64,000 bases of DNA. It comes from Devosia sp. XK-2 (GTDB lineage Bacteria > Pseudomonadota > Alphaproteobacteria > Rhizobiales > Devosiaceae). Under the pieces are notes generated by a model. It did no database searches. It had not been told where the DNA came from and saw nothing but the letters and a program-made list of their open reading frames with translations. A program made the position numbers and the translations under genes. Location of the stretch: the NCBI RefSeq assembly GCF_037113415.1, contig NZ_CP146608.1, positions 1 through 64,000 on the forward strand. Direction: 5' to 3'. Positions within the stretch are counted from its first letter, which is position 1. Every line of letters begins with the position of its first letter. This document shows positions 1-64,000 of the stretch, piece after piece.

Positions 1-1431
1 GACATTTCCTCCTCCGACCAGCGCGAACTCTGGACCCGCGTACGGGCCCGGCTGAAAGCGGCGGTGGGCGAAGATGTCTTTACCTCCTGGTTTGCCCGTC
101 TGGAGCTTGAGGAACTGGTCGACGACCTGGTGCATTTGAGCGCGCCGACACGGTTCCTGTGTTCCTGGGTCCAGTCCAACTATGCCGATCGGATCGTTGA
201 GGCGTTCCGCAATGACGTCCCAGAGGCCGGCCGGCTGCAGGTGACCATGCGCGTCAACGGCCAGGCGCGTCCCCGACTTGCGCCAGTGGCTGAAATAGCC
301 CCCGAAACTCCCGCCGCTCAGCAGGCCGCGCCCGCCATGCCTGCCACGCCGCGCCTGGTGCGCGACAATGCCAAGTCTGGCGATGCCCTGTCGGGCAGCG
401 CCATCGATCCTCGCATGACCTTTGACACTTTCGTGGCCGGTTCAGCCAATGAGATGGCCTTGGGCGTTGCCAAGCAGATCGCCAATGCGGCCATCAACAA
501 TGCCGTGACCTTCAATCCGGTCTATATTCATTCCACCGTTGGCCTGGGCAAGTCGCACCTGCTCAATGGCATAGCTCATGCCGTCGCCGAGGCCGATCCC
601 TCCAAGAATATCGTCTATCTCACCGCCGACCACTTCATGTACCATTTCATCACCGCCGTGCAGCGCCAGTCTGCGCTCGGCTTCAAGGAATGGCTGCGCC
701 GGGTCGATCTGCTTCTGATCGACGACATGCAGTTCCTGCAGGGCAAGTCGGCCACCGAATTCGGCCATACGCTGGGGGCGCTGCTGACCGGCGCCAAGCA
801 GGTGGTCGTGGCCGCCGATGCGCCGCCGCGCGACCTTGAAATGCTCGATGAGCGTGTCCGCTCGCGCCTGTCTGGTGGCCTGGTCGTGCCGATCTCCGCT
901 TTCGACCATGAATTGCGCCGTGACATCGTTCAGCGTCGTGCCGACCAGGTCAATGCCCGCTTCGGCATGCAGTTCCCCTCGGCGGTGATCGACTATATCG
1001 CCCGCGCCGTGGTCAGCCATGGCCGCGATCTTGATGGCGCCGTCAATCGCCTTGTGGCCGCCAATCAGCTCACCGGCGAGCTGATCACCGTGCCGCTGGC
1101 CGAAAAGACCCTGGCAGACCTCATCCGCGCCCGCGACGCCAAGCGCGTGCGCATTGAGGACATCCTCAAGATCGTGTCGCGCCACTACAAAGTGCCGCGC
1201 AACGAATTGCTCTCGGCGCGCCGCTCGCGCGACGTGGTCCGGCCGCGCCAGATCGCCATGTATCTGGCCAAGGCGCTGACCAGCCGCTCGCTACCCGAAA
1301 TCGGCCGCCGTTTCGGCGGGCGCGACCATACCACTGTGCTGCATTCGGTCCGTAAGGTCGAGCAGATGATCAAGGACGATCTGGAGCTGGGCCAGGAGAT
1401 CGAACTGCTCAAGCGCATGCTGGAAGAGTAG
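1..1431 (+). CDS. dnaA: Chromosomal replication initiator protein DnaA (5' end outside window)
   Basis: DnaA is the AAA+ ATPase that binds DnaA boxes and unwinds oriC. The frame is open from base 1, so the start codon lies upstream and the N-terminus is missing. Domain I is visible at once ([21 protein letters not shown]), followed by an Ala/Pro-rich linker, the AAA+ core with Walker A VGLGKSHL and Walker [11 protein letters not shown], and the C-terminal DNA-binding domain with the signature [12 protein letters not shown]. The GTG at 64 is an internal codon, not the start, because domain I sequence precedes it. The gene leads the dnaA-dnaN-recF-gyrB block. Its TAG stop is part of the outer stem of a folded element that begins at 1429. 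Confidence 0.97.
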
Positions 1432-1490
1432 TCACCGGCCGCGCCATAGGCGCGGTCAAATCGGTCCGGTGGATCGATTTGAGGTGACTA
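1429..1490. repeat. Nested inverted repeat able to form a three-way junction at the dnaA stop
   Basis: Three perfect inverted repeats nest here. The outer arm TAGTCACC (1429-1436) pairs with GGTGACTA (1483-1490). Inside it sit a 7-bp hairpin, CCGCGCC-ata-GGCGCGG (1439-1455), and an 8-bp hairpin, TCAAATCG-N11-CGATTTGA (1456-1482). Nearly every base is paired, giving a compact three-way junction. There is no T-run after it, so it is not a standard intrinsic terminator. It may be an RNA 3'-end structure, a cruciform or a REP-like element. Confidence 0.7.
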
Positions 1491-1703
1491 CGCCCGGAGA
1501 GCTATGCTCGAAGGGCCAGCCGGCCGCGCTGCGCCCGAAGCGCTACGCGCGGGTCAGGAAATATCCAGAGTTCTATCCCACCGCACGGGGGGGGGGCGCT
1601 TTCGCGAGAATGACCCTGTGCTAGGTTGACTTGGCCTGTGGACGAAGCTTGGTGTGCAGGCTTTCGCCATTTTCCCGCCGCAAGCCACCAGCAAGGCTTG
1701 GTC

Positions 1704-2102
1704 ATGACGCGTATTCTTGCCAGCCTTGCCCTTACTGTCGCCCTTGCCGCTCCTGTTTCTGCTATTGCCCAGGACACCCCGCCTGGATCGACCCCAGAGG
1801 ATCGCGCCGCGCAGAACCTGGCCATTGCCGCCTCGGTGCAGCATCAATTGCTGTCATGCTGGCATCTGCCGAGCGGTTACCAAGGTCGGTCCATTTCAGT
1901 GCGTCTTGCTTTTCTTGGCGATGGCACGCTGGACGGCGATCCCCATATCGTGCCCGAGAGCCTGCGCGTAGCCGGAAAATACCCCGAACTGATGCGCTCC
2001 ATCGCCCAGGCCATCTCGCGCTGTCTGCCTTTTGCTGGTCTGGACGAGCTAGGGGCCCTGCCCGGCGAACGGTTTGACATCACCGTTCACTTTTCGAGCT
2101 AA
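1704..2102 (+). CDS. Small periplasmic protein with a TolA/TonB C-terminal-like domain
   Basis: A 132-residue secreted protein. The start at 1704 is preferred because it places a clean signal peptide (MTRILASLALTVALAAP, ending near SAIAQ) at the N-terminus; the longer frame from 1626 adds unlikely sequence. After cleavage, the segment from SVQHQLLSCWHLPSG through LAFLGDGTLDGDPHIV resembles the TonB/TolA C-terminal fold, where a Trp-x-x-Pro start is followed by a beta strand containing a DG turn. Two Cys residues (in LLSCW and SRCLPF) could form a disulfide. It lies between dnaA and dnaN. The domain match is by pattern only and the function is unknown. Confidence 0.7.
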   Translation: MTRILASLALTVALAAPVSAIAQDTPPGSTPEDRAAQNLAIAASVQHQLLSCWHLPSGYQGRSISVRLAFLGDGTLDGDPHIVPESLRVAGKYPELMRSIAQAISRCLPFAGLDELGALPGERFDITVHFSS

Positions 2103-2224
2103 AGTCCACAGCTAGCATGCGGCCAAAGGCCCACTCGGCCTTGCCAATTTCCTATGAAACTGTAAACGTCCCAACCCCGGCAGACGCCGGGTTTGCTGTC
2201 GCGAATGCCGGGAAGAAGAACTCC

Positions 2225-3346
2225 ATGAAAGTCACGCTCGAACGCAATCATCTGCTCAAGTCGCTGAGCCATGTGCATCGGGTGGTCGAGCGCCGCAATA
2301 CCTATCCCATCCTGGCCAACGTGCTGTTCAAGGCGTCGGATGACCGGGTGGAGCTACGCGCCACCGACCTCGATATCGAGGTGACCGAAAGTGTTCCGGC
2401 CATGGTCTCTACGCCCGGCTCTACCACGGTGCCGGCCCATACGCTTTATGAGATCGTGCGCAAGCTGGCCGATGGCGCTGAAGTGCGGCTCGAAACCGAT
2501 GGAGGCGAGAACATGGTTCTCACCTCAGGCCGGTCGCGCTTTAACCTGGCCTGCCTCTCGCCCGACAGTTTCCCGGATCTGAAATCGGGCGCCTTTGCCC
2601 ATGAGTTCGATATTCCCGCCGCCGCCCTGCGCGAGCTGATCGAGCGCACCCAGTTCGCCATTTCGAACGAAGAGACCCGCTACTATCTCAACGGCATCTA
2701 TTTCCATGCCGTCGACAATTCCGCGTCCGGCTCGCTGTTCCGCGCGGTAGCGACCGATGGTCACCGCATGGCACGCGCCGAAATGGCCGCACCCGAAGGG
2801 GCCGGTGGCATGAGCGGCATCATCGTCCCGAAAAAGACAGTGGGCGAAGTTCAGAAACTGCTCGATGGCGTCGATGGCGACGTCCATGTGGAAGTGTCCG
2901 ACACCAAAATCCGCTTCACCGTTGGGCCCGTCGTGCTGCTCTCCAAGCTGATCGAGGGCACCTTCCCCGATTACGACCGGGTGACGCCCAAGAACAATGA
3001 CAAGCAGATGCTGGTCGATAAGGCCGGTTTCGCCATTGCCGTGGACCGTGTTTCCACCATTGCTTCGGATCGTGGCGGCAAGGCCGTCAAGCTCTCGGCC
3101 AAGGACGGCTTGCTGGAGCTCTCGGTGACCAACCCCGACCACGGCACGGCCTCTGAGGAAGTGGCGGTCGACTTCGAGACCGACGGCTTCGAGATCGGCT
3201 TCAATGCCCGCTATCTCCTCGACATCATCACCCAGATTCGCTCGGACAGCGCGGTATTCCTGTTCAACGACGCCAATTCCCCTACCCTGGTCAAGGAAGA
3301 AGGCGAATCCAGCGCGCTCTATGTGCTGATGCCGATGCGTGTCTAA
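2225..3346 (+). CDS. dnaN: DNA polymerase III sliding clamp, beta subunit
   Basis: The 373-residue beta clamp encircles DNA and tethers DNA polymerase III and other replication and repair proteins. The protein starts MKVTLERNHLLKSLSHVHRV, the usual first strand and helix, and contains NTYPILANVL near residue 25 and ATDLDIEV near residue 48. It ends in the canonical YVLMPMRV tail. The start at 2225 is chosen over the longer frame from 2117 because it matches the normal N-terminus and follows a purine-rich GGGAAGAAG sequence. It lies between dnaA and recF, the ancestral bacterial order near the origin. Confidence 0.97.
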   Translation: MKVTLERNHLLKSLSHVHRVVERRNTYPILANVLFKASDDRVELRATDLDIEVTESVPAMVSTPGSTTVPAHTLYEIVRKLADGAEVRLETDGGENMVLTSGRSRFNLACLSPDSFPDLKSGAFAHEFDIPAAALRELIERTQFAISNEETRYYLNGIYFHAVDNSASGSLFRAVATDGHRMARAEMAAPEGAGGMSGIIVPKKTVGEVQKLLDGVDGDVHVEVSDTKIRFTVGPVVLLSKLIEGTFPDYDRVTPKNNDKQMLVDKAGFAIAVDRVSTIASDRGGKAVKLSAKDGLLELSVTNPDHGTASEEVAVDFETDGFEIGFNARYLLDIITQIRSDSAVFLFNDANSPTLVKEEGESSALYVLMPMRV

Positions 3347-3357
3347 TCTGGTGCGGC

Positions 3358-3478
3358 GCCCTCCTGGTTCGAGGGTCGCTTTGCTCCTACCTCACCACGA
3401 GGCCTTGGGAGAAACCGAGTCCGCGGGAGCCCTCATGGTGAGGTGCTTTGCGCGAGCAAAGCCTCGAACCACGAGGGC
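3358..3478. repeat. Inverted pair of REP-like palindromes between dnaN and recF
   Basis: Two copies of a palindromic unit lie head to head. The right copy (3429-3478) begins GCCCTCATGGTGAGGTGC and ends CCTCGAACCACGAGGGC; the left copy (3358-3404) is its diverged reverse complement. Each unit can itself fold into a hairpin with arms CCTCxTGGT and ACCAxGAGG. The unit resembles the CTCATGGTGAGG...CTCGAACCATGAGG elements scattered through alphaproteobacterial genomes. The pair fills nearly the whole dnaN-recF gap and may end or stabilise the dnaN message. Confidence 0.8.
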
Positions 3479-3490
3479 GGCTTTACAGTC

Positions 3491-4606
3491 ATGATCCGCC
3501 ACATTTCCCGCCTGCGCCTGACCGCCTTCCGCAATTATGCGTCCGCCGCGCTCGATCTCGATTCACGCCATGTGGTGCTGACCGGCCCCAATGGCTCGGG
3601 CAAGACCAATCTCCTGGAAGCCGTGTCGGTGCTTTCGCCCGGTCGGGGCCTCCGCGGCGCCAGTTTCGACATGCTGCAATCGCAGGGTTCGGACCTGCCC
3701 TGGGCCGTGGCCGCGACCATCGAAACCGATGACGGCCCCGCCGATATCGGCACTGGCGCCCTACCCGATAGCGGGCGCCGCGTGCGCATCAATGGCGCCA
3801 ATGCCCGATCCGTCGAGGCCATGAGCGATTATCTGCGCGTGCTCTGGTTGACCCCGGCCATGGATGGCCTGTTTTCCGGCCCTGCCGGCGATCGCCGCCG
3901 CTTTCTCGACCGTCTGGTGACCACGCTTATCCCGGATCATTCCGCGGCGGTCTCCGATTTCGACAAGGCCATGCGGCAGCGCAACAGGCTACTCGAAGAG
4001 GATGGCGATCCACGCTGGCTGACGGCGGTGGAAGCGCAAATGGCCGAACTGGGCGCGTCCATTCACCTCAATCGCACCGACAGCCTGTCGCATTTGCAGG
4101 CGCTGATCGCCGAGAGCGTGGATGGCGACTCTTTCCCGGCGGCTTTGCTCTCGCTGACGCCATTGTTTGACGATATGCGCGAACCGGCCACCTCGACCGA
4201 GCTCGAAATGTTGCTGGCGCAACGCTGGCAGGCACTGCGAGGCCTTGATCGCGCGGCCGGACGCACCACATCAGGTCCACACCGGGTGGACCTGGAAGTG
4301 GTGCATGCGCAAAAGCATATGCCCGCGGCCCTGGGCTCGACCGGTGAGCAGAAGGCGCTGCTGATCGGGCTGATCCTGGCCCATGCGCGGCTGGTACGCC
4401 TCAGGGCCGGTATCGTGCCTTTTCTCCTTCTCGACGAGATTGCCGCCCATCTCGATCCGGACCGTAGAAAAGCCCTGTTTGCGGCGCTCGATGGCCTCGC
4501 GACCCAATGCTTTCTGACGGGCACCGACCAGGTGTTGTTCGAAGCGCTGGAGGACCGGGCGCAACGCATTGGCGTGCGGGACGGGCGGCTGGCCCATATA
4601 GGGTGA
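3491..4606 (+). CDS. recF: DNA replication and repair protein RecF
   Basis: RecF is an SMC-like ATPase that, with RecO and RecR, loads RecA on single-stranded gaps. The 371-residue protein has the N-terminal signature LRLTAFRNYASAALDL, Walker A GPNGSGKTNLLEAV, the RecF motif TSGPHRVDLEV, an ABC-type signature GSTGEQKALLIGL and the Walker B region FLLLDEIAAHLD. The start at 3491 (MIRHISRL) is chosen because it fits the family N-terminus; the upstream in-frame extension lies inside the REP pair. No strong ribosome binding site is visible before it. Confidence 0.96.
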   Translation: MIRHISRLRLTAFRNYASAALDLDSRHVVLTGPNGSGKTNLLEAVSVLSPGRGLRGASFDMLQSQGSDLPWAVAATIETDDGPADIGTGALPDSGRRVRINGANARSVEAMSDYLRVLWLTPAMDGLFSGPAGDRRRFLDRLVTTLIPDHSAAVSDFDKAMRQRNRLLEEDGDPRWLTAVEAQMAELGASIHLNRTDSLSHLQALIAESVDGDSFPAALLSLTPLFDDMREPATSTELEMLLAQRWQALRGLDRAAGRTTSGPHRVDLEVVHAQKHMPAALGSTGEQKALLIGLILAHARLVRLRAGIVPFLLLDEIAAHLDPDRRKALFAALDGLATQCFLTGTDQVLFEALEDRAQRIGVRDGRLAHIG

Positions 4607-4669
4607 CAATCCCCGGCAAATGCCGCCAAAACAGCCAATATTCTTGGGGTTTGACCCCCGTTCGGCTAG

Positions 4670-7132
<2,463 letters not shown>

Positions 7133-7266
7133 AGATTTGTGGTTCACCCCATAAATATCGTCATGCGGACGGTAAGATAGTGATCCTGCCGCATCCGCGT
7201 AAGGATATTCCTGCAGGCACGGTCCGCTCGATCTACCGGCAGGCGGGATGGGATAGTCATGCGTGA
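7133..7266 (+). pseudogene. hicA: 5'-truncated hicA toxin remnant
   Basis: Reading the frame through 7174-7266 gives KIVILPHPRKDIPAGTVRSI followed by YRQAGWDSHA and a stop, the C-terminal half of a HicA mRNA interferase. Further upstream the same frame reads CGSPHKYRHADG, matching the family GSHHKYRHADG except that the first His of the catalytic GSHH motif is Pro. The first roughly 25 codons, including the start, are missing because homology stops at the gyrB stop codon. No in-frame ATG exists. The stop overlaps the hicB ATG by several bases, the usual hicAB arrangement, so this is a decayed toxin in front of an intact antitoxin gene. Confidence 0.8.
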
Positions 7267-7615
7267 CGTTCACTACATCGCCTTGATCCACAAGGACGCG
7301 GAGTCCGGCTATGGCGTCTCCTTCCCCGACGTACCGGGTATTGTCGCCGTGTCGGATACGCTGGACGGCGCGATCTCCGAGGCCGCGTCTGTTCTGGCCT
7401 TTGCGTTTGAGGACTGGTCTGGCGAGCGACCCCTGCCCCGTACCCGGGAAGACCTGCGCCAGGACGCTGGATTTCAGCGCGATTTTGGAGATGCGGTAAT
7501 CGTCGCGGTTCGCCCCTCGGCCACCTATTACCACGCGGCCGAATGGCGTTCGCTCGAACGAACCAATCTGTTCCAGCTACTGACCTTGTCCCGCCGTGAC
7601 AGTCCGCCTAGCTAA
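7259..7615 (+). CDS. hicB: HicB-family antitoxin (partner toxin gene is decayed)
   Basis: A 118-residue HicB-like protein. The N-terminal half has the partial RNase H-like fold signature (YIALIHKDAESGYGVSFPD, then VPGIVAVSDTLDGAISEAAS). HicB neutralises HicA and often represses the hicAB promoter through a C-terminal DNA-binding segment. That segment is not a clear ribbon-helix-helix or helix-turn-helix here; the tail from about residue 85 reads VRPSATYYHAAEWRS. The ATG overlaps the end of the hicA remnant. With HicA inactivated, this protein is probably an orphan. Confidence 0.85.
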   Translation: MRDVHYIALIHKDAESGYGVSFPDVPGIVAVSDTLDGAISEAASVLAFAFEDWSGERPLPRTREDLRQDAGFQRDFGDAVIVAVRPSATYYHAAEWRSLERTNLFQLLTLSRRDSPPS

Positions 7616-7643
7616 GGGGGACAAATCCTTGCGCGAGGCTTCC

Positions 7644-8666
7644 ATGAAAAAGATCGGCTTTCTCTCCTTTGGCCATTGGAGCCCCTCGCCCAATTCGGGC
7701 ACGCGCTCGGCATCCGATGCGCTGCTGCAATCGATTGACTTGGCCGTCGCGGCCGAGGAACTGGGTGCTGATGGCGCCTATTTCCGCGTGCATCACTTTG
7801 CCCGCCAGCTCGCCTCGCCCTTTCCGCTGCTGGCGGCAGTTGGCGCGAAAACAAGCAAAATCGAGATCGGTACCGCCGTCATCGACATGCGCTACGAAAA
7901 TCCGCTCTATATGGCCGAGGATGCCGGCGCGGCGGATCTGATCGCCGGAGGACGCCTGCAATTGGGCATTTCCCGTGGCTCGCCCGAGCAGGTGATCGAT
8001 GGCTGGCGTTATTTCGGCTATGAGCCGGCCGAAGGCCAGACCGATGCGGATATGGCCCGGCTCAATGCGGAAATTTTCTTGAAGGCTCTGACCGGCCAGG
8101 GCTTCGCCCAGCCCAATCCCAGGCCCATGTTCCCTAATCCGCCTGGCATGCTGCGGCTCGAGCCCTATTCCGAAGGCCTGCTCGAACGCATCTGGTGGGG
8201 CGCGGCCAGCGATGCCACGGCCGTCTGGGCCGCCAAGATGGGCATGAATTTGCAATCCTCGACGCTCAAATTCGACGAGAGCGGCAAACCCTTCCACATC
8301 CAGCAGGCCGAGCAGATCCGCGCCTATCGGGCCGCCTGGAAAGAAGCCGGCCATACGCGCGAACCGCGCGTTTCGGTCAGTCGCTCGATCTTCGCCCTCG
8401 TCAATGACCAGGACCGGATGTATTTCGGCTCCGGCCGACCGGAAGAAGATCAGTTCGGCTATATCGAGCCGGAGAAACGCGCCGTGTTCGGTCGCGGCTA
8501 CACGGCCGAGCCGGACAAGCTAATCGAGGAACTCAAGCGCGATGAGGCCATTGCCGAGGCCGATACGCTGCTTCTTACCGTGCCCAACCAGCTCGGCGTT
8601 GCCTATAATGCCCACGTGATCGAGAGCATTCTCAAGCACGTAGCGCCGGGGCTGGGCTGGCGCTAG
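7644..8666 (+). CDS. LLM-class flavin-dependent oxidoreductase
   Basis: A 340-residue bacterial luciferase-like monooxygenase that would use reduced FMN or F420 to oxygenate a substrate that cannot be predicted. Typical features include the N-terminal strand IGFLSFGHWSP, AVAAEELGADGAYFRVHHFA near residue 40, and KIEIGTAVIDMRYENPLYMAEDAGAAD, cited here only as positions 7855-7935, where a non-prolyl cis peptide is usual. The start at 7644 (MKKIGFLSF) follows a purine-rich leader; the upstream in-frame ATG at 7596 lies inside hicB. The stop overlaps the convergent gene's stop by 3 bases. Confidence 0.88.
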   Translation: MKKIGFLSFGHWSPSPNSGTRSASDALLQSIDLAVAAEELGADGAYFRVHHFARQLASPFPLLAAVGAKTSKIEIGTAVIDMRYENPLYMAEDAGAADLIAGGRLQLGISRGSPEQVIDGWRYFGYEPAEGQTDADMARLNAEIFLKALTGQGFAQPNPRPMFPNPPGMLRLEPYSEGLLERIWWGAASDATAVWAAKMGMNLQSSTLKFDESGKPFHIQQAEQIRAYRAAWKEAGHTREPRVSVSRSIFALVNDQDRMYFGSGRPEEDQFGYIEPEKRAVFGRGYTAEPDKLIEELKRDEAIAEADTLLLTVPNQLGVAYNAHVIESILKHVAPGLGWR

Positions 8667-9187
8667 GGCAGGGTGAAACCCGACCGATCGCAGTCATTAT
8701 TGCGCCAATAGCGCGCGACCGGTGTAAAAGCGCCGGTCGCCAGCACCTCCACTCGCGCGGCAAAGGCCATGGCGCGGCATTCGTCGGCTCCCGCCACCAC
8801 ATGCACCATTTCATGCAGCACCGTGAGGCGCCGAAGCGCTGGCGTGCCCTGGCTTGAAAATTGCGGGCAGAAGACCAGCGAGACCGTATTGTCCCGCGGC
8901 GGCAGGCGCACATAGGCGGCAAAGCGGGCACAGCCGGCCGTGCCGTCACCATCCTCCAAGGCAATGGTAATATCACTACCCCAATGGACCGACGAAAACC
9001 GGCCCAATGTGAGAGCGTCGCGATATGCGTCGACGTCGACGCCAAAGGTCCCGGAACCAAGCCGCGCCTCCGCCTGTTCAAAGGTAGCGATGGCCTCATT
9101 GAGCGCGGATTGCACGGCCTCGGCCCGGGCAGGTGCAGTGCCGACAAGAAAAGCGAGAACGGCAAGGGTAAGAAAGGGGATGCGCAT
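8663..9187 (-). CDS. Secreted protein with an HExxH zinc-protease motif
   Basis: A 174-residue protein with a signal peptide (MRIPFLTLAVLAFLVGTAPA, cleavage near ARAEA). A single HExxH motif, LHEMVHVVAGADE, suggests a zinc-dependent peptidase or a metal-binding relative; the acidic ADE shortly after could supply the third ligand. Four Cys residues in the mature part fit an oxidising periplasm. The start at 9187 is chosen because it gives the signal peptide; the longer frame from 9346 adds unrelated sequence. I do not recognise a named family, and no partner is evident nearby. Confidence 0.75.
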   Translation of the reverse strand: MRIPFLTLAVLAFLVGTAPARAEAVQSALNEAIATFEQAEARLGSGTFGVDVDAYRDALTLGRFSSVHWGSDITIALEDGDGTAGCARFAAYVRLPPRDNTVSLVFCPQFSSQGTPALRRLTVLHEMVHVVAGADECRAMAFAARVEVLATGAFTPVARYWRNNDCDRSGFTLP

Positions 9188-9443
9188 GAGCCTGTTCGTG
9201 CCGGGCAATTGCCGCGCTGGCAAGAGCTGTGACTCACCCGCCACACCGCCGCTCGATCGCCCCCGCAGCCCATAAACCGGCCACATTTGGCGCGGACAAG
9301 CTTTGCTCATGTGCTGCTGGGCGGCGAAAGGCATGTGGTCGGTCACTTCTCACCGATCTTAACCTCTTGCTTACCATTTGTTTCCCTTGATGGACGAACA
9401 GGGTAGAAGCAGCTTGGATCCTCTTCTTCTTTAGGTTTGCCCG

Positions 9444-12071
9444 ATGGATTTCCGCATTTCGGCCGATGACCGCGTTGGCGCTCCCAAGGACCGCCAGAAC
9501 AAGCCCAAGCCGCGCAATGCGGCTGATGGGGGACAGCGCGTCGAGCCGAGCATGGGTCAATCCATGGCTTTCTCGGTCGACGAGGTGCGTCCCGGCGGTT
9601 CTGGCGGCGGCAAGCCGCCAAAGCCCCCCAAAAAATCTCCCCGCAAGGGCAAGGCCGAGCCGGTGCGCCAGCGCAAGAAGAAGCGCTCAGGCGGCTTTCT
9701 CATGGGTCTGCTCTGGTGGGGCTTTGTCGCCTGCCTGTGGGGTGGCCTCGCCGTTATCGGCATCATCGTCTATTACGGCGCCCAGCTGCCCGCCGCCGAT
9801 ACCTGGGCTATTCCCGAACGGCCGCCCAATATCCGCATTCTGGCCGCCGATGGCAGCCTGATCTCCAATCGCGGCCAAACAGGCGGTGAAGCCATCACCT
9901 TCCGCGAATTGCCCCAATATGTCCCGGCGGCTTTCATTGCCTCGGAAGACCGTCGTTTCATGAGCCATTTCGGCGTCGATCCAATCGGTCTGGTTTCTGT
10001 CGCCATCGAATCGGTGCAGGCGCGCGACATCACCCGTGGCGCCTCCACGCTCACCCAGCAGGTGGCCAAGAACCTCTTCCTCACCCCCGACCAGACCCTG
10101 GGCCGCAAGGTACAGGAAGCGATCCTGGCTATCTGGCTGGAGCAGAATTTCACCAAGGAAGAAATTCTCGAACTCTATATGAACCGCGTCTATTTCGGCG
10201 CCGGCGCCACCGGCATCGAGGCAGCCGCGCAGACCTATTTCGGGGTTTCGGCCCGCAACCTGTCCCTGGGGCAGGCCGCGATGCTGGTCGGCATCCTGCC
10301 GGCGCCCTCTGCCTACAATCCCAAGGCCAATCCGGAAAAGGCCAGGGAGCGCCAGCAGATCGTGCTGAACCTCATGGCGCGCGAGGGCTACATCACCCAG
10401 GCCGAGGCCGATGCGGCTCGCATCGACCCCAATCAGACCATTCGCACCGTGGTGGCGGGCTCTGAATCCTATGTGGCCGACTGGGTCGAGAGCCTGATGA
10501 CCGCCTATATCGGCGAGATCAAATCCGACGTGGTCGTCCAGACCACCATCGACTACAAGATGCAGAAAGACGCCGAGTTCATCGTCAAGGAACAGGTGGC
10601 AGCCGAAGGCCCCAAGCGTGGCTTTAGCCAGGGCGCGCTTGTCGCCATGGATGTCGATGGCACCGTGCGCGCCATGGTTGGTGGCGTCGATTATCAGCAG
10701 AGCCAGTATAATCGGGCGGTTACCGCCAAGCGTCAGCCCGGTTCCACCTTCAAACCCTTCGTCTATATGGCGGCCATGGAAAAGGGCTATACGCCCGAGA
10801 CTTTGGCCGAGGACGCCCAGTTCGATTACAATGGCTGGAGCCCGCGGAACGCCTCGGGCAAATATGCGGGCACCGTGACCTTGCGCCAGGGCCTAGCCTA
10901 TTCGCTCAATACCATCGCGGCGCGCCTTGCCATTGATGTGACCCCCGAAAAGGTCATCGAGGTGGCCATGCGTATGGGCATCTCGTCCAATCTGACACCG
11001 GTTCCATCCATCGCACTGGGCACGCAGGAAGTGAACCTGCTCGAGCTGACCAGCGCCTACGCGCCCTTTGCCAATGGCGGCATGGGCGTCATTCCCAATG
11101 TGATCACCAAGATAAGCGATGTCGAAGGCAATGTGCTTTACGAAGCCTCCAATGCCGGGCCGGGCCGGGTGGTCGACCCCAACGTGCTGGCCGAAATGAA
11201 CGACATGCTCAAGACCGCTGTCGAGGTGGGCACGGGACGCGGCGCCAATCTGGGCGGCTGGGACTTTGCCGGCAAGACCGGCACCAGCCAGAATGCCCGC
11301 GACGCGCTGTTTGTGGGCTATACATCGGCCATGGTCACCGGCGTCTGGCTGGGCAATGACAATGACACCAAGACCACATTGTCGGGCGGCAATGTGCCGG
11401 CCAATATCTGGTCCGAATTCATGACCAAGGCGCATGAGGGCAAGTCCCCCGCCAGCATTCCGGGCGGGTCCTATGCCGGCCAGCTCATCGCCCAGCAGGT
11501 GGTTGATCCCAATACCGGCATGCCGGCCATCGATCCGGCGACCGGCCAGCCGCAAGTGCAATATGTCGACGGCGGAACCGGGCAGCCCGTGCAGACCATG
11601 ACCGATCCGGCCACGGGTCAGGTCGTGGCTATTGATCCGGCAACCGGCCAGCCTATCGATGGCCTGGCACCCATTTCCGGACAGTCGGCGAACCCACCCA
11701 TCCAGACCGGCACTATGGTCGATCCGGTAACCGGCCAACCGGTCCAGCAATTCGATCCCACAACCGGAATGCCCCTGGATCAAGGTCAGATCGTGCAATA
11801 TGACGCCAATGGTCAGGCCATCGATCCGGTGACCGGTTTCCCGCTGCAGCAGCCCTCCAACGGCTTCGGCCAGGCACCGATCGACCCCGAAACGGGCCTG
11901 CCCATGACGCTGATCGTCGACCCGGCGACCGGCGAACAGGTCTGGGTACCTTCGGCACCGACCAGCCAATCCCCGGGACAGATCATCCCACCCGGCCAGG
12001 TTCAGCAGCAGCCCGTCTACCAGGAGGAGCGCAGCCAGCGCACCCTGATGGACCTGATTTTCGGCAATTGA
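9444..12071 (+). CDS. Penicillin-binding protein 1A with a repeat-rich C-terminal tail
   Basis: An 875-residue bifunctional peptidoglycan synthase. A basic cytoplasmic N-terminus (to about residue 80) precedes one membrane segment (LLWWGFVACLWGGLAVIGII). The GT51 transglycosylase has EDRRFMSHFGVD (Glu about 168) and RGASTLTQQVAKNLFL. The transpeptidase has the active-site STFK (Ser434), the SxN motif in YSLNTIA, and KTGTSQNARDALF. From about residue 687 the tail carries roughly ten DPxTGxP-type repeats and ends in ERSQRTLMDLIFGN. Class A PBPs of this group often have low-complexity tails, but such a regular repeat is notable. A terminator follows at 12090. Confidence 0.95.
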   Translation: MDFRISADDRVGAPKDRQNKPKPRNAADGGQRVEPSMGQSMAFSVDEVRPGGSGGGKPPKPPKKSPRKGKAEPVRQRKKKRSGGFLMGLLWWGFVACLWGGLAVIGIIVYYGAQLPAADTWAIPERPPNIRILAADGSLISNRGQTGGEAITFRELPQYVPAAFIASEDRRFMSHFGVDPIGLVSVAIESVQARDITRGASTLTQQVAKNLFLTPDQTLGRKVQEAILAIWLEQNFTKEEILELYMNRVYFGAGATGIEAAAQTYFGVSARNLSLGQAAMLVGILPAPSAYNPKANPEKARERQQIVLNLMAREGYITQAEADAARIDPNQTIRTVVAGSESYVADWVESLMTAYIGEIKSDVVVQTTIDYKMQKDAEFIVKEQVAAEGPKRGFSQGALVAMDVDGTVRAMVGGVDYQQSQYNRAVTAKRQPGSTFKPFVYMAAMEKGYTPETLAEDAQFDYNGWSPRNASGKYAGTVTLRQGLAYSLNTIAARLAIDVTPEKVIEVAMRMGISSNLTPVPSIALGTQEVNLLELTSAYAPFANGGMGVIPNVITKISDVEGNVLYEASNAGPGRVVDPNVLAEMNDMLKTAVEVGTGRGANLGGWDFAGKTGTSQNARDALFVGYTSAMVTGVWLGNDNDTKTTLSGGNVPANIWSEFMTKAHEGKSPASIPGGSYAGQLIAQQVVDPNTGMPAIDPATGQPQVQYVDGGTGQPVQTMTDPATGQVVAIDPATGQPIDGLAPISGQSANPPIQTGTMVDPVTGQPVQQFDPTTGMPLDQGQIVQYDANGQAIDPVTGFPLQQPSNGFGQAPIDPETGLPMTLIVDPATGEQVWVPSAPTSQSPGQIIPPGQVQQQPVYQEERSQRTLMDLIFGN
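11502..11941 (+). repeat. Coding repeats for DPxTGxP motifs in the PBP1A tail
   Basis: About ten degenerate copies of a short unit (DPNTGMP, DPATGQP, DPVTGQP, DPTTGMP, DPVTGFP, DPETGLP, DPATGEQ and similar) are spread through residues 687-832 of the PBP1A homologue, at irregular spacing of 8-25 residues. They are rich in Gln, Pro, Thr and Gly, lack Cys and Lys, and would be extracytoplasmic. Confidence 0.8.
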
Positions 12072-12089
12072 TCCGCCACACCAGAAGTG

Positions 12090-12119
12090 AAAAGCCCCGG
12101 ACCAGTCTCCGGGGCTTTT
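12090..12119. terminator. Bidirectional intrinsic terminator between PBP1A and the L,D-transpeptidase gene
   Basis: A perfect inverted repeat, AAAAGCCCCGG and CCGGGGCTTTT around a short loop, lies between two convergent genes. The A-run on one side and T-run on the other make it work for both strands. Confidence 0.9.
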
Positions 12120-12123
12120 GCGT

Positions 12124-12813
12124 TCAGACCACCATGATCGGCGCGCCATTGGGCACGCGCTCGTAAAGGTCGATCACATCCTGGAACAGCAAGCGCACGC
12201 AACCGGACGACACCGCCTTGCCGATCGAGGCCACATCCATGGTGCCGTGCAGGCGATAGAGCGTGTCACGGCTGCCCTGGTGAATATAGAGCGCGCGGGC
12301 GCCCAGGGCGTTGAGCAGGCCGGGCGGCTGGCCATTGCGGTAGATTTCGAGCTCGGGCTGCCGCTCGATCATTTCGGCCGGCGGCGTCCAGACCGGCCAT
12401 TTGCGCTTATAAGCGATATGACCCTTGCCGCTCCATTCAAAACCGGCCCGGCCCAGACCCACGCCATAGCGCATGGCCCGGCCCTCGGGCAGGGTGAAAT
12501 AGAGGAAGTAATTGGCCGTGTCGACGATCACCCGCCCTTCCCGCTCGCCGGTGGGATTGGCCACTTCCTGCCGCCAATAGGCCGGCTGCAGCATGGAAAT
12601 ATCGGCGGCCGGCACCGGGTAGTCCTCTTCAGGCCGGGCGGCATACATTGCGAGCACATCAAGCGGAATGCTTGACCGCGCCGGCGTGACAGCCGCGGTG
12701 GCAAGGCGAGCGGTGCCGCCGGTCGAGCACCCGGCCAGGGTCAGTGCGCCAAGACCGGTCAAACCAGTCAGAAAGGCGCGGCGCGACAGGGTCGCGTCGG
12801 AAAAATGAGACAT
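12124..12813 (-). CDS. L,D-transpeptidase (YkuD family), lipoprotein
   Basis: A 229-residue YkuD-domain enzyme that forms 3-3 peptidoglycan cross-links or attaches envelope proteins to peptidoglycan. The catalytic motif HGT followed by SSGCVRL gives His189 and Cys205. The N-terminus has SRRAFLTGLTGLGALTLAGC, which is both a twin-arginine-like signal and a lipobox, so the mature protein would be lipidated at Cys29. It converges on the PBP1A gene, so two cell-wall enzymes sit side by side. Confidence 0.93.
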   Translation of the reverse strand: MSHFSDATLSRRAFLTGLTGLGALTLAGCSTGGTARLATAAVTPARSSIPLDVLAMYAARPEEDYPVPAADISMLQPAYWRQEVANPTGEREGRVIVDTANYFLYFTLPEGRAMRYGVGLGRAGFEWSGKGHIAYKRKWPVWTPPAEMIERQPELEIYRNGQPPGLLNALGARALYIHQGSRDTLYRLHGTMDVASIGKAVSSGCVRLLFQDVIDLYERVPNGAPIMVV

Positions 12814-12874
12814 GACAATATCCTTGGCCCGCAGGAGCGGGCACTGAGCGAAAGGGGAAAGCTGTGTGGTTTGC

Positions 12875-13213
12875 TCAGGCCCCTATGGGCGGGCGCAGGG
12901 GCAGAATGGCCTGCCAATCCGTGTCGACAACGGCAGGCAGGCCCCGCAATGCCTCGGTCGCATCGGCGCAGGGCATTTGCGGGGCTTGCGCGGCAATGGC
13001 GTGATGCGGCCCGCAGGGCATCATCAGCCCGGCGCCCAGATCGATCTGCCCGCGCTGCACCTGCACGAAAACCGGGATCGGCCTATTGTCCTGATCGACA
13101 TGGTTGAGCACCACGATCGGCGTCGACACATAGCGATGCGCATTGGCCGTTGCCGCTCCGGAAACCGAAGCGACACCCAGCAGCACGGCGATGACGACCA
13201 CAAAAAGGCGCAT
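12875..13213 (-). CDS. Hypothetical secreted protein
   Basis: A 112-residue protein beginning MRLFVVVIAVLLGVASVSG with a signal peptide ending near ATANA. The mature part contains VSTPIVVLNHVDQDNRPIPV and two Cys residues (MPCGPHH and MPCADAT). An alternative upstream ATG at 13246 would add 11 residues. The gene starts just downstream of the YgjP-type gene on the same strand and may be co-transcribed with it. No family was recognised. Confidence 0.6.
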   Translation of the reverse strand: MRLFVVVIAVLLGVASVSGAATANAHRYVSTPIVVLNHVDQDNRPIPVFVQVQRGQIDLGAGLMMPCGPHHAIAAQAPQMPCADATEALRGLPAVVDTDWQAILPLRPPIGA

Positions 13214-13263
13214 GCAACGCTGATAGGATTGCGATTGCGGCAGCATCTGGGCGCTGCTCGCGT

Positions 13264-14013
13264 CTAGGGCATATTCGACGGTGCCTGCCAGGCCATCAGG
13301 TCGCGACCGTGTGCTTTTAGCCACGCCCGACCCCGCTCCATGTCCGGAAGCGTGCGTTTCACCGTGGCCCAGAAGGCGGGCGAGTGATTCATCTCGACCA
13401 GATGGGCCACTTCATGGGCTGCGACGTAATCCAGCACGAAAGACGGCGCCAGGATGAGCCGCCAATTGTAGTTGATACTGCCGCTCGAGGAGCAGGAGCC
13501 CCAACGGCTCGACTGGCTCCTGAGGCGAATCTGCCTGACGGTGACACCCAGCCGCGCCGCATGAAACATGCTTTGCTCATTGAGGTCGGCCAGTGCCTGA
13601 GCCTTGAGCCAGTCATAGAGCCGGCGCGGCTGATGGGCGTCTTCCCCCGGGACTAGCAAAACAGGACCATCCGCGCCATCGGCCTTCTCGACCCGCCCGC
13701 GCAGGGCGCCAGTCGCGACGATTGCATGCGGCTGGCCCCGCAGCGGAACGCTCGATCCGGCCGCGAGCCTTTGGGCCGGTGCGGTGCGCGGAAGCCGCGC
13801 CGCCAGCCAATGGCGATGGCGGTGGAGAAAGGCCTCGGCATCGGCCCAGCGCGCCCCCTCGGGCAGGGTCAGGAGCGGCCCAGCGGCAGGTAGCGAGAGG
13901 CGGAAGGAGCGGGCCCGTTTGGAAACCTTGACGGCAATCTCCACACTCTCCCCGTCAAGCTGAAGTTGCGTGGTCTTGGGAGGAGCGGTGCGCTGGCGCA
14001 GGAAGGAGAACAT
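13264..14013 (-). CDS. YgjP/SprT-like metal-dependent hydrolase
   Basis: A 249-residue member of the YgjP (DUF45, M48-like) group. It carries the zinc motif HEVAHLVEMNHSPAFW (His200, Glu201, His204) preceded by the family sequences RSQSSRWGSCSSSGSINYNW and LAPSFVLDYVAAH, and ends with the usual WLKAHGRDLMAW. The function of the family is not settled; peptidase activity is assumed from the fold. ATG 14013 (MFSFLRQR) is preferred to 14040 or 14091. It is followed closely by the secreted protein gene. Confidence 0.88.
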   Translation of the reverse strand: MFSFLRQRTAPPKTTQLQLDGESVEIAVKVSKRARSFRLSLPAAGPLLTLPEGARWADAEAFLHRHRHWLAARLPRTAPAQRLAAGSSVPLRGQPHAIVATGALRGRVEKADGADGPVLLVPGEDAHQPRRLYDWLKAQALADLNEQSMFHAARLGVTVRQIRLRSQSSRWGSCSSSGSINYNWRLILAPSFVLDYVAAHEVAHLVEMNHSPAFWATVKRTLPDMERGRAWLKAHGRDLMAWQAPSNMP

Positions 14014-14123
14014 GTCAGATCCGGCTGGGGCTGGACGCATTATAAAAGATTCGCACCCAACCCGAAGGCAGAGAATAGAGCCGCCCTGCATGGCGGGGAC
14101 AATATTCTGCCCCGCCCCTGACG

Positions 14124-14149
14124 AAAAAAGCGCCCCTTGCGGGGGCGCC
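14124..14149 (-). terminator. Intrinsic terminator of the DUF2852 gene
   Basis: On the minus strand GGCGCCCCC and its partner form a short stem (GCGCCCC with GGGGCGC) followed by six T. It lies just downstream of the DUF2852 stop codon. Confidence 0.85.
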
Positions 14150-14189
14150 AGTCGTCATTGGAGGATCAGGAAGTCGGAAGGGACAATGC

Positions 14190-14645
14190 CTATTGGCCGT
14201 TATTGTTGCCCCAATTGTTCTGGTCATTATCGCCAAAGCCCTGGCGATTGCCGCGATGCTCGCTCATAAAGCGGTCGAACTCCTCGCGATCCTTGGCCTT
14301 GCGCAGATTGGCCATATATTCGTGGAACGCATCGATTTCGGCATCGAGCCGGGCGCGCTCTTCCTCGAGGCGCTTGAGCTGCTCGCTGCGATATTCGTCG
14401 AAAGCGGCATTGCCGGACGAGGCGAAATCATTGCGGCCAAAGCCGTGATGCTTGTGATTGTTGCGCATATAGCCACATCCCTTGTTCCAGTAATGCTGAG
14501 CCTTCTCGGCGGAACCGCCGAATTTCTCGCCCCAGATGATATAGGCCAGCATGGCCAGGCCCAGCGGCCAGAAGATGATGAAGCCAAGGACCATGAGGGC
14601 GATGGTCAGCGGGGACCATTGCGGTTTGATAATTGCAGTGTTCAT
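14190..14645 (-). CDS. DUF2852 membrane protein
   Basis: A 151-residue protein with one strong membrane helix near the N-terminus (LTIALMVLGFIIFWPLGLAM) followed by AYIIWGEKFG. A charged coiled-coil region follows (EQLKRLEEERARLDAEIDAF) and the tail is Asn/Gln/Gly rich. This architecture is that of the alphaproteobacterial DUF2852 family, whose function is unknown. ATG 14645 (MNTAIIKPQW) is chosen; the in-frame extension to 14702 precedes the promoter-side gap. It is divergent from regB, 140 bases away. Confidence 0.85.
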   Translation of the reverse strand: MNTAIIKPQWSPLTIALMVLGFIIFWPLGLAMLAYIIWGEKFGGSAEKAQHYWNKGCGYMRNNHKHHGFGRNDFASSGNAAFDEYRSEQLKRLEEERARLDAEIDAFHEYMANLRKAKDREEFDRFMSEHRGNRQGFGDNDQNNWGNNNGQ

Positions 14646-14785
14646 ATCGGTCGTCTCCCAGTCACGATGAGACTCAAATGGCCTCGGTCGGGGCAGGATC
14701 AAGCATGTGCCTGTCGATTTTTATGCTTGAAATCGTGCTTTTCGCTTCCTATGCGCCACAATTGCCCTTCTCGGAGTGACCCGGC

Positions 14786-16093
14786 ATGACCGATCAGAGC
14801 CAACCGCAATTGCCCCTGCCCTCGAGCTGGCGGCCGCTGCGGCTGCAAACGCTGGTGCTGCTGCGCTGGCTGGCCGTGGCCGGCCAGACCATCGGTGTGC
14901 TTTTCGTCAATTGGGGCCTGGGTTTCCCCCTGCCACTGTTGGAATGCCTGGTGCTGATCGGGCTCTCGGCCGCGCTCAATATCGGGCTCACCTTCCGGCT
15001 GGGTCCGCATTACCGGCTCTCGGCGCGGATAGCGGCGCTGCAACTGGCCTTCGACCTCTGCCAGCTCGGGGGGCTTCTGGCGCTGACCGGTGGGCTCGAA
15101 AATCCGTTCTCTCTCCTGCTTTTGGCGCCGGTATCGGTATCGGCGACATCGCTGCCGCAGCGGCAGGCCTTCCTGATCGCGCTGCTGGCAGCGGTCATCG
15201 CCTCCTTGCTGGCGCTGGCGCATCTGCCGCTGCCCTGGGAGCCCAATGAACGCATCATCTTCAATCGCATCTATGTGATCGGTATCTGGGTGTCGATCAT
15301 CTGCGGCGTGGTCTTCATCTCCGCCTATACCAATCGCGTAGCCCATGATGCCCGCCAGATCGCTGACGCGCTGGCGGCCACTGAGCTGGCTTTGTCGCGG
15401 CGCGAGCAGCTTTCCGCGCTCGACGGCCTTGCCGCCGCCGCCGCCCATGAACTGGGCACCCCCCTCTCGACCATTGCTCTGGCCGCCAAGGAAATGCGCG
15501 ACGAGGTCGACAAGAACAGCCAGCTTGCCGAGGATGTGGAACTGATCATAGCCCAGGCAGCGCGCTGCCGGGCCATTCTTGCCAAGCTCCGCAATCTGGG
15601 CAGCGAACCGGCGGACCTGTTTGCCGAAGCGCCGCTGCCCGACATTCTGGACGAGGTGGCACGGCCCCATGAGGGGCGCGGCAAGGTCATTCTGTTCGAT
15701 GCGGAGAAAACCTCCGGGCCACCGCCCGTCTTTCCACGCAGTGTGGGCCTCCTCTATGGCCTGGGCAATCTGATCGAGAATGCCACTGACTTTGCCGCCC
15801 AGACCGTGCGTATTGAAAGCGGCTGGGACCAGGGCAGCATCACCGTATCGATCATCGATGATGGCAAGGGTTTTGCCCCCGAACTGATCGCGCGGCTGGG
15901 TGAACCCTATCTCACCAGCCGGCCACGTGATCCCACAGGCAGCGATGCACACCAGCCCGGTGGGCTTGGTCTGGGCATTTTCATTGCCAAGACCCTGCTG
16001 GAGCGTACGGGCGCCAAGCTCACTTTCGACAATGCTGAACCACATGGCCATGCGCGGGTGCGCATCATCTGGCCGCGTGCCGTTCTCGGATGA
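14786..16093 (+). CDS. regB: Redox-sensing histidine kinase RegB/PrrB/ActS
   Basis: A 435-residue sensor kinase. About six N-terminal membrane helices contain the ubiquinone-binding heptapeptide GGLENPF (residues 102-108), a RegB hallmark. The phosphoacceptor is His221 in AAHELGTPLSTIA. Cys261, in AARCRAIL, corresponds to the redox-active Cys of the RegB dimerisation region. The C-terminal ATPase domain has ENATDFAA, DDGKGF and GGLGLGIFIAKTLL. RegB/RegA systems balance electron-flow genes against the quinone pool and oxygen. regA lies 51 bases downstream on the same strand. The kinase may be functionally linked to the FNR-box genes at 24-33 kb; that link is inference. Confidence 0.94.
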   Translation: MTDQSQPQLPLPSSWRPLRLQTLVLLRWLAVAGQTIGVLFVNWGLGFPLPLLECLVLIGLSAALNIGLTFRLGPHYRLSARIAALQLAFDLCQLGGLLALTGGLENPFSLLLLAPVSVSATSLPQRQAFLIALLAAVIASLLALAHLPLPWEPNERIIFNRIYVIGIWVSIICGVVFISAYTNRVAHDARQIADALAATELALSRREQLSALDGLAAAAAHELGTPLSTIALAAKEMRDEVDKNSQLAEDVELIIAQAARCRAILAKLRNLGSEPADLFAEAPLPDILDEVARPHEGRGKVILFDAEKTSGPPPVFPRSVGLLYGLGNLIENATDFAAQTVRIESGWDQGSITVSIIDDGKGFAPELIARLGEPYLTSRPRDPTGSDAHQPGGLGLGIFIAKTLLERTGAKLTFDNAEPHGHARVRIIWPRAVLG

Positions 16094-16144
16094 TCGGACC
16101 GGTTGGTTTTGACGTAATCCCAGCAACAGCATATTGGAAAAGCC

Positions 16145-16696
16145 ATGGATACGATTGAAGACCTTCTGGCTGCCGATCCGAGCCTTTTGCTTGTCGATGA
16201 TGATGCAGCTTTCCTGAGCCGCCTCGAGCGCGCCATGACGCGCCGGGGCTTTGAAGTGCGCATTGCCGGAACCGTTTCGGCGGGCCTGGCCGCGGTTGCC
16301 GAACGCCCGCCCGCCTATGCGGTGGTCGATCTCCGGCTCGAAGACGGCAACGGTCTCGATGTCGTTTCGGCCCTGCACCAGAAGCGCCCCGATGCCCGCG
16401 CCGTGGTTTTGACCGGCTATGGCAATATCGCCACGGCGGTGACGGCGGTGAAGCTGGGCGCCATGGATTATCTCAGTAAGCCCGCCGATGCCGACGACGT
16501 GATCAACGCTCTGCTGGCCACTGGCGAGGACAAGCCCGAGCCGCCGGAAAACCCGATGTCGGCCGACCGGGTGCGTTGGGAACATATCCAGCGCGTCTAT
16601 GAATTGTGCGACCGCAACGTCTCCGAGACTGCCCGGCGGCTCAACATGCATCGGCGCACCCTGCAGCGCATCCTAGCCAAAAGGGCGCCGCGCTGA
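16145..16696 (+). CDS. regA: Response regulator RegA/PrrA/ActR
   Basis: A 183-residue regulator with an N-terminal receiver (acidic pocket DDD near 18-20, phosphoacceptor Asp62 in VVDLRL, conserved Lys in YLSKPAD) and a C-terminal Fis-type helix-turn-helix (VYELCDRNVSETARRLNMHR, ending TLQRILAKRAPR). The short length, Pro-rich linker and nearly invariant HTH are typical of RegA. Phosphorylated by RegB, it activates respiratory, carbon-fixation or nitrogen genes in relatives. A REP-like inverted repeat follows its stop. Confidence 0.95.
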   Translation: MDTIEDLLAADPSLLLVDDDAAFLSRLERAMTRRGFEVRIAGTVSAGLAAVAERPPAYAVVDLRLEDGNGLDVVSALHQKRPDARAVVLTGYGNIATAVTAVKLGAMDYLSKPADADDVINALLATGEDKPEPPENPMSADRVRWEHIQRVYELCDRNVSETARRLNMHRRTLQRILAKRAPR

Positions 16697-16726
16697 TTCC
16701 ATAGTGCTTGAAGCTTCGGTCCTGCG

Positions 16727-16838
16727 CCCCTCTCCCTTGGGGGAGAGGGTAGGGTGAGGGGGCCTTCTGCAAATTGGGTGTAGCGGTAGGGCCCCCCTCA
16801 CCCGGCGCTGCGCGCCGACCTCTCCCCCAAGGGAGAGG
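16727..16838. repeat. Large REP-like inverted repeat after regA
   Basis: The left arm (16727-16764) holds CCTCTCCCTTGGGGGAGAGG and then GGTGAGGGGGCC. The right arm (about 16790-16838) is its inverse, with GGCCCCCCTCACCC, an internal GCGCTGCGCGC hairpin, then CCTCTCCCCCAAGGGAGAGG. Each end is a palindrome and the two arms pair with each other. It separates convergent genes and could end both transcripts. The motif looks like a common rhizobial intergenic palindrome. Confidence 0.8.
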
Positions 16839-16846
16839 TGAAGAGC

Positions 16847-17197
16847 CTATTTCGCAAACAGCGTTTCGAAGCCGCCAAAGATCATGCGTTTGCCATCGAA
16901 GGGCATTTCCCCGAATTCCTTCATGGCCTCGGGGGTCATCATCTTGGCCATGGCCGCGTCGCGCGTGGCCTTGTCGGGATATTCGATCCAGGAGAAGACG
17001 ACCACTTCGTCATCCTTGGCCTGCACCGCCCCATAGAAGTCGTTCACTTCGCCCCTCGGGACATCGTCGCCCCAATTTTCGACAATGCGGGTCGCGCCCC
17101 AGGATTTGAGCATATCGGCCGCCCGGCTGGCATGCGCGATATAGGCCTGCCTGTTTGCCTTGGGCACGGCGGTCACCATTCCATCGATATAGGTCAT
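16847..17197 (-). CDS. DUF1428 family protein
   Basis: A 116-residue alpha/beta ferredoxin-like protein with the DUF1428 pattern: MTYIDGMVTAVPKANRQAY at the start, VENWGDDVPRGEVNDFYGAV in the middle, VVVFSWIEYPDKATRD, and the family end FDGKRMIFGGFETL. Structures of the family resemble dimeric alpha-beta barrels; no reaction is established. ATG 17197 has a good Shine-Dalgarno (AAAGGAG about 8 bases upstream), which rules out the very long in-frame extension that runs antisense to the next gene. Confidence 0.92.
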   Translation of the reverse strand: MTYIDGMVTAVPKANRQAYIAHASRAADMLKSWGATRIVENWGDDVPRGEVNDFYGAVQAKDDEVVVFSWIEYPDKATRDAAMAKMMTPEAMKEFGEMPFDGKRMIFGGFETLFAK

Positions 17198-17302
17198 GCG
17201 ATTTCTCCTTTTGTCTTGCAGGCTGATAGGCCTGCCTCGACTTTGACGAATGGGTGAGGCTAACCTCGACACCCAACACACAAGAACCTGAGGAGCCGCG
17301 CC

Positions 17303-18961
17303 ATGACCGTTACCCTTCACTTCCACGGCGCGGCGGGCACGGTGACCGGCTCGTGCTATCGCGTGGTGCATCCGGGCGGGCAGTTCCTGGTCGATTGCGG
17401 CCTGTTCCAGGGCAATAAAAGCGTGCGCGAGCTCAACCTCAAACCGACCCCCTTCGATCCGAAAAAGATCGATTTCCTGCTGCTGACCCACGCCCATATC
17501 GACCATGCCGGGCTTCTGCCCAAGCTTTACCGCGAAGGCTGGCGCGGGCCGATGTGGATGACCGGGCCGACGGCGGGGCTGCTGGAATATCTGCTGCCCG
17601 ACGGCGCCGGCATCCAGGAAAGCGAGGCGGAGCGGGAAAACCGCAAGCGCGGCCGGCGGGGCGACGAGCCGGTCAAGCCGCTCTACACCATGGCCGACGC
17701 CGAGGAGACGCTGGAGCATCGCAATATCTGCGACTATGGCGAATGGATCACGCCGGGTCCGGGCGTGCGCGCGCGCTATTGGAATGCGGGCCACATTATC
17801 GGCTCTGCCTCGATCGAGGTGGAGGTCGACAATGGCAATGGCAAGCCGGTACGATTGATGTTTTCGGGCGATATCGGCCCGGACGAGAAGGTCTTTTACA
17901 CCGAGCCGGAGGGCCCTTCCGGGTTCGACTATATCTTGTGCGAATCGACCTATGGCGGCCGCGAGCGGGAGGAATATACGCTCGAAGAACGCCGGGAAAC
18001 GCTCAGGGCGGAGATCCAGGACGCGCTGGGTCGAGGCGGCAATCTGATCATCCCTACCTTTGCGGTCGAGCGCAGCCAGGAATTGCTGCACGATATCGGC
18101 ACGCTGATCAAACTGGGAGAGATCGATCCACAATTGGTGGCGCTCGATTCGCCGCTGGCCAGCAAGGTCACCGGCGTCTATCGCAAATATGCGAAAATGT
18201 TCGAGGACACCGAACTCAGCGCCAATGAATTGTTCAACGACAAGCGCTTCCGCATCATTGAGGCGGTGGAGGATTCCAAGGGACTCAATGCCATAAAGGG
18301 CGGGGCCATCATCATGTCGGCCTCGGGCATGGCCGATGCCGGACGCATCAAGCACCATTTGCGCAACAATCTGATCCGCTCCAATGCGACGGTGTTGTTT
18401 GTGGGCTACCAGGCGCCGGGTACGCTGGGCCAGATCATCCTGTCCGGCGCCAAGGAGGTGCGCATTCACGGCTCGCTGGTGCCGGTGCGCGCCACCATCC
18501 GCTCCATGGGCAATTATTCGGCCCATGCCGACCATTCCGAATTGATGGACTGGATCAGCCGGCGCCTGCCGGCGCATGGCGCCCTGTTCCTGACCCATGG
18601 CGAGGACGATGAGCGCCACGCCCTGCGCGACGCCCTGGTTGCGGCCGGCAAGCTCGGCGGCGACCAGGTTGTTCTGCCCCAACTCGACGATTTCTTCGAG
18701 CTCAGCGCCACCGGCATCCAGGCGGCCAAGGCCCCGCCGGCGCGCCGGGTGGACCTCAAGCAAATGCCCTCGGACTGGCACAATGCCTTTTCCGACTTCA
18801 CCATCCGCCTCAGTCGCCGTCTGCGCGAATTACCCGATGTCGACAAACTGGCCCTGATGCAGGCCCTCCAAGCCGAACTCTCGGCCCAGGGCGCCGATCC
18901 CAGCCCGAAGGGCAGACCGACGCCGATCACCCCAGTAGAAACGGCTGGATATGACGAATAG
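17303..18961 (+). CDS. Beta-CASP metallo-beta-lactamase-fold RNA-processing type hydrolase
   Basis: A 552-residue MBL-fold protein of the YSH1/CPSF-like group. It has the metal motif THAHIDHAG (His63, His65, Asp67, His68), FHGAAGTVTGSCY at the start, the third-motif His in WNAGHIIGSAS, the beta-CASP FSGDIGPDEK region, and the C-terminal NYSAHADHSEL and FLTHGE motifs of RNA-specificity domains. Archaeal and bacterial relatives are RNases or hydrolases of unknown substrate. A roughly 90-residue extension after LTHGE is Ala/Pro/Arg rich. It is preceded by a GAGGAG site. The next gene converges on it only 5 bases away. Confidence 0.9.
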   Translation: MTVTLHFHGAAGTVTGSCYRVVHPGGQFLVDCGLFQGNKSVRELNLKPTPFDPKKIDFLLLTHAHIDHAGLLPKLYREGWRGPMWMTGPTAGLLEYLLPDGAGIQESEAERENRKRGRRGDEPVKPLYTMADAEETLEHRNICDYGEWITPGPGVRARYWNAGHIIGSASIEVEVDNGNGKPVRLMFSGDIGPDEKVFYTEPEGPSGFDYILCESTYGGREREEYTLEERRETLRAEIQDALGRGGNLIIPTFAVERSQELLHDIGTLIKLGEIDPQLVALDSPLASKVTGVYRKYAKMFEDTELSANELFNDKRFRIIEAVEDSKGLNAIKGGAIIMSASGMADAGRIKHHLRNNLIRSNATVLFVGYQAPGTLGQIILSGAKEVRIHGSLVPVRATIRSMGNYSAHADHSELMDWISRRLPAHGALFLTHGEDDERHALRDALVAAGKLGGDQVVLPQLDDFFELSATGIQAAKAPPARRVDLKQMPSDWHNAFSDFTIRLSRRLRELPDVDKLALMQALQAELSAQGADPSPKGRPTPITPVETAGYDE

Positions 18962-18966
18962 AGGGA

Positions 18967-20007
18967 TCAGGGGTTGGGGGTCTTCCGCTCCAACCCCTCC
19001 ACGCGCTCCGCCAGTTCCTGCACCGCCTTGATCAGCGGGGCGATGAACTGGTCATAGCGCAGGGCTTGCTGGCTGTCGGGATCTTGCGGATCGGCCAGCA
19101 CATGGCCGCCAAAGTCGATGGCGAGGTCGGCCACAATCGCGGCAACCCGTTGGGCGACGAGGCCATAGTGATGCCGCTCGTCGCCGCCTTTCCAGGCATA
19201 GCGGACCGGTTCGAGCCGGCGGATGAAATCGAGCCCCAGATCGCTCGGCGCGATGCCGGACTTGTGCCGCTCATCCGAGGTCTGGATCGTGCCGGTTGCC
19301 GACCACACCGCGGACCAGCGCGCCCCGCTGGCCCCGAGCGTCTGGGCATTGTCAGCAGCGGGTTTGAGCACCCCGGCAATGGTGACGGTATCGGTGCCGG
19401 CATCGATTGCGATCGCATCGGTCCAGGTCGCGCCGTCCGCGCTGACCTTGATGCGCCAATTGTCGTCGCCCATCAGCCCCATTTCGGCGCGGCCGGACCA
19501 ATTGGACTGGAACAACAGGCTCGCCGTATCGCCGCTTGCGGCCTTGTTGATCTTGAGCTGGTGATCGGCGCCATCATGGGTCAGGAGCGTTGCCGCTGAG
19601 GCCACGGCCAGCCGGTTGGTGCCGTCGGCGCTGGTATTGACCCCCAATTGCCACAGGCCGGACCCCGTGGACGCCACGGACACCCAGGCGCTACCGGAGA
19701 AGACCAGCACGGCCTCGCTGGCCCGGTCGAAAACCTGCCAGCCCTTGGCCGGATCGTAAAATATCCAGGCGTTGTCCTGCCAGGCAACGATCTCCTGCGC
19801 ATGGCCGGCCCAGGCCCCACCGGCGCCCGTGGGCACGATCCAGGCTTCGCCGGACAGCGGCGTTGCCGGGGGCGTGGTCAGCGCCGCGGATTCCACCACC
19901 GGCTGCACCAGCGCATCGAGCCGGTTGAGGGCATCATTATGGGTAATGTGTTTGAGGGCCTGGCCCGGCATGATGAAGGGCAGGGAAAGGCGGGCGGTTT
20001 CGTCCAT
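18967..20007 (-). CDS. DUF2793 protein with C-terminal S74 tail-fibre chaperone domain
   Basis: A 346-residue protein. The N-terminus matches DUF2793 (LSLPFIMPGQALKHITHNDA, then LDALVQPVVES, SGEAWIVPTGAGGAWAG). The middle is a beta-rich region. The C-terminus is an S74 intramolecular chaperone with the motif TSDERHKSGIAPSDLGLDFI, then VRYAWKGGDERHHYGLVAQ, ending in a short coiled coil (AVQELAERVEGLE). S74 domains trimerise phage tail spikes and then cleave themselves at the Ser of SDxRxK. No other phage structural gene lies nearby, so this is an isolated, possibly domesticated, fibre or surface protein. Confidence 0.88.
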   Translation of the reverse strand: MDETARLSLPFIMPGQALKHITHNDALNRLDALVQPVVESAALTTPPATPLSGEAWIVPTGAGGAWAGHAQEIVAWQDNAWIFYDPAKGWQVFDRASEAVLVFSGSAWVSVASTGSGLWQLGVNTSADGTNRLAVASAATLLTHDGADHQLKINKAASGDTASLLFQSNWSGRAEMGLMGDDNWRIKVSADGATWTDAIAIDAGTDTVTIAGVLKPAADNAQTLGASGARWSAVWSATGTIQTSDERHKSGIAPSDLGLDFIRRLEPVRYAWKGGDERHHYGLVAQRVAAIVADLAIDFGGHVLADPQDPDSQQALRYDQFIAPLIKAVQELAERVEGLERKTPNP

Positions 20008-20244
20008 ATCAAAGGCTCCAATATTGCAATGGGCCCAGTGTGCGACCCCCCATGGGCGCGGGGATAAGCGGGATATTATTGGTGTGCGGGCAGCACCAGG
20101 CGCCGCACGACGCTCAGCGCCTCGCGGGTATTATAGTAAGAGCGGAGTCCCGAGACGGCTGCCGTCCCTGAAACAAAAAACTGAGACGAAAGCCGCCTCG
20201 GGAACGCTTGCCATTCGCGCATAGCGCTCATGGCCTTCTTGCTT

Positions 20245-20269
20245 AAAATCTCCCCACCGGGGAGATTTT
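20245..20269. repeat. Perfect palindrome AAAATCTCCCC-ACC-GGGGAGATTTT
   Basis: An 11-bp perfect stem with a three-base loop, flanked by A and T runs. It is a member of the same palindrome family as the copy at 52323-52347 and could act as a bidirectional terminator. Confidence 0.75.
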
Positions 20270-20402
20270 GCCTGCGGCACAGCGCGAAGCTGGTCGCTGC
20301 AGGTCGCCATGTCGCGAGAGGAATGAGGGGAGTATGGGGCAGGTTTTTGGGGCGGGGATAAGAGGATAGGCAAGGTGATCTCAAGCCGTTCACAACCACC
20401 GG

Positions 20403-20517
20403 CTGTCACCCCGGCGAAAGCCGGGGCCCATCACGCGGTGCTGTCAAGTTTGCGACGCGCCTGTTGTGTCAGCCGCGCCATCTCAGGATGGGTCCCGGGT
20501 CAAGCCCGGGATGACAG
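20403..20517. repeat. Inverted pair of CTGTCA-type REP units
   Basis: Unit one (20403-20432) reads CTGTCACCCCGGCGAAAGCC and continues GGGGCCCATC. Unit two (20487-20517) is the diverged reverse, GATGGGTCCCGGGTC to CCCGGGATGACAG. Each has its own GC-rich hairpin, giving a BIME-like arrangement. Confidence 0.75.
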
Positions 20518-20825
20518 CTGGTGGATCGGGGTGGATCGCGGCACTACCCAACCACCGCGTGACCCCCTCCTAGCTCTGCTACGGCCTTTTAGGCCCAGCG
20601 TCGCTACCTCCCCCTGGTAGGAGGAGGAGCGCATCGGGGGGGGCGGTGGGCGCGCGCCGATTGTTTCACCGCCAATCCGTCCTCGGGCTTGACCCGAGGA
20701 CCTGTCGGCACAAACGCAGAGTCAGCATGGGCGGCAACTGGCCCTCGGGTCGCGCCCGAGGGCGGCCCGGTGCGGTGGAGAGGTCAGTGGCCTGGCCATG
20801 CCGCTACGCGCCTGGGCGCCCGTCT

Positions 20826-21656
20826 CTAGACCGCCGCCACGCGGCTGCGTTGCGTGGCGATAAAGGCCACTACGAAACAGGCGCTGAGCAGGAGGACGAT
20901 GGTGGGTGCCGGAGCGCTGTCGAGGAAGAAGCTGAGATAAACCCCGACCAGATTGCAGCCCACCGAGACGGCCATGGCCACCAGCAGCATCACGCCGAAG
21001 CGCCTTGTGATGAGAAAGGCAATGGCGCCGGGCGCGATCAGCAGCGCGATGACCAGGATCATGCCCACGGCCTGCAAGGCACCAACAATGGTCAGCGAGA
21101 TCATCGCCAACAGCCCATAATGCAACAGGCGGGTATTGAGCCCGATGGCGCCGGCCTGCTGCGCATCGAAGATGAACAGCATCAGGTCGCGCCATTTGGC
21201 GCCGATGATCAGCACCACGACGAGCGCAATGATGACGGCGAGCACGATGTCGTCGCCATTCACCCCCAGCATATTGCCGAACAGGATGTGATCGAGATGT
21301 ACATCGGTGGTGATGGCGGTGTAGAGCACGATACCCAGGCCAAAAAGGCCCGCAAAGACCACGCCCATCACCGTATCTTCCTTGATGCGGCTATGTTCCT
21401 TGAGAAAGCCGACCGAGAGCGCACAGACCATGCCGGCGATAAAGGCGCCGATGCCGATGGGCAGGCCCACAATATAGGCCAGGACCACCCCGGGCAGCAC
21501 GGCATGGGAGATGGCATCGCCCATGAGCGACCAGCCCTTGAGCACCAGAAAGCATGAGAGCAGGGCGGTGGGCACGGCCACCAGCACCGCAATGATCATG
21601 GCCTGCACCATGAAGGGCAATTGGAAGGGCCAGAGGGCCATTTCATACCAGGCCAT
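20826..21656 (-). CDS. sitD: Manganese/iron ABC transporter permease SitD
   Basis: A 276-residue ABC-3 family permease with about eight membrane helices. The family motif is seen in LVLKGWSLMGDAISHAVLPG and GLFGLGIVLY. With SitC it would form the membrane channel for Mn2+ or Fe2+ uptake. It is the last gene of a four-gene operon; its ATG shares one base with the sitC stop. The assignment to Mn/Fe rather than Zn rests on the binding protein upstream. Confidence 0.88.
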   Translation of the reverse strand: MAWYEMALWPFQLPFMVQAMIIAVLVAVPTALLSCFLVLKGWSLMGDAISHAVLPGVVLAYIVGLPIGIGAFIAGMVCALSVGFLKEHSRIKEDTVMGVVFAGLFGLGIVLYTAITTDVHLDHILFGNMLGVNGDDIVLAVIIALVVVLIIGAKWRDLMLFIFDAQQAGAIGLNTRLLHYGLLAMISLTIVGALQAVGMILVIALLIAPGAIAFLITRRFGVMLLVAMAVSVGCNLVGVYLSFFLDSAPAPTIVLLLSACFVVAFIATQRSRVAAV

Positions 21657-22507
21657 CAGGCGGTCTCCTCGGCAATGCGCCGCCTTGCGGCCAGCCAGCC
21701 ATGCTTGGGGGCGAATATGAAGGCGGTGAGGAAGACAAGGGTCTGCAGCACCACGATAATGCCGCCGGTGGCGCCATCGAGGAAATAGCTGAGATATGCG
21801 CCGATGGACGAAGACAGGACGCCCACGGCAATGGCGATCAGAATAAGGCGCGGAAAGCGGTCGGCGAGCAGATAGGCGGTGGCGCCGGGCGTCACCACCA
21901 TGGCGATGACCAGGAAGGCGCCCACGGTCTGCATGGCCGCGACCGTGGCGGCGCTCAGAAGCGTAAAGAAGATCGCCTTGAGCCAGGTGGTCCTGAGGCC
22001 AATGGAGCGGGCATGGCTCTCGTCGAAAAAGGTGACCATGAGATCTTTCCAGATCACCAGCATCACCGCCAGCGTCACCACCGAGATCAGCACCAATTGC
22101 AGCGTATCTTCGGGCGTGATGGCCAGGATATTACCCAGCACGATGGATTGCACATCCACCGCGGTCGGCGAAACCGACACCATGAACAGGCCAAGGCCGA
22201 AAAACCCGGTAAAGATGAGGCCGATGACCGCGTCCTCACGCAATTTTGTGCGCTGGCTGAGAAACAGCATCGCCCCCGCTGCCAGCCCGCCCGAGAGAAA
22301 GGCGCCCAGCGAAAAGGGCAGGCCCAGCATATAGGCGCCTGCCACACCGGGCACGATGGAATGGGAAAGCGCGTCGCCGATCAGCGACCAGCCCTTGAGC
22401 ATGAGATAGGCCGAAAGAAAGGCGCAGACACCGCCGACCAGGGCCGAGACCCACATGGCGCTGACCATGTAATTGTAGGAAAAGGGCTCGAGCAGCAGAT
22501 CGATCAT
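21656..22507 (-). CDS. sitC: Manganese/iron ABC transporter permease SitC
   Basis: A 283-residue ABC-3 permease, paralogous to SitD ([35 protein letters not shown]). It has about eight membrane helices and a cytoplasmic C-terminal tail ([14 protein letters not shown]). The ATG overlaps the sitB stop by four bases, so the two are translationally coupled. Confidence 0.88.
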
Positions 22508-23379
22508 TTCTCGCGGCTCGACTGTTGCGCAGATTCCTTGCCCTCTTCGCCGTAAAAGACCAGCGGCCGTTCGTCATCGGTCAGGACCGAGAGATGGCGC
22601 GGATCGTCATCGGCATGCAGGCCCGGTCCGGACAGGACGAAGTGGCGCAAAACGCCGCCAAAGGCCTCTTCGAGCTTGTCGCGGGTAAAAACTTCGGCGG
22701 TGGGCCCATAGGCCAGCACCGTACCCTTGACCATGACGGTGCGGTCGCAGAATTCGGGCACCGAGCCCAGATTATGGGTCGAAACCAGAATGACCTTGCC
22801 CTCGTCGCGTAGATCCCGCAACAAGGCGATAATGGCATCCTCGGTTTTGACATCGACCCCGGTAAAGGGTTCGTCGAGCAGGATCACTTCGCCTTCCTGC
22901 GCCAGGGCGCGGGCCAGAAAGACGCGCTTTTTCTGCCCGCCGGACAATTCGCCGATCTGGCGCTTGGCATATTGGCTCATATTGACCCGGGCCAGGGCCG
23001 CATCGACCTTTTCCCGGTCCACGGCGCGCGGAATGCGCAGCATGTTCATATGGCCGAACCGGCCCATCATCACCACATCCTCGACCAGGACGGGGAAGTT
23101 CCAGTCCACATCCTCGGACTGGGGCACATAGGCCACCTTGTTCTGGCGCTGCGCCTGCCGGCCTTCCTGCCCCAGAATGGAGATGGAACCGCTGACCACC
23201 GGCACAAAACCCATAATGGCCTTGAAAATGGTGGATTTGCCTGCGCCATTGACGCCAACCAGCGCGGTGATCGAACCGCGCGGGCTGGTAAAGCTGGCAT
23301 GGCGCAGGGCGGTCGTGCCGTTGCGATAGGCAACGGTAATCTCGTTTACCGCGATGCCGGGGCCTCGATTGTCTTTCAC
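22504..23379 (-). CDS. sitB: Manganese/iron ABC transporter ATP-binding protein SitB
   Basis: A 291-residue ABC ATPase with Walker [11 protein letters not shown]-loop [13 protein letters not shown], signature [15 protein letters not shown], Walker [13 protein letters not shown] and switch His in STHNLG. The motif VDWNFPV is typical of the SitB/MntB group. The start is GTG, and its first four bases overlap the sitA stop (GTGA). A roughly 40-residue acidic tail follows the core domain. Confidence 0.93.
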
Positions 23380-24266
23380 TGGGTCAATCCTGCCGCAATA
23401 GTCGCTGTCGTCACGTCGAGCAGGTCGAGATAGGTCGGGACCGGGCCGTCCGCTTCGGACAGAGAGTCAACATAGAGCACGCCGCCATATTTGGCGCCAG
23501 TCTCGCGCGCCACCTGCTCGGCGGGCTTGGACGAGATCGTGCTTTCCGAAAACACCACCGGAATATTGTGCTCGCGCACTGCATCGATAACGTTGCGCAC
23601 CTGGCGCGGGGTTCCCTGCTGGTCGGCATTGATCGGCCAGAGATAGAGCTCCTTCAAACCGAAATCGCGCGCCAGATAGGAAAAGGCCCCTTCCGAGGTC
23701 ACCAGCCAGCGGTTCTCCTCGGGAATGGCGGAGAGAGCCTGGCGGATCGGCTCCACCGTGGCGGTGATCTCAGCCGCATAGGCCTCGGCATTGGCATTAT
23801 AGATATCCGCATTGGCCGGATCGGCCTCGACAAAGGCGGCCCGGATATTGTCGACATAGATCAGCGCGTCGGTGGGCGACATCCAAGCATGTGGGTTCGG
23901 CTTGCCTTCATAGGGCCCTTCGCCAATGCCGATCGGCTCGACGCCCTCGCTCAAAACCACGCTGGGCACATCGGGGAGATTATCGAGAAACTGGGCGAAC
24001 CATTGCTCCAGATTCAACCCGTTCCACAGGATCAGATCGGCATCCTGCGCCGCCACCAGATCGCCCGGCGTGGGCTGGTAATTATGAATTTCCGCGCCCG
24101 GCTTGGTGATCGAGACCACATCGGCCGCATCCCCGGCAACGTTCTGCGCCATATCGGCCAGAATGGTGAAACTGGTGACTGCCTTGAGGCGGTCCTGCGC
24201 CATGGCAGGCAGGGCCGCGGCCAGCGGTGCGGCAAGGATCAAGGTGGCGAAAAGGCGACGATACAT
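23376..24266 (-). CDS. sitA: Manganese/iron ABC transporter substrate-binding protein SitA
   Basis: A 296-residue periplasmic metal-binding protein of the cluster A-I family with a signal peptide ([20 protein letters not shown], cleaved near AMAQ). The four expected ligands are His61 ([11 protein letters not shown]), His126 (NPHAWMSP), Glu192 (TSEGAF) and Asp267 (YVDSLSE). Two His plus Glu and Asp fit Mn2+/Fe2+ proteins, and the His-rich loop of ZnuA is absent. ATG 24266 follows CGGAGACT. It is the first gene of sitABCD and lies behind overlapping palindromes at 24301-24322. Confidence 0.92.
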
Positions 24267-24300
24267 ATGAGTCTCCGAATGCGATTGGCAACAGAGATAA

Positions 24301-24322
24301 TGCAATTGCAAATCATTCGCAA
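24301..24322. promoter_or_regulatory. Fur-family (Mur/Fur-type) operator candidate upstream of sitA
   Basis: Two overlapping palindromes lie 35-56 bases before the sitA ATG: TGCAATTGCA (24301-24310, perfect) and TTGCAAATCATTCGCAA (24306-24322, one mismatched pair). Fur-family repressors, including the manganese-responsive Mur of alphaproteobacteria, bind AT-rich inverted repeats with TGCAA-type arms upstream of sit operons. Confidence 0.6.
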
Positions 24323-24503
24323 GTAGCAAGCGGCGATGTTGAACCGCGGCGGGTCAGGGCCGTGGACAGGCGCCGAGGCCGGCTTGTCGCCGGAACAGGC
24401 GCAGAGGCCGCTTCAGGGTGAACGATTGGTGCGGCGGGCAGCACCTGCGTCCGCCGGCTGCAAATATTGCGGTTCGGGTGAATAGTGGCCCTGTGCAATG
24501 CAA

Positions 24504-24517
24504 TTGACGTGGGTCAA
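24504..24517. promoter_or_regulatory. FNR/FixK-type box TTGACGTGGGTCAA
   Basis: A perfect TTGAC-N4-GTCAA inverted repeat centred 55.5 bases before the ATG of the 51-residue membrane protein. It places the start of transcription near 24552 if bound at -41.5. Confidence 0.75.
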
Positions 24518-24565
24518 TCTGCCTTGCCGGCAAATGTGCTTCAAGAGCCGGATATGGAGGGCCTC

Positions 24566-24721
24566 ATGGAACGTATTCACATCACGCAACACACATCCCT
24601 TGGTGCGCTTTGGTTCGTCGGCTGGCTGTTTACCATTGGCTATCTGCAGCTCGACTTCTGGCGCGGCCTTATCGGCATCATCATCTGGCCCTATTTCCTG
24701 GGCGTCCACTGGGCACCGTGA
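24566..24721 (+). CDS. Small membrane protein, 51 residues, behind an FNR-type box
   Basis: The chosen start (MERIHITQHTSLGALW) follows GGAGGGCC by five bases. The protein has two hydrophobic stretches, GALWFVGWLFTIGYL and GLIGIIIWPYFLGVHW, joined by a short QLDFWRG loop, so it is probably a two-pass inner-membrane protein. Its role is unknown. Similar very short proteins of the form HITQxTSxGALWFxGWLFT occur in alphaproteobacteria from memory, but I cannot name the family. The FNR/FixK-type box upstream suggests expression under low oxygen. Confidence 0.65.
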   Translation: MERIHITQHTSLGALWFVGWLFTIGYLQLDFWRGLIGIIIWPYFLGVHWAP

Positions 24722-24758
24722 AGGGCCGTCGCCGCAATAGGTGCAATCCGCCTGCTGT

Positions 24759-24781
24759 TCGCCCCGCCATTAGCGGGGCGA
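24759..24781. terminator. Hairpin between convergent genes
   Basis: TCGCCCCGC and GCGGGGCGA pair around a five-base loop, followed on the plus strand by GCTTATTTA. It separates the 51-residue protein gene from the convergent bactofilin-like gene; the weak T-run makes it a moderate terminator. Confidence 0.6.
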
Positions 24782-24802
24782 GCTTATTTATGACCAGGGC
24801 TG

Positions 24803-25966
24803 TTACGCGGTCCTGGTGCCAGCCGGTTTTTGGCGGCCCGAACGCGGCGCCGGCATCGCCCTTTCACTCAGGCTGCGCACAAAGATGCCGAAGCCGAAAG
24901 TGAGCAGGAGCAGCGAAATCAGCCAGCCCAGAAACGGCAGCATGCCGATCAGCCCGGCCAGCACTGTTCCCACCACCAGGGCGCCGAGGCGTTTGGGTGT
25001 GGTGTCGATCCTGGCAAAGCTTCGGCCGGCCCGCAGCGCCAGCAGATAGACGCCGGTCAGATAGGCCAGGACACACAGGATGAACGCGGCCAAAAGCACA
25101 AAGGGCAGCAGCACAATACCCAGGATGGTCATGGCGGTGACCGGCACCAGGCCAAGCGCCGCTGCAAAGCCCAGCACGCCCAGGCCCAATGTACGGAGCG
25201 GGCGGCTCGCGGCGCGGTCCTCGAAGGTTGCGGTGACCCGGGGCAGGAGCGCTATGACCAGCGCGCCGAGCACGACAAGGCTCAGCCACCAGATGGCGAC
25301 AGCCCAGATGGCCGGCCATATGCCGCGCATGACATGTTCGGCGGTCTTGCCCGCCTCGCCGGCATAATCGGTCGATTGCAGCACCTCGAAACTGACCTTG
25401 TCGGCCGGTGCCACGGAGGCGGGAACCTCGATGGCGGCGGGCGCGTGAATGCGCACAGTGCCGGCAATGCTGGCCTGTGGGCCGAAGACGATCTTGTTGC
25501 CGAAAAATTCGAAATCGCCCTGGACCGCGGCATTGAGCTCAAGCGTCTCTGCCGATATCAGCGCGGCTCCCGCAATGGGCGCAGCCAGATCGATGCCGGC
25601 GCCGCTCAGCCGCGCATTTCCGGTGATGGCCGCGCCGGGCTGCACACGTACATTATTGCCAAATGCCGTGACGTCGCCGCCCACCGGCTGGCTGATCGTG
25701 ACCGAGAAACCAGCCGCATAAAGATCGCCCTGGACCGGCTTGTCGGCGGCGACATTGAACCCGGCCATATGGGCATCCCCACCGACATCGCCGCCCAGGC
25801 TGGTGTCAAATCCGGCGACAAAGGCGTCGCCGGGCACTGTCTCTCCGATCGAACTGGACTGTCCGGCAGCATAGCTGTCACCGCCCAGGTTCAACCGGGT
25901 CTGTTGCGCCTGAACCGGCCCTAGGGCGATCAGGCATAGCAGGAGAATGGATATTGGCTTGCGCAT
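24803..25966 (-). CDS. Bactofilin-like beta-helix protein with C-terminal membrane helices
   Basis: A 387-residue protein with a signal peptide (MRKPISILLLCLIALGPVQA). Residues 25-190 are repeated short strands such as VPGDAFVAGF, VGGDAHMAGF, VQGDLYAAGF, VGGDVTAFG and VQGDFEFFG, a polymer-forming, bactofilin-like right-handed beta-helix placed outside the cytoplasm. After a linker come about four membrane helices (GLGVLGFAAALGLVPVTAM and others). The start at 25966 follows GAGAGG. No FNR-type box was seen in front of it. The exact role is unknown; envelope scaffolding is a guess. Confidence 0.75.
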   Translation of the reverse strand: MRKPISILLLCLIALGPVQAQQTRLNLGGDSYAAGQSSSIGETVPGDAFVAGFDTSLGGDVGGDAHMAGFNVAADKPVQGDLYAAGFSVTISQPVGGDVTAFGNNVRVQPGAAITGNARLSGAGIDLAAPIAGAALISAETLELNAAVQGDFEFFGNKIVFGPQASIAGTVRIHAPAAIEVPASVAPADKVSFEVLQSTDYAGEAGKTAEHVMRGIWPAIWAVAIWWLSLVVLGALVIALLPRVTATFEDRAASRPLRTLGLGVLGFAAALGLVPVTAMTILGIVLLPFVLLAAFILCVLAYLTGVYLLALRAGRSFARIDTTPKRLGALVVGTVLAGLIGMLPFLGWLISLLLLTFGFGIFVRSLSERAMPAPRSGRQKPAGTRTA

Positions 25967-26129
25967 GGTGATGCCTCTCAAAGCCTGGAATTGATTTCGA
26001 ACCGGGTCGGACGGCGCCGTCATGCGATCCGCCTCAATCGCGGTCTCTGGCCGGGAGGGCGGCTGGACATCCATCACCGTGCCCCGGTCCTGACCGGAGG
26101 CAGAATGCCCGCGGTTCACCGCCGGCAAA

Positions 26130-26143
26130 TTGACGGGGATCAA
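26130..26143. promoter_or_regulatory. FNR/FixK-type box TTGACGGGGATCAA
   Basis: Matches TTGAY-N4-RTCAA and is centred 83.5 bases before the ATG of the broken universal stress protein gene on the plus strand. Confidence 0.65.
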
Positions 26144-26219
26144 ACCGGAGGCCGAATAGCGATGCCAAGTTGACGTCGGTGGCGAAAGCTTCGGCCAAAG
26201 CGCCCAGAGGAGGCCGATC

Positions 26220-26546
26220 ATGATCAAGGATATTGTTGTTCACCTCACCGGATCGAGCGAGGACCAATATCGGCTGGACTGCGCCGAAATGCTGGCGGGC
26301 CTGTTCGATGCCCATCTCACCGGGCTGCTTGTGCATGTCGAACCCGAGATCGTGGCCATGCCCGAAGCGCATTACGCCGACGTGCTGCAGACCCTGATCG
26401 TCGAGGGGCCGGAGCGAACCGCCCAGCGCAAGGCCAGGCTGAAGGAACGGTTTGCTGGCATGACCACGCCCCCGACACCCATTCGGTCGAAATACTCGAT
26501 CTTGATGGCCTGCTCGAACTCAGCCGCCGCAGGGCAAACTAGCTGA
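26220..26546 (+). pseudogene. Truncated universal stress protein gene
   Basis: The first 80 codons encode the start of a UspA-type domain (MIKDIVVHLTGSSEDQYRLD, AHLTGLLVHVEPEIVAMPEA), the form usually found in tandem-domain proteins of about 270-280 residues. Beyond KARLKERFAGM the frame loses homology and ends at residue 108. Another frame (26477-26542) reads THSVEILDLDGLLELSRRRA, which looks like the genuine end of a protein, probably not the same one, so a deletion may have joined two remnants. An FNR-type box lies upstream and a good GGAGG site precedes the ATG. Confidence 0.7.
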
Positions 26547-26547
26547 A

Positions 26548-26561
26548 TCGACCATCGTCAA
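26548..26561. promoter_or_regulatory. Weak FNR/FixK-type box TCGACCATCGTCAA
   Basis: One half-site is perfect (GTCAA) and the other has one mismatch (TCGAC). It is centred 74.5 bases before the BON gene ATG. This is a low-confidence site, noted because of the stronger boxes around it. Confidence 0.35.
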
Positions 26562-26628
26562 AGTGGCCATTGGTGGTCCCCATTAGGGTCTTGCATGGTG
26601 TGTGGCGCCACAGAGCAGGAGACGGAAA

Positions 26629-26900
26629 ATGGATGATATAGGTCTTAGAGAGCTCATCGAGGACGAGCTGGATTTCGAGCCGAGCGTCGATGCGGCCGAT
26701 ATCGGTGTCACGGTGGAAATGGCATTGTAACGCTGTCGGGCCATGTCCCCAGCTATGCCCAGAAAACCAGGATCGAGGAGATCGTGGGCCGGACCAAGGG
26801 CGTACGCGGCTATGCCGAGGAAATCGAAGTCCGGTTTCCCGGTGAGAAATATATGGCCGACGATATTCTGGCTGCCCGCGCCGCCGACCTGATCAAGTGA
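26629..26900 (+). pseudogene. Frameshifted BON-domain protein gene
   Basis: The frame opens MDDIGLRELIEDELDFEPSV and DAADIGVTVE, the start of an OsmY/BON-domain protein, then hits TAA at 26728. In the next frame the domain resumes without loss: NGIVTLSGHVPSYAQKTRIE, then EEIEVRFPGEKYMADD, to a TGA at 26898. One A is missing from the run at 26717-26719 (AAA for AAAA). The TGA at 26898 stands where relatives have Trp (LIKW), and later in that frame PGVRQVEDHLRI resembles the end of a second BON domain. So the gene has a frameshift, a nonsense change and probably a deletion. Confidence 0.8.
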
Positions 26901-27036
26901 AACGCCTGAGCCGCGCCCGGCGTCAGGCAGGTGGAGGATCATCTGCGCATCTCGCAATGCCGGATTGCTTGCTGGAACGCCATGGGTGCTCCAGCCCGGG
27001 CGCAGACAATCGCAGGATATTCCTGAGGAGGGCGTC

Positions 27037-27306
27037 ATGACCAATGCGCAATGGCATAAGGACAATCCGGTCCCCATCTATCCGCGATCGGCTTTTCTGG
27101 GCTGGCATTTGCGGCACGAAGCCGTGTGCGCCTGCCGCCCCACGCCCGAGGCCGTGCTGCGCGCGCTCGATGACCTCGGTATCGTTACGCCCGGCCGGAT
27201 AGAGCGCATGCTTGTGCCGGCGACCATGCCGGACCGGCCCCCAAAGGCAAGCAAGGCAAGGCCCGGTCAATGCCGGACCATGGCGCAATCGGCGCCTGGG
27301 CGGTGA
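27037..27306 (+). CDS. Small protein with WHxxHxxxCxCRPxP motif (paralogue A)
   Basis: An 89-residue protein starting at ATG 27037 after GAGGAGGG. The core reads GWHLRHEAVCACRPTPEAVL, then RALDDLGIVTPGRIE. The same pattern, W-H-x2-H-x3-C-x-C-R-P-x-P, is found in the 65-residue protein at 30893-31090. Two His and two Cys so close together suggest metal or cofactor binding. The C-terminal 25 residues are basic and of low complexity, and may be an added tail. The stop lies 7 bases from the convergent synthetase gene. I do not recognise a named family. Confidence 0.65.
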   Translation: MTNAQWHKDNPVPIYPRSAFLGWHLRHEAVCACRPTPEAVLRALDDLGIVTPGRIERMLVPATMPDRPPKASKARPGQCRTMAQSAPGR

Positions 27307-27312
27307 GGGGCA

Positions 27313-29985
27313 TCAGAGCGGCAGGCGCACCCGTGCCGGTTCGGAGGCCGGCACCGTCTCGAAGGTGAAGCCGAGCTTTGCGCAAAGCGCCAGCATGCCC
27401 CGGTTGTCGCGCAGGACAACGCCGAAAAGCTCGCCGATCCCCTGGCTCCTGGCATAATCGATCAGCCGGCCCAGCAATCCTTCGCCCAGCCCCTGGCCCT
27501 GCAGATCGCTGCGTATCAGAAGTCCGAACTCGGCCCGCCGGCGGTCGGGATCGGCCGCATAGCGGACAATACCGGCAAGATCGCCATTGGAATGCTCGAG
27601 GGCCACAAAGGCGATGTCCCGGTCGTAGTCGAGCTGGGTCAGGCGCACCAGGGTCTCATGCGACAGCTCGGGCAGCGTGGTCAGGAAGCGCTGGCGCAGA
27701 TCCTCGGGCGTCACGCGCGACAGGAAGGCGGGATAGAGCGCCGCATCGACAGGGCGGATCGGGCGGACATCATAGTGCTGGCCATTGGTGGTCAGGGTGC
27801 TGTTCCAGCCCGACGGATAGGGTCGGATGACGAGCGCGGGATTGGGCGCAACCATTCCGTTGCGCGACAGGTCCACCTCGATCCGCGCGTCCAGGGCCAC
27901 GACGCCGTTCTCATCGGCGAGCAGCGGGTTGATGTCGAGTGCCTTGATCTGCGGAAAGTCGATCACAAGCTGGGAGACGGCCTTGATAGCCTGGATGACA
28001 AGGCTGCGCTCGACGGCGGGCCGGTCGCGATAGCCGGCCAGCAATCTGCTGATCCGCGTGCGCCCTATCATGTCATCGGCAAGGACATCGTCAACCGGCA
28101 GCAATTCCATGGTGGTGTCGCGCACGACTTCAACCGCGGTGCCGCCGGCGCCGAACATCAGGACGGGACCGAAGACGGGATCGCTGGCCACCCCGATGAT
28201 CAATTCCTGCGCCTTGGGGCGCGCTATCATCGGCTGGACGGCGAAACCCTCGAGCTCGGCCTTGAGGTTCCTGGCTTCCAGACGGGCGGCAATGGCTCTG
28301 GCGGCCGCTTCGGCGTCCGCGGCACTATCGATATCGAGGACGACGCCGCCCAGATCGGATTTGTGGGTCAGCGTTCCGGACACCATTTTGACCGCGATCT
28401 TGTCGTGCTGGCTGAGCAGGTCCGCAGCGGCGGCCATGACCGCGCCGGGCTCGACGGCCATGATGGTGCGCGGCACGGCGATGCCATAGGCCGCAAGGAC
28501 CGCCTTGGCCTCCGGTTCGGTCAGCATGGAGCGGCCTTTGCCCATGGCCGCGTCGAGCACCTGTCCGGCAGCGCCCTTGTCGACATGCAGGGTTTCATAG
28601 GTTTCCGGCACCCGCTGCAATTGCACGCCAAGCTGGCGCCAGCGCAGCAGCAGGTTCAGGCCCTCGGCCGCCTTTTTGGGCGTATCCAGGCTCGCTATGC
28701 CGGCGGCATTGAGCGCCTTGCGGGCCGGTGTGGCGGCAAATTCCCCCAGCCAGGTTGCAAGCACTGGCTTGCCATTGACATAGCCCTTGTCTGCAATGGC
28801 CGCCACGGCCTGCGCAGCGGCCAATGGCTCGGCCAGGGCCGTGGGACAATTCATCACCAGCAGCGCATCGACATGATCGTCGGCTGCGACTGCCTGTACC
28901 GCATCCACATAGCGCTGGGGCGGCGCGTCGCCGATGATGTCGACCGGATTGGCGCGCGACCAGGTCGGTGGCAGGACCTTGTCCAGCGCGGCGATAGTCT
29001 TGGGCGAGAGTTCCGCCAACCGGCAATTGTGATCGAGCAGGTGATCGACGGCCAACACACCCGCGCCGCCGCCATTGGTCACAATGGCGACTCGGGCCTG
29101 CGCCATGGGTCTGAAACGGGCGGTGATCTCGGCCGCCGAGAACAGGTCCTCCAGATCGTTGACCCGGATAATGCCCGCCCGGCGCAGGGCGGCCTCGACC
29201 ACGGCATCGGCGCCGGCCAGGGCCCCGGTATGGGTCTGGGCCGCCCGCGCGGCTTCGGCGTGACGGCCGGGCTTCACCGCGATCACTGGCTTGAGCCGCG
29301 CCGCAGCCCGCGCTGCGGACATGAATTTGCGGCCGTCCGGAACGGATTCGAGATACATCAGAATAGCCGAACAATTCGGATCGAGCGCCAGCATGTTGAG
29401 GCAATCGCCCACATCCACATCGGCCATGTCTCCGAGCGAGACGATCTGCGAAAAGCCGACGCCCTCGGCCTCCGCCCAATCGATGACGGATGAAACGATG
29501 GCGCCCGATTGCGACAGGAGCGCCAGCGAGCCGGGCCGGGCGTTGAGATGGGAAAAGCTGGCATTCAGTCCCAGACGAGGGGCCAGCAGGCCAATCGTGT
29601 TCGGACCGATGATGCGCAGGCCATGCCGGCTGGCCGCCTCCAGCATGCGCTGCTTGAGATTACCCTTCTCCCCCATGCCGGCAGTGATGATGACGGCGGC
29701 GCGTCCGCCAGCCTGGCCGATCTCGTCAATAATGGCCGGTATGGTGGATGGCGGCGTGGCGATGATGCAAAGATCGGGCACGGCCGGCAGGTCCGTGACG
29801 CTGGCAAAGCAGGGCCGGCCCGAGAGGCGCCGATATTTCGGATTGACCGCATAGACCTCGCCCTTGAAGCCGCCCGCCAGGATATTGGCCATGACCAGCA
29901 TTCCAAGGCTGCCGGGACGTTCGGAAGCGCCGATAAGGGCGACCGATTGGGGAGCAAAGGCCCGGTCCAGGTGGCGAATAGTCAT
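27313..29985 (-). CDS. Acetate-CoA ligase family (ADP-forming type) protein fused to a GNAT acetyltransferase
   Basis: An 890-residue protein. Residues 1-130 are a CoA-binding Rossmann domain (ALIGASERPGSLG, GPNTIGLLAP), followed by a succinyl-CoA-synthetase-like ligase domain with the phosphohistidine-type motif THTGALAG (His252), an ATP-grasp domain (about 480-700; VSGTLTHKSDLGGV, FGAGGTAVEV), and a GNAT domain from about residue 730 (VRPIRPVD, then IRSDLQGQGLGEGLL). This is the architecture of Pat/YfiQ-type lysine acetyltransferases and related acyl-CoA synthetases. Because His252 is retained, ligase activity remains possible. ATG 29985 follows AGGAAGAG. It is intact although most neighbours are broken. 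Confidence 0.92.
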   Translation of the reverse strand: MTIRHLDRAFAPQSVALIGASERPGSLGMLVMANILAGGFKGEVYAVNPKYRRLSGRPCFASVTDLPAVPDLCIIATPPSTIPAIIDEIGQAGGRAAVIITAGMGEKGNLKQRMLEAASRHGLRIIGPNTIGLLAPRLGLNASFSHLNARPGSLALLSQSGAIVSSVIDWAEAEGVGFSQIVSLGDMADVDVGDCLNMLALDPNCSAILMYLESVPDGRKFMSAARAAARLKPVIAVKPGRHAEAARAAQTHTGALAGADAVVEAALRRAGIIRVNDLEDLFSAAEITARFRPMAQARVAIVTNGGGAGVLAVDHLLDHNCRLAELSPKTIAALDKVLPPTWSRANPVDIIGDAPPQRYVDAVQAVAADDHVDALLVMNCPTALAEPLAAAQAVAAIADKGYVNGKPVLATWLGEFAATPARKALNAAGIASLDTPKKAAEGLNLLLRWRQLGVQLQRVPETYETLHVDKGAAGQVLDAAMGKGRSMLTEPEAKAVLAAYGIAVPRTIMAVEPGAVMAAAADLLSQHDKIAVKMVSGTLTHKSDLGGVVLDIDSAADAEAAARAIAARLEARNLKAELEGFAVQPMIARPKAQELIIGVASDPVFGPVLMFGAGGTAVEVVRDTTMELLPVDDVLADDMIGRTRISRLLAGYRDRPAVERSLVIQAIKAVSQLVIDFPQIKALDINPLLADENGVVALDARIEVDLSRNGMVAPNPALVIRPYPSGWNSTLTTNGQHYDVRPIRPVDAALYPAFLSRVTPEDLRQRFLTTLPELSHETLVRLTQLDYDRDIAFVALEHSNGDLAGIVRYAADPDRRRAEFGLLIRSDLQGQGLGEGLLGRLIDYARSQGIGELFGVVLRDNRGMLALCAKLGFTFETVPASEPARVRLPL

Positions 29986-30044
29986 GTCAGATCTCTTCCT
30001 GCAGCTTATGTCGCCTCGTTTTAGCCGTGCGGGGTCCGCCCGCC

Positions 30045-30058
30045 TTGACCTGACGCAA
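30045..30058. promoter_or_regulatory. Degenerate FNR/FixK-type box upstream of the synthetase gene
   Basis: Plus strand TTGACCTGACGCAA: one half-site is perfect (TTGAC), the other has diverged (CGCAA). Its centre lies 66.5 bases from the minus-strand ATG at 29985, the same spacing as the better boxes of this island. Confidence 0.4.
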
Positions 30059-30117
30059 AGGTCCGCGCCTTTTGTCGGTCAATGGCGTCACCCTGCGCTC
30101 TTGGTCGTCGGCAAGCA

Positions 30118-30143
30118 ATCGCCCCGGCCGGGGCCGGGGCGAT
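30118..30143. terminator. Perfect GC-rich hairpin
   Basis: ATCGCCCCGGCC and GGCCGGGGCGAT form a perfect 12-bp stem around two G. It lies just past the stop of the DUF883-like remnant on the minus strand. It lacks a T-run, so it may be an RNA stabiliser or repeat rather than a full terminator. Confidence 0.5.
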
Positions 30144-30169
30144 GGTGCAGATCGTCAAGGGTGAACCGG

Positions 30170-30312
30170 CTATTGCCGGCCCAGCGCCAGTGACAGGAGA
30201 AGGCCGATGGCCGCGGCGACACCGACGGTCAGCAAGGGTTGCCGCCGCAGCGAATCCTCGAAGGACTGTTCAAGGCTGATGGCATTGCGCCGGGCCCGCC
30301 CGGCAAGCCTTA
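30170..30312 (-). pseudogene. Remnant of a DUF883/YqjD-like membrane-anchor gene
   Basis: The minus strand frame reads ISLEQSFEDSLRRQPLLTVG and then VAAAIGLLLSLALGRQ before a TAG. This is the usual end of ElaB/YqjD (DUF883) proteins: a helix, then RRxPLLTV, then one membrane span. No start codon or helical N-terminal half is found; the frame is closed by a TGA shortly upstream. It is too short for the homology to be firm. Confidence 0.4.
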
Positions 30313-30331
30313 CCGCGGGTCATCGCCGCTC

Positions 30332-30345
30332 TTGACGCTGGTCAA
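30332..30345. promoter_or_regulatory. FNR/FixK-type box TTGACGCTGGTCAA
   Basis: A perfect TTGAC-N4-GTCAA inverted repeat centred 68.5 bases before the in-frame ACG at 30407 and 86.5 before the first ATG (30425) of the CBS gene. Confidence 0.75.
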
Positions 30346-30406
30346 ATCAGGGGGCTGGCTGCGGGACTATGCTCGTGTCTGCCTTTGCTTTGGAAGGAGT
30401 GGAGCC

Positions 30407-30826
30407 ACGCAAGTAGAACAGGCCATGCACAAGGGTGCCAATTGCGTGCCGGCAGACATGCCGGTCGGCGAGATCACGGCGCTGATGAAGAAGGACGATA
30501 TCGGCGCGGTACCTGTCTGCGAGAACGACCGGCTGGTGGGCATGATCACCGATCGGGATCTGGCAATGAGATTGCTGCCCAATGGCACCGATCCCAAGCG
30601 CCAGACGGCCCGAAACGTCATGATCGCCGGCATTGTCTTCTGCCGCACCGACCAGTCGGTCGAAGATGCGGTCCACCTGATGGAAGACAAGAAAATCCGG
30701 CGTCTTCCGGTCATCGACGACAAGAAACGCCTCGTCGGCATGCTGTCCCTGTCCGACATTTAGCATCACGCCAGCTGCGAACTCTCAGGCGAACTGGTTC
30801 AGGCCGTGGCCATGCCGCACGCCTGA
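30407..30826 (+). pseudogene. CBS-domain protein gene with premature stop and possible lost start codon
   Basis: Two CBS domains are visible: MHKGANCVPADMPVGEITAL to VCENDRLVGMITDRDLAMRL, then MIAGIVFCRTDQSVEDAVHL to KKRLVGMLSLSDI. Translation stops at TAG 30761, yet the same frame continues HHASCELSGELVQAVA to TGA 30824, the standard end of this family, so the TAG replaces a sense codon (probably Ser). At the 5' end a strong AAGGAG (30394-30399) sits seven bases before an in-frame ACG at 30407, while the first ATG (30425) has no ribosome site. A shortened product of 112 residues from 30425 to 30763 with both CBS domains could still be made. Confidence 0.75.
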
Positions 30827-30892
30827 GCCCCCGGACGCCGGGCCGCGGCCAAGCGCGACCTTGCGCCGGCTATTGCCCGCCGCCCCGGGCGG

Positions 30893-31090
30893 TCATCGCA
30901 GGCTGCGCGGGGTGGGGACCAGAAGGCCGCGCTGCTCCATGGCCTTGAGGACGCTGGGAGGAATGGGCCGGCATCCGCACTGGGCGGCGTGAGCCATATG
31001 CCAATCGATGCGCTCGTCCATTCGCGCATTGGGCGGCATTTTGTGCTCCTCGTGCCACTGCCGGTTGATGGCCTGCATCTGGGATTTCAT
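30893..31090 (-). CDS. Small protein with WHxxHxxxCxCRPxP motif (paralogue B)
   Basis: A 65-residue protein: MKSQMQAINRQWHEEHKMPP, then DWHMAHAAQCGCRPIPPSVL, then KAMEQRGLLVPTPRS. ATG 31090 follows CAGGGAGA. The core W-H-x2-H-x3-C-x-C-R-P-x-P-x2-V-L aligns without gaps to the protein at 27037-27306. A good FNR/FixK-type box lies 68.5 bases upstream. A role in metal or thiol chemistry under low oxygen is an inference from the ligand-like residues and the promoter. Confidence 0.75.
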   Translation of the reverse strand: MKSQMQAINRQWHEEHKMPPNARMDERIDWHMAHAAQCGCRPIPPSVLKAMEQRGLLVPTPRSLR

Positions 31091-31151
31091 ATCGGTCTCC
31101 CTGCCGAGAGGACTGTTGCGCGGAACTTTGCCTCATTGACGGCAACGGACT

Positions 31152-31165
31152 TTGATCATGGTCAA
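31152..31165. promoter_or_regulatory. FNR/FixK-type box TTGATCATGGTCAA
   Basis: Matches TTGAT-N4-GTCAA. Its centre is 68.5 bases from the minus-strand ATG at 31090 and 101.5 from the plus-strand ATG at 31260, so it could serve the divergent pair. Confidence 0.75.
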
Positions 31166-31259
31166 TCGCCCGGCCGAAAACCGCCCGCCAATTTGATCGC
31201 GATCCAATTGCCACTCATTCATTCGGCCTAGGCTGGGCTTTCACAATGAAGGTGCGACG

Positions 31260-31720
31260 ATGAACCGAACCCTGTTTCCAAGCCAATCTCTCATTCTGGT
31301 CTGCGACGGCGCCAAGGCGCTGCTCTTCGAGAATGCGGGCGATGCCCAGGCGCTCAATCTCAGCCGCTCGACATCAGGGAGGAACCTCACCCACCGACCC
31401 GGGGTCTGGGGGCCGACCGTCCCACCCGCGTCTATGACAGCATGGATGGCTCACGGAGCGGGGCTGAGCAGACTGATTGGCACGAGGCGGCCGAGGTCGA
31501 CTTTCTGGCGAAAGTGGCTCAAGTCCTGGAGCAGGCTGTGGCCCAGCGACGTCCACCCCGGCTCAGCCTGGTCGCTCCCCCGCGCGCATTGGGCATATTG
31601 AGACAGGAACTGGGCGAGGCGACGCGGGCGGCCCTTGCGGCCGAGATCGCCAAGGACCTGGTCAATCACCCGGTTCCCGAAATCGAGAAACAGCTTGCCG
31701 CCATGCGCCAGCTCACTTGA
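31260..31720 (+). pseudogene. Frameshifted host-attachment family protein gene
   Basis: The first frame encodes MNRTLFPSQSLILVCDGAKA and LLFENAGDAQALNL, the start of a host-attachment-type (PF10116-like) protein. From about 31372 the sequence continues in another frame as DIREEPHPPTRGLGADRPTR, then AEVDFLAKVAQVLEQAV, LSLVAPPRALGILRQEL and a conserved end (EIAKDLVNHPVPEIEKQLAA) to TGA 31718. One frameshift between 31355 and 31375 breaks the gene. Its end overlaps the convergent phosphoribosyltransferase gene by eight bases. A GAAGG site precedes the ATG. Confidence 0.8.
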
Positions 31721-32378
31721 TCGGCCCGCGTGCCGGATGGAAACGGTCTAGAATGCTCGTCACATCAGCATCGGATAATTGACGGAAGTCGGCGTAGAAA
31801 GCGCCGACGCCGCCAAATGCCTGGTGCGTTTCAAGGCAAACCACATCATCGGCCTCTGGCCCGAGTGCCGCCATTGTCTGGGTCTGGCCCACTGGCACTG
31901 CCAGCACGAGGCGGCGCGGCTTTCTGCGGCGCAGCGCGCGCAGGGCCGCCCGCATTGTCGCACCCGTGGCCACGCCGTCATCGACCACGATCACAGTTTT
32001 TCCTTCGATTTGGGGCGGCGGCCGGTCGCCGAGATAGCGCGCCCGGCGCCGGTCGATCTCATTTGTTTCGTCCTGCTTGATGCGGTCGAACGTGGCCTCG
32101 GAGATTTGCGCGTGAGCAATAACCTCTTCGTTTCGCACCACAATGGGATCGGGATCATCGACAATGGCGCCGGCCGCCAGCTCCACATGGCCGGGCACGC
32201 CAATTTTGCGGACCAGCAGGAGATTCAGCGGGGCGCCCAGCGCTTCGGCAACCGGGGCCGCCACAGGAACACCGCCCCGGGGCAAGGCGAGAACCAGAGG
32301 GCTCTGGTCCCGATAGGAGAGCAGGGCGGTTGCAAGCCTCTGCCCGGCTTCTGTTCGGTTCTTGAACCCCATGGGCAT
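31713..32378 (-). CDS. Phosphoribosyltransferase-family protein
   Basis: A 221-residue type I phosphoribosyltransferase-like protein with the PRPP-binding motif VIVVDDGVATGATMRAAL, preceded by LVLALPRGGVPVAAPVAEAL and LLLVRKIGVPGH. Proteins of this type, without a known base substrate, often sit with stress and hypoxia genes. ATG 32378 (MPMGFKNR) has an AGGA site five bases upstream, which supports it as an independent gene, although the frame is open upstream into the damaged hsp20. It is downstream of hsp20 on the same strand and probably shares its promoter. Confidence 0.85.
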   Translation of the reverse strand: MPMGFKNRTEAGQRLATALLSYRDQSPLVLALPRGGVPVAAPVAEALGAPLNLLLVRKIGVPGHVELAAGAIVDDPDPIVVRNEEVIAHAQISEATFDRIKQDETNEIDRRRARYLGDRPPPQIEGKTVIVVDDGVATGATMRAALRALRRRKPRRLVLAVPVGQTQTMAALGPEADDVVCLETHQAFGGVGAFYADFRQLSDADVTSILDRFHPARGPIK

Positions 32379-32478
32379 GGTTCCTGAAATCGGTCCTCTG
32401 GATTGGACAGTAAAATCCCTGCCAGCGCCAGACATATGAGGCCGGAGCGGCCTTGCACGCTGCCGGCCTCGGTTCAGG

Positions 32479-32993
32479 TCACGCCGCCTTGACGGTAATC
32501 TTCTGCTCGCGCTTTTGCGGAGCGTGACGGTCAGCACGCCCTTATTGAAGCGGGCCTCGATCTTGTCGGCGGCCACGCCGTCGGGCAGGGCGAAGCTGCG
32601 TTCAAACGAACCGAACCGGCGTTCGCGCGGATAATAGTCACCAGACTTTTCCTCCTTCTCGTCCCGCTTTTCACCCTTGATGGCAATATTGCCATTGCGC
32701 AGCACCACCTCGATGCTCTTTTCATCGAGACCGGGGAACTCGGCGGTGATTTCAAAGGCTTTTTCCCGTTCGATGATATCGACGGCCGGCGCCGACCATC
32801 CGAAACTCCGCACCATGGCCGAGGACCGGCCCGGGGCACGGAAAGGATGCAGCCAGTCATTGCCATAGAGATCATCGAAGAGGCGATCGACCTCCTGACG
32901 CAGAGCCTCGAAGGGCCGCCAGGCGGTCGCTTCAGGGCGCGCCGGAGCGACGCCTTCCTTACGGATAGGGAGCTTTGTGGTTGTATCGGCCAT
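32479..32993 (-). pseudogene. Hsp20 small heat-shock protein gene with a frameshift near its 3' end
   Basis: The frame from ATG 32993 (after GGAGG) encodes an alpha-crystallin protein: an N-terminal arm with MVRSFGWSAPAVDIIEREKA, then FPGLDEKSIEVVLRNGNIAI, YYPRERRFGSFERSFALPDG and KGVLTVTL. After that, the expected tail PQKREQKITVKAA and its TGA (32479-32481) are in a different frame, so one or two bases were lost or gained near 32515-32525. The original frame instead runs on through 45 unrelated codons into the phosphoribosyltransferase gene. The chaperone core is complete, so a tail-extended product might still work. Confidence 0.8.
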
Positions 32994-33051
32994 GGTCAGG
33001 TCCTCCAGTTAGGGTTTGCGAGCACGATGGTCGGGGCCGGGCGCGGTGAAA

Positions 33052-33065
33052 TTGACGATGGTCAA
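33052..33065. promoter_or_regulatory. FNR/FixK-type box TTGACGATGGTCAA
   Basis: A perfect TTGAC-N4-GTCAA inverted repeat centred 65.5 bases before the hsp20 ATG on the minus strand. Confidence 0.75.
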
Positions 33066-33209
33066 GAGTGCAGCAAGTCGCCCAGCACCAAACCGCTTGC
33101 AGGAGCTCTGGCGGGACGGTTTCGCTGTCGATGGCGAATTCCACAGAACTGGTTGCATGGCGCGCGACACATTCCGAACCGCAAAGACCTTGATGAGGTA
33201 AGCGACTGG

Positions 33210-33692
33210 CTATGAAGCCGTCTTGGCGATTGTCTCGGTTTGGTCCGACGACGCAATCGGGCGCCGAGCGACCTTCTTGAAGCCTATCAGATGCTGGTAT
33301 GCTTGGCGGCTTTGCAGCTGTTCCAGCGTCTCGATGGCCGGCGCCCCTAGCGCCCTGGAAAGGTGGAGCACCAAGTGCCGGTCCACACAGAGGCCCACAT
33401 GAGCGCCATAGCTATCCCTGATGTTGTTCAGGAGCACGAGATTGAATTGCTCCATGGAGGCCGCGACAGACGTAAATGCCTGGTCGTCCCAAAGCTCGCT
33501 GGACCGAAAGTCCGGAATTTCGAACCCGAAATGCCGCAGGACGCAATAGGCATATTGTTGGCAATTGGCACCGCCAACCAGGCCGGATGCGCTCGGCGAC
33601 CCCGGGTAGTTCCGGCCACTATACTTGACGTTCCAGAAGGCCGGAGGAAGGGGAAGCGGTGAACGCGACAGGTCGAAGACATCGGCTTTCAT
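33210..33692 (-). CDS. NlpC/P60-like cysteine hydrolase family protein
   Basis: A 160-residue protein with a papain-like arrangement: Cys44 in GGANCQQYAYCVLRHFG, His98 in SYGAHVGLCVD, and His110 in LVLHLSR. The Cys-His pair and the NCxxYAY context fit NlpC/P60-type amidases or peptidases. There is no signal peptide, so a cytoplasmic substrate is likely. It starts 29 bases after the stop of the ornithine cyclodeaminase homologue on the same strand, so the two probably form an operon. The substrate is unknown. Confidence 0.7.
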   Translation of the reverse strand: MKADVFDLSRSPLPLPPAFWNVKYSGRNYPGSPSASGLVGGANCQQYAYCVLRHFGFEIPDFRSSELWDDQAFTSVAASMEQFNLVLLNNIRDSYGAHVGLCVDRHLVLHLSRALGAPAIETLEQLQSRQAYQHLIGFKKVARRPIASSDQTETIAKTAS

Positions 33693-33720
33693 GGAAGGTC
33701 CACCGGCATTGAACCACCTC

Positions 33721-34659
33721 TTACCAAGCAGCTTGGGATATGGCCTGCGCCAGAATTTGGGACGCTACAATGACCTCCGTGCCGGCAAGCCCCGCGGAAC
33801 AGAAAAGTGTAATATCGTCTGGCTTGCGCCGCTCAGGCAGCCCCCCCTGCACGATTTCGGCCAGGTCCAGCATGCGGTCGAGACTGGACGACCCCGCGAG
33901 AAAGAACGGCCGCGGGTAGGCCCCTACTTGCTCAGGCGAATCCGTGGCGATGAGCGCCGCCCGATCCGCTACATCCGTACCCAGTTCATGATCATCGATA
34001 AATTTCGGACCTACGGTGTCCACATGGGTTCCGCGCGCCAGCCACGCCGCGTCCAGGACTGGTCTGGAGCTTGTTGTGGCGCAAATGACTATGTCCATCT
34101 CCCGGACAGCATCTTCAGGCTTGTCCACGGCCCGCACCGGAAAGCCGATCCTTGCTGTCATTTCCAAAGCAAAAGCCTTGCGGTTTGCCGCGCTGCGACT
34201 GAAGACGAACGCTTCCTCAACCTTGCGCACAGACGCGGCGGCCTCCAACTGCGTCCTCGCCTGCATCCCGCTTCCGACAATACCGACCCTTTTTGCGTCA
34301 GCTCGGCTCATTTGGCGGATGGCCACGCCACCTATGGCGCCGGTTCTGATTTCACCGAGCCGTGTACCAAGGATGATGCCCAAGAGTTTGGCGGTCGAGG
34401 CGGACCATACGGCAACCAACTGCGTATGATCGTTACCCGCAAAGGTATCATAGACCCGGAAACCAGCGGTGGGCGCAGTTCCGGTTGTGCCGCCTACCGT
34501 AAACACCAGATCACCAAAGTCCCCGAACCTCACGTTGTGACGCGGCGGAGAGACAAGCCGACCTGTTGCCTTGCCCATCAGAGCCCCTTCGACCGCATTT
34601 ATGGCGATAGGCATCAGGTTCGGCGCGTCCAGATCTTTGTCGTTCAGAATGTGCACCAT
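33721..34659 (-). CDS. Ornithine cyclodeaminase/mu-crystallin family protein
   Basis: A 312-residue member of the ornithine cyclodeaminase family, NAD(P)-dependent enzymes that include alanine dehydrogenase, ketimine reductases and cyclodeaminases. The Rossmann motif is VGIVGSGMQARTQLEAA, preceded by GEIRTGAIGGVA and followed by DIVICATTSSRPVLD. The substrate cannot be told from sequence; the ornithine-specific residues were not verified. It is followed by the NlpC/P60-like gene. Confidence 0.9.
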   Translation of the reverse strand: MVHILNDKDLDAPNLMPIAINAVEGALMGKATGRLVSPPRHNVRFGDFGDLVFTVGGTTGTAPTAGFRVYDTFAGNDHTQLVAVWSASTAKLLGIILGTRLGEIRTGAIGGVAIRQMSRADAKRVGIVGSGMQARTQLEAAASVRKVEEAFVFSRSAANRKAFALEMTARIGFPVRAVDKPEDAVREMDIVICATTSSRPVLDAAWLARGTHVDTVGPKFIDDHELGTDVADRAALIATDSPEQVGAYPRPFFLAGSSSLDRMLDLAEIVQGGLPERRKPDDITLFCSAGLAGTEVIVASQILAQAISQAAW

Positions 34660-34816
34660 GCCTCACACTAACCCGCACGCGCGGAGCTGCAAACCTTTCT
34701 GGCCCCGCGCTGTCTCTCGGCTGGGCTGGCATTTGGCCGCGCCGGCATCGGCAGTTACTGTTCTGGGGGGCGGGAACATTGGCAATGGACGTGCCCCGTG
34801 TTACAGCCCGCGCAGT

Positions 34817-35118
34817 GCGGACGTGGTGGAATCGGTAGACACAACGGACTTAGACAACTTGAGTGCGCCGGGAGAAATCCTGGACGTAGAACCGCTCAAA
34901 TTCGGGGAAAGCTGGGGCTTATGCCTTGCCAATCCCGAGCCAAGCCGCAGCGCGCTGCGGAAGGTGTAGAGACTAGACGGGCGGCACCTAAGGCGATGGC
35001 TAGGGTGAAGGTATAGTCCAGACCACGAACGCCTTTTGGGGCGGCGGTGAAAGCCGAAGTGGTATGAAAATCCGTCGGGGGTATCCCCATGCGGGTTCGA
35101 GTCCCGCCGTCCGCACCA
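34817..35118 (+). tRNA. tRNA-Leu(UAA) interrupted by a group I intron
   Basis: The exons are 34817-34851 and 35067-35118, giving an 87-nt tRNA with encoded CCA. The acceptor stem is GCGGACG with CGTCCGC, the T arm is GCGGG-TTCGAGT-CCCGC, and there is a long class II variable arm (CGGGGGTATCCCCA). The anticodon stem ACGGA/TCCGT encloses the loop CTTAAAA with anticodon TAA. The intron lies between U34 and A35, the position used in cyanobacterial and plastid tRNA-Leu(UAA) genes. Confidence 0.93.
34852..35066 (+). ncRNA. Self-splicing group I intron in tRNA-Leu(UAA)
   Basis: A 215-base intron without an open frame. The 5' exon ends in U and the intron ends in G, as group I introns require. The internal guide GAGT (34861-34864) pairs with exon ACTT (34848-34851) and forms the expected G-U pair at the splice site. 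Core elements are recognisable: CAATCCCGAGCCAAG, GGTGTAGAGACTAGACGG and AAGGTATAGTCC, with P7 formed by GACTA (34971-34975) and TAGTC (35014-35018). It resembles the small tRNA introns of subgroup IC3; the subgroup is inferred. Confidence 0.9.
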
Positions 35119-35267
35119 ATGCTTTTTTCGGAATCTGTGCCGCAGCCCTGATGCCTGGGCCACCCTGCCAAAGGCGGGATTGACAGGTCCGGCATTTTTG
35201 GATCGCTTGAGCGCCTTGTGGACTATGCCGCCGGGCCCGCGCGGCAATAGGCGAGGGCGTTGGCGCG

Positions 35268-36476
35268 ATGGTAAACCAGGCAAGAATAGAGCGCGGCTCG
35301 CGCGCCTATTGGCAAGCTTCGGCGGCCCTGTTTCTCGCCGCCTTCTCGGTTTTTGCGGCGGTCTATTCGGTCCAGCCCCTGCTGCCCATCTTTGCCGCCG
35401 AATTCGGGCTGGACGCGGCGGGCAGTTCGGTTGCCCTGTCGGCAACCACGGCGACGCTGGCCATCAGCCTGGTGCTGATGGGCTGGCTCGGCAATCGCTT
35501 TGACCGCAAGGCGCTGATGCTGACCACAATGATGCTGACGGCCCTTCTCGTGCTGGCCGTGCCGGCGAGCCCGGCCTGGGGGGCGCTGGTGGGTGCGCGG
35601 GCGCTGCTTGGCCTGGCCGTATGCGGCGTACCGGCCATTGCCATGGTCTATCTGGCCGAGGAAATGTCCAATGACGCGCTGGGCCTGGGCATGGGGCTCT
35701 TCGTGGGTGGCTCGGCCCTGGGTGGCATGTCGGGCCGCCTGATGATCGGCGCGCTGGCCGATCTGATGGGGTGGCGCGCGGCATTGACGGCGCTGGGGGT
35801 GCTGATCCTGATCAATGCCGTGCTGTTCGTGCTGCTGCTGCCCGCACCAAAGACGCCGCGCGGTCGCGTCCTGTCGCCGCGCGAATTGGCCGACAATGTC
35901 CGCATATTGTTTTCCGATAAGGCGCTGCCGCTTCTGTTCTTGTGCTCATTTCTGATGATGGGTGGCTTTGTCGCCATCTATAATTACGTTGGTTTTCGGC
36001 TGCTCGAGGCGCCGTACAGCCTTGCGCAGAGCCAGATCGCGCTGGTTTTCGTCGTCTATCTCGTGGGGACCGTGGGCTCTGCCTGGATGGGCGCGCTGGC
36101 CGGGCGGCTGGGCCGTCGCAAAGTGTTCTGGGCATTGATCGTGGTAATGATCGCGGGCTTGGCGGTCACGCTGGCGGCCCCGCTCTGGCTGATCGTCCTG
36201 GGCATGGCCATTCTTACCTTCTCCTTTTTTGGCGCCCATTCGATAGCCAGTGCCTGGGTGGCGCGGCGGGCCCAGCAGGCGCGGGCCCAGGGCAGCGCCA
36301 TCTACCTTCTGGCCTATTATGCCGGGTCGAGCCTGATCGGTACGCTGGGCGGCTATGGCTGGAGCCATTGGGGCTGGCCGGGCGTGGTGGCCATTTCCGC
36401 CGCTGGCTTCGTCATCGCCCTGGCGCTGGCCATACGCCTCTATATCCTGCCGCCGCTCAACCTGCCGTCCGGATGA
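35268..36476 (+). CDS. MFS transporter, YnfM/AraJ-like efflux type
   Basis: A 402-residue protein with about twelve membrane helices. Early sequence YSVQPLLPIFAAEFGL and the loop 2-3 motif GWLGNRFDRKALML are typical of the drug:H+ antiporter-like MFS group; the second half repeats the pattern at GALAGRLGRRKVFWA. The substrate is unknown. It follows the tRNA gene and overlaps or abuts the leader of dctB. The start at 35268 lies about 10 bases after GAGGG. Confidence 0.85.
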   Translation: MVNQARIERGSRAYWQASAALFLAAFSVFAAVYSVQPLLPIFAAEFGLDAAGSSVALSATTATLAISLVLMGWLGNRFDRKALMLTTMMLTALLVLAVPASPAWGALVGARALLGLAVCGVPAIAMVYLAEEMSNDALGLGMGLFVGGSALGGMSGRLMIGALADLMGWRAALTALGVLILINAVLFVLLLPAPKTPRGRVLSPRELADNVRILFSDKALPLLFLCSFLMMGGFVAIYNYVGFRLLEAPYSLAQSQIALVFVVYLVGTVGSAWMGALAGRLGRRKVFWALIVVMIAGLAVTLAAPLWLIVLGMAILTFSFFGAHSIASAWVARRAQQARAQGSAIYLLAYYAGSSLIGTLGGYGWSHWGWPGVVAISAAGFVIALALAIRLYILPPLNLPSG

Positions 36477-36573
36477 GGTCCATGGAGCCGGCAATGCTTT
36501 TCAGCCCCGGCCCTCTTGGTTTAGGACTGGAGGTGGAGGCAATAAGGGAGGCAAATGGGCCAATGAGGCGCCA

Positions 36574-38354
36574 ATGTCCGGCATGGACGACCAAGGCCGC
36601 TCAATCGTGATGAACGGCGTGGCCGTGACGGCGCGCTTTGTGCGCCTGACTGCGCTCAATGCCGTGGTGGGCGTGGCGCTCTGTGTCGCGGGCGCCTATC
36701 TGGTGGGCCGGATGGCATCGGACCTCGAAGCGGGGCGTCTTGGTGCCGCCGCCCAGGAAAGCCTCAATGTGCAGGCCGAAGCGCTCAATGGTGCGCTCGA
36801 CAAATATCGCATGCTGCCCGTGCTGCTCGGGCACCGGCCGGATACCGAAACGCTTTTTGCGCCCGATGTGGAAAGCCAGGCCGCGATGCGTCGGGTGGCG
36901 CTGACCGCCGCGGGCCTGTCCGGCGCGCTGGACGTGGTCTTCCTGCGCCCCTCCGGCGCGGTCATTGCTCGCGCGTCGGACACGGTGGACGACGCGATTT
37001 CACCTGATGGCCCCCTGATGCTGGCTGCATTGCAGGGGCGCCTGGGGCGCGATGAACGCGTATTGCAGGACGGGCGCCGGGCCTATGTCTTTGCCTCGGC
37101 GGTCTGGGCGGACAGCGCCATTATCGGGGCGGTTTTGGTCTATGTGGACCTTGAAACCATTGAGGATAACTGGTCGCTGATCAACAATCCCATCCTGGCC
37201 ACCGATGCCTTGGGGCGGGTGATCATGTCCAATCGGCCAGACTGGCGCATGGGCCCCAGGCCCGATTTTTCCAAACCGGTGCGTGGCGGCGCGGCGAACC
37301 CGACGCGGGACGAACCCACGGACTATCTGGCGCGCTCGCGCGTGCTGCCGCCGCTCAAATGGACCTTGACGGTGCTCTTACGGGCCGCGCCGATCCGCTG
37401 GGCGGGTCTGTTCTGGGGCGGCCTGACCGCTGGCCTGGTGCTGGCCCTGGCCCTGGCGGTGCAGATGGTGATCAACCGCTCCATTGCCGCTATTCGCCGG
37501 ACCCGCTCGCAGCGCGCCATTGCCCTCAGGCTCGAACGCATCGTGCGCGACCGCACGAGGGAATTGTTGCAGACCAATACTTCGCTCGCCCATGAAGTGA
37601 CCGAGCGCAAGGCGGCGGTGGACCTGTTGCGCAAAACGCAGAGCGAGCTGGTTCAGACCGGTAAGATGGCCGCTCTGGGGCAGATGTCCACGGCGCTCTC
37701 CCATGAGATCAATCAGCCGCTCTCGGCGGTCAAGACCTATGCGCAGAACGCGCTGACCTATCTTCAGCGCGGCCGCGTGAACGAGGCCGCCGACAATCTC
37801 ACGCGCATTTCCGAATTGACCGATCGCATGGCCGAGATCTCCCGGCATTTGCGCAATTTCGCCCGCAAGCCCAATCCCACTTTCGGCGCCACAAGCATTG
37901 CCAAGGTGATCGAGGACGCCCTGATCGTGGTTGCGGCGCGGCTGCGCGAAGAGCAGGTGCAGGTTACCAAGGATTTGGGACCGCCCGGGCTCATGGTGCG
38001 CGGCGGCCCGGTGCGCCTGCAACAGGTGATCGTCAATCTCGTGCTCAACGCGCTGGACGCCATGGCCGCGCAGAAAATGCAGGCCATCTTTATTACGGTG
38101 TCGGAAGAGAACGGGATCGTTCAGGTACGCGTGCGCGATACCGGGCCTGGCATCGCCGCCGAGCTGCTGCCGCAGATCTTCGACCCCTTCTTCACCACCA
38201 AGGGCGTGGGACAGGGGCTCGGGCTGGGCCTGTCCATTTCTTTTAACATCGTCAAGGACTTTGGCGGCACGCTCGAAGCGCGCAATGACGAGGACAGCGG
38301 AGCCTGCTTTGTGCTGCGGCTCGACGCCGCCGGACAAGATCAGGTGGCGGCCCA

Positions 38355-38358
<4 letters not shown>
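36574..38358 (+). CDS. dctB: C4-dicarboxylate sensor histidine kinase DctB
   Basis: A 594-residue sensor. Two membrane helices (VVGVALCVAGAYLVG and a second near 37400-37470) flank a periplasmic sensor of the DctB double-PAS type. A coiled coil follows (RDRTRELLQTNTSLAHEVTE), then the HisKA box MSTALSHEINQPLSAVKTYA with phospho-His about 377, the N box LVLNALDAMA, and G boxes DTGPGIAAELLPQIFDPFFT and GLGLGLSISFNIV. ATG 36574 follows GAGG; ATG 36583 and 36610 are alternatives. The stop overlaps the dctD start (ATGA). Confidence 0.9.
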
Positions 38359-39704
<1,346 letters not shown>

Positions 39705-39850
39705 GGCCAGCGGCGCTGATTTGATCCCAAATCCACCCATGCAAAATGGGCGATGTACCCTTTTCTACCCAAAACCGGACCGGCTGGTCACTTTTTGTGG
39801 GCCGGCGGCGTAATTGGCGGTTGTTCAATGCGGCGCGCTGGGGCCCCTGA

Positions 39851-39866
39851 TGGCGCAGCAGATGCA
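39851..39866 (+). promoter_or_regulatory. Sigma-54 (-24/-12) promoter for dctPQM
   Basis: TGGCGCAGCAGATGCA matches TGGCAC-N5-TTGCA with the invariant GG and GC ten bases apart. It lies 37 bases before the dctP ATG and 150 bases after dctD, whose product would activate it. Confidence 0.75.
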
Positions 39867-39902
39867 GCAAATGCATCGCGAGCCAATTTTGGGAGAGAGA
39901 CA

Positions 39903-40904
39903 ATGAAACAGTTTTTGGCCGCCGCCGCACTTGTTGGTGCAATGGCAATGGGCACCCAGTCAGCCATGGCACAGTGTGACGATGGCGAGATCGTCATCAA
40001 ATTTGCCCATGTCGTGGCCGCCACCGGTCACCCCAAGGGCGATGCCGCAAACCTGTTCGCCCAGCGCGTCAACGACGAGATGAATGGCACTGCCTGCATG
40101 GAAGTGTTTCCCAACTCGACCCTGTTCGACGACGACAAGGTGATGGAAGCACTGCTGCTGGGCGATGTGCAGCTCGCGGCGCCCTCCCTCTCCAAATTCG
40201 AGGCCTATACGCTCAAATACCGCCTGTTCGACCTGCCATTCCTGTTTGCCGATCTCGAAGCAGTGTCCCGTTTCTTTGCCACCGACACCGCCAAGGACCT
40301 GCTGCTGGCGACCGAGGATGTGGGGTATACCGGGTTGGGTTACTGGTCCTCGGGCCTCAAGCAGTTCTCCGCCAACAAGCCTTTGCTGCTGCCCTCGGAC
40401 GGCAATGGCCTCAAATTCCGTATCCAGACCTCGGACGTGGCCGAGGCCATGATCAGCGCCATGGGCGGTTCGGCCCAGAAGCTCGCCTTTTCCGAAGTCT
40501 ATGGTGCGCTCCAGACCAAGGTCGTCGATGGCCAGGAAAACACCTGGTCGAACATCTACACCCAGAAGTTCTTCGAGGTGCAGGACGGCATCACCGAGAC
40601 CAATCACCAATTGCTGGCCTATCTGCTGGTGACCTCGACCGAATGGCTCGACAGTCTCGAGCCGGCGGTGCGCGACCAGTTCCTCAAAATTGCCGAGGAA
40701 GTCACCATCGCCGCCAATGACAGCGTGGCGGCCCAGGAAGCCAAGAATCGCCAGAACATTCTCGATGCTGGCGGCACCATCCGCGAGCTGACGCCCGAGC
40801 AGCGCCAGGCCTGGGTCGATGCCATGAAGCCGGTCTGGGGCCAGTTCGAAGAGGATATCGGTGCTGAAAACATCGCCGCCGCGGAGGCTGCGAACGCCAT
40901 GTAA
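39903..40904 (+). CDS. dctP: TRAP transporter substrate-binding protein DctP
   Basis: A 333-residue periplasmic binding protein with a signal peptide (MKQFLAAAALVGAMAMGTQS, cleaved near AMAQ). The mature protein shows the DctP pattern: IKFAHVVAATGHPKGDAAN, LGDVQLAAPSLSKFE, FDLPFLFADLEAVSRFF, and LKFRIQTSDVAEAMISAMG, where the Arg of FRIQ normally holds the substrate carboxylate. ALQTKVVDGQENTWSNIYT is the family signature. C4-dicarboxylate specificity is inferred from dctBD. ATG 39903 follows GGGAGAGAG. Two Cys residues lie early in the mature protein (QCDDG, TACME). Confidence 0.93.
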   Translation: MKQFLAAAALVGAMAMGTQSAMAQCDDGEIVIKFAHVVAATGHPKGDAANLFAQRVNDEMNGTACMEVFPNSTLFDDDKVMEALLLGDVQLAAPSLSKFEAYTLKYRLFDLPFLFADLEAVSRFFATDTAKDLLLATEDVGYTGLGYWSSGLKQFSANKPLLLPSDGNGLKFRIQTSDVAEAMISAMGGSAQKLAFSEVYGALQTKVVDGQENTWSNIYTQKFFEVQDGITETNHQLLAYLLVTSTEWLDSLEPAVRDQFLKIAEEVTIAANDSVAAQEAKNRQNILDAGGTIRELTPEQRQAWVDAMKPVWGQFEEDIGAENIAAAEAANAM

Positions 40905-40910
40905 CCGAGC

Positions 40911-40942
40911 CTGGCCCGGGCCCTGTTGCAGGGCCGGGCCAG
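40911..40942 (+). terminator. Strong GC hairpin between dctP and dctQ
   Basis: CTGGCCCGGGCCCTG and CAGGGCCGGGCCAG pair with one bulge around TTG. There is no T-run, so it more likely protects the 3' end of the dctP message or partly attenuates read-through into dctQM than ends transcription fully. Confidence 0.6.
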
Positions 40943-40976
40943 CTTGCCTGGACGTGACGCAGTTTTGGGAGGCAGC

Positions 40977-41651
40977 ATGACTGAGATGGTCGTGATGGTG
41001 GCAGTGCTTCTGGGAGCACTGTTTTTAGCCGAGCGGGTCTGGCCAAAGGCCGTGACCCGGCTCGAAGAGGGTATTCTGGCCGTGCTGATTTCGGCCCTGA
41101 CCCTTGTCAGTTTCACCCAGGTGGTGATGCGCTATGGCTTCGGCACCGGCTGGGGCGGCGCACTTGAATTCACCCGGATCCTGTTCGCCTGGCTGATCCT
41201 GTTCGGCATGAGCTATGCCATCAAGATCAATTCGCATCTGGGCGTGGATATCGTGCTGCAGGTCCTGCCCGGCCGGCTGTCACGCCTATTGGCAGTCGTG
41301 GCTGCGCTCCTTTGCGTGCTCTATGCCGTCATCCTGCTCCACGCCAATTGGCTGCAGATCTTCGGTATCGGCGCCAAGGGTGGCGCCATCGAATATTGGG
41401 CCAAGATGTTCAAGGTCGGGATCGGGCTGGACGACCTGCGCTATCCCGATTGGGCGCAGGAGACCTTCGGCCTGCAGGAACGCGTGCAGCGCTGGATCGC
41501 CTATCTCATTCTGCCCCTGGGCCTGGCGCTATTCGCCTATCGCAGCCTCCAGGCCGCCATCGATATTGCCAGGGGCCGCCGCCAATACATCATTTCCAGC
41601 CACGAGGCCGAAGAGCTGGTGGCGGAAAACCGCGACGCGGTGAGGGACTGA
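40977..41651 (+). CDS. dctQ: TRAP transporter small permease DctQ
   Basis: A 224-residue small membrane subunit with four helices. The family pattern is GGALEFTRILFAWLILFGMS followed by YAIKINSHLGVDIVL. The region between helices 3 and 4 (residues about 125-165) is longer than in short DctQ proteins. ATG 40977 follows GGGAGGC. It pairs with DctM, whose gene starts four bases downstream. Confidence 0.9.
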   Translation: MTEMVVMVAVLLGALFLAERVWPKAVTRLEEGILAVLISALTLVSFTQVVMRYGFGTGWGGALEFTRILFAWLILFGMSYAIKINSHLGVDIVLQVLPGRLSRLLAVVAALLCVLYAVILLHANWLQIFGIGAKGGAIEYWAKMFKVGIGLDDLRYPDWAQETFGLQERVQRWIAYLILPLGLALFAYRSLQAAIDIARGRRQYIISSHEAEELVAENRDAVRD

Positions 41652-41655
41652 CACC

Positions 41656-43254
41656 ATGGAGCCCATTATTCTGTTCATCATGGTGCTGACGCTCCTGTTC
41701 CTGGGCGTGCCGATTGCGGTCGCCCTTGGTCTCTCGAGCGTTTTGACGATCGCCATTTTCTCCTCGGACAGCATGTCCTCGGTGGCGTTGCAGCTCTTTT
41801 CGGCCTCGCAGAACTATACGCTTTTGGCCATTCCCTTCTTCATTCTTGCCTCCACCTTCATGTCGACCGGCGGCGTGGCGCGGCGCATCATCCGGCTCGC
41901 CGTGGCCAGTGTGGGCCACTTCCGCGGTGGCCTGGCCATGGCCTCGGTGCTCGCCTGCATGATGTTTGCGGCCCTGTCCGGCTCCTCGCCGGCCACCGTG
42001 GTGGCCATCGGCACCATTGCCATTGCCGCCATGCGCCAGGTGGGCTATTCGCGCCAGTTCTCGGCCGGCATTATCGCGAATGCCGGCACGCTGGGCATTC
42101 TCATCCCTCCCTCCATTGTCATGGTGGTCTATGCGACCGCCACCAATGTGTCGGTGGGCCGCATGTTCCTCGCCGGCATTCTGCCCGGTCTTGTTGCCGG
42201 CCTGATGCTGATGATTGCCATTTACATCGTCGCGCGCCGCCGCAATCTGCCATCCGAAACCTGGAAGGGTTTTGGTGAGGTTCTGGCTGCGGGCAAGGAT
42301 GCCGGTTGGGGCCTGTTCCTGATCTTCATCATCATTGGCGGCATTTACGGCGGCGCCTTCACGCCAACCGAGGCCGCGTCGGTCGCGGCAGTCTATTCGG
42401 TGCTGGTGGCCCTGTTCGTCTATCGCGACATGGGACCGCTCAAGGGCATGCCATGGATCCCCGAAGGGGCTGATGCGCGCACGGTCACAGGGTTCAAGGC
42501 CGGCGTCTATGCGCTCGCCATCTTCGTGGTGTGGATGATCACGTCCTTCTTCTTCCTGGGCAGCCTGGGCACCGCGACGCGCACCCAGATCGGCCTGATC
42601 CTCGCCGTGGTCACGCTTCTGGGCTATCCCTATGCGCGGCAGCAGCCGAGCCCCCTGACCTTCGTCGCGGGCCTCCCGGTCTGGGGCTATAATCTGGCCC
42701 TTATCGCCCGGCGCTTTGTGCCGGCGCTCTTCCATGGCGACACCAACAAGGCCCTGGTGGACAGCGCCAAGACCACCGTCATGCTGATGTTCATCATCGT
42801 CAATGCGCTGCTCTTTGCCCATACACTGACGGCCGAACGCATCCCGCAGACGATCACCGAATGGATGCTGGGGGCGGGCTTTAACTGGTTCACCTTCCTG
42901 ATTGCGGTCAATGTGCTGCTGCTGATCGGCGGCCAGTTCATGGAGCCCTCGGGCCTGCTGCTCATCGTGGCGCCGGTGGTCTTCCCCATCGCCATGGAAC
43001 TGGGCATCGATCCGATCCATCTTGGGATCATCATGGTGGTCAATATGGAGATCGGCATGGTGACACCGCCCATTGGGCTCAATCTCTTCGTGACCTCGGG
43101 GATAACCGGAATGAGCCTGGCGCAGGTGGTGCGCGCGGCCATGCCATTTGTCGCGGTCTTGCTGATCTTCCTGATAATGGTGACCTATATCCCGGCGCTT
43201 TCCACCCTGGTGCCCTACGCCATGATGGGTCCCGAGATCATCATCGGCCGCTAG
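41656..43254 (+). CDS. dctM: TRAP transporter large permease DctM
   Basis: A 532-residue transport subunit. Motifs include PFFILASTFMSTGGVARRII, ALSGSSPATVVAIGTIA, TLGILIPPSIVMVVYA and TPPIGLNLFVTSGITGMSL. It is about 100 residues longer than the usual 430; the extra piece lies at about 255-370 and contains two added membrane segments (ALAIFVVWMITSFFFLGSL and IGLILAVVTLLGYPY) and a hydrophilic stretch. Long DctM forms are known. It completes the dctPQM operon. Confidence 0.92.
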   Translation: MEPIILFIMVLTLLFLGVPIAVALGLSSVLTIAIFSSDSMSSVALQLFSASQNYTLLAIPFFILASTFMSTGGVARRIIRLAVASVGHFRGGLAMASVLACMMFAALSGSSPATVVAIGTIAIAAMRQVGYSRQFSAGIIANAGTLGILIPPSIVMVVYATATNVSVGRMFLAGILPGLVAGLMLMIAIYIVARRRNLPSETWKGFGEVLAAGKDAGWGLFLIFIIIGGIYGGAFTPTEAASVAAVYSVLVALFVYRDMGPLKGMPWIPEGADARTVTGFKAGVYALAIFVVWMITSFFFLGSLGTATRTQIGLILAVVTLLGYPYARQQPSPLTFVAGLPVWGYNLALIARRFVPALFHGDTNKALVDSAKTTVMLMFIIVNALLFAHTLTAERIPQTITEWMLGAGFNWFTFLIAVNVLLLIGGQFMEPSGLLLIVAPVVFPIAMELGIDPIHLGIIMVVNMEIGMVTPPIGLNLFVTSGITGMSLAQVVRAAMPFVAVLLIFLIMVTYIPALSTLVPYAMMGPEIIIGR

Positions 43255-43275
43255 CGCCAACCAAACCAACAGCAA

Positions 43276-43315
43276 CGCCCCGCAGCATCGGTCCTGCGGG
43301 GCGCTCCGCTTTTTG
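43276..43315 (+). terminator. Intrinsic terminator of dctPQM
   Basis: CGCCCCGCAG and CTGCGGGGCG pair around an eight-base loop (43276-43303), followed by CTCCGCTTTTT. It lies 22 bases after the dctM stop. Confidence 0.88.
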
Positions 43316-43451
43316 CCGCCTCGCTTCTGGGCCCATTGACCAAGGGTCCGACGGCCGCCCGCGGTTCTAAGGTTGACGCTTCGGTGTCCGGCGTGGAAAA
43401 GCGAGCGCATCGGGCCCGGCGGGGCGTGACAAGCGGAGCGGACTTCCAGCC

Positions 43452-44324
43452 ATGGCCATGCATATTGCCCTGACCTTTGACGATAATTTCTGGGCACCGG
43501 CCTTCGCCACCATGCGCTCGGTCTGCCTGTTCACCCATCGGCGCGAAGAACTGGTCTTTCACCTCTGCCACCGCACGCTAAGCGATGAGCACAAGGCTGA
43601 TCTCGACGCCATCCGTCAGGAATTTCCGGTGCAATTGCACTGGTACGATCTCGACCAGTCCGAAATGTTTCGGGACATTGCCGCGCGCATGCCGGAGAAT
43701 AAACGCCTCTCCAATATCGTTTATGCGCGGCTGATGATCGACCGGCTGGTCGGCGAGCATGTCGAGCGTATCCTCTATCTCGATTGCGACATGCTGGTGC
43801 GCGACGATGTCGGCTATCTCTTTGACCTCGATCTTGAGGGCAATGCCATTGCCGCCGTGCGCGACACGATCGGCGACATCATCACCGGCGGCCGCGACCT
43901 CAGGGGCAATCGCGACCTGTTCAACACGGCCGACTATTATTTCAATGCCGGCATGGTGGTCATCGATCTCAAGCAATGGCGTGAGGCCGATATTGTCGGC
44001 CAGATGGAAGCATTCCTCGCCTCAGGGGTCATGCAACGCATCTATTACGATCAGGACCTACTCAACCTGATCTTCAAGGGCCGCTGCCTGAAACTGCCGT
44101 GGCGCTGGAACACCATCCATGCCCGCCAATCGCATGAATGTTTCGACCCGGCCATCCTGCATTTTACCGGCAAGAGCAAGCCCTGGAGCGTGCTGGTGGG
44201 TCTGTTGCAATCGGTCGCCTTTGCCCGGCTTTACCGGCATGTCATGACCAATGAGCTCTATTATCGCTTCGCCCGCCACCGCTGGAAACGCTGGTGGCTG
44301 AAAAAGCTGCGCCTGGCCCGTTAG
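43452..44324 (+). CDS. Glycosyltransferase family 8 protein
   Basis: A 290-residue GT8 retaining glycosyltransferase like the lipopolysaccharide galactosyl- and glucosyltransferases. It has IALTFDDNFWAPAFATMRSV at the N-terminus, NIVYARLMIDRLV, the metal-binding DxD as LDCDML (Asp111, Asp113), YFNAGMVVIDLKQWR, and the ILHFTGKSKPW His motif. The C-terminus is strongly basic (RHRWKRWWLKKLRLAR) and may bind the membrane surface. It is convergent with another glycosyltransferase gene, overlapping by four bases. Confidence 0.92.
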   Translation: MAMHIALTFDDNFWAPAFATMRSVCLFTHRREELVFHLCHRTLSDEHKADLDAIRQEFPVQLHWYDLDQSEMFRDIAARMPENKRLSNIVYARLMIDRLVGEHVERILYLDCDMLVRDDVGYLFDLDLEGNAIAAVRDTIGDIITGGRDLRGNRDLFNTADYYFNAGMVVIDLKQWREADIVGQMEAFLASGVMQRIYYDQDLLNLIFKGRCLKLPWRWNTIHARQSHECFDPAILHFTGKSKPWSVLVGLLQSVAFARLYRHVMTNELYYRFARHRWKRWWLKKLRLAR

Positions 44325-45130
44325 GCCAGCGAAGCGGGGTCGAGCCCTTCTTGGGCGCAGAGCGCTGCCAGGGCGCTGCCGGGCTCGGGCAGCGGCAGAC
44401 CCGCACGACCCCTGTCGGTGAGTTGGCTGCGCCAGAGATGGACGCCCAGCGTTTCGGGTGTAATGGCCTGATCGAGGCGCGACCCTGTCTTCATCAGTGC
44501 CGGAATGCCTTCATAGGGCACGGGATAGAAGGTTGCGGCGAGCCTGACCTTGTCCAACAATCCATGCCGGGCGACATAATGGGTCAGGGCCATCGGCCCG
44601 GTGGCGCCATATTGCATATGTTCGGGCGTCACCCTTTCGCCCACCAGCCGGCGTATCGCCACCTCAAAGCGTCGCAGCGGCGGCAGATGCGGCTCGAGCA
44701 GCGGACGTTTTTCGACCTCGAATATTGTCAGGAGGTCCGCCAGCAGCGGCGCCTCTGCCGGAATATGCAGTACAGCGCCGTTGACCGAGCCGGGTCGCTC
44801 CCAGGCGAAGAGATAATCGGGCGGGCCTTCGATCGGCTTGACGCAATAGATGTCGAGATCGGCATAGACCCCGAGCCCGGCGCGCAGCACCGCATAGCGG
44901 AAATGGTCCGAAAAGACGCCCGGCGTGCCCCGGCCCTTGTAAAAGACCAACTTGTCGCGCGGCAGGACAGTGGCGGCGTCGCGCCATTCGGCGCCCTCGG
45001 GCAGGCCCGCTATGGCGTCATAGGAATAGACCAGGACCCGATGTCCGCGCCGGACAAAGGAAGTGATGCACAAGATTTCGAGCCAGCTCAGCGGGCCATG
45101 CCAGAAGCTGACGATCGGGGGCAGGGTCAT
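44321..45130 (-). CDS. GT32-like glycosyltransferase (DxD sugar-binding)
   Basis: A 269-residue protein with the Gly_transf_sug pattern: VSFWHGPLSWLEILCITSFV, then FSDHFRYAVLRAGLGVYADL with the metal-binding DLD at residues 91-93. This is the signature of Och1/capsular polysaccharide synthesis-type transferases. Donor and acceptor are unknown. Together with the GT8 gene it suggests modification of a surface polysaccharide or lipid. No polymerase or flippase is nearby. Confidence 0.85.
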   Translation of the reverse strand: MTLPPIVSFWHGPLSWLEILCITSFVRRGHRVLVYSYDAIAGLPEGAEWRDAATVLPRDKLVFYKGRGTPGVFSDHFRYAVLRAGLGVYADLDIYCVKPIEGPPDYLFAWERPGSVNGAVLHIPAEAPLLADLLTIFEVEKRPLLEPHLPPLRRFEVAIRRLVGERVTPEHMQYGATGPMALTHYVARHGLLDKVRLAATFYPVPYEGIPALMKTGSRLDQAITPETLGVHLWRSQLTDRGRAGLPLPEPGSALAALCAQEGLDPASLA

Positions 45131-45239
45131 GCGGCTTCAAATCCGTTGGGTCGAGCGCATCTAGCATGACGCGGTACAAGAGAAAACCGCCGCACCCTTT
45201 GTGAGCGCGGCGGCGGAGGTCTTGCATGGGATCGTGTTC

Positions 45240-46130
45240 TTAATTGACCGCAGCACGGCGACGATATTCGGAGGCCAGATAAAGCACGGCCAATGCGAAC
45301 ACGGCGCCGATGCCCACCTGTAGCCAGTCGAATTTCTGCAGGAAATCGGTGATGAACAGCGTGGCATTGAACGCCTCCTGTCCCTCGAAAACCCGATCCA
45401 TATAGTCGGGCGAAACCGGCAGTTGCGAGCGGTAGTCGAGATAGTTCCAGGTATGGGTGGCGAAAGGGTGGAGGCCGCCAATGGTGACCCATTCCAGCAC
45501 CGACACCACTGCCGGCAGCAGCAGGGCCAGGGGGATGGCCCAGCGCCCGACCACGCTGCCCATGGCGCCCACCAAGGCCAGGTAGGGCAGATACCAAAGG
45601 AGGGCGCAGACCAGCACCACCAGGAAAACCAGCGCCATCTGGGCGTAAATGCCGGCAATGGCAACGAGCAGGCTGACATTGCCGAGGCCCGCGATCATGG
45701 TCGTGATATAGGCCACGCCGAACATGAGCAGGATGCTGATCAGCGCCACCGCAAATATCGCGCCGGGCAGGATGGTGAGCGCGGCAGTGATCTTGCTGAG
45801 CAGGATCTTGAAGTCCGAGACCGGCATGGACTTCCAGAACAGCATGGCATTGTTGCGCTTGTCGGCGGCAAAGCCATCGGCGCAATAAAAGAACAGCACG
45901 AAGCCGAGATAGAGCAGCCAGGCCATCGAGAGGCTGGCAAAGCCCGCCTCAAAGACCCAGTGGGGTGCCACGGTCAGCAATTGGCCCGAAAAACGACCTT
46001 CGCCATGGCGAAGGGTGAAGGCCAGCAGTGTCAGCGCGAAGACCACGCCCACCAGCACCAGCGGCGCGACGAGGAACGCCCCGCGATGCTCGATGAATTC
46101 GCGATGGACGAGGGCGAAGAAGGCCTTCAT
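45240..46130 (-). CDS. ABC-2 type transporter permease
   Basis: A 296-residue integral membrane protein with about six helices, including FLVAPLVLVGVVFALTLLAF, WLLYLGFVLFFYCADG and VGIGAVFALAVLYLAS. The motif DGFAADKRNNAMLFWKSMPV is typical of ABC-2 permeases of the YtrC/YhcI type. It is the last gene of a GntR-ATPase-permease operon; its ATG overlaps the ATPase stop by four bases. Exported substrate unknown; envelope-stress or antimicrobial-peptide response is typical of such operons. Confidence 0.88.
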   Translation of the reverse strand: MKAFFALVHREFIEHRGAFLVAPLVLVGVVFALTLLAFTLRHGEGRFSGQLLTVAPHWVFEAGFASLSMAWLLYLGFVLFFYCADGFAADKRNNAMLFWKSMPVSDFKILLSKITAALTILPGAIFAVALISILLMFGVAYITTMIAGLGNVSLLVAIAGIYAQMALVFLVVLVCALLWYLPYLALVGAMGSVVGRWAIPLALLLPAVVSVLEWVTIGGLHPFATHTWNYLDYRSQLPVSPDYMDRVFEGQEAFNATLFITDFLQKFDWLQVGIGAVFALAVLYLASEYRRRAAVN

Positions 46131-47026
46131 TGAGCACTCCCCGGATTGGCCGTCGGCCGCTGCATCAGGGCCACGAAGAGATCGGATATGGTGGGGGTCG
46201 ATAGCCGCCCCAAAGGTTCGAGCAGGCCCCGATCCACCCCGTCGAAGATCAGCACGGTCTGGCCGAAGCGGGTTTCCTCATAGACCGGGCCATAGGCGCG
46301 CGCACTGGCCTGGGCCTCGGCGCTATCGACCACGAGCTGGGTGAATTTTTCGCTCACCGTCTCCATCTGCATATGCAGGATCAATTCGCCATCGCGGATG
46401 AACATGATGTCGGACAGCATGAACTCGATCTCGTCCACCTGATGGGTGGTGATGATCAGTGTCCGCTCCTCGGTCATGTAATCTTCGAGTAGCCGGCGGT
46501 AGAAGCGCTTGCGATAGGTGATGTCGAGCCCGAGCGTGGGTTCGTCCAACACCAGAAGCTTGGCATTGATCGCCATGACCACGGCCAGGTGCAATTGTGC
46601 AATCATGCCCTTGGACAGGGTGCGGATTTTCATCTCCGGGCGGATATCGGTGCCCTCGAGGAACTGCCGCGCCTTCTCCTGGGAAAAATTGGGATGGATA
46701 TTGGTGAGCAGCGCAAAGAGCTCACGAACACGCAAAAAGCGCGGCAGGCTCGCCACGTCGGAAATGAAGGCGACATTTTCCATCAGCTGGGCGCGGCGGG
46801 CAAAGGGATCGTCGCCCAGGACGCGTATGGTGCCCTCATAGGAGGTCAGGCCCAGCATGGCATTGAGCGTTGTCGTCTTGCCCGCGCCATTATGTCCGAT
46901 CAGCCCATAGATGCGGCCAGCCGGAATGTCGAAATCGAGATTGTGCAGGATCTGTTTGCGGCCGAAGGACTTGGAAAGCCCCCGGGCGGAAACGATGGGT
47001 TCGGCGGAAACGGAAAGCTCAGTCAT
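46127..47026 (-). CDS. ABC transporter ATP-binding protein (YtrB-like)
   Basis: A 299-residue ATPase: Walker A GHNGAGKTTTLNAM, signature LSKGMIAQLHLAVVMA (a degenerate form typical of the YtrB group), Walker B LLVLDEPTLGLD, and the switch His in ITTHQVDE. The start at 47026 (MTELSVSAE) overlaps the stop of the GntR gene by four bases. A C-terminal region of about 80 residues follows the nucleotide-binding core. Confidence 0.92.
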   Translation of the reverse strand: MTELSVSAEPIVSARGLSKSFGRKQILHNLDFDIPAGRIYGLIGHNGAGKTTTLNAMLGLTSYEGTIRVLGDDPFARRAQLMENVAFISDVASLPRFLRVRELFALLTNIHPNFSQEKARQFLEGTDIRPEMKIRTLSKGMIAQLHLAVVMAINAKLLVLDEPTLGLDITYRKRFYRRLLEDYMTEERTLIITTHQVDEIEFMLSDIMFIRDGELILHMQMETVSEKFTQLVVDSAEAQASARAYGPVYEETRFGQTVLIFDGVDRGLLEPLGRLSTPTISDLFVALMQRPTANPGSAQ

Positions 47027-47394
47027 TTGCTCTGCCCTTCGAGCTTGGTGTCTGTGGCGATCAGATCCTTGAGATCGAGATCGAGCGCCTTGATCTGGGC
47101 CGCAATGCGCGGCCAATCTTCCTTGAGGAATTTATCGCGTTCATGAGCGAGCAATTGCGCTCGCGCCCCGCTGGTAACGAACATGCCCAGTCCCCTGCGT
47201 TTTTCCACCACACCGATGTCCACCAAAGCTTCGAACGCCTTGGTGACCGTCAGTGGATTGACCGAAAGGTCGCCCGCGATCTGACGGACCGAGGGCAAGG
47301 CCTCGCCTTCCGCCACCTGTTGTCGCAGGATCATTTCGATCAGCCGCTGCCGGATCTGGACGAAGATCGGCTGGCTGGCGTGAAAGTCATCCAT
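47023..47394 (-). CDS. GntR-family (YtrA subfamily) transcriptional regulator
   Basis: A 123-residue repressor. The winged HTH is PIFVQIRQRLIEMILRQQVA, then LPSVRQIAGDLSVNPLTVTK and RRGLGMFV. The short effector part (about 50 residues, helical and charged) marks the YtrA subfamily, which controls adjacent ABC transporters. It is the first gene of the operon and a perfect inverted repeat lies 15 bases before its ATG, suggesting autoregulation. Confidence 0.93.
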   Translation of the reverse strand: MDDFHASQPIFVQIRQRLIEMILRQQVAEGEALPSVRQIAGDLSVNPLTVTKAFEALVDIGVVEKRRGLGMFVTSGARAQLLAHERDKFLKEDWPRIAAQIKALDLDLKDLIATDTKLEGQSK

Positions 47395-47408
47395 GTGTCT
47401 TGCCTATC

Positions 47409-47434
47409 TAGTGTGCTAGAGATGTAGCACACTA
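47409..47434. promoter_or_regulatory. Perfect palindromic operator of the GntR/ABC operon
   Basis: TAGTGTGCTA-N6-TAGCACACTA, a perfect 10-bp inverted repeat, lies 15-40 bases before the regulator's ATG. Its AT flanks and position fit an operator over the promoter. Confidence 0.85.
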
Positions 47435-47523
47435 AATCTGTGAGTCAAGCGCTATTCTCATAGCGGCGTTTTTCGCTCGCGATATCGGGGATGAAGGCAA
47501 GGCGGGGGGCGATCCCCGCCTCT

Positions 47524-48114
47524 TCATTTAGCGCGCAGGCCGCGGATCAGCGCTTTCATCACCTTGCGATAGGCATCGACCTCCTCGGCGGGCGCCTGGG
47601 CGGCGCGGTCGAACAGGGCGTTGAGCAGATGTGCCAGGGGCAGGGCGGGGAGGTCGCGAATGGCTCCGGCCGCCAGGGCCGCATTCACTCCCTCGATCAG
47701 TGTCCGCAAACCATGGCGGGCATCGATCCCGTCCAATGTCTCCCGCCCGAGTACGGCGGGCGCATCGACCAATAGGATGCGTCGGCGTCCGGCATCCTGC
47801 ATGGCGCCGATAAAGCCCTCGCCGCCGCGGACCAGTGCCTTTATAGGCCCGGGCTCGTCCTCGCCCGCTTCGGCCGCCTGGTGAATGGCCAGCGCCAAAA
47901 GCGCATGTTCTTCTTCAACGACGGCGGCAAACAGCGCCTGTTTGTCGCTGAAATGGTGATAGAGCGCGCCCCGCGTCACCCCGGCAGCAGCCGCAATCTC
48001 GGGCGTGCTGGTCGCGGTATAGCCGTTCTCAGCGAATAATTGCCGTGCCGCTGCCAGAAGCGCGCGCCGCGTCGCCGCCCGGCGATCCTCCTGACGTCTT
48101 CTGACATCACTCAT
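47524..48114 (-). CDS. TetR-family transcriptional regulator
   Basis: A 196-residue regulator with the N-terminal HTH RRALLAAARQLFAENGYTAT followed by IAAAAGVTRGALYHHFSDKQ and ALFAAVVEEE. The C-terminal ligand domain is Ala-rich with no recognisable ligand motif. It is divergent from the VOC-family gene with 76 bases between the starts, and an inverted repeat lies in the gap, so it may control that gene and itself. Confidence 0.93.
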   Translation of the reverse strand: MSDVRRRQEDRRAATRRALLAAARQLFAENGYTATSTPEIAAAAGVTRGALYHHFSDKQALFAAVVEEEHALLALAIHQAAEAGEDEPGPIKALVRGGEGFIGAMQDAGRRRILLVDAPAVLGRETLDGIDARHGLRTLIEGVNAALAAGAIRDLPALPLAHLLNALFDRAAQAPAEEVDAYRKVMKALIRGLRAK

Positions 48115-48137
48115 ACATACAACCTGTATTTATCTAT

Positions 48138-48158
48138 ACAAACAGACAGAATGTTTGT
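48138..48158. promoter_or_regulatory. TetR operator candidate
   Basis: ACAAACA-N7-TGTTTGT, a perfect 7-bp inverted repeat, in the 76-base gap between the divergent TetR and VOC genes. Confidence 0.6.
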
Positions 48159-48190
48159 AAGATGCACCAAAATCAGGGAGTATTCAAACC

Positions 48191-48592
48191 ATGTTTTCCG
48201 CCCTCTATCCATTGCTGCAGGTGACCGACATCGCCACCACCAGCCGTTTTTATCAGGATCATTTCGGCTTCAAGCCGGTCTTTGCCAGCGACTGGTACAT
48301 GCATTTGCGCGCCGAGTCCTCGGGGCAGCAATTGGCCATTATCGCCTATGATCACGACACCATACCGCCCCAGGGCCGCAAGCCGACCAGCGGCCTCATA
48401 CTCAGCTTCGAAGTGGCCGATGCGGCGGCCGAAGCGGCCCGGCTTGAAGCGGCGGGCGTGCCCATCGCCCAGCCTTTGCGCGATGAGGTCTTCGGCCAGC
48501 GTCACATTATCGTTGCCGACCCCAATGGCATCCTGATCGACATCATCACCCCCATCGAGCCTGACCCGGACTGGCTGCGGGCGCAAGGCTGA
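48191..48592 (+). CDS. VOC-family (glyoxalase-like) protein
   Basis: A 133-residue vicinal-oxygen-chelate protein: [20 protein letters not shown] at the start, [37 protein letters not shown], and [20 protein letters not shown] at the end. The form is that of antibiotic-resistance/glyoxalase-like proteins. A GGGAG site precedes ATG 48191. It is divergent from and probably regulated by the TetR protein. Confidence 0.9.
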
Positions 48593-48647
48593 CCCGGCGC
48601 GGCAAATTCAGCCGCCACTCCTTGCGCCTCGTGCCTGATCGTCTTAG

Positions 48648-48676
48648 CTCTGGGGGGCCTTTACCCCCAGAGTTTT
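48648..48676 (+). terminator. Hairpin immediately before the glutathione peroxidase start
   Basis: CTCTGGGGG and CCCCCAGAG pair around seven bases (48648-48672), followed by four T. It ends three bases before ATG 48680. It may terminate the VOC transcript; if present in the peroxidase message it would cover the ribosome site. Confidence 0.6.
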
Positions 48677-48679
48677 GCC

Positions 48680-49162
48680 ATGTCCTTGTCGCTCTCCGAT
48701 TTTTCCGCCAACCGCCTCGATGGCACACCCCAAGCCCTGGCCGACTATGCCGGGCAGGTCGTGCTGGTGGTCAATGTCGCCAGCAAATGCGGCCTGACCC
48801 CGCAATATGAGGGGCTGGAGGCCCTGTATCGCCAGCACAAGGACAAGGGTCTGGTGATCCTGGGATTCCCCTGCAACCAGTTCGCCGAACAGGAACCGGG
48901 CAATAGCCAGGAGATCGCTCAGTTCTGCACGCTCAATTACGGGGTCAGCTTCCCGCTTTTCGAGCGCATCGAGGTTAATGGCGAGGGCGCTCATCCGCTC
49001 TATGAATGGCTCAAATCCAGCGCGCCTGGCCTGCTCGGCACCGAGGCCATCAAGTGGAATTTCACCAAATTCCTTTTGGACCGGAACGGGGTGGTCGTGG
49101 AACGCTTTGCGCCCACGACCGAGCCGGCCGAAATTGCGCCGGCAATCGAAAAGCTGCTCTAG
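48680..49162 (+). CDS. Glutathione peroxidase family protein
   Basis: A 160-residue thiol peroxidase that reduces hydroperoxides with glutathione or thioredoxin. The catalytic residues are Cys37 (VNVASKCGLTPQY; Cys in place of Sec), Gln71 (FPCNQFAEQEPG), and Trp126-Asn127 (KWNFTKFL). A second Cys at 65 (FPCNQF) is the usual partner in thioredoxin-using forms. No ribosome site is visible because a hairpin occupies the leader. Confidence 0.95.
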   Translation: MSLSLSDFSANRLDGTPQALADYAGQVVLVVNVASKCGLTPQYEGLEALYRQHKDKGLVILGFPCNQFAEQEPGNSQEIAQFCTLNYGVSFPLFERIEVNGEGAHPLYEWLKSSAPGLLGTEAIKWNFTKFLLDRNGVVVERFAPTTEPAEIAPAIEKLL

Positions 49163-49187
49163 GCGGGTCATTCCGCGCCTTTGCCGT

Positions 49188-49209
49188 CCCCGGGGTCGAG
49201 GCCCCGGGG
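49188..49209. repeat. CCCCGGGG-type palindrome after the glutathione peroxidase gene
   Basis: CCCCGGGG-TCGAG-GCCCCGGGG, each half palindromic. It resembles the other GC-rich REP-like units of the window. Confidence 0.55.
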
Positions 49210-49402
49210 CGCACAGCCATTGCCATTGCCGCGCGAAGCGCTATGGCAAATCGGTCACACCGCCTCATCACATTCCTTCGGCCCCGGAACATTTGCCGGG
49301 CCGTGCCGTTCGTTGGGCAAGGGGCGGAACGAGCCGCCGGCTCCGGCGGGCTCCCCTGCAGTAAGACGGCGTCAAACGCCGCCGCACGAAAGGAATGACA
49401 AA

Positions 49403-50023
49403 ATGAAAAAGACCCTTGTGGCCTCTCTGGCCGTAATTTCGCTTGGCCTGTCGCTGCCTGCCATGGCTCAGGATGGCGGCGTGGTTGATGCCGATGCCGG
49501 CGCTACCATCGGTGCTACTGGCGGCGCAACCCTCGGCTTTCTCGCCGGTGGTCCCATCGGCGCGGTGATCGGCGGTTTCGCCGGCGCCGTAATCGGTGCC
49601 GAAGCCGGTATCGAAACCTCCACCATCGAATATGCCGGCAATAACCCGGTCGAACCGGTGGTGGTGGATGGGACGCTTGACGTCGGTGTCACCGTGCCGG
49701 CGGGCGTGACCATCTATCCTGTCGAGGGTGACGATACCCATGGCTATTTCTACGCCAATGGCCGCGTCTGGATCGTCGATGTCACCAATAATACTGTGGT
49801 CTATTCGCCCGGCTATGTGGTGAGCCAGACCGCCGCCGATTTCGCCATCGCCAATCCGGTGGAGCCGATCAACGCCCAGGGCGATGTCGTGGTGGGCTAT
49901 GTGCTGCCCGATGACGCCACCATCGTGCCCATCCCGGACAGCAGCTATTATGGTTATGTTTATGTCGATGGGCGCCCGGCCCTGGTCGACAGCTCGACCC
50001 GCACCATTGTGTGGATCCAGTAG
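49403..50023 (+). CDS. DUF1236 protein with glycine-zipper segment
   Basis: A 206-residue secreted protein with a signal peptide (MKKTLVASLAVISLGLSLPA, near MAQ). A glycine-zipper hydrophobic segment follows (GGATLGFLAGGPIGAVIGG, then AGAVIGAEAG), then two DUF1236-type repeats, each of the form VPAGVTIYPVEGDDTHGYFY with NGRVWIVD, and DDATIVPIPDSSYYGYVYV with DGRPALVD. The family is common in Hyphomicrobiales and of unknown function. ATG 49403 follows AAAGGAA. Confidence 0.85.
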   Translation: MKKTLVASLAVISLGLSLPAMAQDGGVVDADAGATIGATGGATLGFLAGGPIGAVIGGFAGAVIGAEAGIETSTIEYAGNNPVEPVVVDGTLDVGVTVPAGVTIYPVEGDDTHGYFYANGRVWIVDVTNNTVVYSPGYVVSQTAADFAIANPVEPINAQGDVVVGYVLPDDATIVPIPDSSYYGYVYVDGRPALVDSSTRTIVWIQ

Positions 50024-50152
50024 GAGCGGACACGCTCAAGCTGCCGCCCGGACGCCCCGTCCGGGCGGCTTTGCTTTGTGCGGCCAATGCTTTAGATTTC
50101 CGCCACGTGACGACCGGTCAGCGGGGATCGGTAGATATCGGAGGCGGGGCCA

Positions 50153-50611
50153 ATGGCCGATATTCTTGACTATTGCAGCGACCTTGAGGAGGTCCGGTTC
50201 AAATCCGGTCAGGTCATGCTGCCCGAGGGCGAGCGGCTGGGAAAACTATTGGTGCTTATCGAGGGGCAGGTCGAGGTCATCCGCGAGCGCACCCAGGTGA
50301 CCCATGTGGACGAGCCAGGCTCGATCTTCGGCGAAATGGCCGTGCTGCTCGACATGCCCCATTCCGCCACGGTCAAGGCCCTCTCACCGGTCCGTGCCTA
50401 TGAAATTCCCGATGCCCTGACATTCCTCGACGGCCATCCGGAAATGAGCCTGCATATCGCCACCATGCTGGCGCGGCGGCTTTATTACACCACGTCCTAT
50501 CTGGTGGACCTGCAGCAACAGGCCGCCGGCAAGCGGCAGGACCTCGACCTGGTCGATCAGATTCTCTCGACCCTGGTCGATCCGGGCGAGACGGGCAAGA
50601 AGCGCAAATGA
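50153..50611 (+). CDS. Cyclic-nucleotide-binding-domain protein without effector domain
   Basis: A 152-residue Crp-like cNMP-binding domain: MLPEGERLGKLLVLIEGQVE, then EPGSIFGEMAVLLDMPHSAT, whose phosphate-binding cassette normally ends in RxAT and here reads PHSAT, so the Arg that contacts the cyclic phosphate is replaced by His. No HTH follows; the C-terminal 45 residues are helical. It overlaps the next gene by four bases. Confidence 0.85.
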   Translation: MADILDYCSDLEEVRFKSGQVMLPEGERLGKLLVLIEGQVEVIRERTQVTHVDEPGSIFGEMAVLLDMPHSATVKALSPVRAYEIPDALTFLDGHPEMSLHIATMLARRLYYTTSYLVDLQQQAAGKRQDLDLVDQILSTLVDPGETGKKRK

Positions 50612-50901
50612 CCGGCAAGCCGGCGCTGACCATCGCCTATTGCACCCAATGCAACTGGCTGCTGCGGTCCGGCTGGATGGCCCAGGAATTGCTTTCGACC
50701 TTTTCCACCGAGCTGGGCCAGGTGACCCTGGTGCCGGGCACGGGCGGTATTTTCGAAATCCATCTCGATGGCGAGCTGATCTGGGAGCGCAAGCGCGACG
50801 GCGGTTTTCCAGATATTCGCCTGCTCAAGCAGATGGTGCGGGATCGTATCGACCCCGATCGCGACCTTGGCCATGTCGATCGCCTGCCCCTGGACCACTA
50901 A
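50608..50901 (+). CDS. SelT/SelW/SelH (Rdx) family selenoprotein-like protein
   Basis: A 97-residue thioredoxin-like protein of the Rdx family with the redox motif CTQC (Cys12, Cys15) in IAYCTQCNWLLRSGWMAQEL, followed by VPGTGGIFEIHLDGELIWE and DGGFPDIRLLKQMVRDRI, the standard W/F-rich loop and C-terminal helix. Both active-site positions are Cys, so no selenocysteine is needed. It is translationally coupled to the cNMP-binding gene. Confidence 0.92.
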   Translation: MTGKPALTIAYCTQCNWLLRSGWMAQELLSTFSTELGQVTLVPGTGGIFEIHLDGELIWERKRDGGFPDIRLLKQMVRDRIDPDRDLGHVDRLPLDH

Positions 50902-50966
50902 AGACTTTCCAATTGCATCAGGTGCGCTAGTCTCTCCTTCGTGAGTCACCAAGGGAGGCCAGCGTC

Positions 50967-51332
50967 ATGGCACACAAGTTCAATATTACCGCCGCCGCAA
51001 ACGATCAGTTCAAGTTCGATTTCTCCTACAATTCCGAGAAGATCTTCTGGTCCGAGAACTACAAGCAGAAGGCGAGCGCCAGAAATGGTGTCGACTCGCT
51101 GAAAAAGAACGCGCCCGGCGCGGCCACTGTCGATCTCTCCAAGGGCGAGGAAGGCTCCGGCTATCGCTTCGAAATCGTCGAGTCCAAGGATGGCCAGCAT
51201 TTCGTGCGCTTCGTGGCCAGCAATGGGGAGACCATGGCCCGCACCGAAACCTATACCTCCAAGGCCTCCGCCAAGAACGCCATTGAATCGCTGCAAAAGA
51301 ACGGCCCGGACGCCGAAGTGGTCGAAGCCTGA
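50967..51332 (+). CDS. YegP-like DUF1508 protein with two repeats
   Basis: A 121-residue protein made of two YegP (DUF1508) modules. The first has FKFDFSYNSEKIFWSENYKQ and KASARNGVDSLKKNAP. The second has YRFEIVESKDGQHFVRFVAS, NGETMARTETYTSKASAKN and AIESLQKNGPDAEV. The fold is a small beta sheet plus helix; function unknown. A good GGGAGG site precedes the ATG. Confidence 0.9.
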   Translation: MAHKFNITAAANDQFKFDFSYNSEKIFWSENYKQKASARNGVDSLKKNAPGAATVDLSKGEEGSGYRFEIVESKDGQHFVRFVASNGETMARTETYTSKASAKNAIESLQKNGPDAEVVEA

Positions 51333-51406
51333 CGCCTTCCCCATTCACAACGCTGACCTGTCTGGTCTAGTCTCCCGGCGGATCACTTCCGGGAGACGAC
51401 ATTTTC

Positions 51407-52195
51407 ATGACCCTCAAATCGCTGCTTCTCGCTGGCGCTGCGCTGGCTCTCGTCACTGTGCCCGCTGCCGCGCAGGACCTGCCGGACCTTGGCGGCCGCA
51501 CCATTCACGCCGTCACCGAAAATGCCTATTACCCGCTCAACTTTGCTGACGCGGACGGGCAGGGTATCGGGCTCGAATATGACGTCATCAACGAGGCCGC
51601 CAAGCGCCTCAACGCCAAGGTGGAATGGGACCTGACCGCCTGGGACGTGATGATCGAAAGCGTGCGTACCGGCCAGTTCGATATTGGCGCCGACGGCATC
51701 ACCATCACCGAGGAGCGTGAAGAGCAGATCGACTTCACCACCCCCTTCATCACGGTCGAGCAATATTTCCTGGTACGCGCCGATGAAGAGCGCATCACCG
51801 GGCCGGAAAGCTTTGCTGAAAACACCGACCTGCTCTTCGGAGCCCAGGCTGGGACCTCGTCCTTCTATACGGCCATCTATGATGTGCTTGACGGCGACGA
51901 AGCCAATCCGCGGGTCAAGACTTTCGACAGCTTTGGCGCGGCGGTCCAGGCCGTCAAATCGGGCGATGTCGATGCGGTGATCGCCGACCAGGCAGCCTCC
52001 GCCGGCTATATCGGCGCCGATCCGGGCGCCTTCAAACAGGCCGGCGCCGCCATCAAGTCCGACCCCTTCGGTTTCATCCTGACGCCCGGCTCGGACCTGG
52101 TCGAACCCTTCAACGCCGCCATTGCCGCCATGAAGGCCGATGGCTGGCTCGACGAACGCATCAATTACTGGTTCTTCGAATACGCGGCGGAGTAA
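51407..52195 (+). CDS. Amino-acid ABC transporter substrate-binding protein
   Basis: A 262-residue family 3 solute-binding protein with a signal peptide (MTLKSLLLAGAALALVTVPA, near AAAQ). Typical motifs are YYPLNFADADGQGIGLEYDV, VEWDLTAWDVMIESVRTGQF, DIGADGITITEEREEQIDFT and VDAVIADQAASAGYI. Substrate is an amino acid or similar small polar compound. The permease gene is 212 bases downstream, with a palindromic element between; no ATPase gene is in reach. Confidence 0.9.
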   Translation: MTLKSLLLAGAALALVTVPAAAQDLPDLGGRTIHAVTENAYYPLNFADADGQGIGLEYDVINEAAKRLNAKVEWDLTAWDVMIESVRTGQFDIGADGITITEEREEQIDFTTPFITVEQYFLVRADEERITGPESFAENTDLLFGAQAGTSSFYTAIYDVLDGDEANPRVKTFDSFGAAVQAVKSGDVDAVIADQAASAGYIGADPGAFKQAGAAIKSDPFGFILTPGSDLVEPFNAAIAAMKADGWLDERINYWFFEYAAE

Positions 52196-52407
52196 AGCGT
52201 TCAGCTTCTGGGTGCGTGGCCCACCCCAAGCTCACTCCCTCACATCGGGGGAAAGGCACAGGGGCCCGCGCCGAAGTTCATCGTCTCCCTCCCCCTTGTG
52301 GGCTTCGACCCGCCCCGAAGGGCAAATCTCTCCACTGGAGAGATTTGAAGGAAGAAGGATAAAGGGTGGGGGTAGCCACACCCGCCACACCCCCGTATTC
52401 ATCCTGA
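52196..52407. repeat. Palindromic REP-like element between binding protein and permease genes
   Basis: The gap contains a perfect 25-base palindrome, CAAATCTCTCCA-c-TGGAGAGATTTG (52323-52347), surrounded by GC-rich repeats (CGGGGGAAAGG, CCCTCCCCCTTGTGGG, GGGTGGGGGTAGCCAC). It belongs to the same family as the element at 20245-20269. It may uncouple binding-protein expression from permease expression. Confidence 0.75.
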
Positions 52408-53229
52408 ATGACCTACCGCCCCCGCCGCCCATCACTATTCGCACGCTTGCCATGGTGGCTGCTGGCCATCGGCCTGCTGTTCGTGCTGGGCCTTTGGGCC
52501 ATCACCACCGATGGCACTTATGCGGGGATTTTCCGCACCCTGTCGGGCGGCGTGGTCACCACGCTCTGGGTCACCATCCTGGCCTTTCTGGCGGCAACCG
52601 TTCTGGGCCTCGTCATTGCCCTGGCCCGCACTTCGGGCATTCGCGTCCTGCGCGAATTGGCCACCTTTTATGTCGAAATCATCCGCGGCATCCCCATTCT
52701 GGTCTTTCTGTTCTACATAGCCTTTGTCGCCGCCCCGGCCATGGTGGCCGGCTTCAACTGGCTCCTGGCGCCGCTGATCGATTGGGGGCTGGTCGCGCCG
52801 GCCACGGTACGGGGTTTCGACTTCGTCTGGCGCGCCATCTTCGCATTGACCGTCTGCTATGCCGCCTTCATTGCCGAAATTTTCCGTGCCGGTATCGAGG
52901 CGGTCGGGCGCGGCCAGGTCGAGGCGGCACGTTCGCTGGGGCTCAGCCGCTGGCATTGCTTTCGCCACATTATTTTCCCCCAGGCCCTGCGCACGATATT
53001 GCCACCGCTGGGCAATGATTTTGTCTCCATGGTCAAGGATTCAGCGCTGGTTTCGGCGCTGGGGGTGCAGGACATCACCCAATTGGGCAAGCTCTCGGCC
53101 TCATCGAGTTTTCTCTTTTTCGAGACCTATAATGTGGTGGCCTTCCTCTATCTCACCATGACCATCTCGCTTTCCCTGTTGGTACGCTGGCTCGAACGGG
53201 TGATGGACGGGCGGGTGGGGCGGAGCTGA
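52408..53229 (+). CDS. Amino-acid ABC transporter permease (HisM/GlnP type)
   Basis: A 273-residue polar-amino-acid permease with five or six helices. It has the family start TLSGGVVTTLWVTILAFLAA, EIIRGIPILVFLFYIAF, and the EAA loop GRGQVEAARSLGLSRWHCFR. Only one permease is present, so it would act as a homodimer or with a partner elsewhere. The start has no clear ribosome site because the palindromic element lies upstream. Confidence 0.9.
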   Translation: MTYRPRRPSLFARLPWWLLAIGLLFVLGLWAITTDGTYAGIFRTLSGGVVTTLWVTILAFLAATVLGLVIALARTSGIRVLRELATFYVEIIRGIPILVFLFYIAFVAAPAMVAGFNWLLAPLIDWGLVAPATVRGFDFVWRAIFALTVCYAAFIAEIFRAGIEAVGRGQVEAARSLGLSRWHCFRHIIFPQALRTILPPLGNDFVSMVKDSALVSALGVQDITQLGKLSASSSFLFFETYNVVAFLYLTMTISLSLLVRWLERVMDGRVGRS

Positions 53230-53255
53230 CCTCGATCTTTGCCAAAGTGCCGGGC

Positions 53256-53276
53256 CCCGCGGGTCGCGTCCGCGGG
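53256..53276. repeat. CCCGCGG-N7-CCGCGGG hairpin after the permease gene
   Basis: A perfect 7-bp stem with loop GTCGCGT, similar in form to the CCCTCGGG unit at 20742-20762. A REP-like element or weak terminator. Confidence 0.5.
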
Positions 53277-53348
53277 CGGCATGGCAGTTGACCTTGCGCC
53301 CGGCTCTCATACCCACCATGTTCCTCCTCATACCTTCCGGAGGACCCC

Positions 53349-53876
53349 ATGCATTCCATCGCCCGCCTCGCCATCATCGCCACGGCCGCCCTTGGCCTTG
53401 CCGCCTGCGGCAATCGCAATGAAGTGGGCAATGTCGGCGTCGACTGGACCGGCAATGATATCTCCATCGAGGCTATTGCCGATCCAGATGTCGAAGGCGT
53501 CGTCTGCCACCTCTCCTTTTTCAACCGCTCTTTCATCGATCGGTTGAGCCAGGGCAATTGGTTCGAGGATCCCTCCTATTCGGCGCTGGATTGCTCGGCA
53601 GTGGGGCCCATTACGGTGGGCGATATTCCACTGCGGGGCGGTGGCGAGGAGATCTTCAAGGAAGGTCGCTCCCTGATCTGGAAGTCGCTGCGCGTCACCC
53701 GCATTTATGACGCGGCCAACAATTCCCTGATCTATCTGGCCCATGCGCGCGAGATTCAGCAGGGTTCGGGCAAGATGAGCCTGTCGGTCGTGCCGCTCAA
53801 CGGACTGAACGTAACCTGGAAAAACGGGGCGCCTGCGGCTCAGCCGGCGGTCGAAGGCTCGGTGCTGGTGCAGTAG
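53349..53876 (+). CDS. creA: CreA family protein
   Basis: A 175-residue exported protein with a lipobox-like signal (MHSIARLAIIATAALGLAAC). The CreA pattern is clear: VGNVGVDWTGNDISIEAIAD, VEGVVCHLSFFNRSF, SALDCSAVGPI and KSLRVTRIYDAANNSLIYLA. The two internal Cys residues (VVCHL, LDCSA) are a conserved pair. CreA is widespread in Gram-negative bacteria and its function is unknown. Confidence 0.93.
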   Translation: MHSIARLAIIATAALGLAACGNRNEVGNVGVDWTGNDISIEAIADPDVEGVVCHLSFFNRSFIDRLSQGNWFEDPSYSALDCSAVGPITVGDIPLRGGGEEIFKEGRSLIWKSLRVTRIYDAANNSLIYLAHAREIQQGSGKMSLSVVPLNGLNVTWKNGAPAAQPAVEGSVLVQ

Positions 53877-54059
53877 TCACACCGGCCGGAGCCCAATTTC
53901 CGGCTGACGCATTTGCGCGACAATGGCTTGCCCGCATTGCCCGAAACAATGCAAAACCATTCCGCCCGCCGCCGCTTCAAGCGGGGGGCTTCAGCACGAT
54001 ATTCTCCTTATCGGAACCAGATAGCAGACCCGCTGCGAGGCGGGCAGAGGAAGACGACC

Positions 54060-54695
54060 ATGGCAATCCTGATCGGCGACACCGCCCCAGATTTCACCCT
54101 CGAATCCACCGAGGGCACCATCCACTTCCATGACTATATCGATGGGTCCTGGGCCGTCCTGTTCAGCCACCCCAAGAACTTTACGCCCGTCTGCACCACC
54201 GAACTGGGCTATACCGCCAAACTCAAGGACGAATTCGCCAAGCGCGGCGTCAAGGTTCTGGGTCTTTCGGTCGACAAGCTCGAAGACCATGCCGGCTGGG
54301 CCAAGGACATCGAAGAAACGCAAGGGTCGGCCCTCAATTTCCCGCTGCTGGCCGATACCCAGGGCGAAGTCGCGCGCAAATACGACATGATCCACCCCAA
54401 TGCCGACAATACGCTGACCGTACGCTCGCTCTTCGTCATCGGGCCGGACAAGAAGGTCAAACTCAAGATCGAATATCCCGCCTCCACGGGCCGCAATTTC
54501 GATGAGATCCTGCGCGTCATCGACAGCCTGCAACTGACCGCCAAGCACCAGGTCGCCACTCCGGTCAACTGGAAGCATGGCGAGGACGTCATCATTGTCC
54601 CGGCCGTGACCAATGAGGCGGCCAAGGACAAATTCCCCGGCGGCTGGAAGGAACTCAAGCCCTATCTGCGTATCGTGCCCCAGCCGCAGGGCTGA
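54060..54695 (+). CDS. 1-Cys peroxiredoxin (Prx6 type)
   Basis: A 211-residue peroxidase with IGDTAPDFTLESTEGTIHFH, the peroxidatic Cys45 in HPKNFTPVCTTELGY, and a long C-terminal arm (TPVNWKHGEDVIIVPAVTNE, PGGWKELKPYLR) typical of Prx6. No other Cys is seen in the protein, so it is of the one-Cys kind and needs an external reductant. ATG 54060 is chosen over the in-frame upstream ATG at 53913, which lacks homology. Two terminators follow. Confidence 0.96.
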   Translation: MAILIGDTAPDFTLESTEGTIHFHDYIDGSWAVLFSHPKNFTPVCTTELGYTAKLKDEFAKRGVKVLGLSVDKLEDHAGWAKDIEETQGSALNFPLLADTQGEVARKYDMIHPNADNTLTVRSLFVIGPDKKVKLKIEYPASTGRNFDEILRVIDSLQLTAKHQVATPVNWKHGEDVIIVPAVTNEAAKDKFPGGWKELKPYLRIVPQPQG

Positions 54696-54715
54696 CGCCG
54701 GCTTTACCGAGCCAA

Positions 54716-54784
54716 GGATCGGGCACGGCCCGATCCCGTTTTCTCCCTGACCAACTGGGCGGTGGCGAGGCCACTGCCCTTTTT
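54716..54784 (+). terminator. Two tandem intrinsic terminators after the peroxiredoxin gene
   Basis: The first stem is GGATCGGGC-acg-GCCCGATCC (54716-54736) followed by CGTTTT. The second is GGGCGGTGGC-gag-GCCACTGCCC (54757-54779) followed by five T. Confidence 0.88.
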
Positions 54785-55178
54785 GTTGCGCGATTTTCCG
54801 GGTCCTCCTGCCACATTCGCGCCCCATTACGGCGCGTTGCGGCTGAAACGGCTTAGGAAATGCCAGGATTTCCGGTCCTTATTCATGCAAAAAGCCAGCT
54901 TTGCTGGAACCGTTGCATCAAGGACACACCGGGCAAAGCCATTCCGCAATAGCGATGAATCGGTCGCCATCAAGGCGCCAGGGTCGCCCCGATGCGGATT
55001 CGCTTTCTAAGGTTTACCGATTCTCAATGGCCCCGCGCCGCGCAAACCGTCCGGTAATCTGCTGCCGCGCGGCCACAGACTGGGGCGGGAGGTCGCACCT
55101 GGCCGGAATCGCCCAGATTCGGGCCGCCAATGCCCTTATTGAAGCGGGCATCGACAACGACAGTGAGCCCCTGGACCA
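54785..55178. other. Intergenic stretch with no recognised gene
   Basis: About 390 bases between the peroxiredoxin terminators and the RlpA-like gene. I see no reading frame with coding character, no RNA gene and no clear repeat. The end includes the leader and presumably the promoter of the RlpA-like gene. Confidence 0.6.
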
Positions 55179-55535
55179 TTGACTAAGCATACCGTAATCG
55201 CCGCCGCATCGGCTGCAGCCCTTCTCGTCCTCTCCTCCTCTGCAGCCTATGCCCAATGTGGCGGCGCTTCCTGGTACGGCCCCGGATTTAACGGCAAGAT
55301 GGCCGCCTCCGGAGAAATCTTCGACCAGAATGCCATGACCGCGGCGCACCGGACCCTCCCCTTCGGGACCAAGGTCGAAGTGACCGACCAGTCCACCGGA
55401 AAATCGGTGGAAGTAACCATCAACGACCGTGGCCCCTTCCACGGCAAGCGCATTATCGACCTGTCCAAAGGCGCCGCCGCCGCTCTGGGCTTCCAGAACA
55501 AGGGCGTCACCTCGGTCTGCATCGCGCAGAAGTAA
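55179..55535 (+). CDS. RlpA-like double-psi beta-barrel protein
   Basis: A 118-residue secreted protein with a signal peptide ([12 protein letters not shown]) and one double-psi beta-barrel: [55 protein letters not shown]. It matches the catalytic domain of RlpA septal lytic transglycosylases but lacks a SPOR domain. A Cys near each end of the mature part (QCGG, SVCIAQK) may form a disulfide. The start is TTG at 55179, chosen for lack of an ATG before the signal peptide; no strong ribosome site is visible. Confidence 0.88.
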
Positions 55536-55590
55536 AGCCGGGAGCCTCTCCCGATTGGTTTGGGCCGCCCTCCGGGGCGGCCCTTTCTGT

Positions 55591-56553
55591 TCAGCGCAGG
55601 CCCAGCGCCTCAATGGCCTCGAGCTGTTCGGGTTCGAGTGGTCCAAGCCGTTCCGCCTGCAGCGCCTGGCGCAATTCGGCGCGGTTCTTGACCCCCAGCA
55701 CCAGCGTGTCGACGCCATTAATACCCAGCGCATAGCGATGCGCCACCAGCGCCGGGTCAACGCCCCATTGCTCGCAAAGGGCCCGATAGGGCTCAGCCCG
55801 GGCAAAATCGCGGCTGGTGGGCGAATTGTCCTGCCGGTCGAGCGATCGCGTCAAGGCGCCGGCCTGCACCGCCCGCACCCCCATCACGCCAACGCCTGCC
55901 GAGCGGGCTGCCGCGATGACGTCGCGCGGCCGCGGCTCAAGGCCGGTGCCGTTCATTTCGCCGGGGCTGTCGAGCAGATTGGCAATGGCCTGTACCGCGG
56001 CCGGCAAAGGCTCCTGGGACAGGGCCTCGATGGTGGCCGCGGCATGGTTGATGCCGGTAATTCCCCAATCGCCGATCAGCCCTTCGCGCACCAATTGCGC
56101 GAAGGCCGGCCGCACCGCGTCGCGATAGAGCGACAGCGCCGTCGACCGCTCATCCTTGGGTGGCTGCCCGGGTGGATAGTCGAAATCGTCGGGGCGGATT
56201 TCCGAATGCAGCAGCATCATATCGACCCGTTCGAGCCGCATGGCTTTAAGGCTCTCTTCCAGCGAGGCCCTGAGCTTTGGATAAACCTGGTCGGGTGCCA
56301 CCGTGCCCAGGCTGAACTTGGTCGTCACCCGGACCCCTTGCGGCAATTGTCCGGCAAAGGCCCTGCCAATCATCGCCTCGCAGATCTTGTAGCCCGGTGC
56401 CGCGTCGATCAGGGTGATACCGCCATCGACTGCCGCATGCAGGGTTGCTACCGCCTCCTCTTCCGAGGTCGGCCCCCAGACCTGGCCAATACCGCCCCCG
56501 CCAAGGGTCAGCCGGCTGACCGCACCAAATCGTCCCAATTGATTGGTTTGCAT
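55591..56553 (-). CDS. Aldo/keto reductase (1)
   Basis: A 320-residue AKR-fold NADPH-dependent oxidoreductase: LTLGGGGIGQVWG, DGGITLIDAAPGYKICEAMI with the catalytic Tyr, MLLHSEIRP with the catalytic His and GDWGITGINHA. It is more distant from the next two reductases. The C-terminal region has VLGVKNRAELRQAL. ATG 56553 follows AAGGAG. It is the last of three AKR genes on this strand, 78 bases after the second. Substrate unknown. Confidence 0.9.
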   Translation of the reverse strand: MQTNQLGRFGAVSRLTLGGGGIGQVWGPTSEEEAVATLHAAVDGGITLIDAAPGYKICEAMIGRAFAGQLPQGVRVTTKFSLGTVAPDQVYPKLRASLEESLKAMRLERVDMMLLHSEIRPDDFDYPPGQPPKDERSTALSLYRDAVRPAFAQLVREGLIGDWGITGINHAAATIEALSQEPLPAAVQAIANLLDSPGEMNGTGLEPRPRDVIAAARSAGVGVMGVRAVQAGALTRSLDRQDNSPTSRDFARAEPYRALCEQWGVDPALVAHRYALGINGVDTLVLGVKNRAELRQALQAERLGPLEPEQLEAIEALGLR

Positions 56554-56631
56554 GAATGTCTCCTTGAAATGTGAAATGGTCAGGACCAGGTTCTGTTCGT
56601 CGCGCAGCATGTCAGGTGCATATCGGTCTGT

Positions 56632-57621
56632 TCAGGCACTTTCGGCCTCGGCATCCAGCACCGCCTCGATTTCCGCCATCACCGCGGGCGGCAGCAGGCC
56701 CTTTTCCAGTGCGCCCAGATTGTCACGCACCTGCGCCTCGGTCTTGAAGCCGGGAATGGGCAGGATATGGTTGCCCTGCGCCAACACCCAGCCCAGGGCG
56801 CCTTGGGCGATGCTGCGGCCTTCGACGCACAACAAATCCCGGACGGCGGCGAGCCTGGCGGCATAGTCGGGATGCGCCTTGCCATCGGCAAAGAACGGCA
56901 CCCAGTCGAGATTTTCCCGGCGCACATCGCCTGGCGCCGTGCGCTGCCCGTCCTGATAGTGCCCACCCAAAAGGCCCATGGCCAGGGGCGAACGGATCAA
57001 GGCGGTCAGCCCCATTTCCGCGGTCCGGCGCACCAGTTCAGCATTGGGCTGAAACAGGTTGAGCCCTATTTCCACGCTTTCAAAGCCCGGCCGGTCGACC
57101 ACGCCGCCAATGCGGGACAGGTCGTCCGTGCACCAGCCATAGCTGGCCAGACGCCCCTGTTGCATGAGAATGTCGAGTGTATCGAAGGCGACGCGCGCCT
57201 CGTCCAGCGGCAGGTCGCCAATATGGAGCAGGACCATGTCGAGCCGGTCTCGCCTGAGATTGCGTCGCGACTCCTCGATCGATTGGGCAATGCCCGCCGC
57301 GGACAGGTCCACCGGCAGGCCCTCCCGCGTCTCATAGTCGCCACGAAAGCCGAACTTGGTGACAACCACGATGTCGTCTCGCTCCCCGAACACCTGCCCC
57401 AAAAGCTTTTCGGAATGACCGAAGCCATAGGCCGAGGCGGTATCGTAGAGTTTGGCGCCCATTTCATCGGCGACCTCAAGCGCGCGCAAGGACTGCCCAT
57501 CCTCGACACCGGCATAGGCAAAGGAAATGCCGCCGCCCATCTGCTTGCCGCCGATCGGCCAGCATCCCATGCCCAGGCGGGGTATGCTGCGGCCGTCCCA
57601 GAGGGTGATTGTCTCAGGCAT
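56632..57621 (-). CDS. Aldo/keto reductase (2)
   Basis: A 329-residue AKR: GMGCWPIGGKQMGGG at the start, LYDTASAYGFGHSEKLLGQV with the catalytic Tyr, VVVTKFGFRG with the Lys, DMVLLHIGDLP with the His. Its end, PIPGFKTEAQVRDNLGALEK, is nearly identical in DNA and protein to that of reductase 3. It overlaps reductase 3 by eight bases. Confidence 0.92.
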   Translation of the reverse strand: MPETITLWDGRSIPRLGMGCWPIGGKQMGGGISFAYAGVEDGQSLRALEVADEMGAKLYDTASAYGFGHSEKLLGQVFGERDDIVVVTKFGFRGDYETREGLPVDLSAAGIAQSIEESRRNLRRDRLDMVLLHIGDLPLDEARVAFDTLDILMQQGRLASYGWCTDDLSRIGGVVDRPGFESVEIGLNLFQPNAELVRRTAEMGLTALIRSPLAMGLLGGHYQDGQRTAPGDVRRENLDWVPFFADGKAHPDYAARLAAVRDLLCVEGRSIAQGALGWVLAQGNHILPIPGFKTEAQVRDNLGALEKGLLPPAVMAEIEAVLDAEAESA

Positions 57622-58609
57622 CCTGCATCTCCATGCCCAATATGGCCTCGATTTCCGCCATCACCGCAGCCGGCAGCGGGCCTTTTTCCAGCGCGCCCAG
57701 ATTGTCACGTACCTGCGCCTCGGTCTTGAAGCCGGGAATGGGGAAGGTGTGGGAGGACCTAGCCAATATCCAGCCCAGCGCCCCTTGCGCCGGGGTGCGG
57801 CCGCCGCTGGTCAATAGGTCTCTCAGGGCCGCCAGCCGCGCCAGGACCTCGGGCGTCGGCACGCCGTCCTTGAAGTGCCGGACCCAGGCATGCCCCGCCC
57901 CGCGCACATCGCTGCCCGGCAGGCGCGTGGAGGCATTGAACTTGCCCGAGAGCAGGCCCATGGCCAGCGGCGAGCGATTAAGGCTCGCCAAGCCTGCTTC
58001 CGCGCAAAGCGCCAGCATGTCCGGCCCATCATGGAGCACGCTGAGCTCCTGTTGGACGGCCGCGAAATGGGGATAGACCAGCATGCGCCGCGCGGCCTCG
58101 GCGTTGTCCGTGCTCCAGCCCCAGGCGCCGATGCGGCCGGCCTCGGCCAGCTTTTCCAGGGCCCCTGCCGCGGCGTCCGCCTCGGCCTCGGTCAAATCGC
58201 CCGGATGGATCTGGTAAAGGTCGATATGCTCGACCCCCAGGCGCTTGAGCGACTGGGCATTGGCCCAGTCGATATAATCGGGGCTGACATCGATGCCGAG
58301 CAGGGCCCGTTTGGCCTCGTCATAGGTAAAGCCGAACTTGGTGGCGATGATGGCCTCATCACGCCTCCCCTTGAGCGCCGCGCCCAGGACGCGTTCGCTG
58401 TGGCCGGTGCCATAGGCGTCGGCGCTGTCAAAGAGATTGGCGCCCAGGTCCAGGGCAATCTGCAAGGCCCGGATCGACTGGGCGTCATCGACATCGCCCC
58501 AGCCGTCATTGCGGCCATCGAGGGTAAAATGGCCACCAATGGCCCAGCCGCCCAGGCCAATGGCACTGGCTTTGCGATTGGTGCGTCCAAATGGGCGTTG
58601 TGTGATCAT
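57614..58609 (-). CDS. Aldo/keto reductase (3)
   Basis: A 331-residue AKR: IGLGGWAIGGHFTLDGR, NLFDSADAYGTGHSERVLGA, IIATKFGFTYDE, HIDLYQIHPGDL. It starts within the DUF1127 stop (ATGA overlap) and leads into reductase 2. The last 98 coding bases before the final codons (57645-57742) are about 94 percent identical by eye to the matching part of reductase 2. Confidence 0.92.
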   Translation of the reverse strand: MITQRPFGRTNRKASAIGLGGWAIGGHFTLDGRNDGWGDVDDAQSIRALQIALDLGANLFDSADAYGTGHSERVLGAALKGRRDEAIIATKFGFTYDEAKRALLGIDVSPDYIDWANAQSLKRLGVEHIDLYQIHPGDLTEAEADAAAGALEKLAEAGRIGAWGWSTDNAEAARRMLVYPHFAAVQQELSVLHDGPDMLALCAEAGLASLNRSPLAMGLLSGKFNASTRLPGSDVRGAGHAWVRHFKDGVPTPEVLARLAALRDLLTSGGRTPAQGALGWILARSSHTFPIPGFKTEAQVRDNLGALEKGPLPAAVMAEIEAILGMEMQDA

Positions 58610-58770
58610 TTGCCTGGTCCTTCCATCTCAATGCGGGCGACATAATCTTTGATGCAATCGCGCTCGATCCCCAGATCGGTCAGTAGCCGGTCATCGAGCA
58701 TGGACAGCTTGCGACGGGTGAAATTGCGCATGTGCCAGGCATAGAGCCGGCGGGTAATGGGTTCGAACAT
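58606..58770 (-). CDS. DUF1127 small protein
   Basis: A 54-residue protein, MFEPITRRLYAWHMRNFTRR followed by KLSMLDDRLLTDLGIERDCI, matching DUF1127 (Arg-rich first half, then LxxLDDRLLxDIGIxR). Members act as small RNA- or phosphate-related regulators in some alphaproteobacteria. ATG 58770 follows GAGGAG. Its stop overlaps the start of reductase 3, so it heads the reductase operon. Confidence 0.9.
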   Translation of the reverse strand: MFEPITRRLYAWHMRNFTRRKLSMLDDRLLTDLGIERDCIKDYVARIEMEGPGK

Positions 58771-58952
58771 CGGTCTTCTCCTCTGTCTGAGGCGCAGCCA
58801 GACCGGCCACGGCACTATGGAAATGCGCGTTGCATATTTGAATGTCTGATTGCGTCGGCAGATCGCGTCCACGACCTGCTGCCCAAACAATTGCGCAAAT
58901 TCAGATGGTCACGCTATAGTCAGGATCGAAATGCGCTTTGCAGGAATGAAAA

Positions 58953-59822
58953 ATGGATTTCTCCTGGGACGATTTGCGGCTCTTTCTCGACGTGGCGCGG
59001 CTCGGCGGTCTGAGCGCGGCGACACAGGTGACCGGCCTGTCGGCCGCCACTCTGGGCCGACGGGTCACCGCGCTGGAGCGCCAATTGGGCGAACCGCTTT
59101 TTGTGCGCAGCCAGACCGGCTACACCCTGACCCCGTCGGGGGAAGAATTGCTGATGCGCGCCGAGGAGGTCGAAGCGGCCATGCTTTCGCTCCGGCGCTG
59201 GAAGGATGGCGCAATCGGCGAGCGGGTGGTGCGCGTCTCGGCGGGGCCCTGGACCTCGGCCTTTCTCGCGCGCCATATCGGCCAGATATGGACCGCCTCG
59301 GATCGTTTCGGGCTCGAATTGGTGACCGCCAGCCACAAGGTCGATATCGGACGCCGCCATGCCGATATCGGCATCCGCAATGCCCGCCCCACAGAGCAAT
59401 GGCTGGCGGGGCGCCTGGTGGGCAAGGTGGCCTATGGGCTCTATGCCCGCCCCGAACTGATCAGCGGCGTGGCCGCTGGCTATTTTGTCGGTGTGGCCGG
59501 GGAAAGCAGCCAGACGCAATCCGCCCGCTGGCTGCATGCCCGCCATGGCGACCGCATCGCCACCCGCGGCAATGATGCCATGAGCGTGCTCGAGCTGGTG
59601 GCCGCCGGCGCGGGTATCTCGATCTTCCCTTGTTTCGTCGGCGATAGCGATCCGCGGATCGACCGTATGGCGGGTACCATCCCCGAGCTGGAGACCGAGC
59701 AATGGCTGGTCTGCCACCATGAGGAGCGTCATGCGCCGGCCGTGCGCGCCGTCACCGAGCGAATCGCCACCTTGATGCGCGAATTCGGCCCATTGTTCCG
59801 CGGCGAAACTGTTATTGACTAA
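58953..59822 (+). CDS. LysR-family transcriptional regulator
   Basis: A 289-residue regulator with the N-terminal HTH (DLRLFLDVARLGGLSAATQV, GLSAATLGRRVTALERQLG, PLFVRSQTGYTLTPSGEELL). The rest is a periplasmic-binding-like effector domain (ADIGIRNARPTEQWL). It is divergent from the DUF1127-reductase operon, with 182 bases between starts, so it probably controls that operon. The gap contains no obvious T-N11-A palindrome that I could fix with confidence. Confidence 0.92.
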   Translation: MDFSWDDLRLFLDVARLGGLSAATQVTGLSAATLGRRVTALERQLGEPLFVRSQTGYTLTPSGEELLMRAEEVEAAMLSLRRWKDGAIGERVVRVSAGPWTSAFLARHIGQIWTASDRFGLELVTASHKVDIGRRHADIGIRNARPTEQWLAGRLVGKVAYGLYARPELISGVAAGYFVGVAGESSQTQSARWLHARHGDRIATRGNDAMSVLELVAAGAGISIFPCFVGDSDPRIDRMAGTIPELETEQWLVCHHEERHAPAVRAVTERIATLMREFGPLFRGETVID

Positions 59823-59852
59823 GGTATCGAGAAAATATCCCGCATTAGAAGT

Positions 59853-60470
59853 ATGTTAGCAGGTTTCCTTCAATATTCGCGCCGGATGCAGGAAATATTT
59901 GAAAGCGGTGCCATGCGCGCATACGCCTATGTGGTCGGGGCCGAAGGCGGTCCCGGTGCTGCCTTGATCGACATGGCCCATGGTCTGGGCTTTGCCGGCG
60001 TGGCGCCATTTTCGACTATCGCCCAGGCCGAACAGCAAATCCAGATTACCCCGGTTTGTTTCTTTCTGTTTGCCGCCACCGAAAGCCCCGAGAATCTGCG
60101 CGGCATTGCCGATGCCGTACGGTTCAGCACGGCGCGGCGGCTGCGTTTCTCGCCGCTGATCTATTTTGCCGAGAGCCCTTCGGTCGAGGCCATCAGGGCC
60201 TGCCTGGATATGGGCTTTGACGATATCATCACCATGCCCTTCACGCGGCGGCGCGTGCTGGAGCGCGTGTCGCGGCAGGTGGGGCAAAGCCTGATCTATT
60301 ACGAAACGCCCAGCTATTTCGGGCCCGACCGGGGCGGACGCACCGGCCCGGAGAACCATCGGGACGACAATCGCGGTCCCGGTCAGGTCCGGCGGCTGGA
60401 AATCGTGCGCAGCCTGATCAACGGCATCAATGTCCTGCGCGACGATCATCTGGCGGCAAGCCCGGTGTGA
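59853..60470 (+). CDS. Receiver-like domain protein lacking the phospho-acceptor Asp
   Basis: A 205-residue protein. Residues about 20-145 follow the order of a CheY-like domain: YVVGAEGGPGAALIDMAHGL, then a strand where the phospho-Asp should be (PVCFFLFAATES has none), RFSPLIYFAESPSVEAIRAC, and LDMGFDDIITMPFTRRRVLE with Met in place of the conserved Lys. The tail carries YYETPSYFGPDRGGR, a pattern I associate with alphaproteobacterial receiver-like proteins, and ends in a helix. Start choice is uncertain; ATG 59886 or 59910 are alternatives. Confidence 0.65.
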   Translation: MLAGFLQYSRRMQEIFESGAMRAYAYVVGAEGGPGAALIDMAHGLGFAGVAPFSTIAQAEQQIQITPVCFFLFAATESPENLRGIADAVRFSTARRLRFSPLIYFAESPSVEAIRACLDMGFDDIITMPFTRRRVLERVSRQVGQSLIYYETPSYFGPDRGGRTGPENHRDDNRGPGQVRRLEIVRSLINGINVLRDDHLAASPV

Positions 60471-60583
60471 CCGGAATACAACGTTGCAATTATCAGATTT
60501 TTGCTGCGTCCGGGCCTATTCTCAATAAGCAGAAAATGGCCTAGCTTCGCGCCCATTGATCTCTCCTTGAGCACTTTACCAAA

Positions 60584-61756
60584 ATGCGATTCGGCCTTGC
60601 GCTGCCGCCCCAGATCAAGGTCTTCGGGGCCTTCTTTGTTTATTCGTTCTGCATGGGCTCCATGTTCCCCCGCCTGCCCGATATTCAGCAGGCCATGGGC
60701 GTGGGCGAGGGGCAATTGGGTCTGGCCCTGATCGGCTCCGCCCTGGGCACTCTGATTTCCCTGACCTTTGCCGGGCGCTTCATTGAGGCTTTCGGCTATC
60801 GCCGCGTCCTTCTGGCGGCCATACCCTTGCTCGCCGTGCTCTACGCGGCCGCTGTGTGGGCCAATGGCCCGCTGGCCTTTTTCGTGGCTCTGGTTCCGGT
60901 GGGGCTGACCATCGGCTGCATCGAGATCATCATCAATATCGAGGCCGACCGGGTCGAGCATGCCATTGGTCGGCGCATCATGAGCCGTGCCCACGCCTTC
61001 TGGAGCCTGGGTTTCTTCTCGTCCGGCATGGTCGGTGCCTTCATCGCCCAGACCGGCCTCAGCCCGCAATTGCACCTGATGATCATGATCCCCGTGGTGC
61101 TGCTCGCAACACTGACCGTTCTCGGCCAGTTCCAGCCGGCGGCCCATCGCGCCGGCTCCAGCACCGATGAAACGCCGCGCCTCGCCAAGCCCACCCCGGC
61201 CATTATGGCGCTGGTTGCCGTGTGCCTCTCGGCCATGTTGATGGAGGGTGCGGGCATCGACTGGTCGGCCATTTATATGCGCAACATTTTTTCGGCAGAG
61301 CCCTTCTGGGCCGGCTTTGCCGTGGCCGTCGTTGCCGGGTCCCAGGCCTTTGCGCGCTTCTTTGCCGATGGCTTTGTCGACCGCTTAGGGCCGGTTCTGG
61401 TGGCGCGCATTCTGCTCACCATTCTGGGCGGCGGGGTGCTGCTGGCCTTTTTCGCGCCGTCGGCTTTTCTGGCCTATTGCGGCTTCGCCATGATCGGCAT
61501 CGGCTCGAGTGCCCTGTTCCCGCTGGCCATGTCGGCGGCCGCCCAGCAGACCGATCGCCCGGCGGCCATCAATGTTGCGGCCCTGGCGCAATTCTCCTTC
61601 ACCGCCTTCCTGCTCGGCCCGCCCCTTCTGGGCTTCATTGCCGAGCATTTCGGCATTCAGTGGACCTTTGGCGTCGGCTTCCCGCTGGTCCTGCTAGGCT
61701 TGGCAACGGCGCATGTGCTGGCCCCGCGCCCCATTATCAAGACGGTGACACCATGA
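60584..61756 (+). CDS. MFS transporter, YbjJ-like (paralogue 1)
   Basis: A 390-residue MFS protein with about twelve helices. Characteristic early motif MGSMFPRLPDIQQAMGVGEG, then QLGLALIGSALGTLISL and IIINIEADRVEHAIGRRIMS, and in the second half MEGAGIDWSAIYMRNIFSAE. These recur in the next MFS and mark YbjJ-type transporters. Substrate unknown. The stop overlaps the next start (ATGA). Confidence 0.88.
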   Translation: MRFGLALPPQIKVFGAFFVYSFCMGSMFPRLPDIQQAMGVGEGQLGLALIGSALGTLISLTFAGRFIEAFGYRRVLLAAIPLLAVLYAAAVWANGPLAFFVALVPVGLTIGCIEIIINIEADRVEHAIGRRIMSRAHAFWSLGFFSSGMVGAFIAQTGLSPQLHLMIMIPVVLLATLTVLGQFQPAAHRAGSSTDETPRLAKPTPAIMALVAVCLSAMLMEGAGIDWSAIYMRNIFSAEPFWAGFAVAVVAGSQAFARFFADGFVDRLGPVLVARILLTILGGGVLLAFFAPSAFLAYCGFAMIGIGSSALFPLAMSAAAQQTDRPAAINVAALAQFSFTAFLLGPPLLGFIAEHFGIQWTFGVGFPLVLLGLATAHVLAPRPIIKTVTP

Positions 61757-62946
61757 CCATTGCGCCTCAACACCGCATCTATGCGTGTTTCTTCTTCTTT
61801 GCCGTCACCACGGGCGCATTGATGGCGCGCCTGCCCGATATCCAGACGCATCTTGGGGTCTCCGAGGGCCAGCTTGGCCTCACCATGATCGGCATGTCCA
61901 TCGGCTCGCTGATCTCGCTCACCGTTGGTGCGCCGGTCATCGAACGCTTCGGTTTCCGCATCACGGCCTTTGTCACCACGCTTGGCCCGGCCATTCTGCT
62001 CGCGGTCATCCCCTGGCTGGACACCGCCCCGGCGGTCTTTGCCGTGCTTTTTGCCACCGGTCTTCTCTCCGGCGCTTTCGAGATCAATCTCAATGTCGAG
62101 ATCGACCGGCTCGAGGCCCAGTCCGGCAAGCGCTATATGAACCGGGCGCATGGCTTCTGGAGCGTCGGCTTTTTCTTCACCGCGCTTTTCGGCGCCATGA
62201 TCCGCCAATCCGGTCTGCCGGCAAGCTGGCACCTGGCCATCATCGCCGTGCTGATCGTCTTGATCGGCGGATGGCTGACGCTAGGCGCCACCAATGCACC
62301 CAGGCGGCCGGGCGAACATCAGGGCGAAGGGAGCCACAGCTTCGCCTTCCCCACCATTGGTCTCCTGCCGCTTTGCCTGATTGGTTTTGCCGCTTTCCTG
62401 GTGGAAGGCGCTGGCATCGACTGGTCTTCGATCTATATGCGTGACGTTTTCGCCGTTGAGCCGATTGTGGGCGGCATGGGGCTGACGCTTTTTGCCTTCT
62501 GCATGGCGGTGATGCGCCTCTCGGCCGATCCCATCGTTGCCCGCTATGGGCCGCGTCAGGTCGCCATGGTCATGCTCAGCTTTGCCAGCCTTGGCGCCCT
62601 CCTGGTCGGCATCGCCCCGACGCCCACCCTCGCCCTGATCGGTTTTGCGCTGATGGGGGCAGGCTGTTCGGCGGTCTATCCGCTGGCCGTTTCCGCCGCG
62701 GCCCAACGCACCGACCGCCCCTCGGCAGTCAATGTGGCGGCCATCGGCCAGGTCAGCTTCGTGGTTTTTTTCCTGGCGCCGCCATTGCTCGGCTTCGTTG
62801 CCGAATTTATCGATATCCGCGCCTCCTATCTGGTTTGTCTGCCCCTGCTGCTGGCCGGCCTGTGGGCATCGAGCTTTGCACTGGGGAGCAAAAAGCTCGA
62901 TACTCCTCCCGGCATGCCCGCAGAACCACTCGGACCCAATGGCTGA
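61753..62946 (+). CDS. MFS transporter, YbjJ-like (paralogue 2)
   Basis: A 397-residue MFS protein: MARLPDIQTHLGVSEGQLGL, TMIGMSIGSLISLTVG, NLNVEIDRLEAQSGKRYMNR, VEGAGIDWSSIYMRDVFAVE. It is clearly related to paralogue 1, with the same EGQLGL and EGAGIDWS motifs at matching places. ATG 61753 is preferred; the frame is open far upstream but runs across paralogue 1. It overlaps mmcB by eight bases. Confidence 0.9.
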   Translation: MTIAPQHRIYACFFFFAVTTGALMARLPDIQTHLGVSEGQLGLTMIGMSIGSLISLTVGAPVIERFGFRITAFVTTLGPAILLAVIPWLDTAPAVFAVLFATGLLSGAFEINLNVEIDRLEAQSGKRYMNRAHGFWSVGFFFTALFGAMIRQSGLPASWHLAIIAVLIVLIGGWLTLGATNAPRRPGEHQGEGSHSFAFPTIGLLPLCLIGFAAFLVEGAGIDWSSIYMRDVFAVEPIVGGMGLTLFAFCMAVMRLSADPIVARYGPRQVAMVMLSFASLGALLVGIAPTPTLALIGFALMGAGCSAVYPLAVSAAAQRTDRPSAVNVAAIGQVSFVVFFLAPPLLGFVAEFIDIRASYLVCLPLLLAGLWASSFALGSKKLDTPPGMPAEPLGPNG

Positions 62947-63403
62947 TCTGCCGCCAATCGTCGACCTTCGCCAATCGGCCACCGCGCTGCGTGTTCAGCG
63001 CGGGGTCATGCGCATGCTGCGCGAACGGCACGACATGGCCTGCTATGCCGAAGTGCCCCTGGCCAATGGCCGCCGGGCCGATGTGCTGGCGGTCGGTCCC
63101 AAGGGCGAAATCTGGATCGTCGAGATCAAATCGAGCCTCATTGATTTCCAGGTCGACCGGAAATGGCCCGAATATCGCGAATTTTCCGACAAGTTCTTTT
63201 TCGCCAAGCCGCCCGAACTGGATGCCGAAATCTTTCCCGAGAGCGAGGGGCTGATCGTGGCCGACGGGCATGACGGCGCCATCCTGCGCGACAGCCCCGA
63301 CACCCCACTCGCCCCCGCCCGCCGCAAGGCGCTCATGCTCAAGCTTGCCCGCATGGGCGCCGACCGCATCCATGTGTTGATGGATCCGGGCCCGAGGGCG
63401 TGA
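62939..63403 (+). CDS. mmcB: MmcB-family DNA repair protein
   Basis: A 154-residue PD-(D/E)XK nuclease-like protein. The core is CYAEVPLANGRRADVLAVGP with KGEIWIVEIKSS (Glu, Asp, Glu-x-Lys), then DKWPEYREFSD-like and FFFAKPPELDAEIFP. MmcB proteins are SOS-induced repair factors in Caulobacter-like bacteria. I saw no clear LexA box because the start lies inside the upstream gene. It sits between two MFS paralogues, with translational coupling to the first. Confidence 0.92.
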   Translation: MADLPPIVDLRQSATALRVQRGVMRMLRERHDMACYAEVPLANGRRADVLAVGPKGEIWIVEIKSSLIDFQVDRKWPEYREFSDKFFFAKPPELDAEIFPESEGLIVADGHDGAILRDSPDTPLAPARRKALMLKLARMGADRIHVLMDPGPRA

Positions 63404-63443
63404 CGGTCTTCCCTCAGGCGCGACAGTAGCTTAGACCCTGACC

Positions 63444-64000
63444 ATGCCATCCGCCCATTGGCGCATCATTGCGCTCTTCTTCACCCATGCCCTGGCCGCC
63501 GGTACCATTCACACCCGCATCCCCGATCTGCAATTGCTCATCGGCCTGTCCGAAGGCCAATTGGGTCTGGTGCTGATGGGGCAGCCGCTGGGCGCCCTGT
63601 CCATGTTCCTGTTCTCCAGCGCTATCATCGAGCGCTTCGGGCCGCGACGTATGATCCTCTGGCTCTTGCCCGGCGTGGTCATTACCGCGGCCCTGGCCAC
63701 CATATTGCTCAGCCCCTTTGCTCTGTTTGCCCTGCTCGCGCTCAACGGTATTGGCTTTTCGCTCACCAATATCGCCATGAATGTCGAGGCCGACCGCATC
63801 GAGGCGGCCACATCGGCTCGCGTCATGAATACCTGCCACGGCGCCTGGAGCGCGGGTTTCCTCATTACGTCCTTGCTTGGTGCTGGTCTGCGCGGTCTCG
63901 ACGTCGCCCCATCCATTCACCTTTGGGGCTTGGCGCCGCTGCTGATCGCGATGGTCTTCCTGGTGGTTCTGCCCATGCCAAACATGCCGCCGCGCCCGCA
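63444..64000 (+). CDS. MFS transporter, YbjJ-like (paralogue 3), cut by window end
   Basis: The frame opens at ATG 63444 (MPSAHWRIIALFFTHALAAG) and stays open to the end of the window, 185 codons. It has the family motifs TRIPDLQLLIGLSEGQLGL and FSLTNIAMNVEADRIEAATS, followed by NTCHGAWSAGFLITSLLGAG, at the same positions as paralogues 1 and 2. About half of the protein is seen; the rest lies beyond 64000. It starts 40 bases after the mmcB stop. Confidence 0.85.
   Translation, partial: MPSAHWRIIALFFTHALAAGTIHTRIPDLQLLIGLSEGQLGLVLMGQPLGALSMFLFSSAIIERFGPRRMILWLLPGVVITAALATILLSPFALFALLALNGIGFSLTNIAMNVEADRIEAATSARVMNTCHGAWSAGFLITSLLGAGLRGLDVAPSIHLWGLAPLLIAMVFLVVLPMPNMPPRP

Follow-up and report, generated by a model that had tools for sequence, protein, structure and literature searches.

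The window analysed here, i.e., the whole stretch of 64,000 nucleotides (64 kb) from Devosia sp. XK-2, contains a class II tRNA-Leu(UAA) gene at 34817-35118 that is interrupted between U34 and A35, which raises the question of where this split gene came from and what the intron does in its anticodon loop. The tRNA-Leu(UAA) intron of cyanobacteria and plastids is located between the same two bases, U34 and A35, and the tRNA-Arg(CCU) gene of Agrobacterium carries a group I intron. A complete class II tRNA with anticodon UAA and a 215-base intron at this site had been reported in the preliminary description, and this proved exact to the base both in the sequence and in the intron mode of ARAGORN, which called tRNA-Leu(taa) with a 215-nt intron. 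The features of the split gene are as follows:

34817 to 34851, forward strand: 5' exon of tRNA-Leu(UAA), ending in C32 U33 U34 (sequence, ARAGORN intron mode)
34852 to 35066, forward strand: group I intron of 215 nt, with terminal G at 35066 (RF00028, ARAGORN intron mode)
34861 to 34864, forward strand: internal guide GAGU (P1), pairing with ACUU of the 5' exon, with a G-U wobble at the splice site
34892 to 34897, forward strand: 5' strand of P3, partner 34979-34984 (aligned split genes)
34971 to 34975, forward strand: 5' strand of P7, GACUA, pseudoknot partner 35014-35018 (aligned split genes)
34979 to 34984, forward strand: 3' strand of P3, partner 34892-34897 (aligned split genes)
35014 to 35018, forward strand: 3' strand of P7, UAGUC, partner 34971-34975 (aligned split genes)
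35067 to 35118, forward strand: 3' exon of tRNA-Leu(UAA), starting with A35 A36, CCA encoded (sequence, ARAGORN intron mode)

The intron displays an RF00028 match, the splice-site U-G pair, the terminal G and the P3/P7 core, by which it belongs to the group I introns, and it may be similar to the Azoarcus intron (subgroup IC3). The RF00028 match, the check that had been proposed for the group I assignment, covers 34842-35041 on the forward strand with the full model (62.9 bits, E 1.4e-13, cut-off 50), and our own core model R1, of whose training set the window row forms part, scored 117.1 bits. Among 20 aligned split tRNA-Leu genes, the exon end CTT, the pairing of the splice-site U with an intron G and the P1 pairs (columns 32-35 with 49-52) are kept in all 20 rows, and the splice-site U, terminal G, 5'-exon guide and P7 noted earlier are all intact in the window. 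Across P1 and P3-P9, including the P3/P7 pseudoknot, 99.2% of cells are paired, a percentage biased upwards because the helix model derives in part from the consensus fold of these 20 rows. P3 and P7 have 100% of cells paired and each exhibits one pair changed on both sides, with the compensatory change of P7 (A-U to G-C) occurring in 3 of the 20 rows. Changes on both sides amount to 43 cells versus 13.7 in shuffles, pairing falls to 27–46% when the helix partners are slid, and the single-sequence fold of the window intron is mildly better than shuffles (z -2.11). Judged from these sequence features, the tRNA precursor should self-splice to a normal class II tRNA. ARAGORN in its default mode called zero tRNAs within the 64-kb window, bearing out the warning that tools would miss the gene, and tRNAscan-SE 2.0 is described in extracts of its own paper as not designed for tRNAs with such introns.

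The genome, a single contig of 3.80 Mb, contains one RF00028 match. It yielded 42 tRNA matches, among which the leucine anticodons UAG, CAA, CAG and GAG are present, in a list that is incomplete, as tRNA-Ile(GAU) and Ala(UGC) are absent from it. The joined-exon search of the genome (E <= 0.001) returned the two exons of the window and no second Leu(UAA) gene, and it is well supported that the window gene is the sole tRNA-Leu(UAA) detected in this genome. The joined exons match in 74 of 75 genus genomes (this genome included; G073, which is 78% complete, has no match), with 93% as the best match to the window gene within the genus, and ARAGORN called an unsplit tRNA-Leu(UAA) in 66 of the 67 other genus genomes with fetched loci (G002, G053 and G057, where this gene is a divergent replacement, among them), the exception being G049, described below. 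For G001, G009, G011, G047, G068 and G086, the tRNA-Leu(UAA) was judged from full-length alignment alone. The flank gene of the native locus was found in the present genome at C1:2,065,122, and beside it a degenerate tRNA-Leu(UAA), called by neither ARAGORN nor Rfam, lies at C1 2,064,364-2,064,446 (L394 743-825), 2.03 Mb from the split gene. This pseudogene occupies the position of the intact tRNA in relatives (L073, L076, L078) between conserved flanks and contains anticodon-stem changes and two one-base deletions, with many changes around the anticodon. Because the conserved flanks hold the decayed native tRNA elsewhere, the window gene is an additional gene of foreign source at a new location; its foreign origin and the native pseudogene are well supported, and the split gene was acquired in one piece. 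The origin, vertical or transferred, which had been marked as worth testing, is answered in this way as transfer of the whole split gene to a new chromosomal place.

Three other explanations bear on these observations. Vertical inheritance of the intron in the native tRNA-Leu(UAA), followed by loss in the other genus members, would agree with an intron site common to many proteobacteria and with G410, another genome of the same family, which has a split gene; it was rejected on finding the native locus elsewhere as a pseudogene, and with an unsplit gene in 66/67 fetched congeners it is very improbable. Movement of the intron alone, whether by homing or by reverse splicing, into a tRNA-Leu(UAA) gene already present draws on the ability of group I introns to move by homing, as stated in extracts of PMC3984707, and is improbable at this locus: with its 215 nt the intron has no room for an endonuclease gene, the gene as a whole is relocated and its native copy decayed, and the 35-nt 5' exon is identical to the 5' exon of L266, from another family of the order, whereas the genus reaches no more than 93% with the joined exons. 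On these grounds, intron-only homing was rejected. That the split gene is dead and the other leucine tRNAs suffice for the cell is hardly credible, as the core helices, the U-G at the splice site and the terminal G show no damage, the genome yielded no second Leu(UAA) tRNA and the former one is a pseudogene.

The relatives of the split gene were collected by a scan with a pattern derived from the core of the window intron itself, which is uninformative on the frequency of this insertion site among cyanobacteria. The same gene is split alike in at least 116 of 118 genome-contig stretches (three of 119 pattern matches were dropped, the tRNA end not being callable), and these belong, among the matches listed and with names as recognised, mostly to Alphaproteobacteria, with some Beta- and Gammaproteobacteria and one Bdellovibrionota. 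Of the 397 genomes searched in the order, 41 have an RF00028 match at E <= 0.001 (10 above the family cut-off) and so do 27 of 289 genomes of the class (13 above it), counts that were obtained under strict filters and include all tRNA isotypes and other genes. In the second tree, comprising 149 bacterial rows after the removal of two long ones and of every viral or phage row, the window shares a clade with L307 (Devosia sp. 66-14) and L266 with support of 94/75, which is below the mark of the tree tool, and the pair of window and L307 has 58/31. An integrase is located 67-71 bp before the split tRNA in both L307 and L266, the rows next nearest by path have no linked integrase, and the integrase label is scattered over the tree, with 20 changes for 23 rows. 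The flank of L307 showed no relatedness to the genus at the DNA level, so the genus name is not claimed for L307. The phylogeny of the intron against cyanobacterial and proteobacterial introns that the preliminary description had proposed was obtained on its proteobacterial side, the nearest rows being alphaproteobacterial and the two nearest integrase-linked, among comparison rows that hold no cyanobacterial introns; comparators of cyanobacterial kind were sought in viral contigs and none was found there.

The link to integrative elements, which is beyond what the preliminary description could have seen, comes from the surroundings of these relatives. In L307 and L317 (Pelagibacterium luteolum) the order is a 5' half of tRNA-Leu(UAA), a tyrosine integrase and the split tRNA-Leu(UAA), with the Pfam Phage_integrase score below its cut-off in L307 and just above it in L317. 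An integrase HMM seeded with these two was positive in 21 of the 116 split tRNA-Leu loci, both seeds included, and in all 21 the integrase is upstream on the same strand, within 301 bp in 19; the other 95 loci have no such integrase. The family is absent from 70 genus loci fetched for tRNA-Leu, of which 21 are under 1,200 bases and four have no intact tRNA. Within the window, the HMM found no integrase, no tRNA half was found and the best tblastn match had an E of 0.15, and for this reason the carrier has to be deduced from the relatives. In the genome of L307 (G751), the 5' half, split gene and 3' half follow in order on one contig over 38 kb, and there is no full-length Leu(UAA) match; the same order on one contig occurs in G752 (11 kb) and G754 (7 kb), to which G747, G756, G758 and G761 can be added if a 5'-exon match near the split locus is counted as the 5' half. 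The cassette with the 3' half further on is accordingly seen directly in relatives, and in L266/L488 the 5' half, integrase and split tRNA are present and the 3' half was not seen. An integrase, a host tRNA that is broken and not rebuilt, and a carried tRNA of the same isotype, by which tRNA-dependent integration is recognised, were found in L307 and L266.

Half tRNAs were searched in 22 genomes chosen because their split locus shows an integrase or a half. The 5' halves (matches running past the splice site) were found in 18 and the 3' halves (matches starting at 19-32 and running to the end) in 14, with both in 11; an intact tRNA-Leu(UAA) is also present in G755, and five more of the searched genomes have weaker full-length or nearly full-length tRNA-Leu matches. 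Among the 116 loci, 20 have 5'-exon matches; 16 remain after setting aside L271, whose match is on the opposite strand, and L302, L322 and L352, which resemble whole tRNAs with another anticodon. In the genus of the window, G049 follows the same layout and carries halves 70 kb apart with the split tRNA ~160 bp inside; its intron scores 37.7 bits with Rfam, under the cut-off, and its integrase, at the far end, is of a different kind, P4-like as judged by eye. A Bradyrhizobium plasmid holds a broken piece of the same integrase directly before its split tRNA, and this remnant is proposed as an example of the decay suggested for the window.

From this evidence, the split gene was probably delivered by an integrative element that breaks the host tRNA-Leu(UAA) and brings an intron-split spare as the replacement. 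In the proposed mechanism, the host tRNA-Leu(UAA) would be the target of the element's integrase, which would recombine a core of ~9-13 bp into its anticodon loop, the integration would break this gene with no rebuilding, and the host would be kept alive by the element's own tRNA-Leu(UAA), located just behind the integrase. The intron, positioned exactly between the two halves of the core, would leave the spare tRNA normal and offer no contiguous core to the integrase. We infer the arrival by an element of the L307 kind from relatedness rather than from remnants in the window. Carriage of the whole split gene by another vehicle (conjugative plasmid, transposon or DNA uptake), with no tRNA-Leu-targeting integrase involved, seems rather unlikely, and its case is made by the 1,261 plasmid records with a split tRNA-Leu over >= 80% of the query, by a resistance gene 0.7-2.1 kb away in 3 of 4 plasmids opened, and by the left neighbour of the split gene, an ornithine cyclodeaminase gene (Pfam) for which three of the 75 genus genomes, counting the present one, have a match at E <= 1e-80, so that the left flank looks accessory. 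The integrase beside the two closest relatives and the Bradyrhizobium plasmid with its broken integrase of the same family directly before the split tRNA speak for the integrative element instead. The nearest homologue of the right neighbour among 12 genomes searched is in G024 (81%), where the ornithine cyclodeaminase gene and a similar split tRNA are both missing next to it.

The position of the intron relative to the recombination core was assessed at the integrase-linked loci. In 14/14 of those whose 5' half was measured, identity with the spliced tRNA extends over 9-13 nt spanning the intron site and is lost within a few bases past that site; the 3' halves begin at position 30-32 in 10 of 14 genomes. 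Together, the identity of the 5' halves and the starts of the 3' halves place the core at about positions 31-40, with the intron inside it. Splice sites were placeable in 98 of the 116 split tRNAs from genomes and in 84 of the 93 from viruses, and a copy of the spliced core of >= 11 nt elsewhere in the locus was present in 13/98 genome loci versus 0/98 in the reversed control; viral loci gave no signal (3/84 versus 6/84 in the control) and the order survey gave 0/22.

The integrase family was also surveyed from its own side, and was found in 11 of 385 genomes of the class and 19 of 397 of the order, at 33 loci, some of which come from one genome. At 21 of these loci, a complete same-strand tRNA (Met, Arg, Phe, Gln or Trp) begins 163-378 bp before the aligned integrase start, which is the usual rebuilt target, and none of the 21 has a split tRNA downstream. 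The remaining 12 comprise six with a split tRNA-Leu, one with an unsplit tRNA-Leu(UAG) and five with none, among which two have a truncated upstream side and one (L504) has a tRNA-Arg further off, with no complete target within 460 bp and both tRNA-Arg halves ~600-640 bp upstream of an incomplete alignment. The 5' halves at the integrase-first loci were found by BLAST, and L482, where the contig ends, was counted on its intron core and 5' exon alone. The contrast of 6/12 versus 0/21 gives a Fisher p of 8e-4 with L479 moved by hand, because its sole complete upstream tRNA is an opposite-strand tRNA-Asn, and the script's own sorting gives 5/11 versus 1/22 (p 0.0096). Four plasmid-borne relatives of the integrase have neither a complete upstream tRNA nor a split tRNA, and three of them have a piece upstream resembling a tRNA 3' half.

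A comparable arrangement with another tRNA was observed in a phage. The Gordonia phage Daredevil (NC_048021) carries an unannotated tRNA-Lys(UUU) with a 238-nt intron between positions 34 and 35, some 570 bp from the integrase gene:

L238 2879-3190 (NC_048021.1): split tRNA-Lys(UUU) of Daredevil; integrase at 42698-44056

Its intron gives 15.4 bits over part of the model with Rfam, and nothing at the gathering cut-off, whereas a core model trained on 19 tRNA-Leu introns covers the full core with 102.9 bits; the same model found nothing on 17 intact-tRNA genus loci or on the other tRNA controls. Beyond Daredevil itself, the joined exons find their best full-length matches, at 86%, in the tRNA-Lys genes of Fionnbharth and its kin. 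Between the split tRNA and integrase genes of Daredevil lies a 16-nt copy of the spliced core, whereas the unsplit tRNA arm of Fionnbharth shares <= 7 nt across the core position with the surrounding 12 kb, which include the region before its integrase identified as attP in extracts of PMC10865867. By the same extracts, the carried tRNA of Fionnbharth is needed for viable integration and the plaques of Daredevil are clear, and Daredevil is described in the printed text available as having no tRNA of its own; its split tRNA-Lys gene was evidently missed by that description. The clear plaques may reflect a split tRNA that works poorly. A diverged stem in Fionnbharth and an intron in Daredevil fit as two solutions to one problem, in a comparison of one phage with one. 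A general link between viral split tRNAs and integrases is not claimed, since an integrase of the two families is within 2 kb at 2 of 90 viral split-tRNA loci (L160, L123), 88 have none, and core copies are no better than the control; a regular expression for tyrosine recombinases gave candidates at 3 of the 90.

A possible masking of the spare tRNA by the intron is the boldest step of the proposed explanation; it would agree with where the intron lies, with the difference seen inside one integrase family and with the contrast of Daredevil with Fionnbharth. The wider proposal, that group I introns in the anticodon loops of bacterial and phage tRNAs persist by hiding a spare tRNA from a loop-attacking integrase, is put forward tentatively. 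A serious if somewhat doubtful alternative is that the intron has no function in the element and is a neutral passenger of the element-borne tRNA gene. Unsplit replacement tRNAs do occur: in G002, G053 and G057 the Leu(UAA) gene is a divergent unsplit replacement beside a broken native gene, that of G002 retaining a 9-nt copy of the core, and further cases are L481 in the integrase-first survey and Fionnbharth. The intron is dispensable, since such replacements exist in the same genus, and most split genes now have no nearby integrase, as a passenger would have it. Masking would instead account for split tRNAs at 0/21 loci with a complete target versus 6/12 without, within one integrase family, for the intron in the core in 14/14 measured cases and in an unrelated phage with another tRNA, and for the match of the unsplit Fionnbharth arm to its surroundings over 7 nt versus 16 in Daredevil.

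Several known systems resemble parts of this arrangement. The tRNA-Leu(UAA) gene of cyanobacteria and plastids, for which group I introns are reported in extracts of PMC4033280, is like that of the window in the gene, the small group I intron and its location in the anticodon, and differs in that the nearest rows to the window are alphaproteobacterial, in a comparison holding no cyanobacterial sequences. The tRNA-Arg(CCU) and tRNA-Ile introns of proteobacteria, the latter reported for Azoarcus in extracts of PMC3984707, are in tRNAs other than the Leu of the window; the core model from tRNA-Leu introns gives 95-103 bits for the split tRNA-Arg(CCU) genes of four relatives, and tRNA-Arg introns may have the same history as those of tRNA-Leu. 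The cassette of the relatives resembles tRNA-dependent lysogeny (Guerrero-Bustamante and Hatfull 2024, PMC10865867, cited from extracts), of which Fionnbharth is the founding case, as both have a tyrosine integrase, a short tRNA core, a host tRNA that is not rebuilt and a carried tRNA of the same isotype; the carried tRNA is split at the core here, and the window itself has no integrase. In Sinorhizobium meliloti, also of the Alphaproteobacteria, prophage tRNA genes replace host tRNA (PMC11476347, in extracts), i.e., a host tRNA inactivated by integration is replaced by the foreign tRNA of the element. The word 'intron' was absent from the texts searched on tRNA-dependent lysogeny, PMC11476347 giving no match, except for a single match in the reference list of PMC10865867. 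For archaea, it has been proposed that attP transfers tRNA introns from one tRNA gene to another (Sugahara 2012, as cited in extracts of PMC8371274), which is alike in having a mobile element as the vehicle of tRNA introns and differs in involving archaeal introns and recombination into attB, versus a ribozyme in a complete spare gene here. A 2014 review states, in the extracts available, that all phage introns then observed were in protein-coding genes (PMC3984707), and the literature searches, in which papers were available in part, found no paper joining tRNA group I introns with integrases in bacteria.

The proposed explanation would provide a testable reason for self-splicing introns in the anticodon loops of bacterial tRNAs, which appear species by species. 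It points to tRNA-dependent integration in Proteobacteria with an added ribozyme, explains some of the 'missing' tRNAs of annotated genomes and phages, such as that of Daredevil, and describes a host tRNA gene whose place was taken by a foreign one that should need splicing to function. If the masking is true, the scattered tRNA introns of bacteria would represent the footprint of elements that hold their host by a tRNA.

Some further observations were made beside these results. In L097, L104 and L099/L100 (G053, G057 and G002, respectively), the native gene is broken at the anticodon loop and the unsplit replacement is located between its halves. The plasmid records with a split tRNA-Leu across at least 80% of the query (1,261) come from Enterobacteria, Acinetobacter and others, and in three plasmids opened from those groups it is 0.7-2.1 kb from aac(3)-IId and looks like a passenger there. 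Among the viral contigs with the intron core motif, 92 of 120 in the matches listed hold a split tRNA by ARAGORN, with Leu(UAA) as the commonest call (48), other labels being unsure since the intron placement shifts, and few are near an integrase; the contig L123 has a split tRNA-Lys(CUU) at 6025-6311 and, 115 bp from it, a frame related to the integrase of Daredevil. A split tRNA-Arg(CCU) at L415 1477-1789 is followed 32 bp behind by an integrase-like frame (E 7e-6 to a P4-like integrase), and L241 (G240 C36) contains two strong group I matches 1.5 kb apart, of 89 and 82 bits, with no split tRNA called. In the window, a single open frame of 426 aa at 31713-32993 fuses an HSP20 domain with a phosphoribosyltransferase domain.
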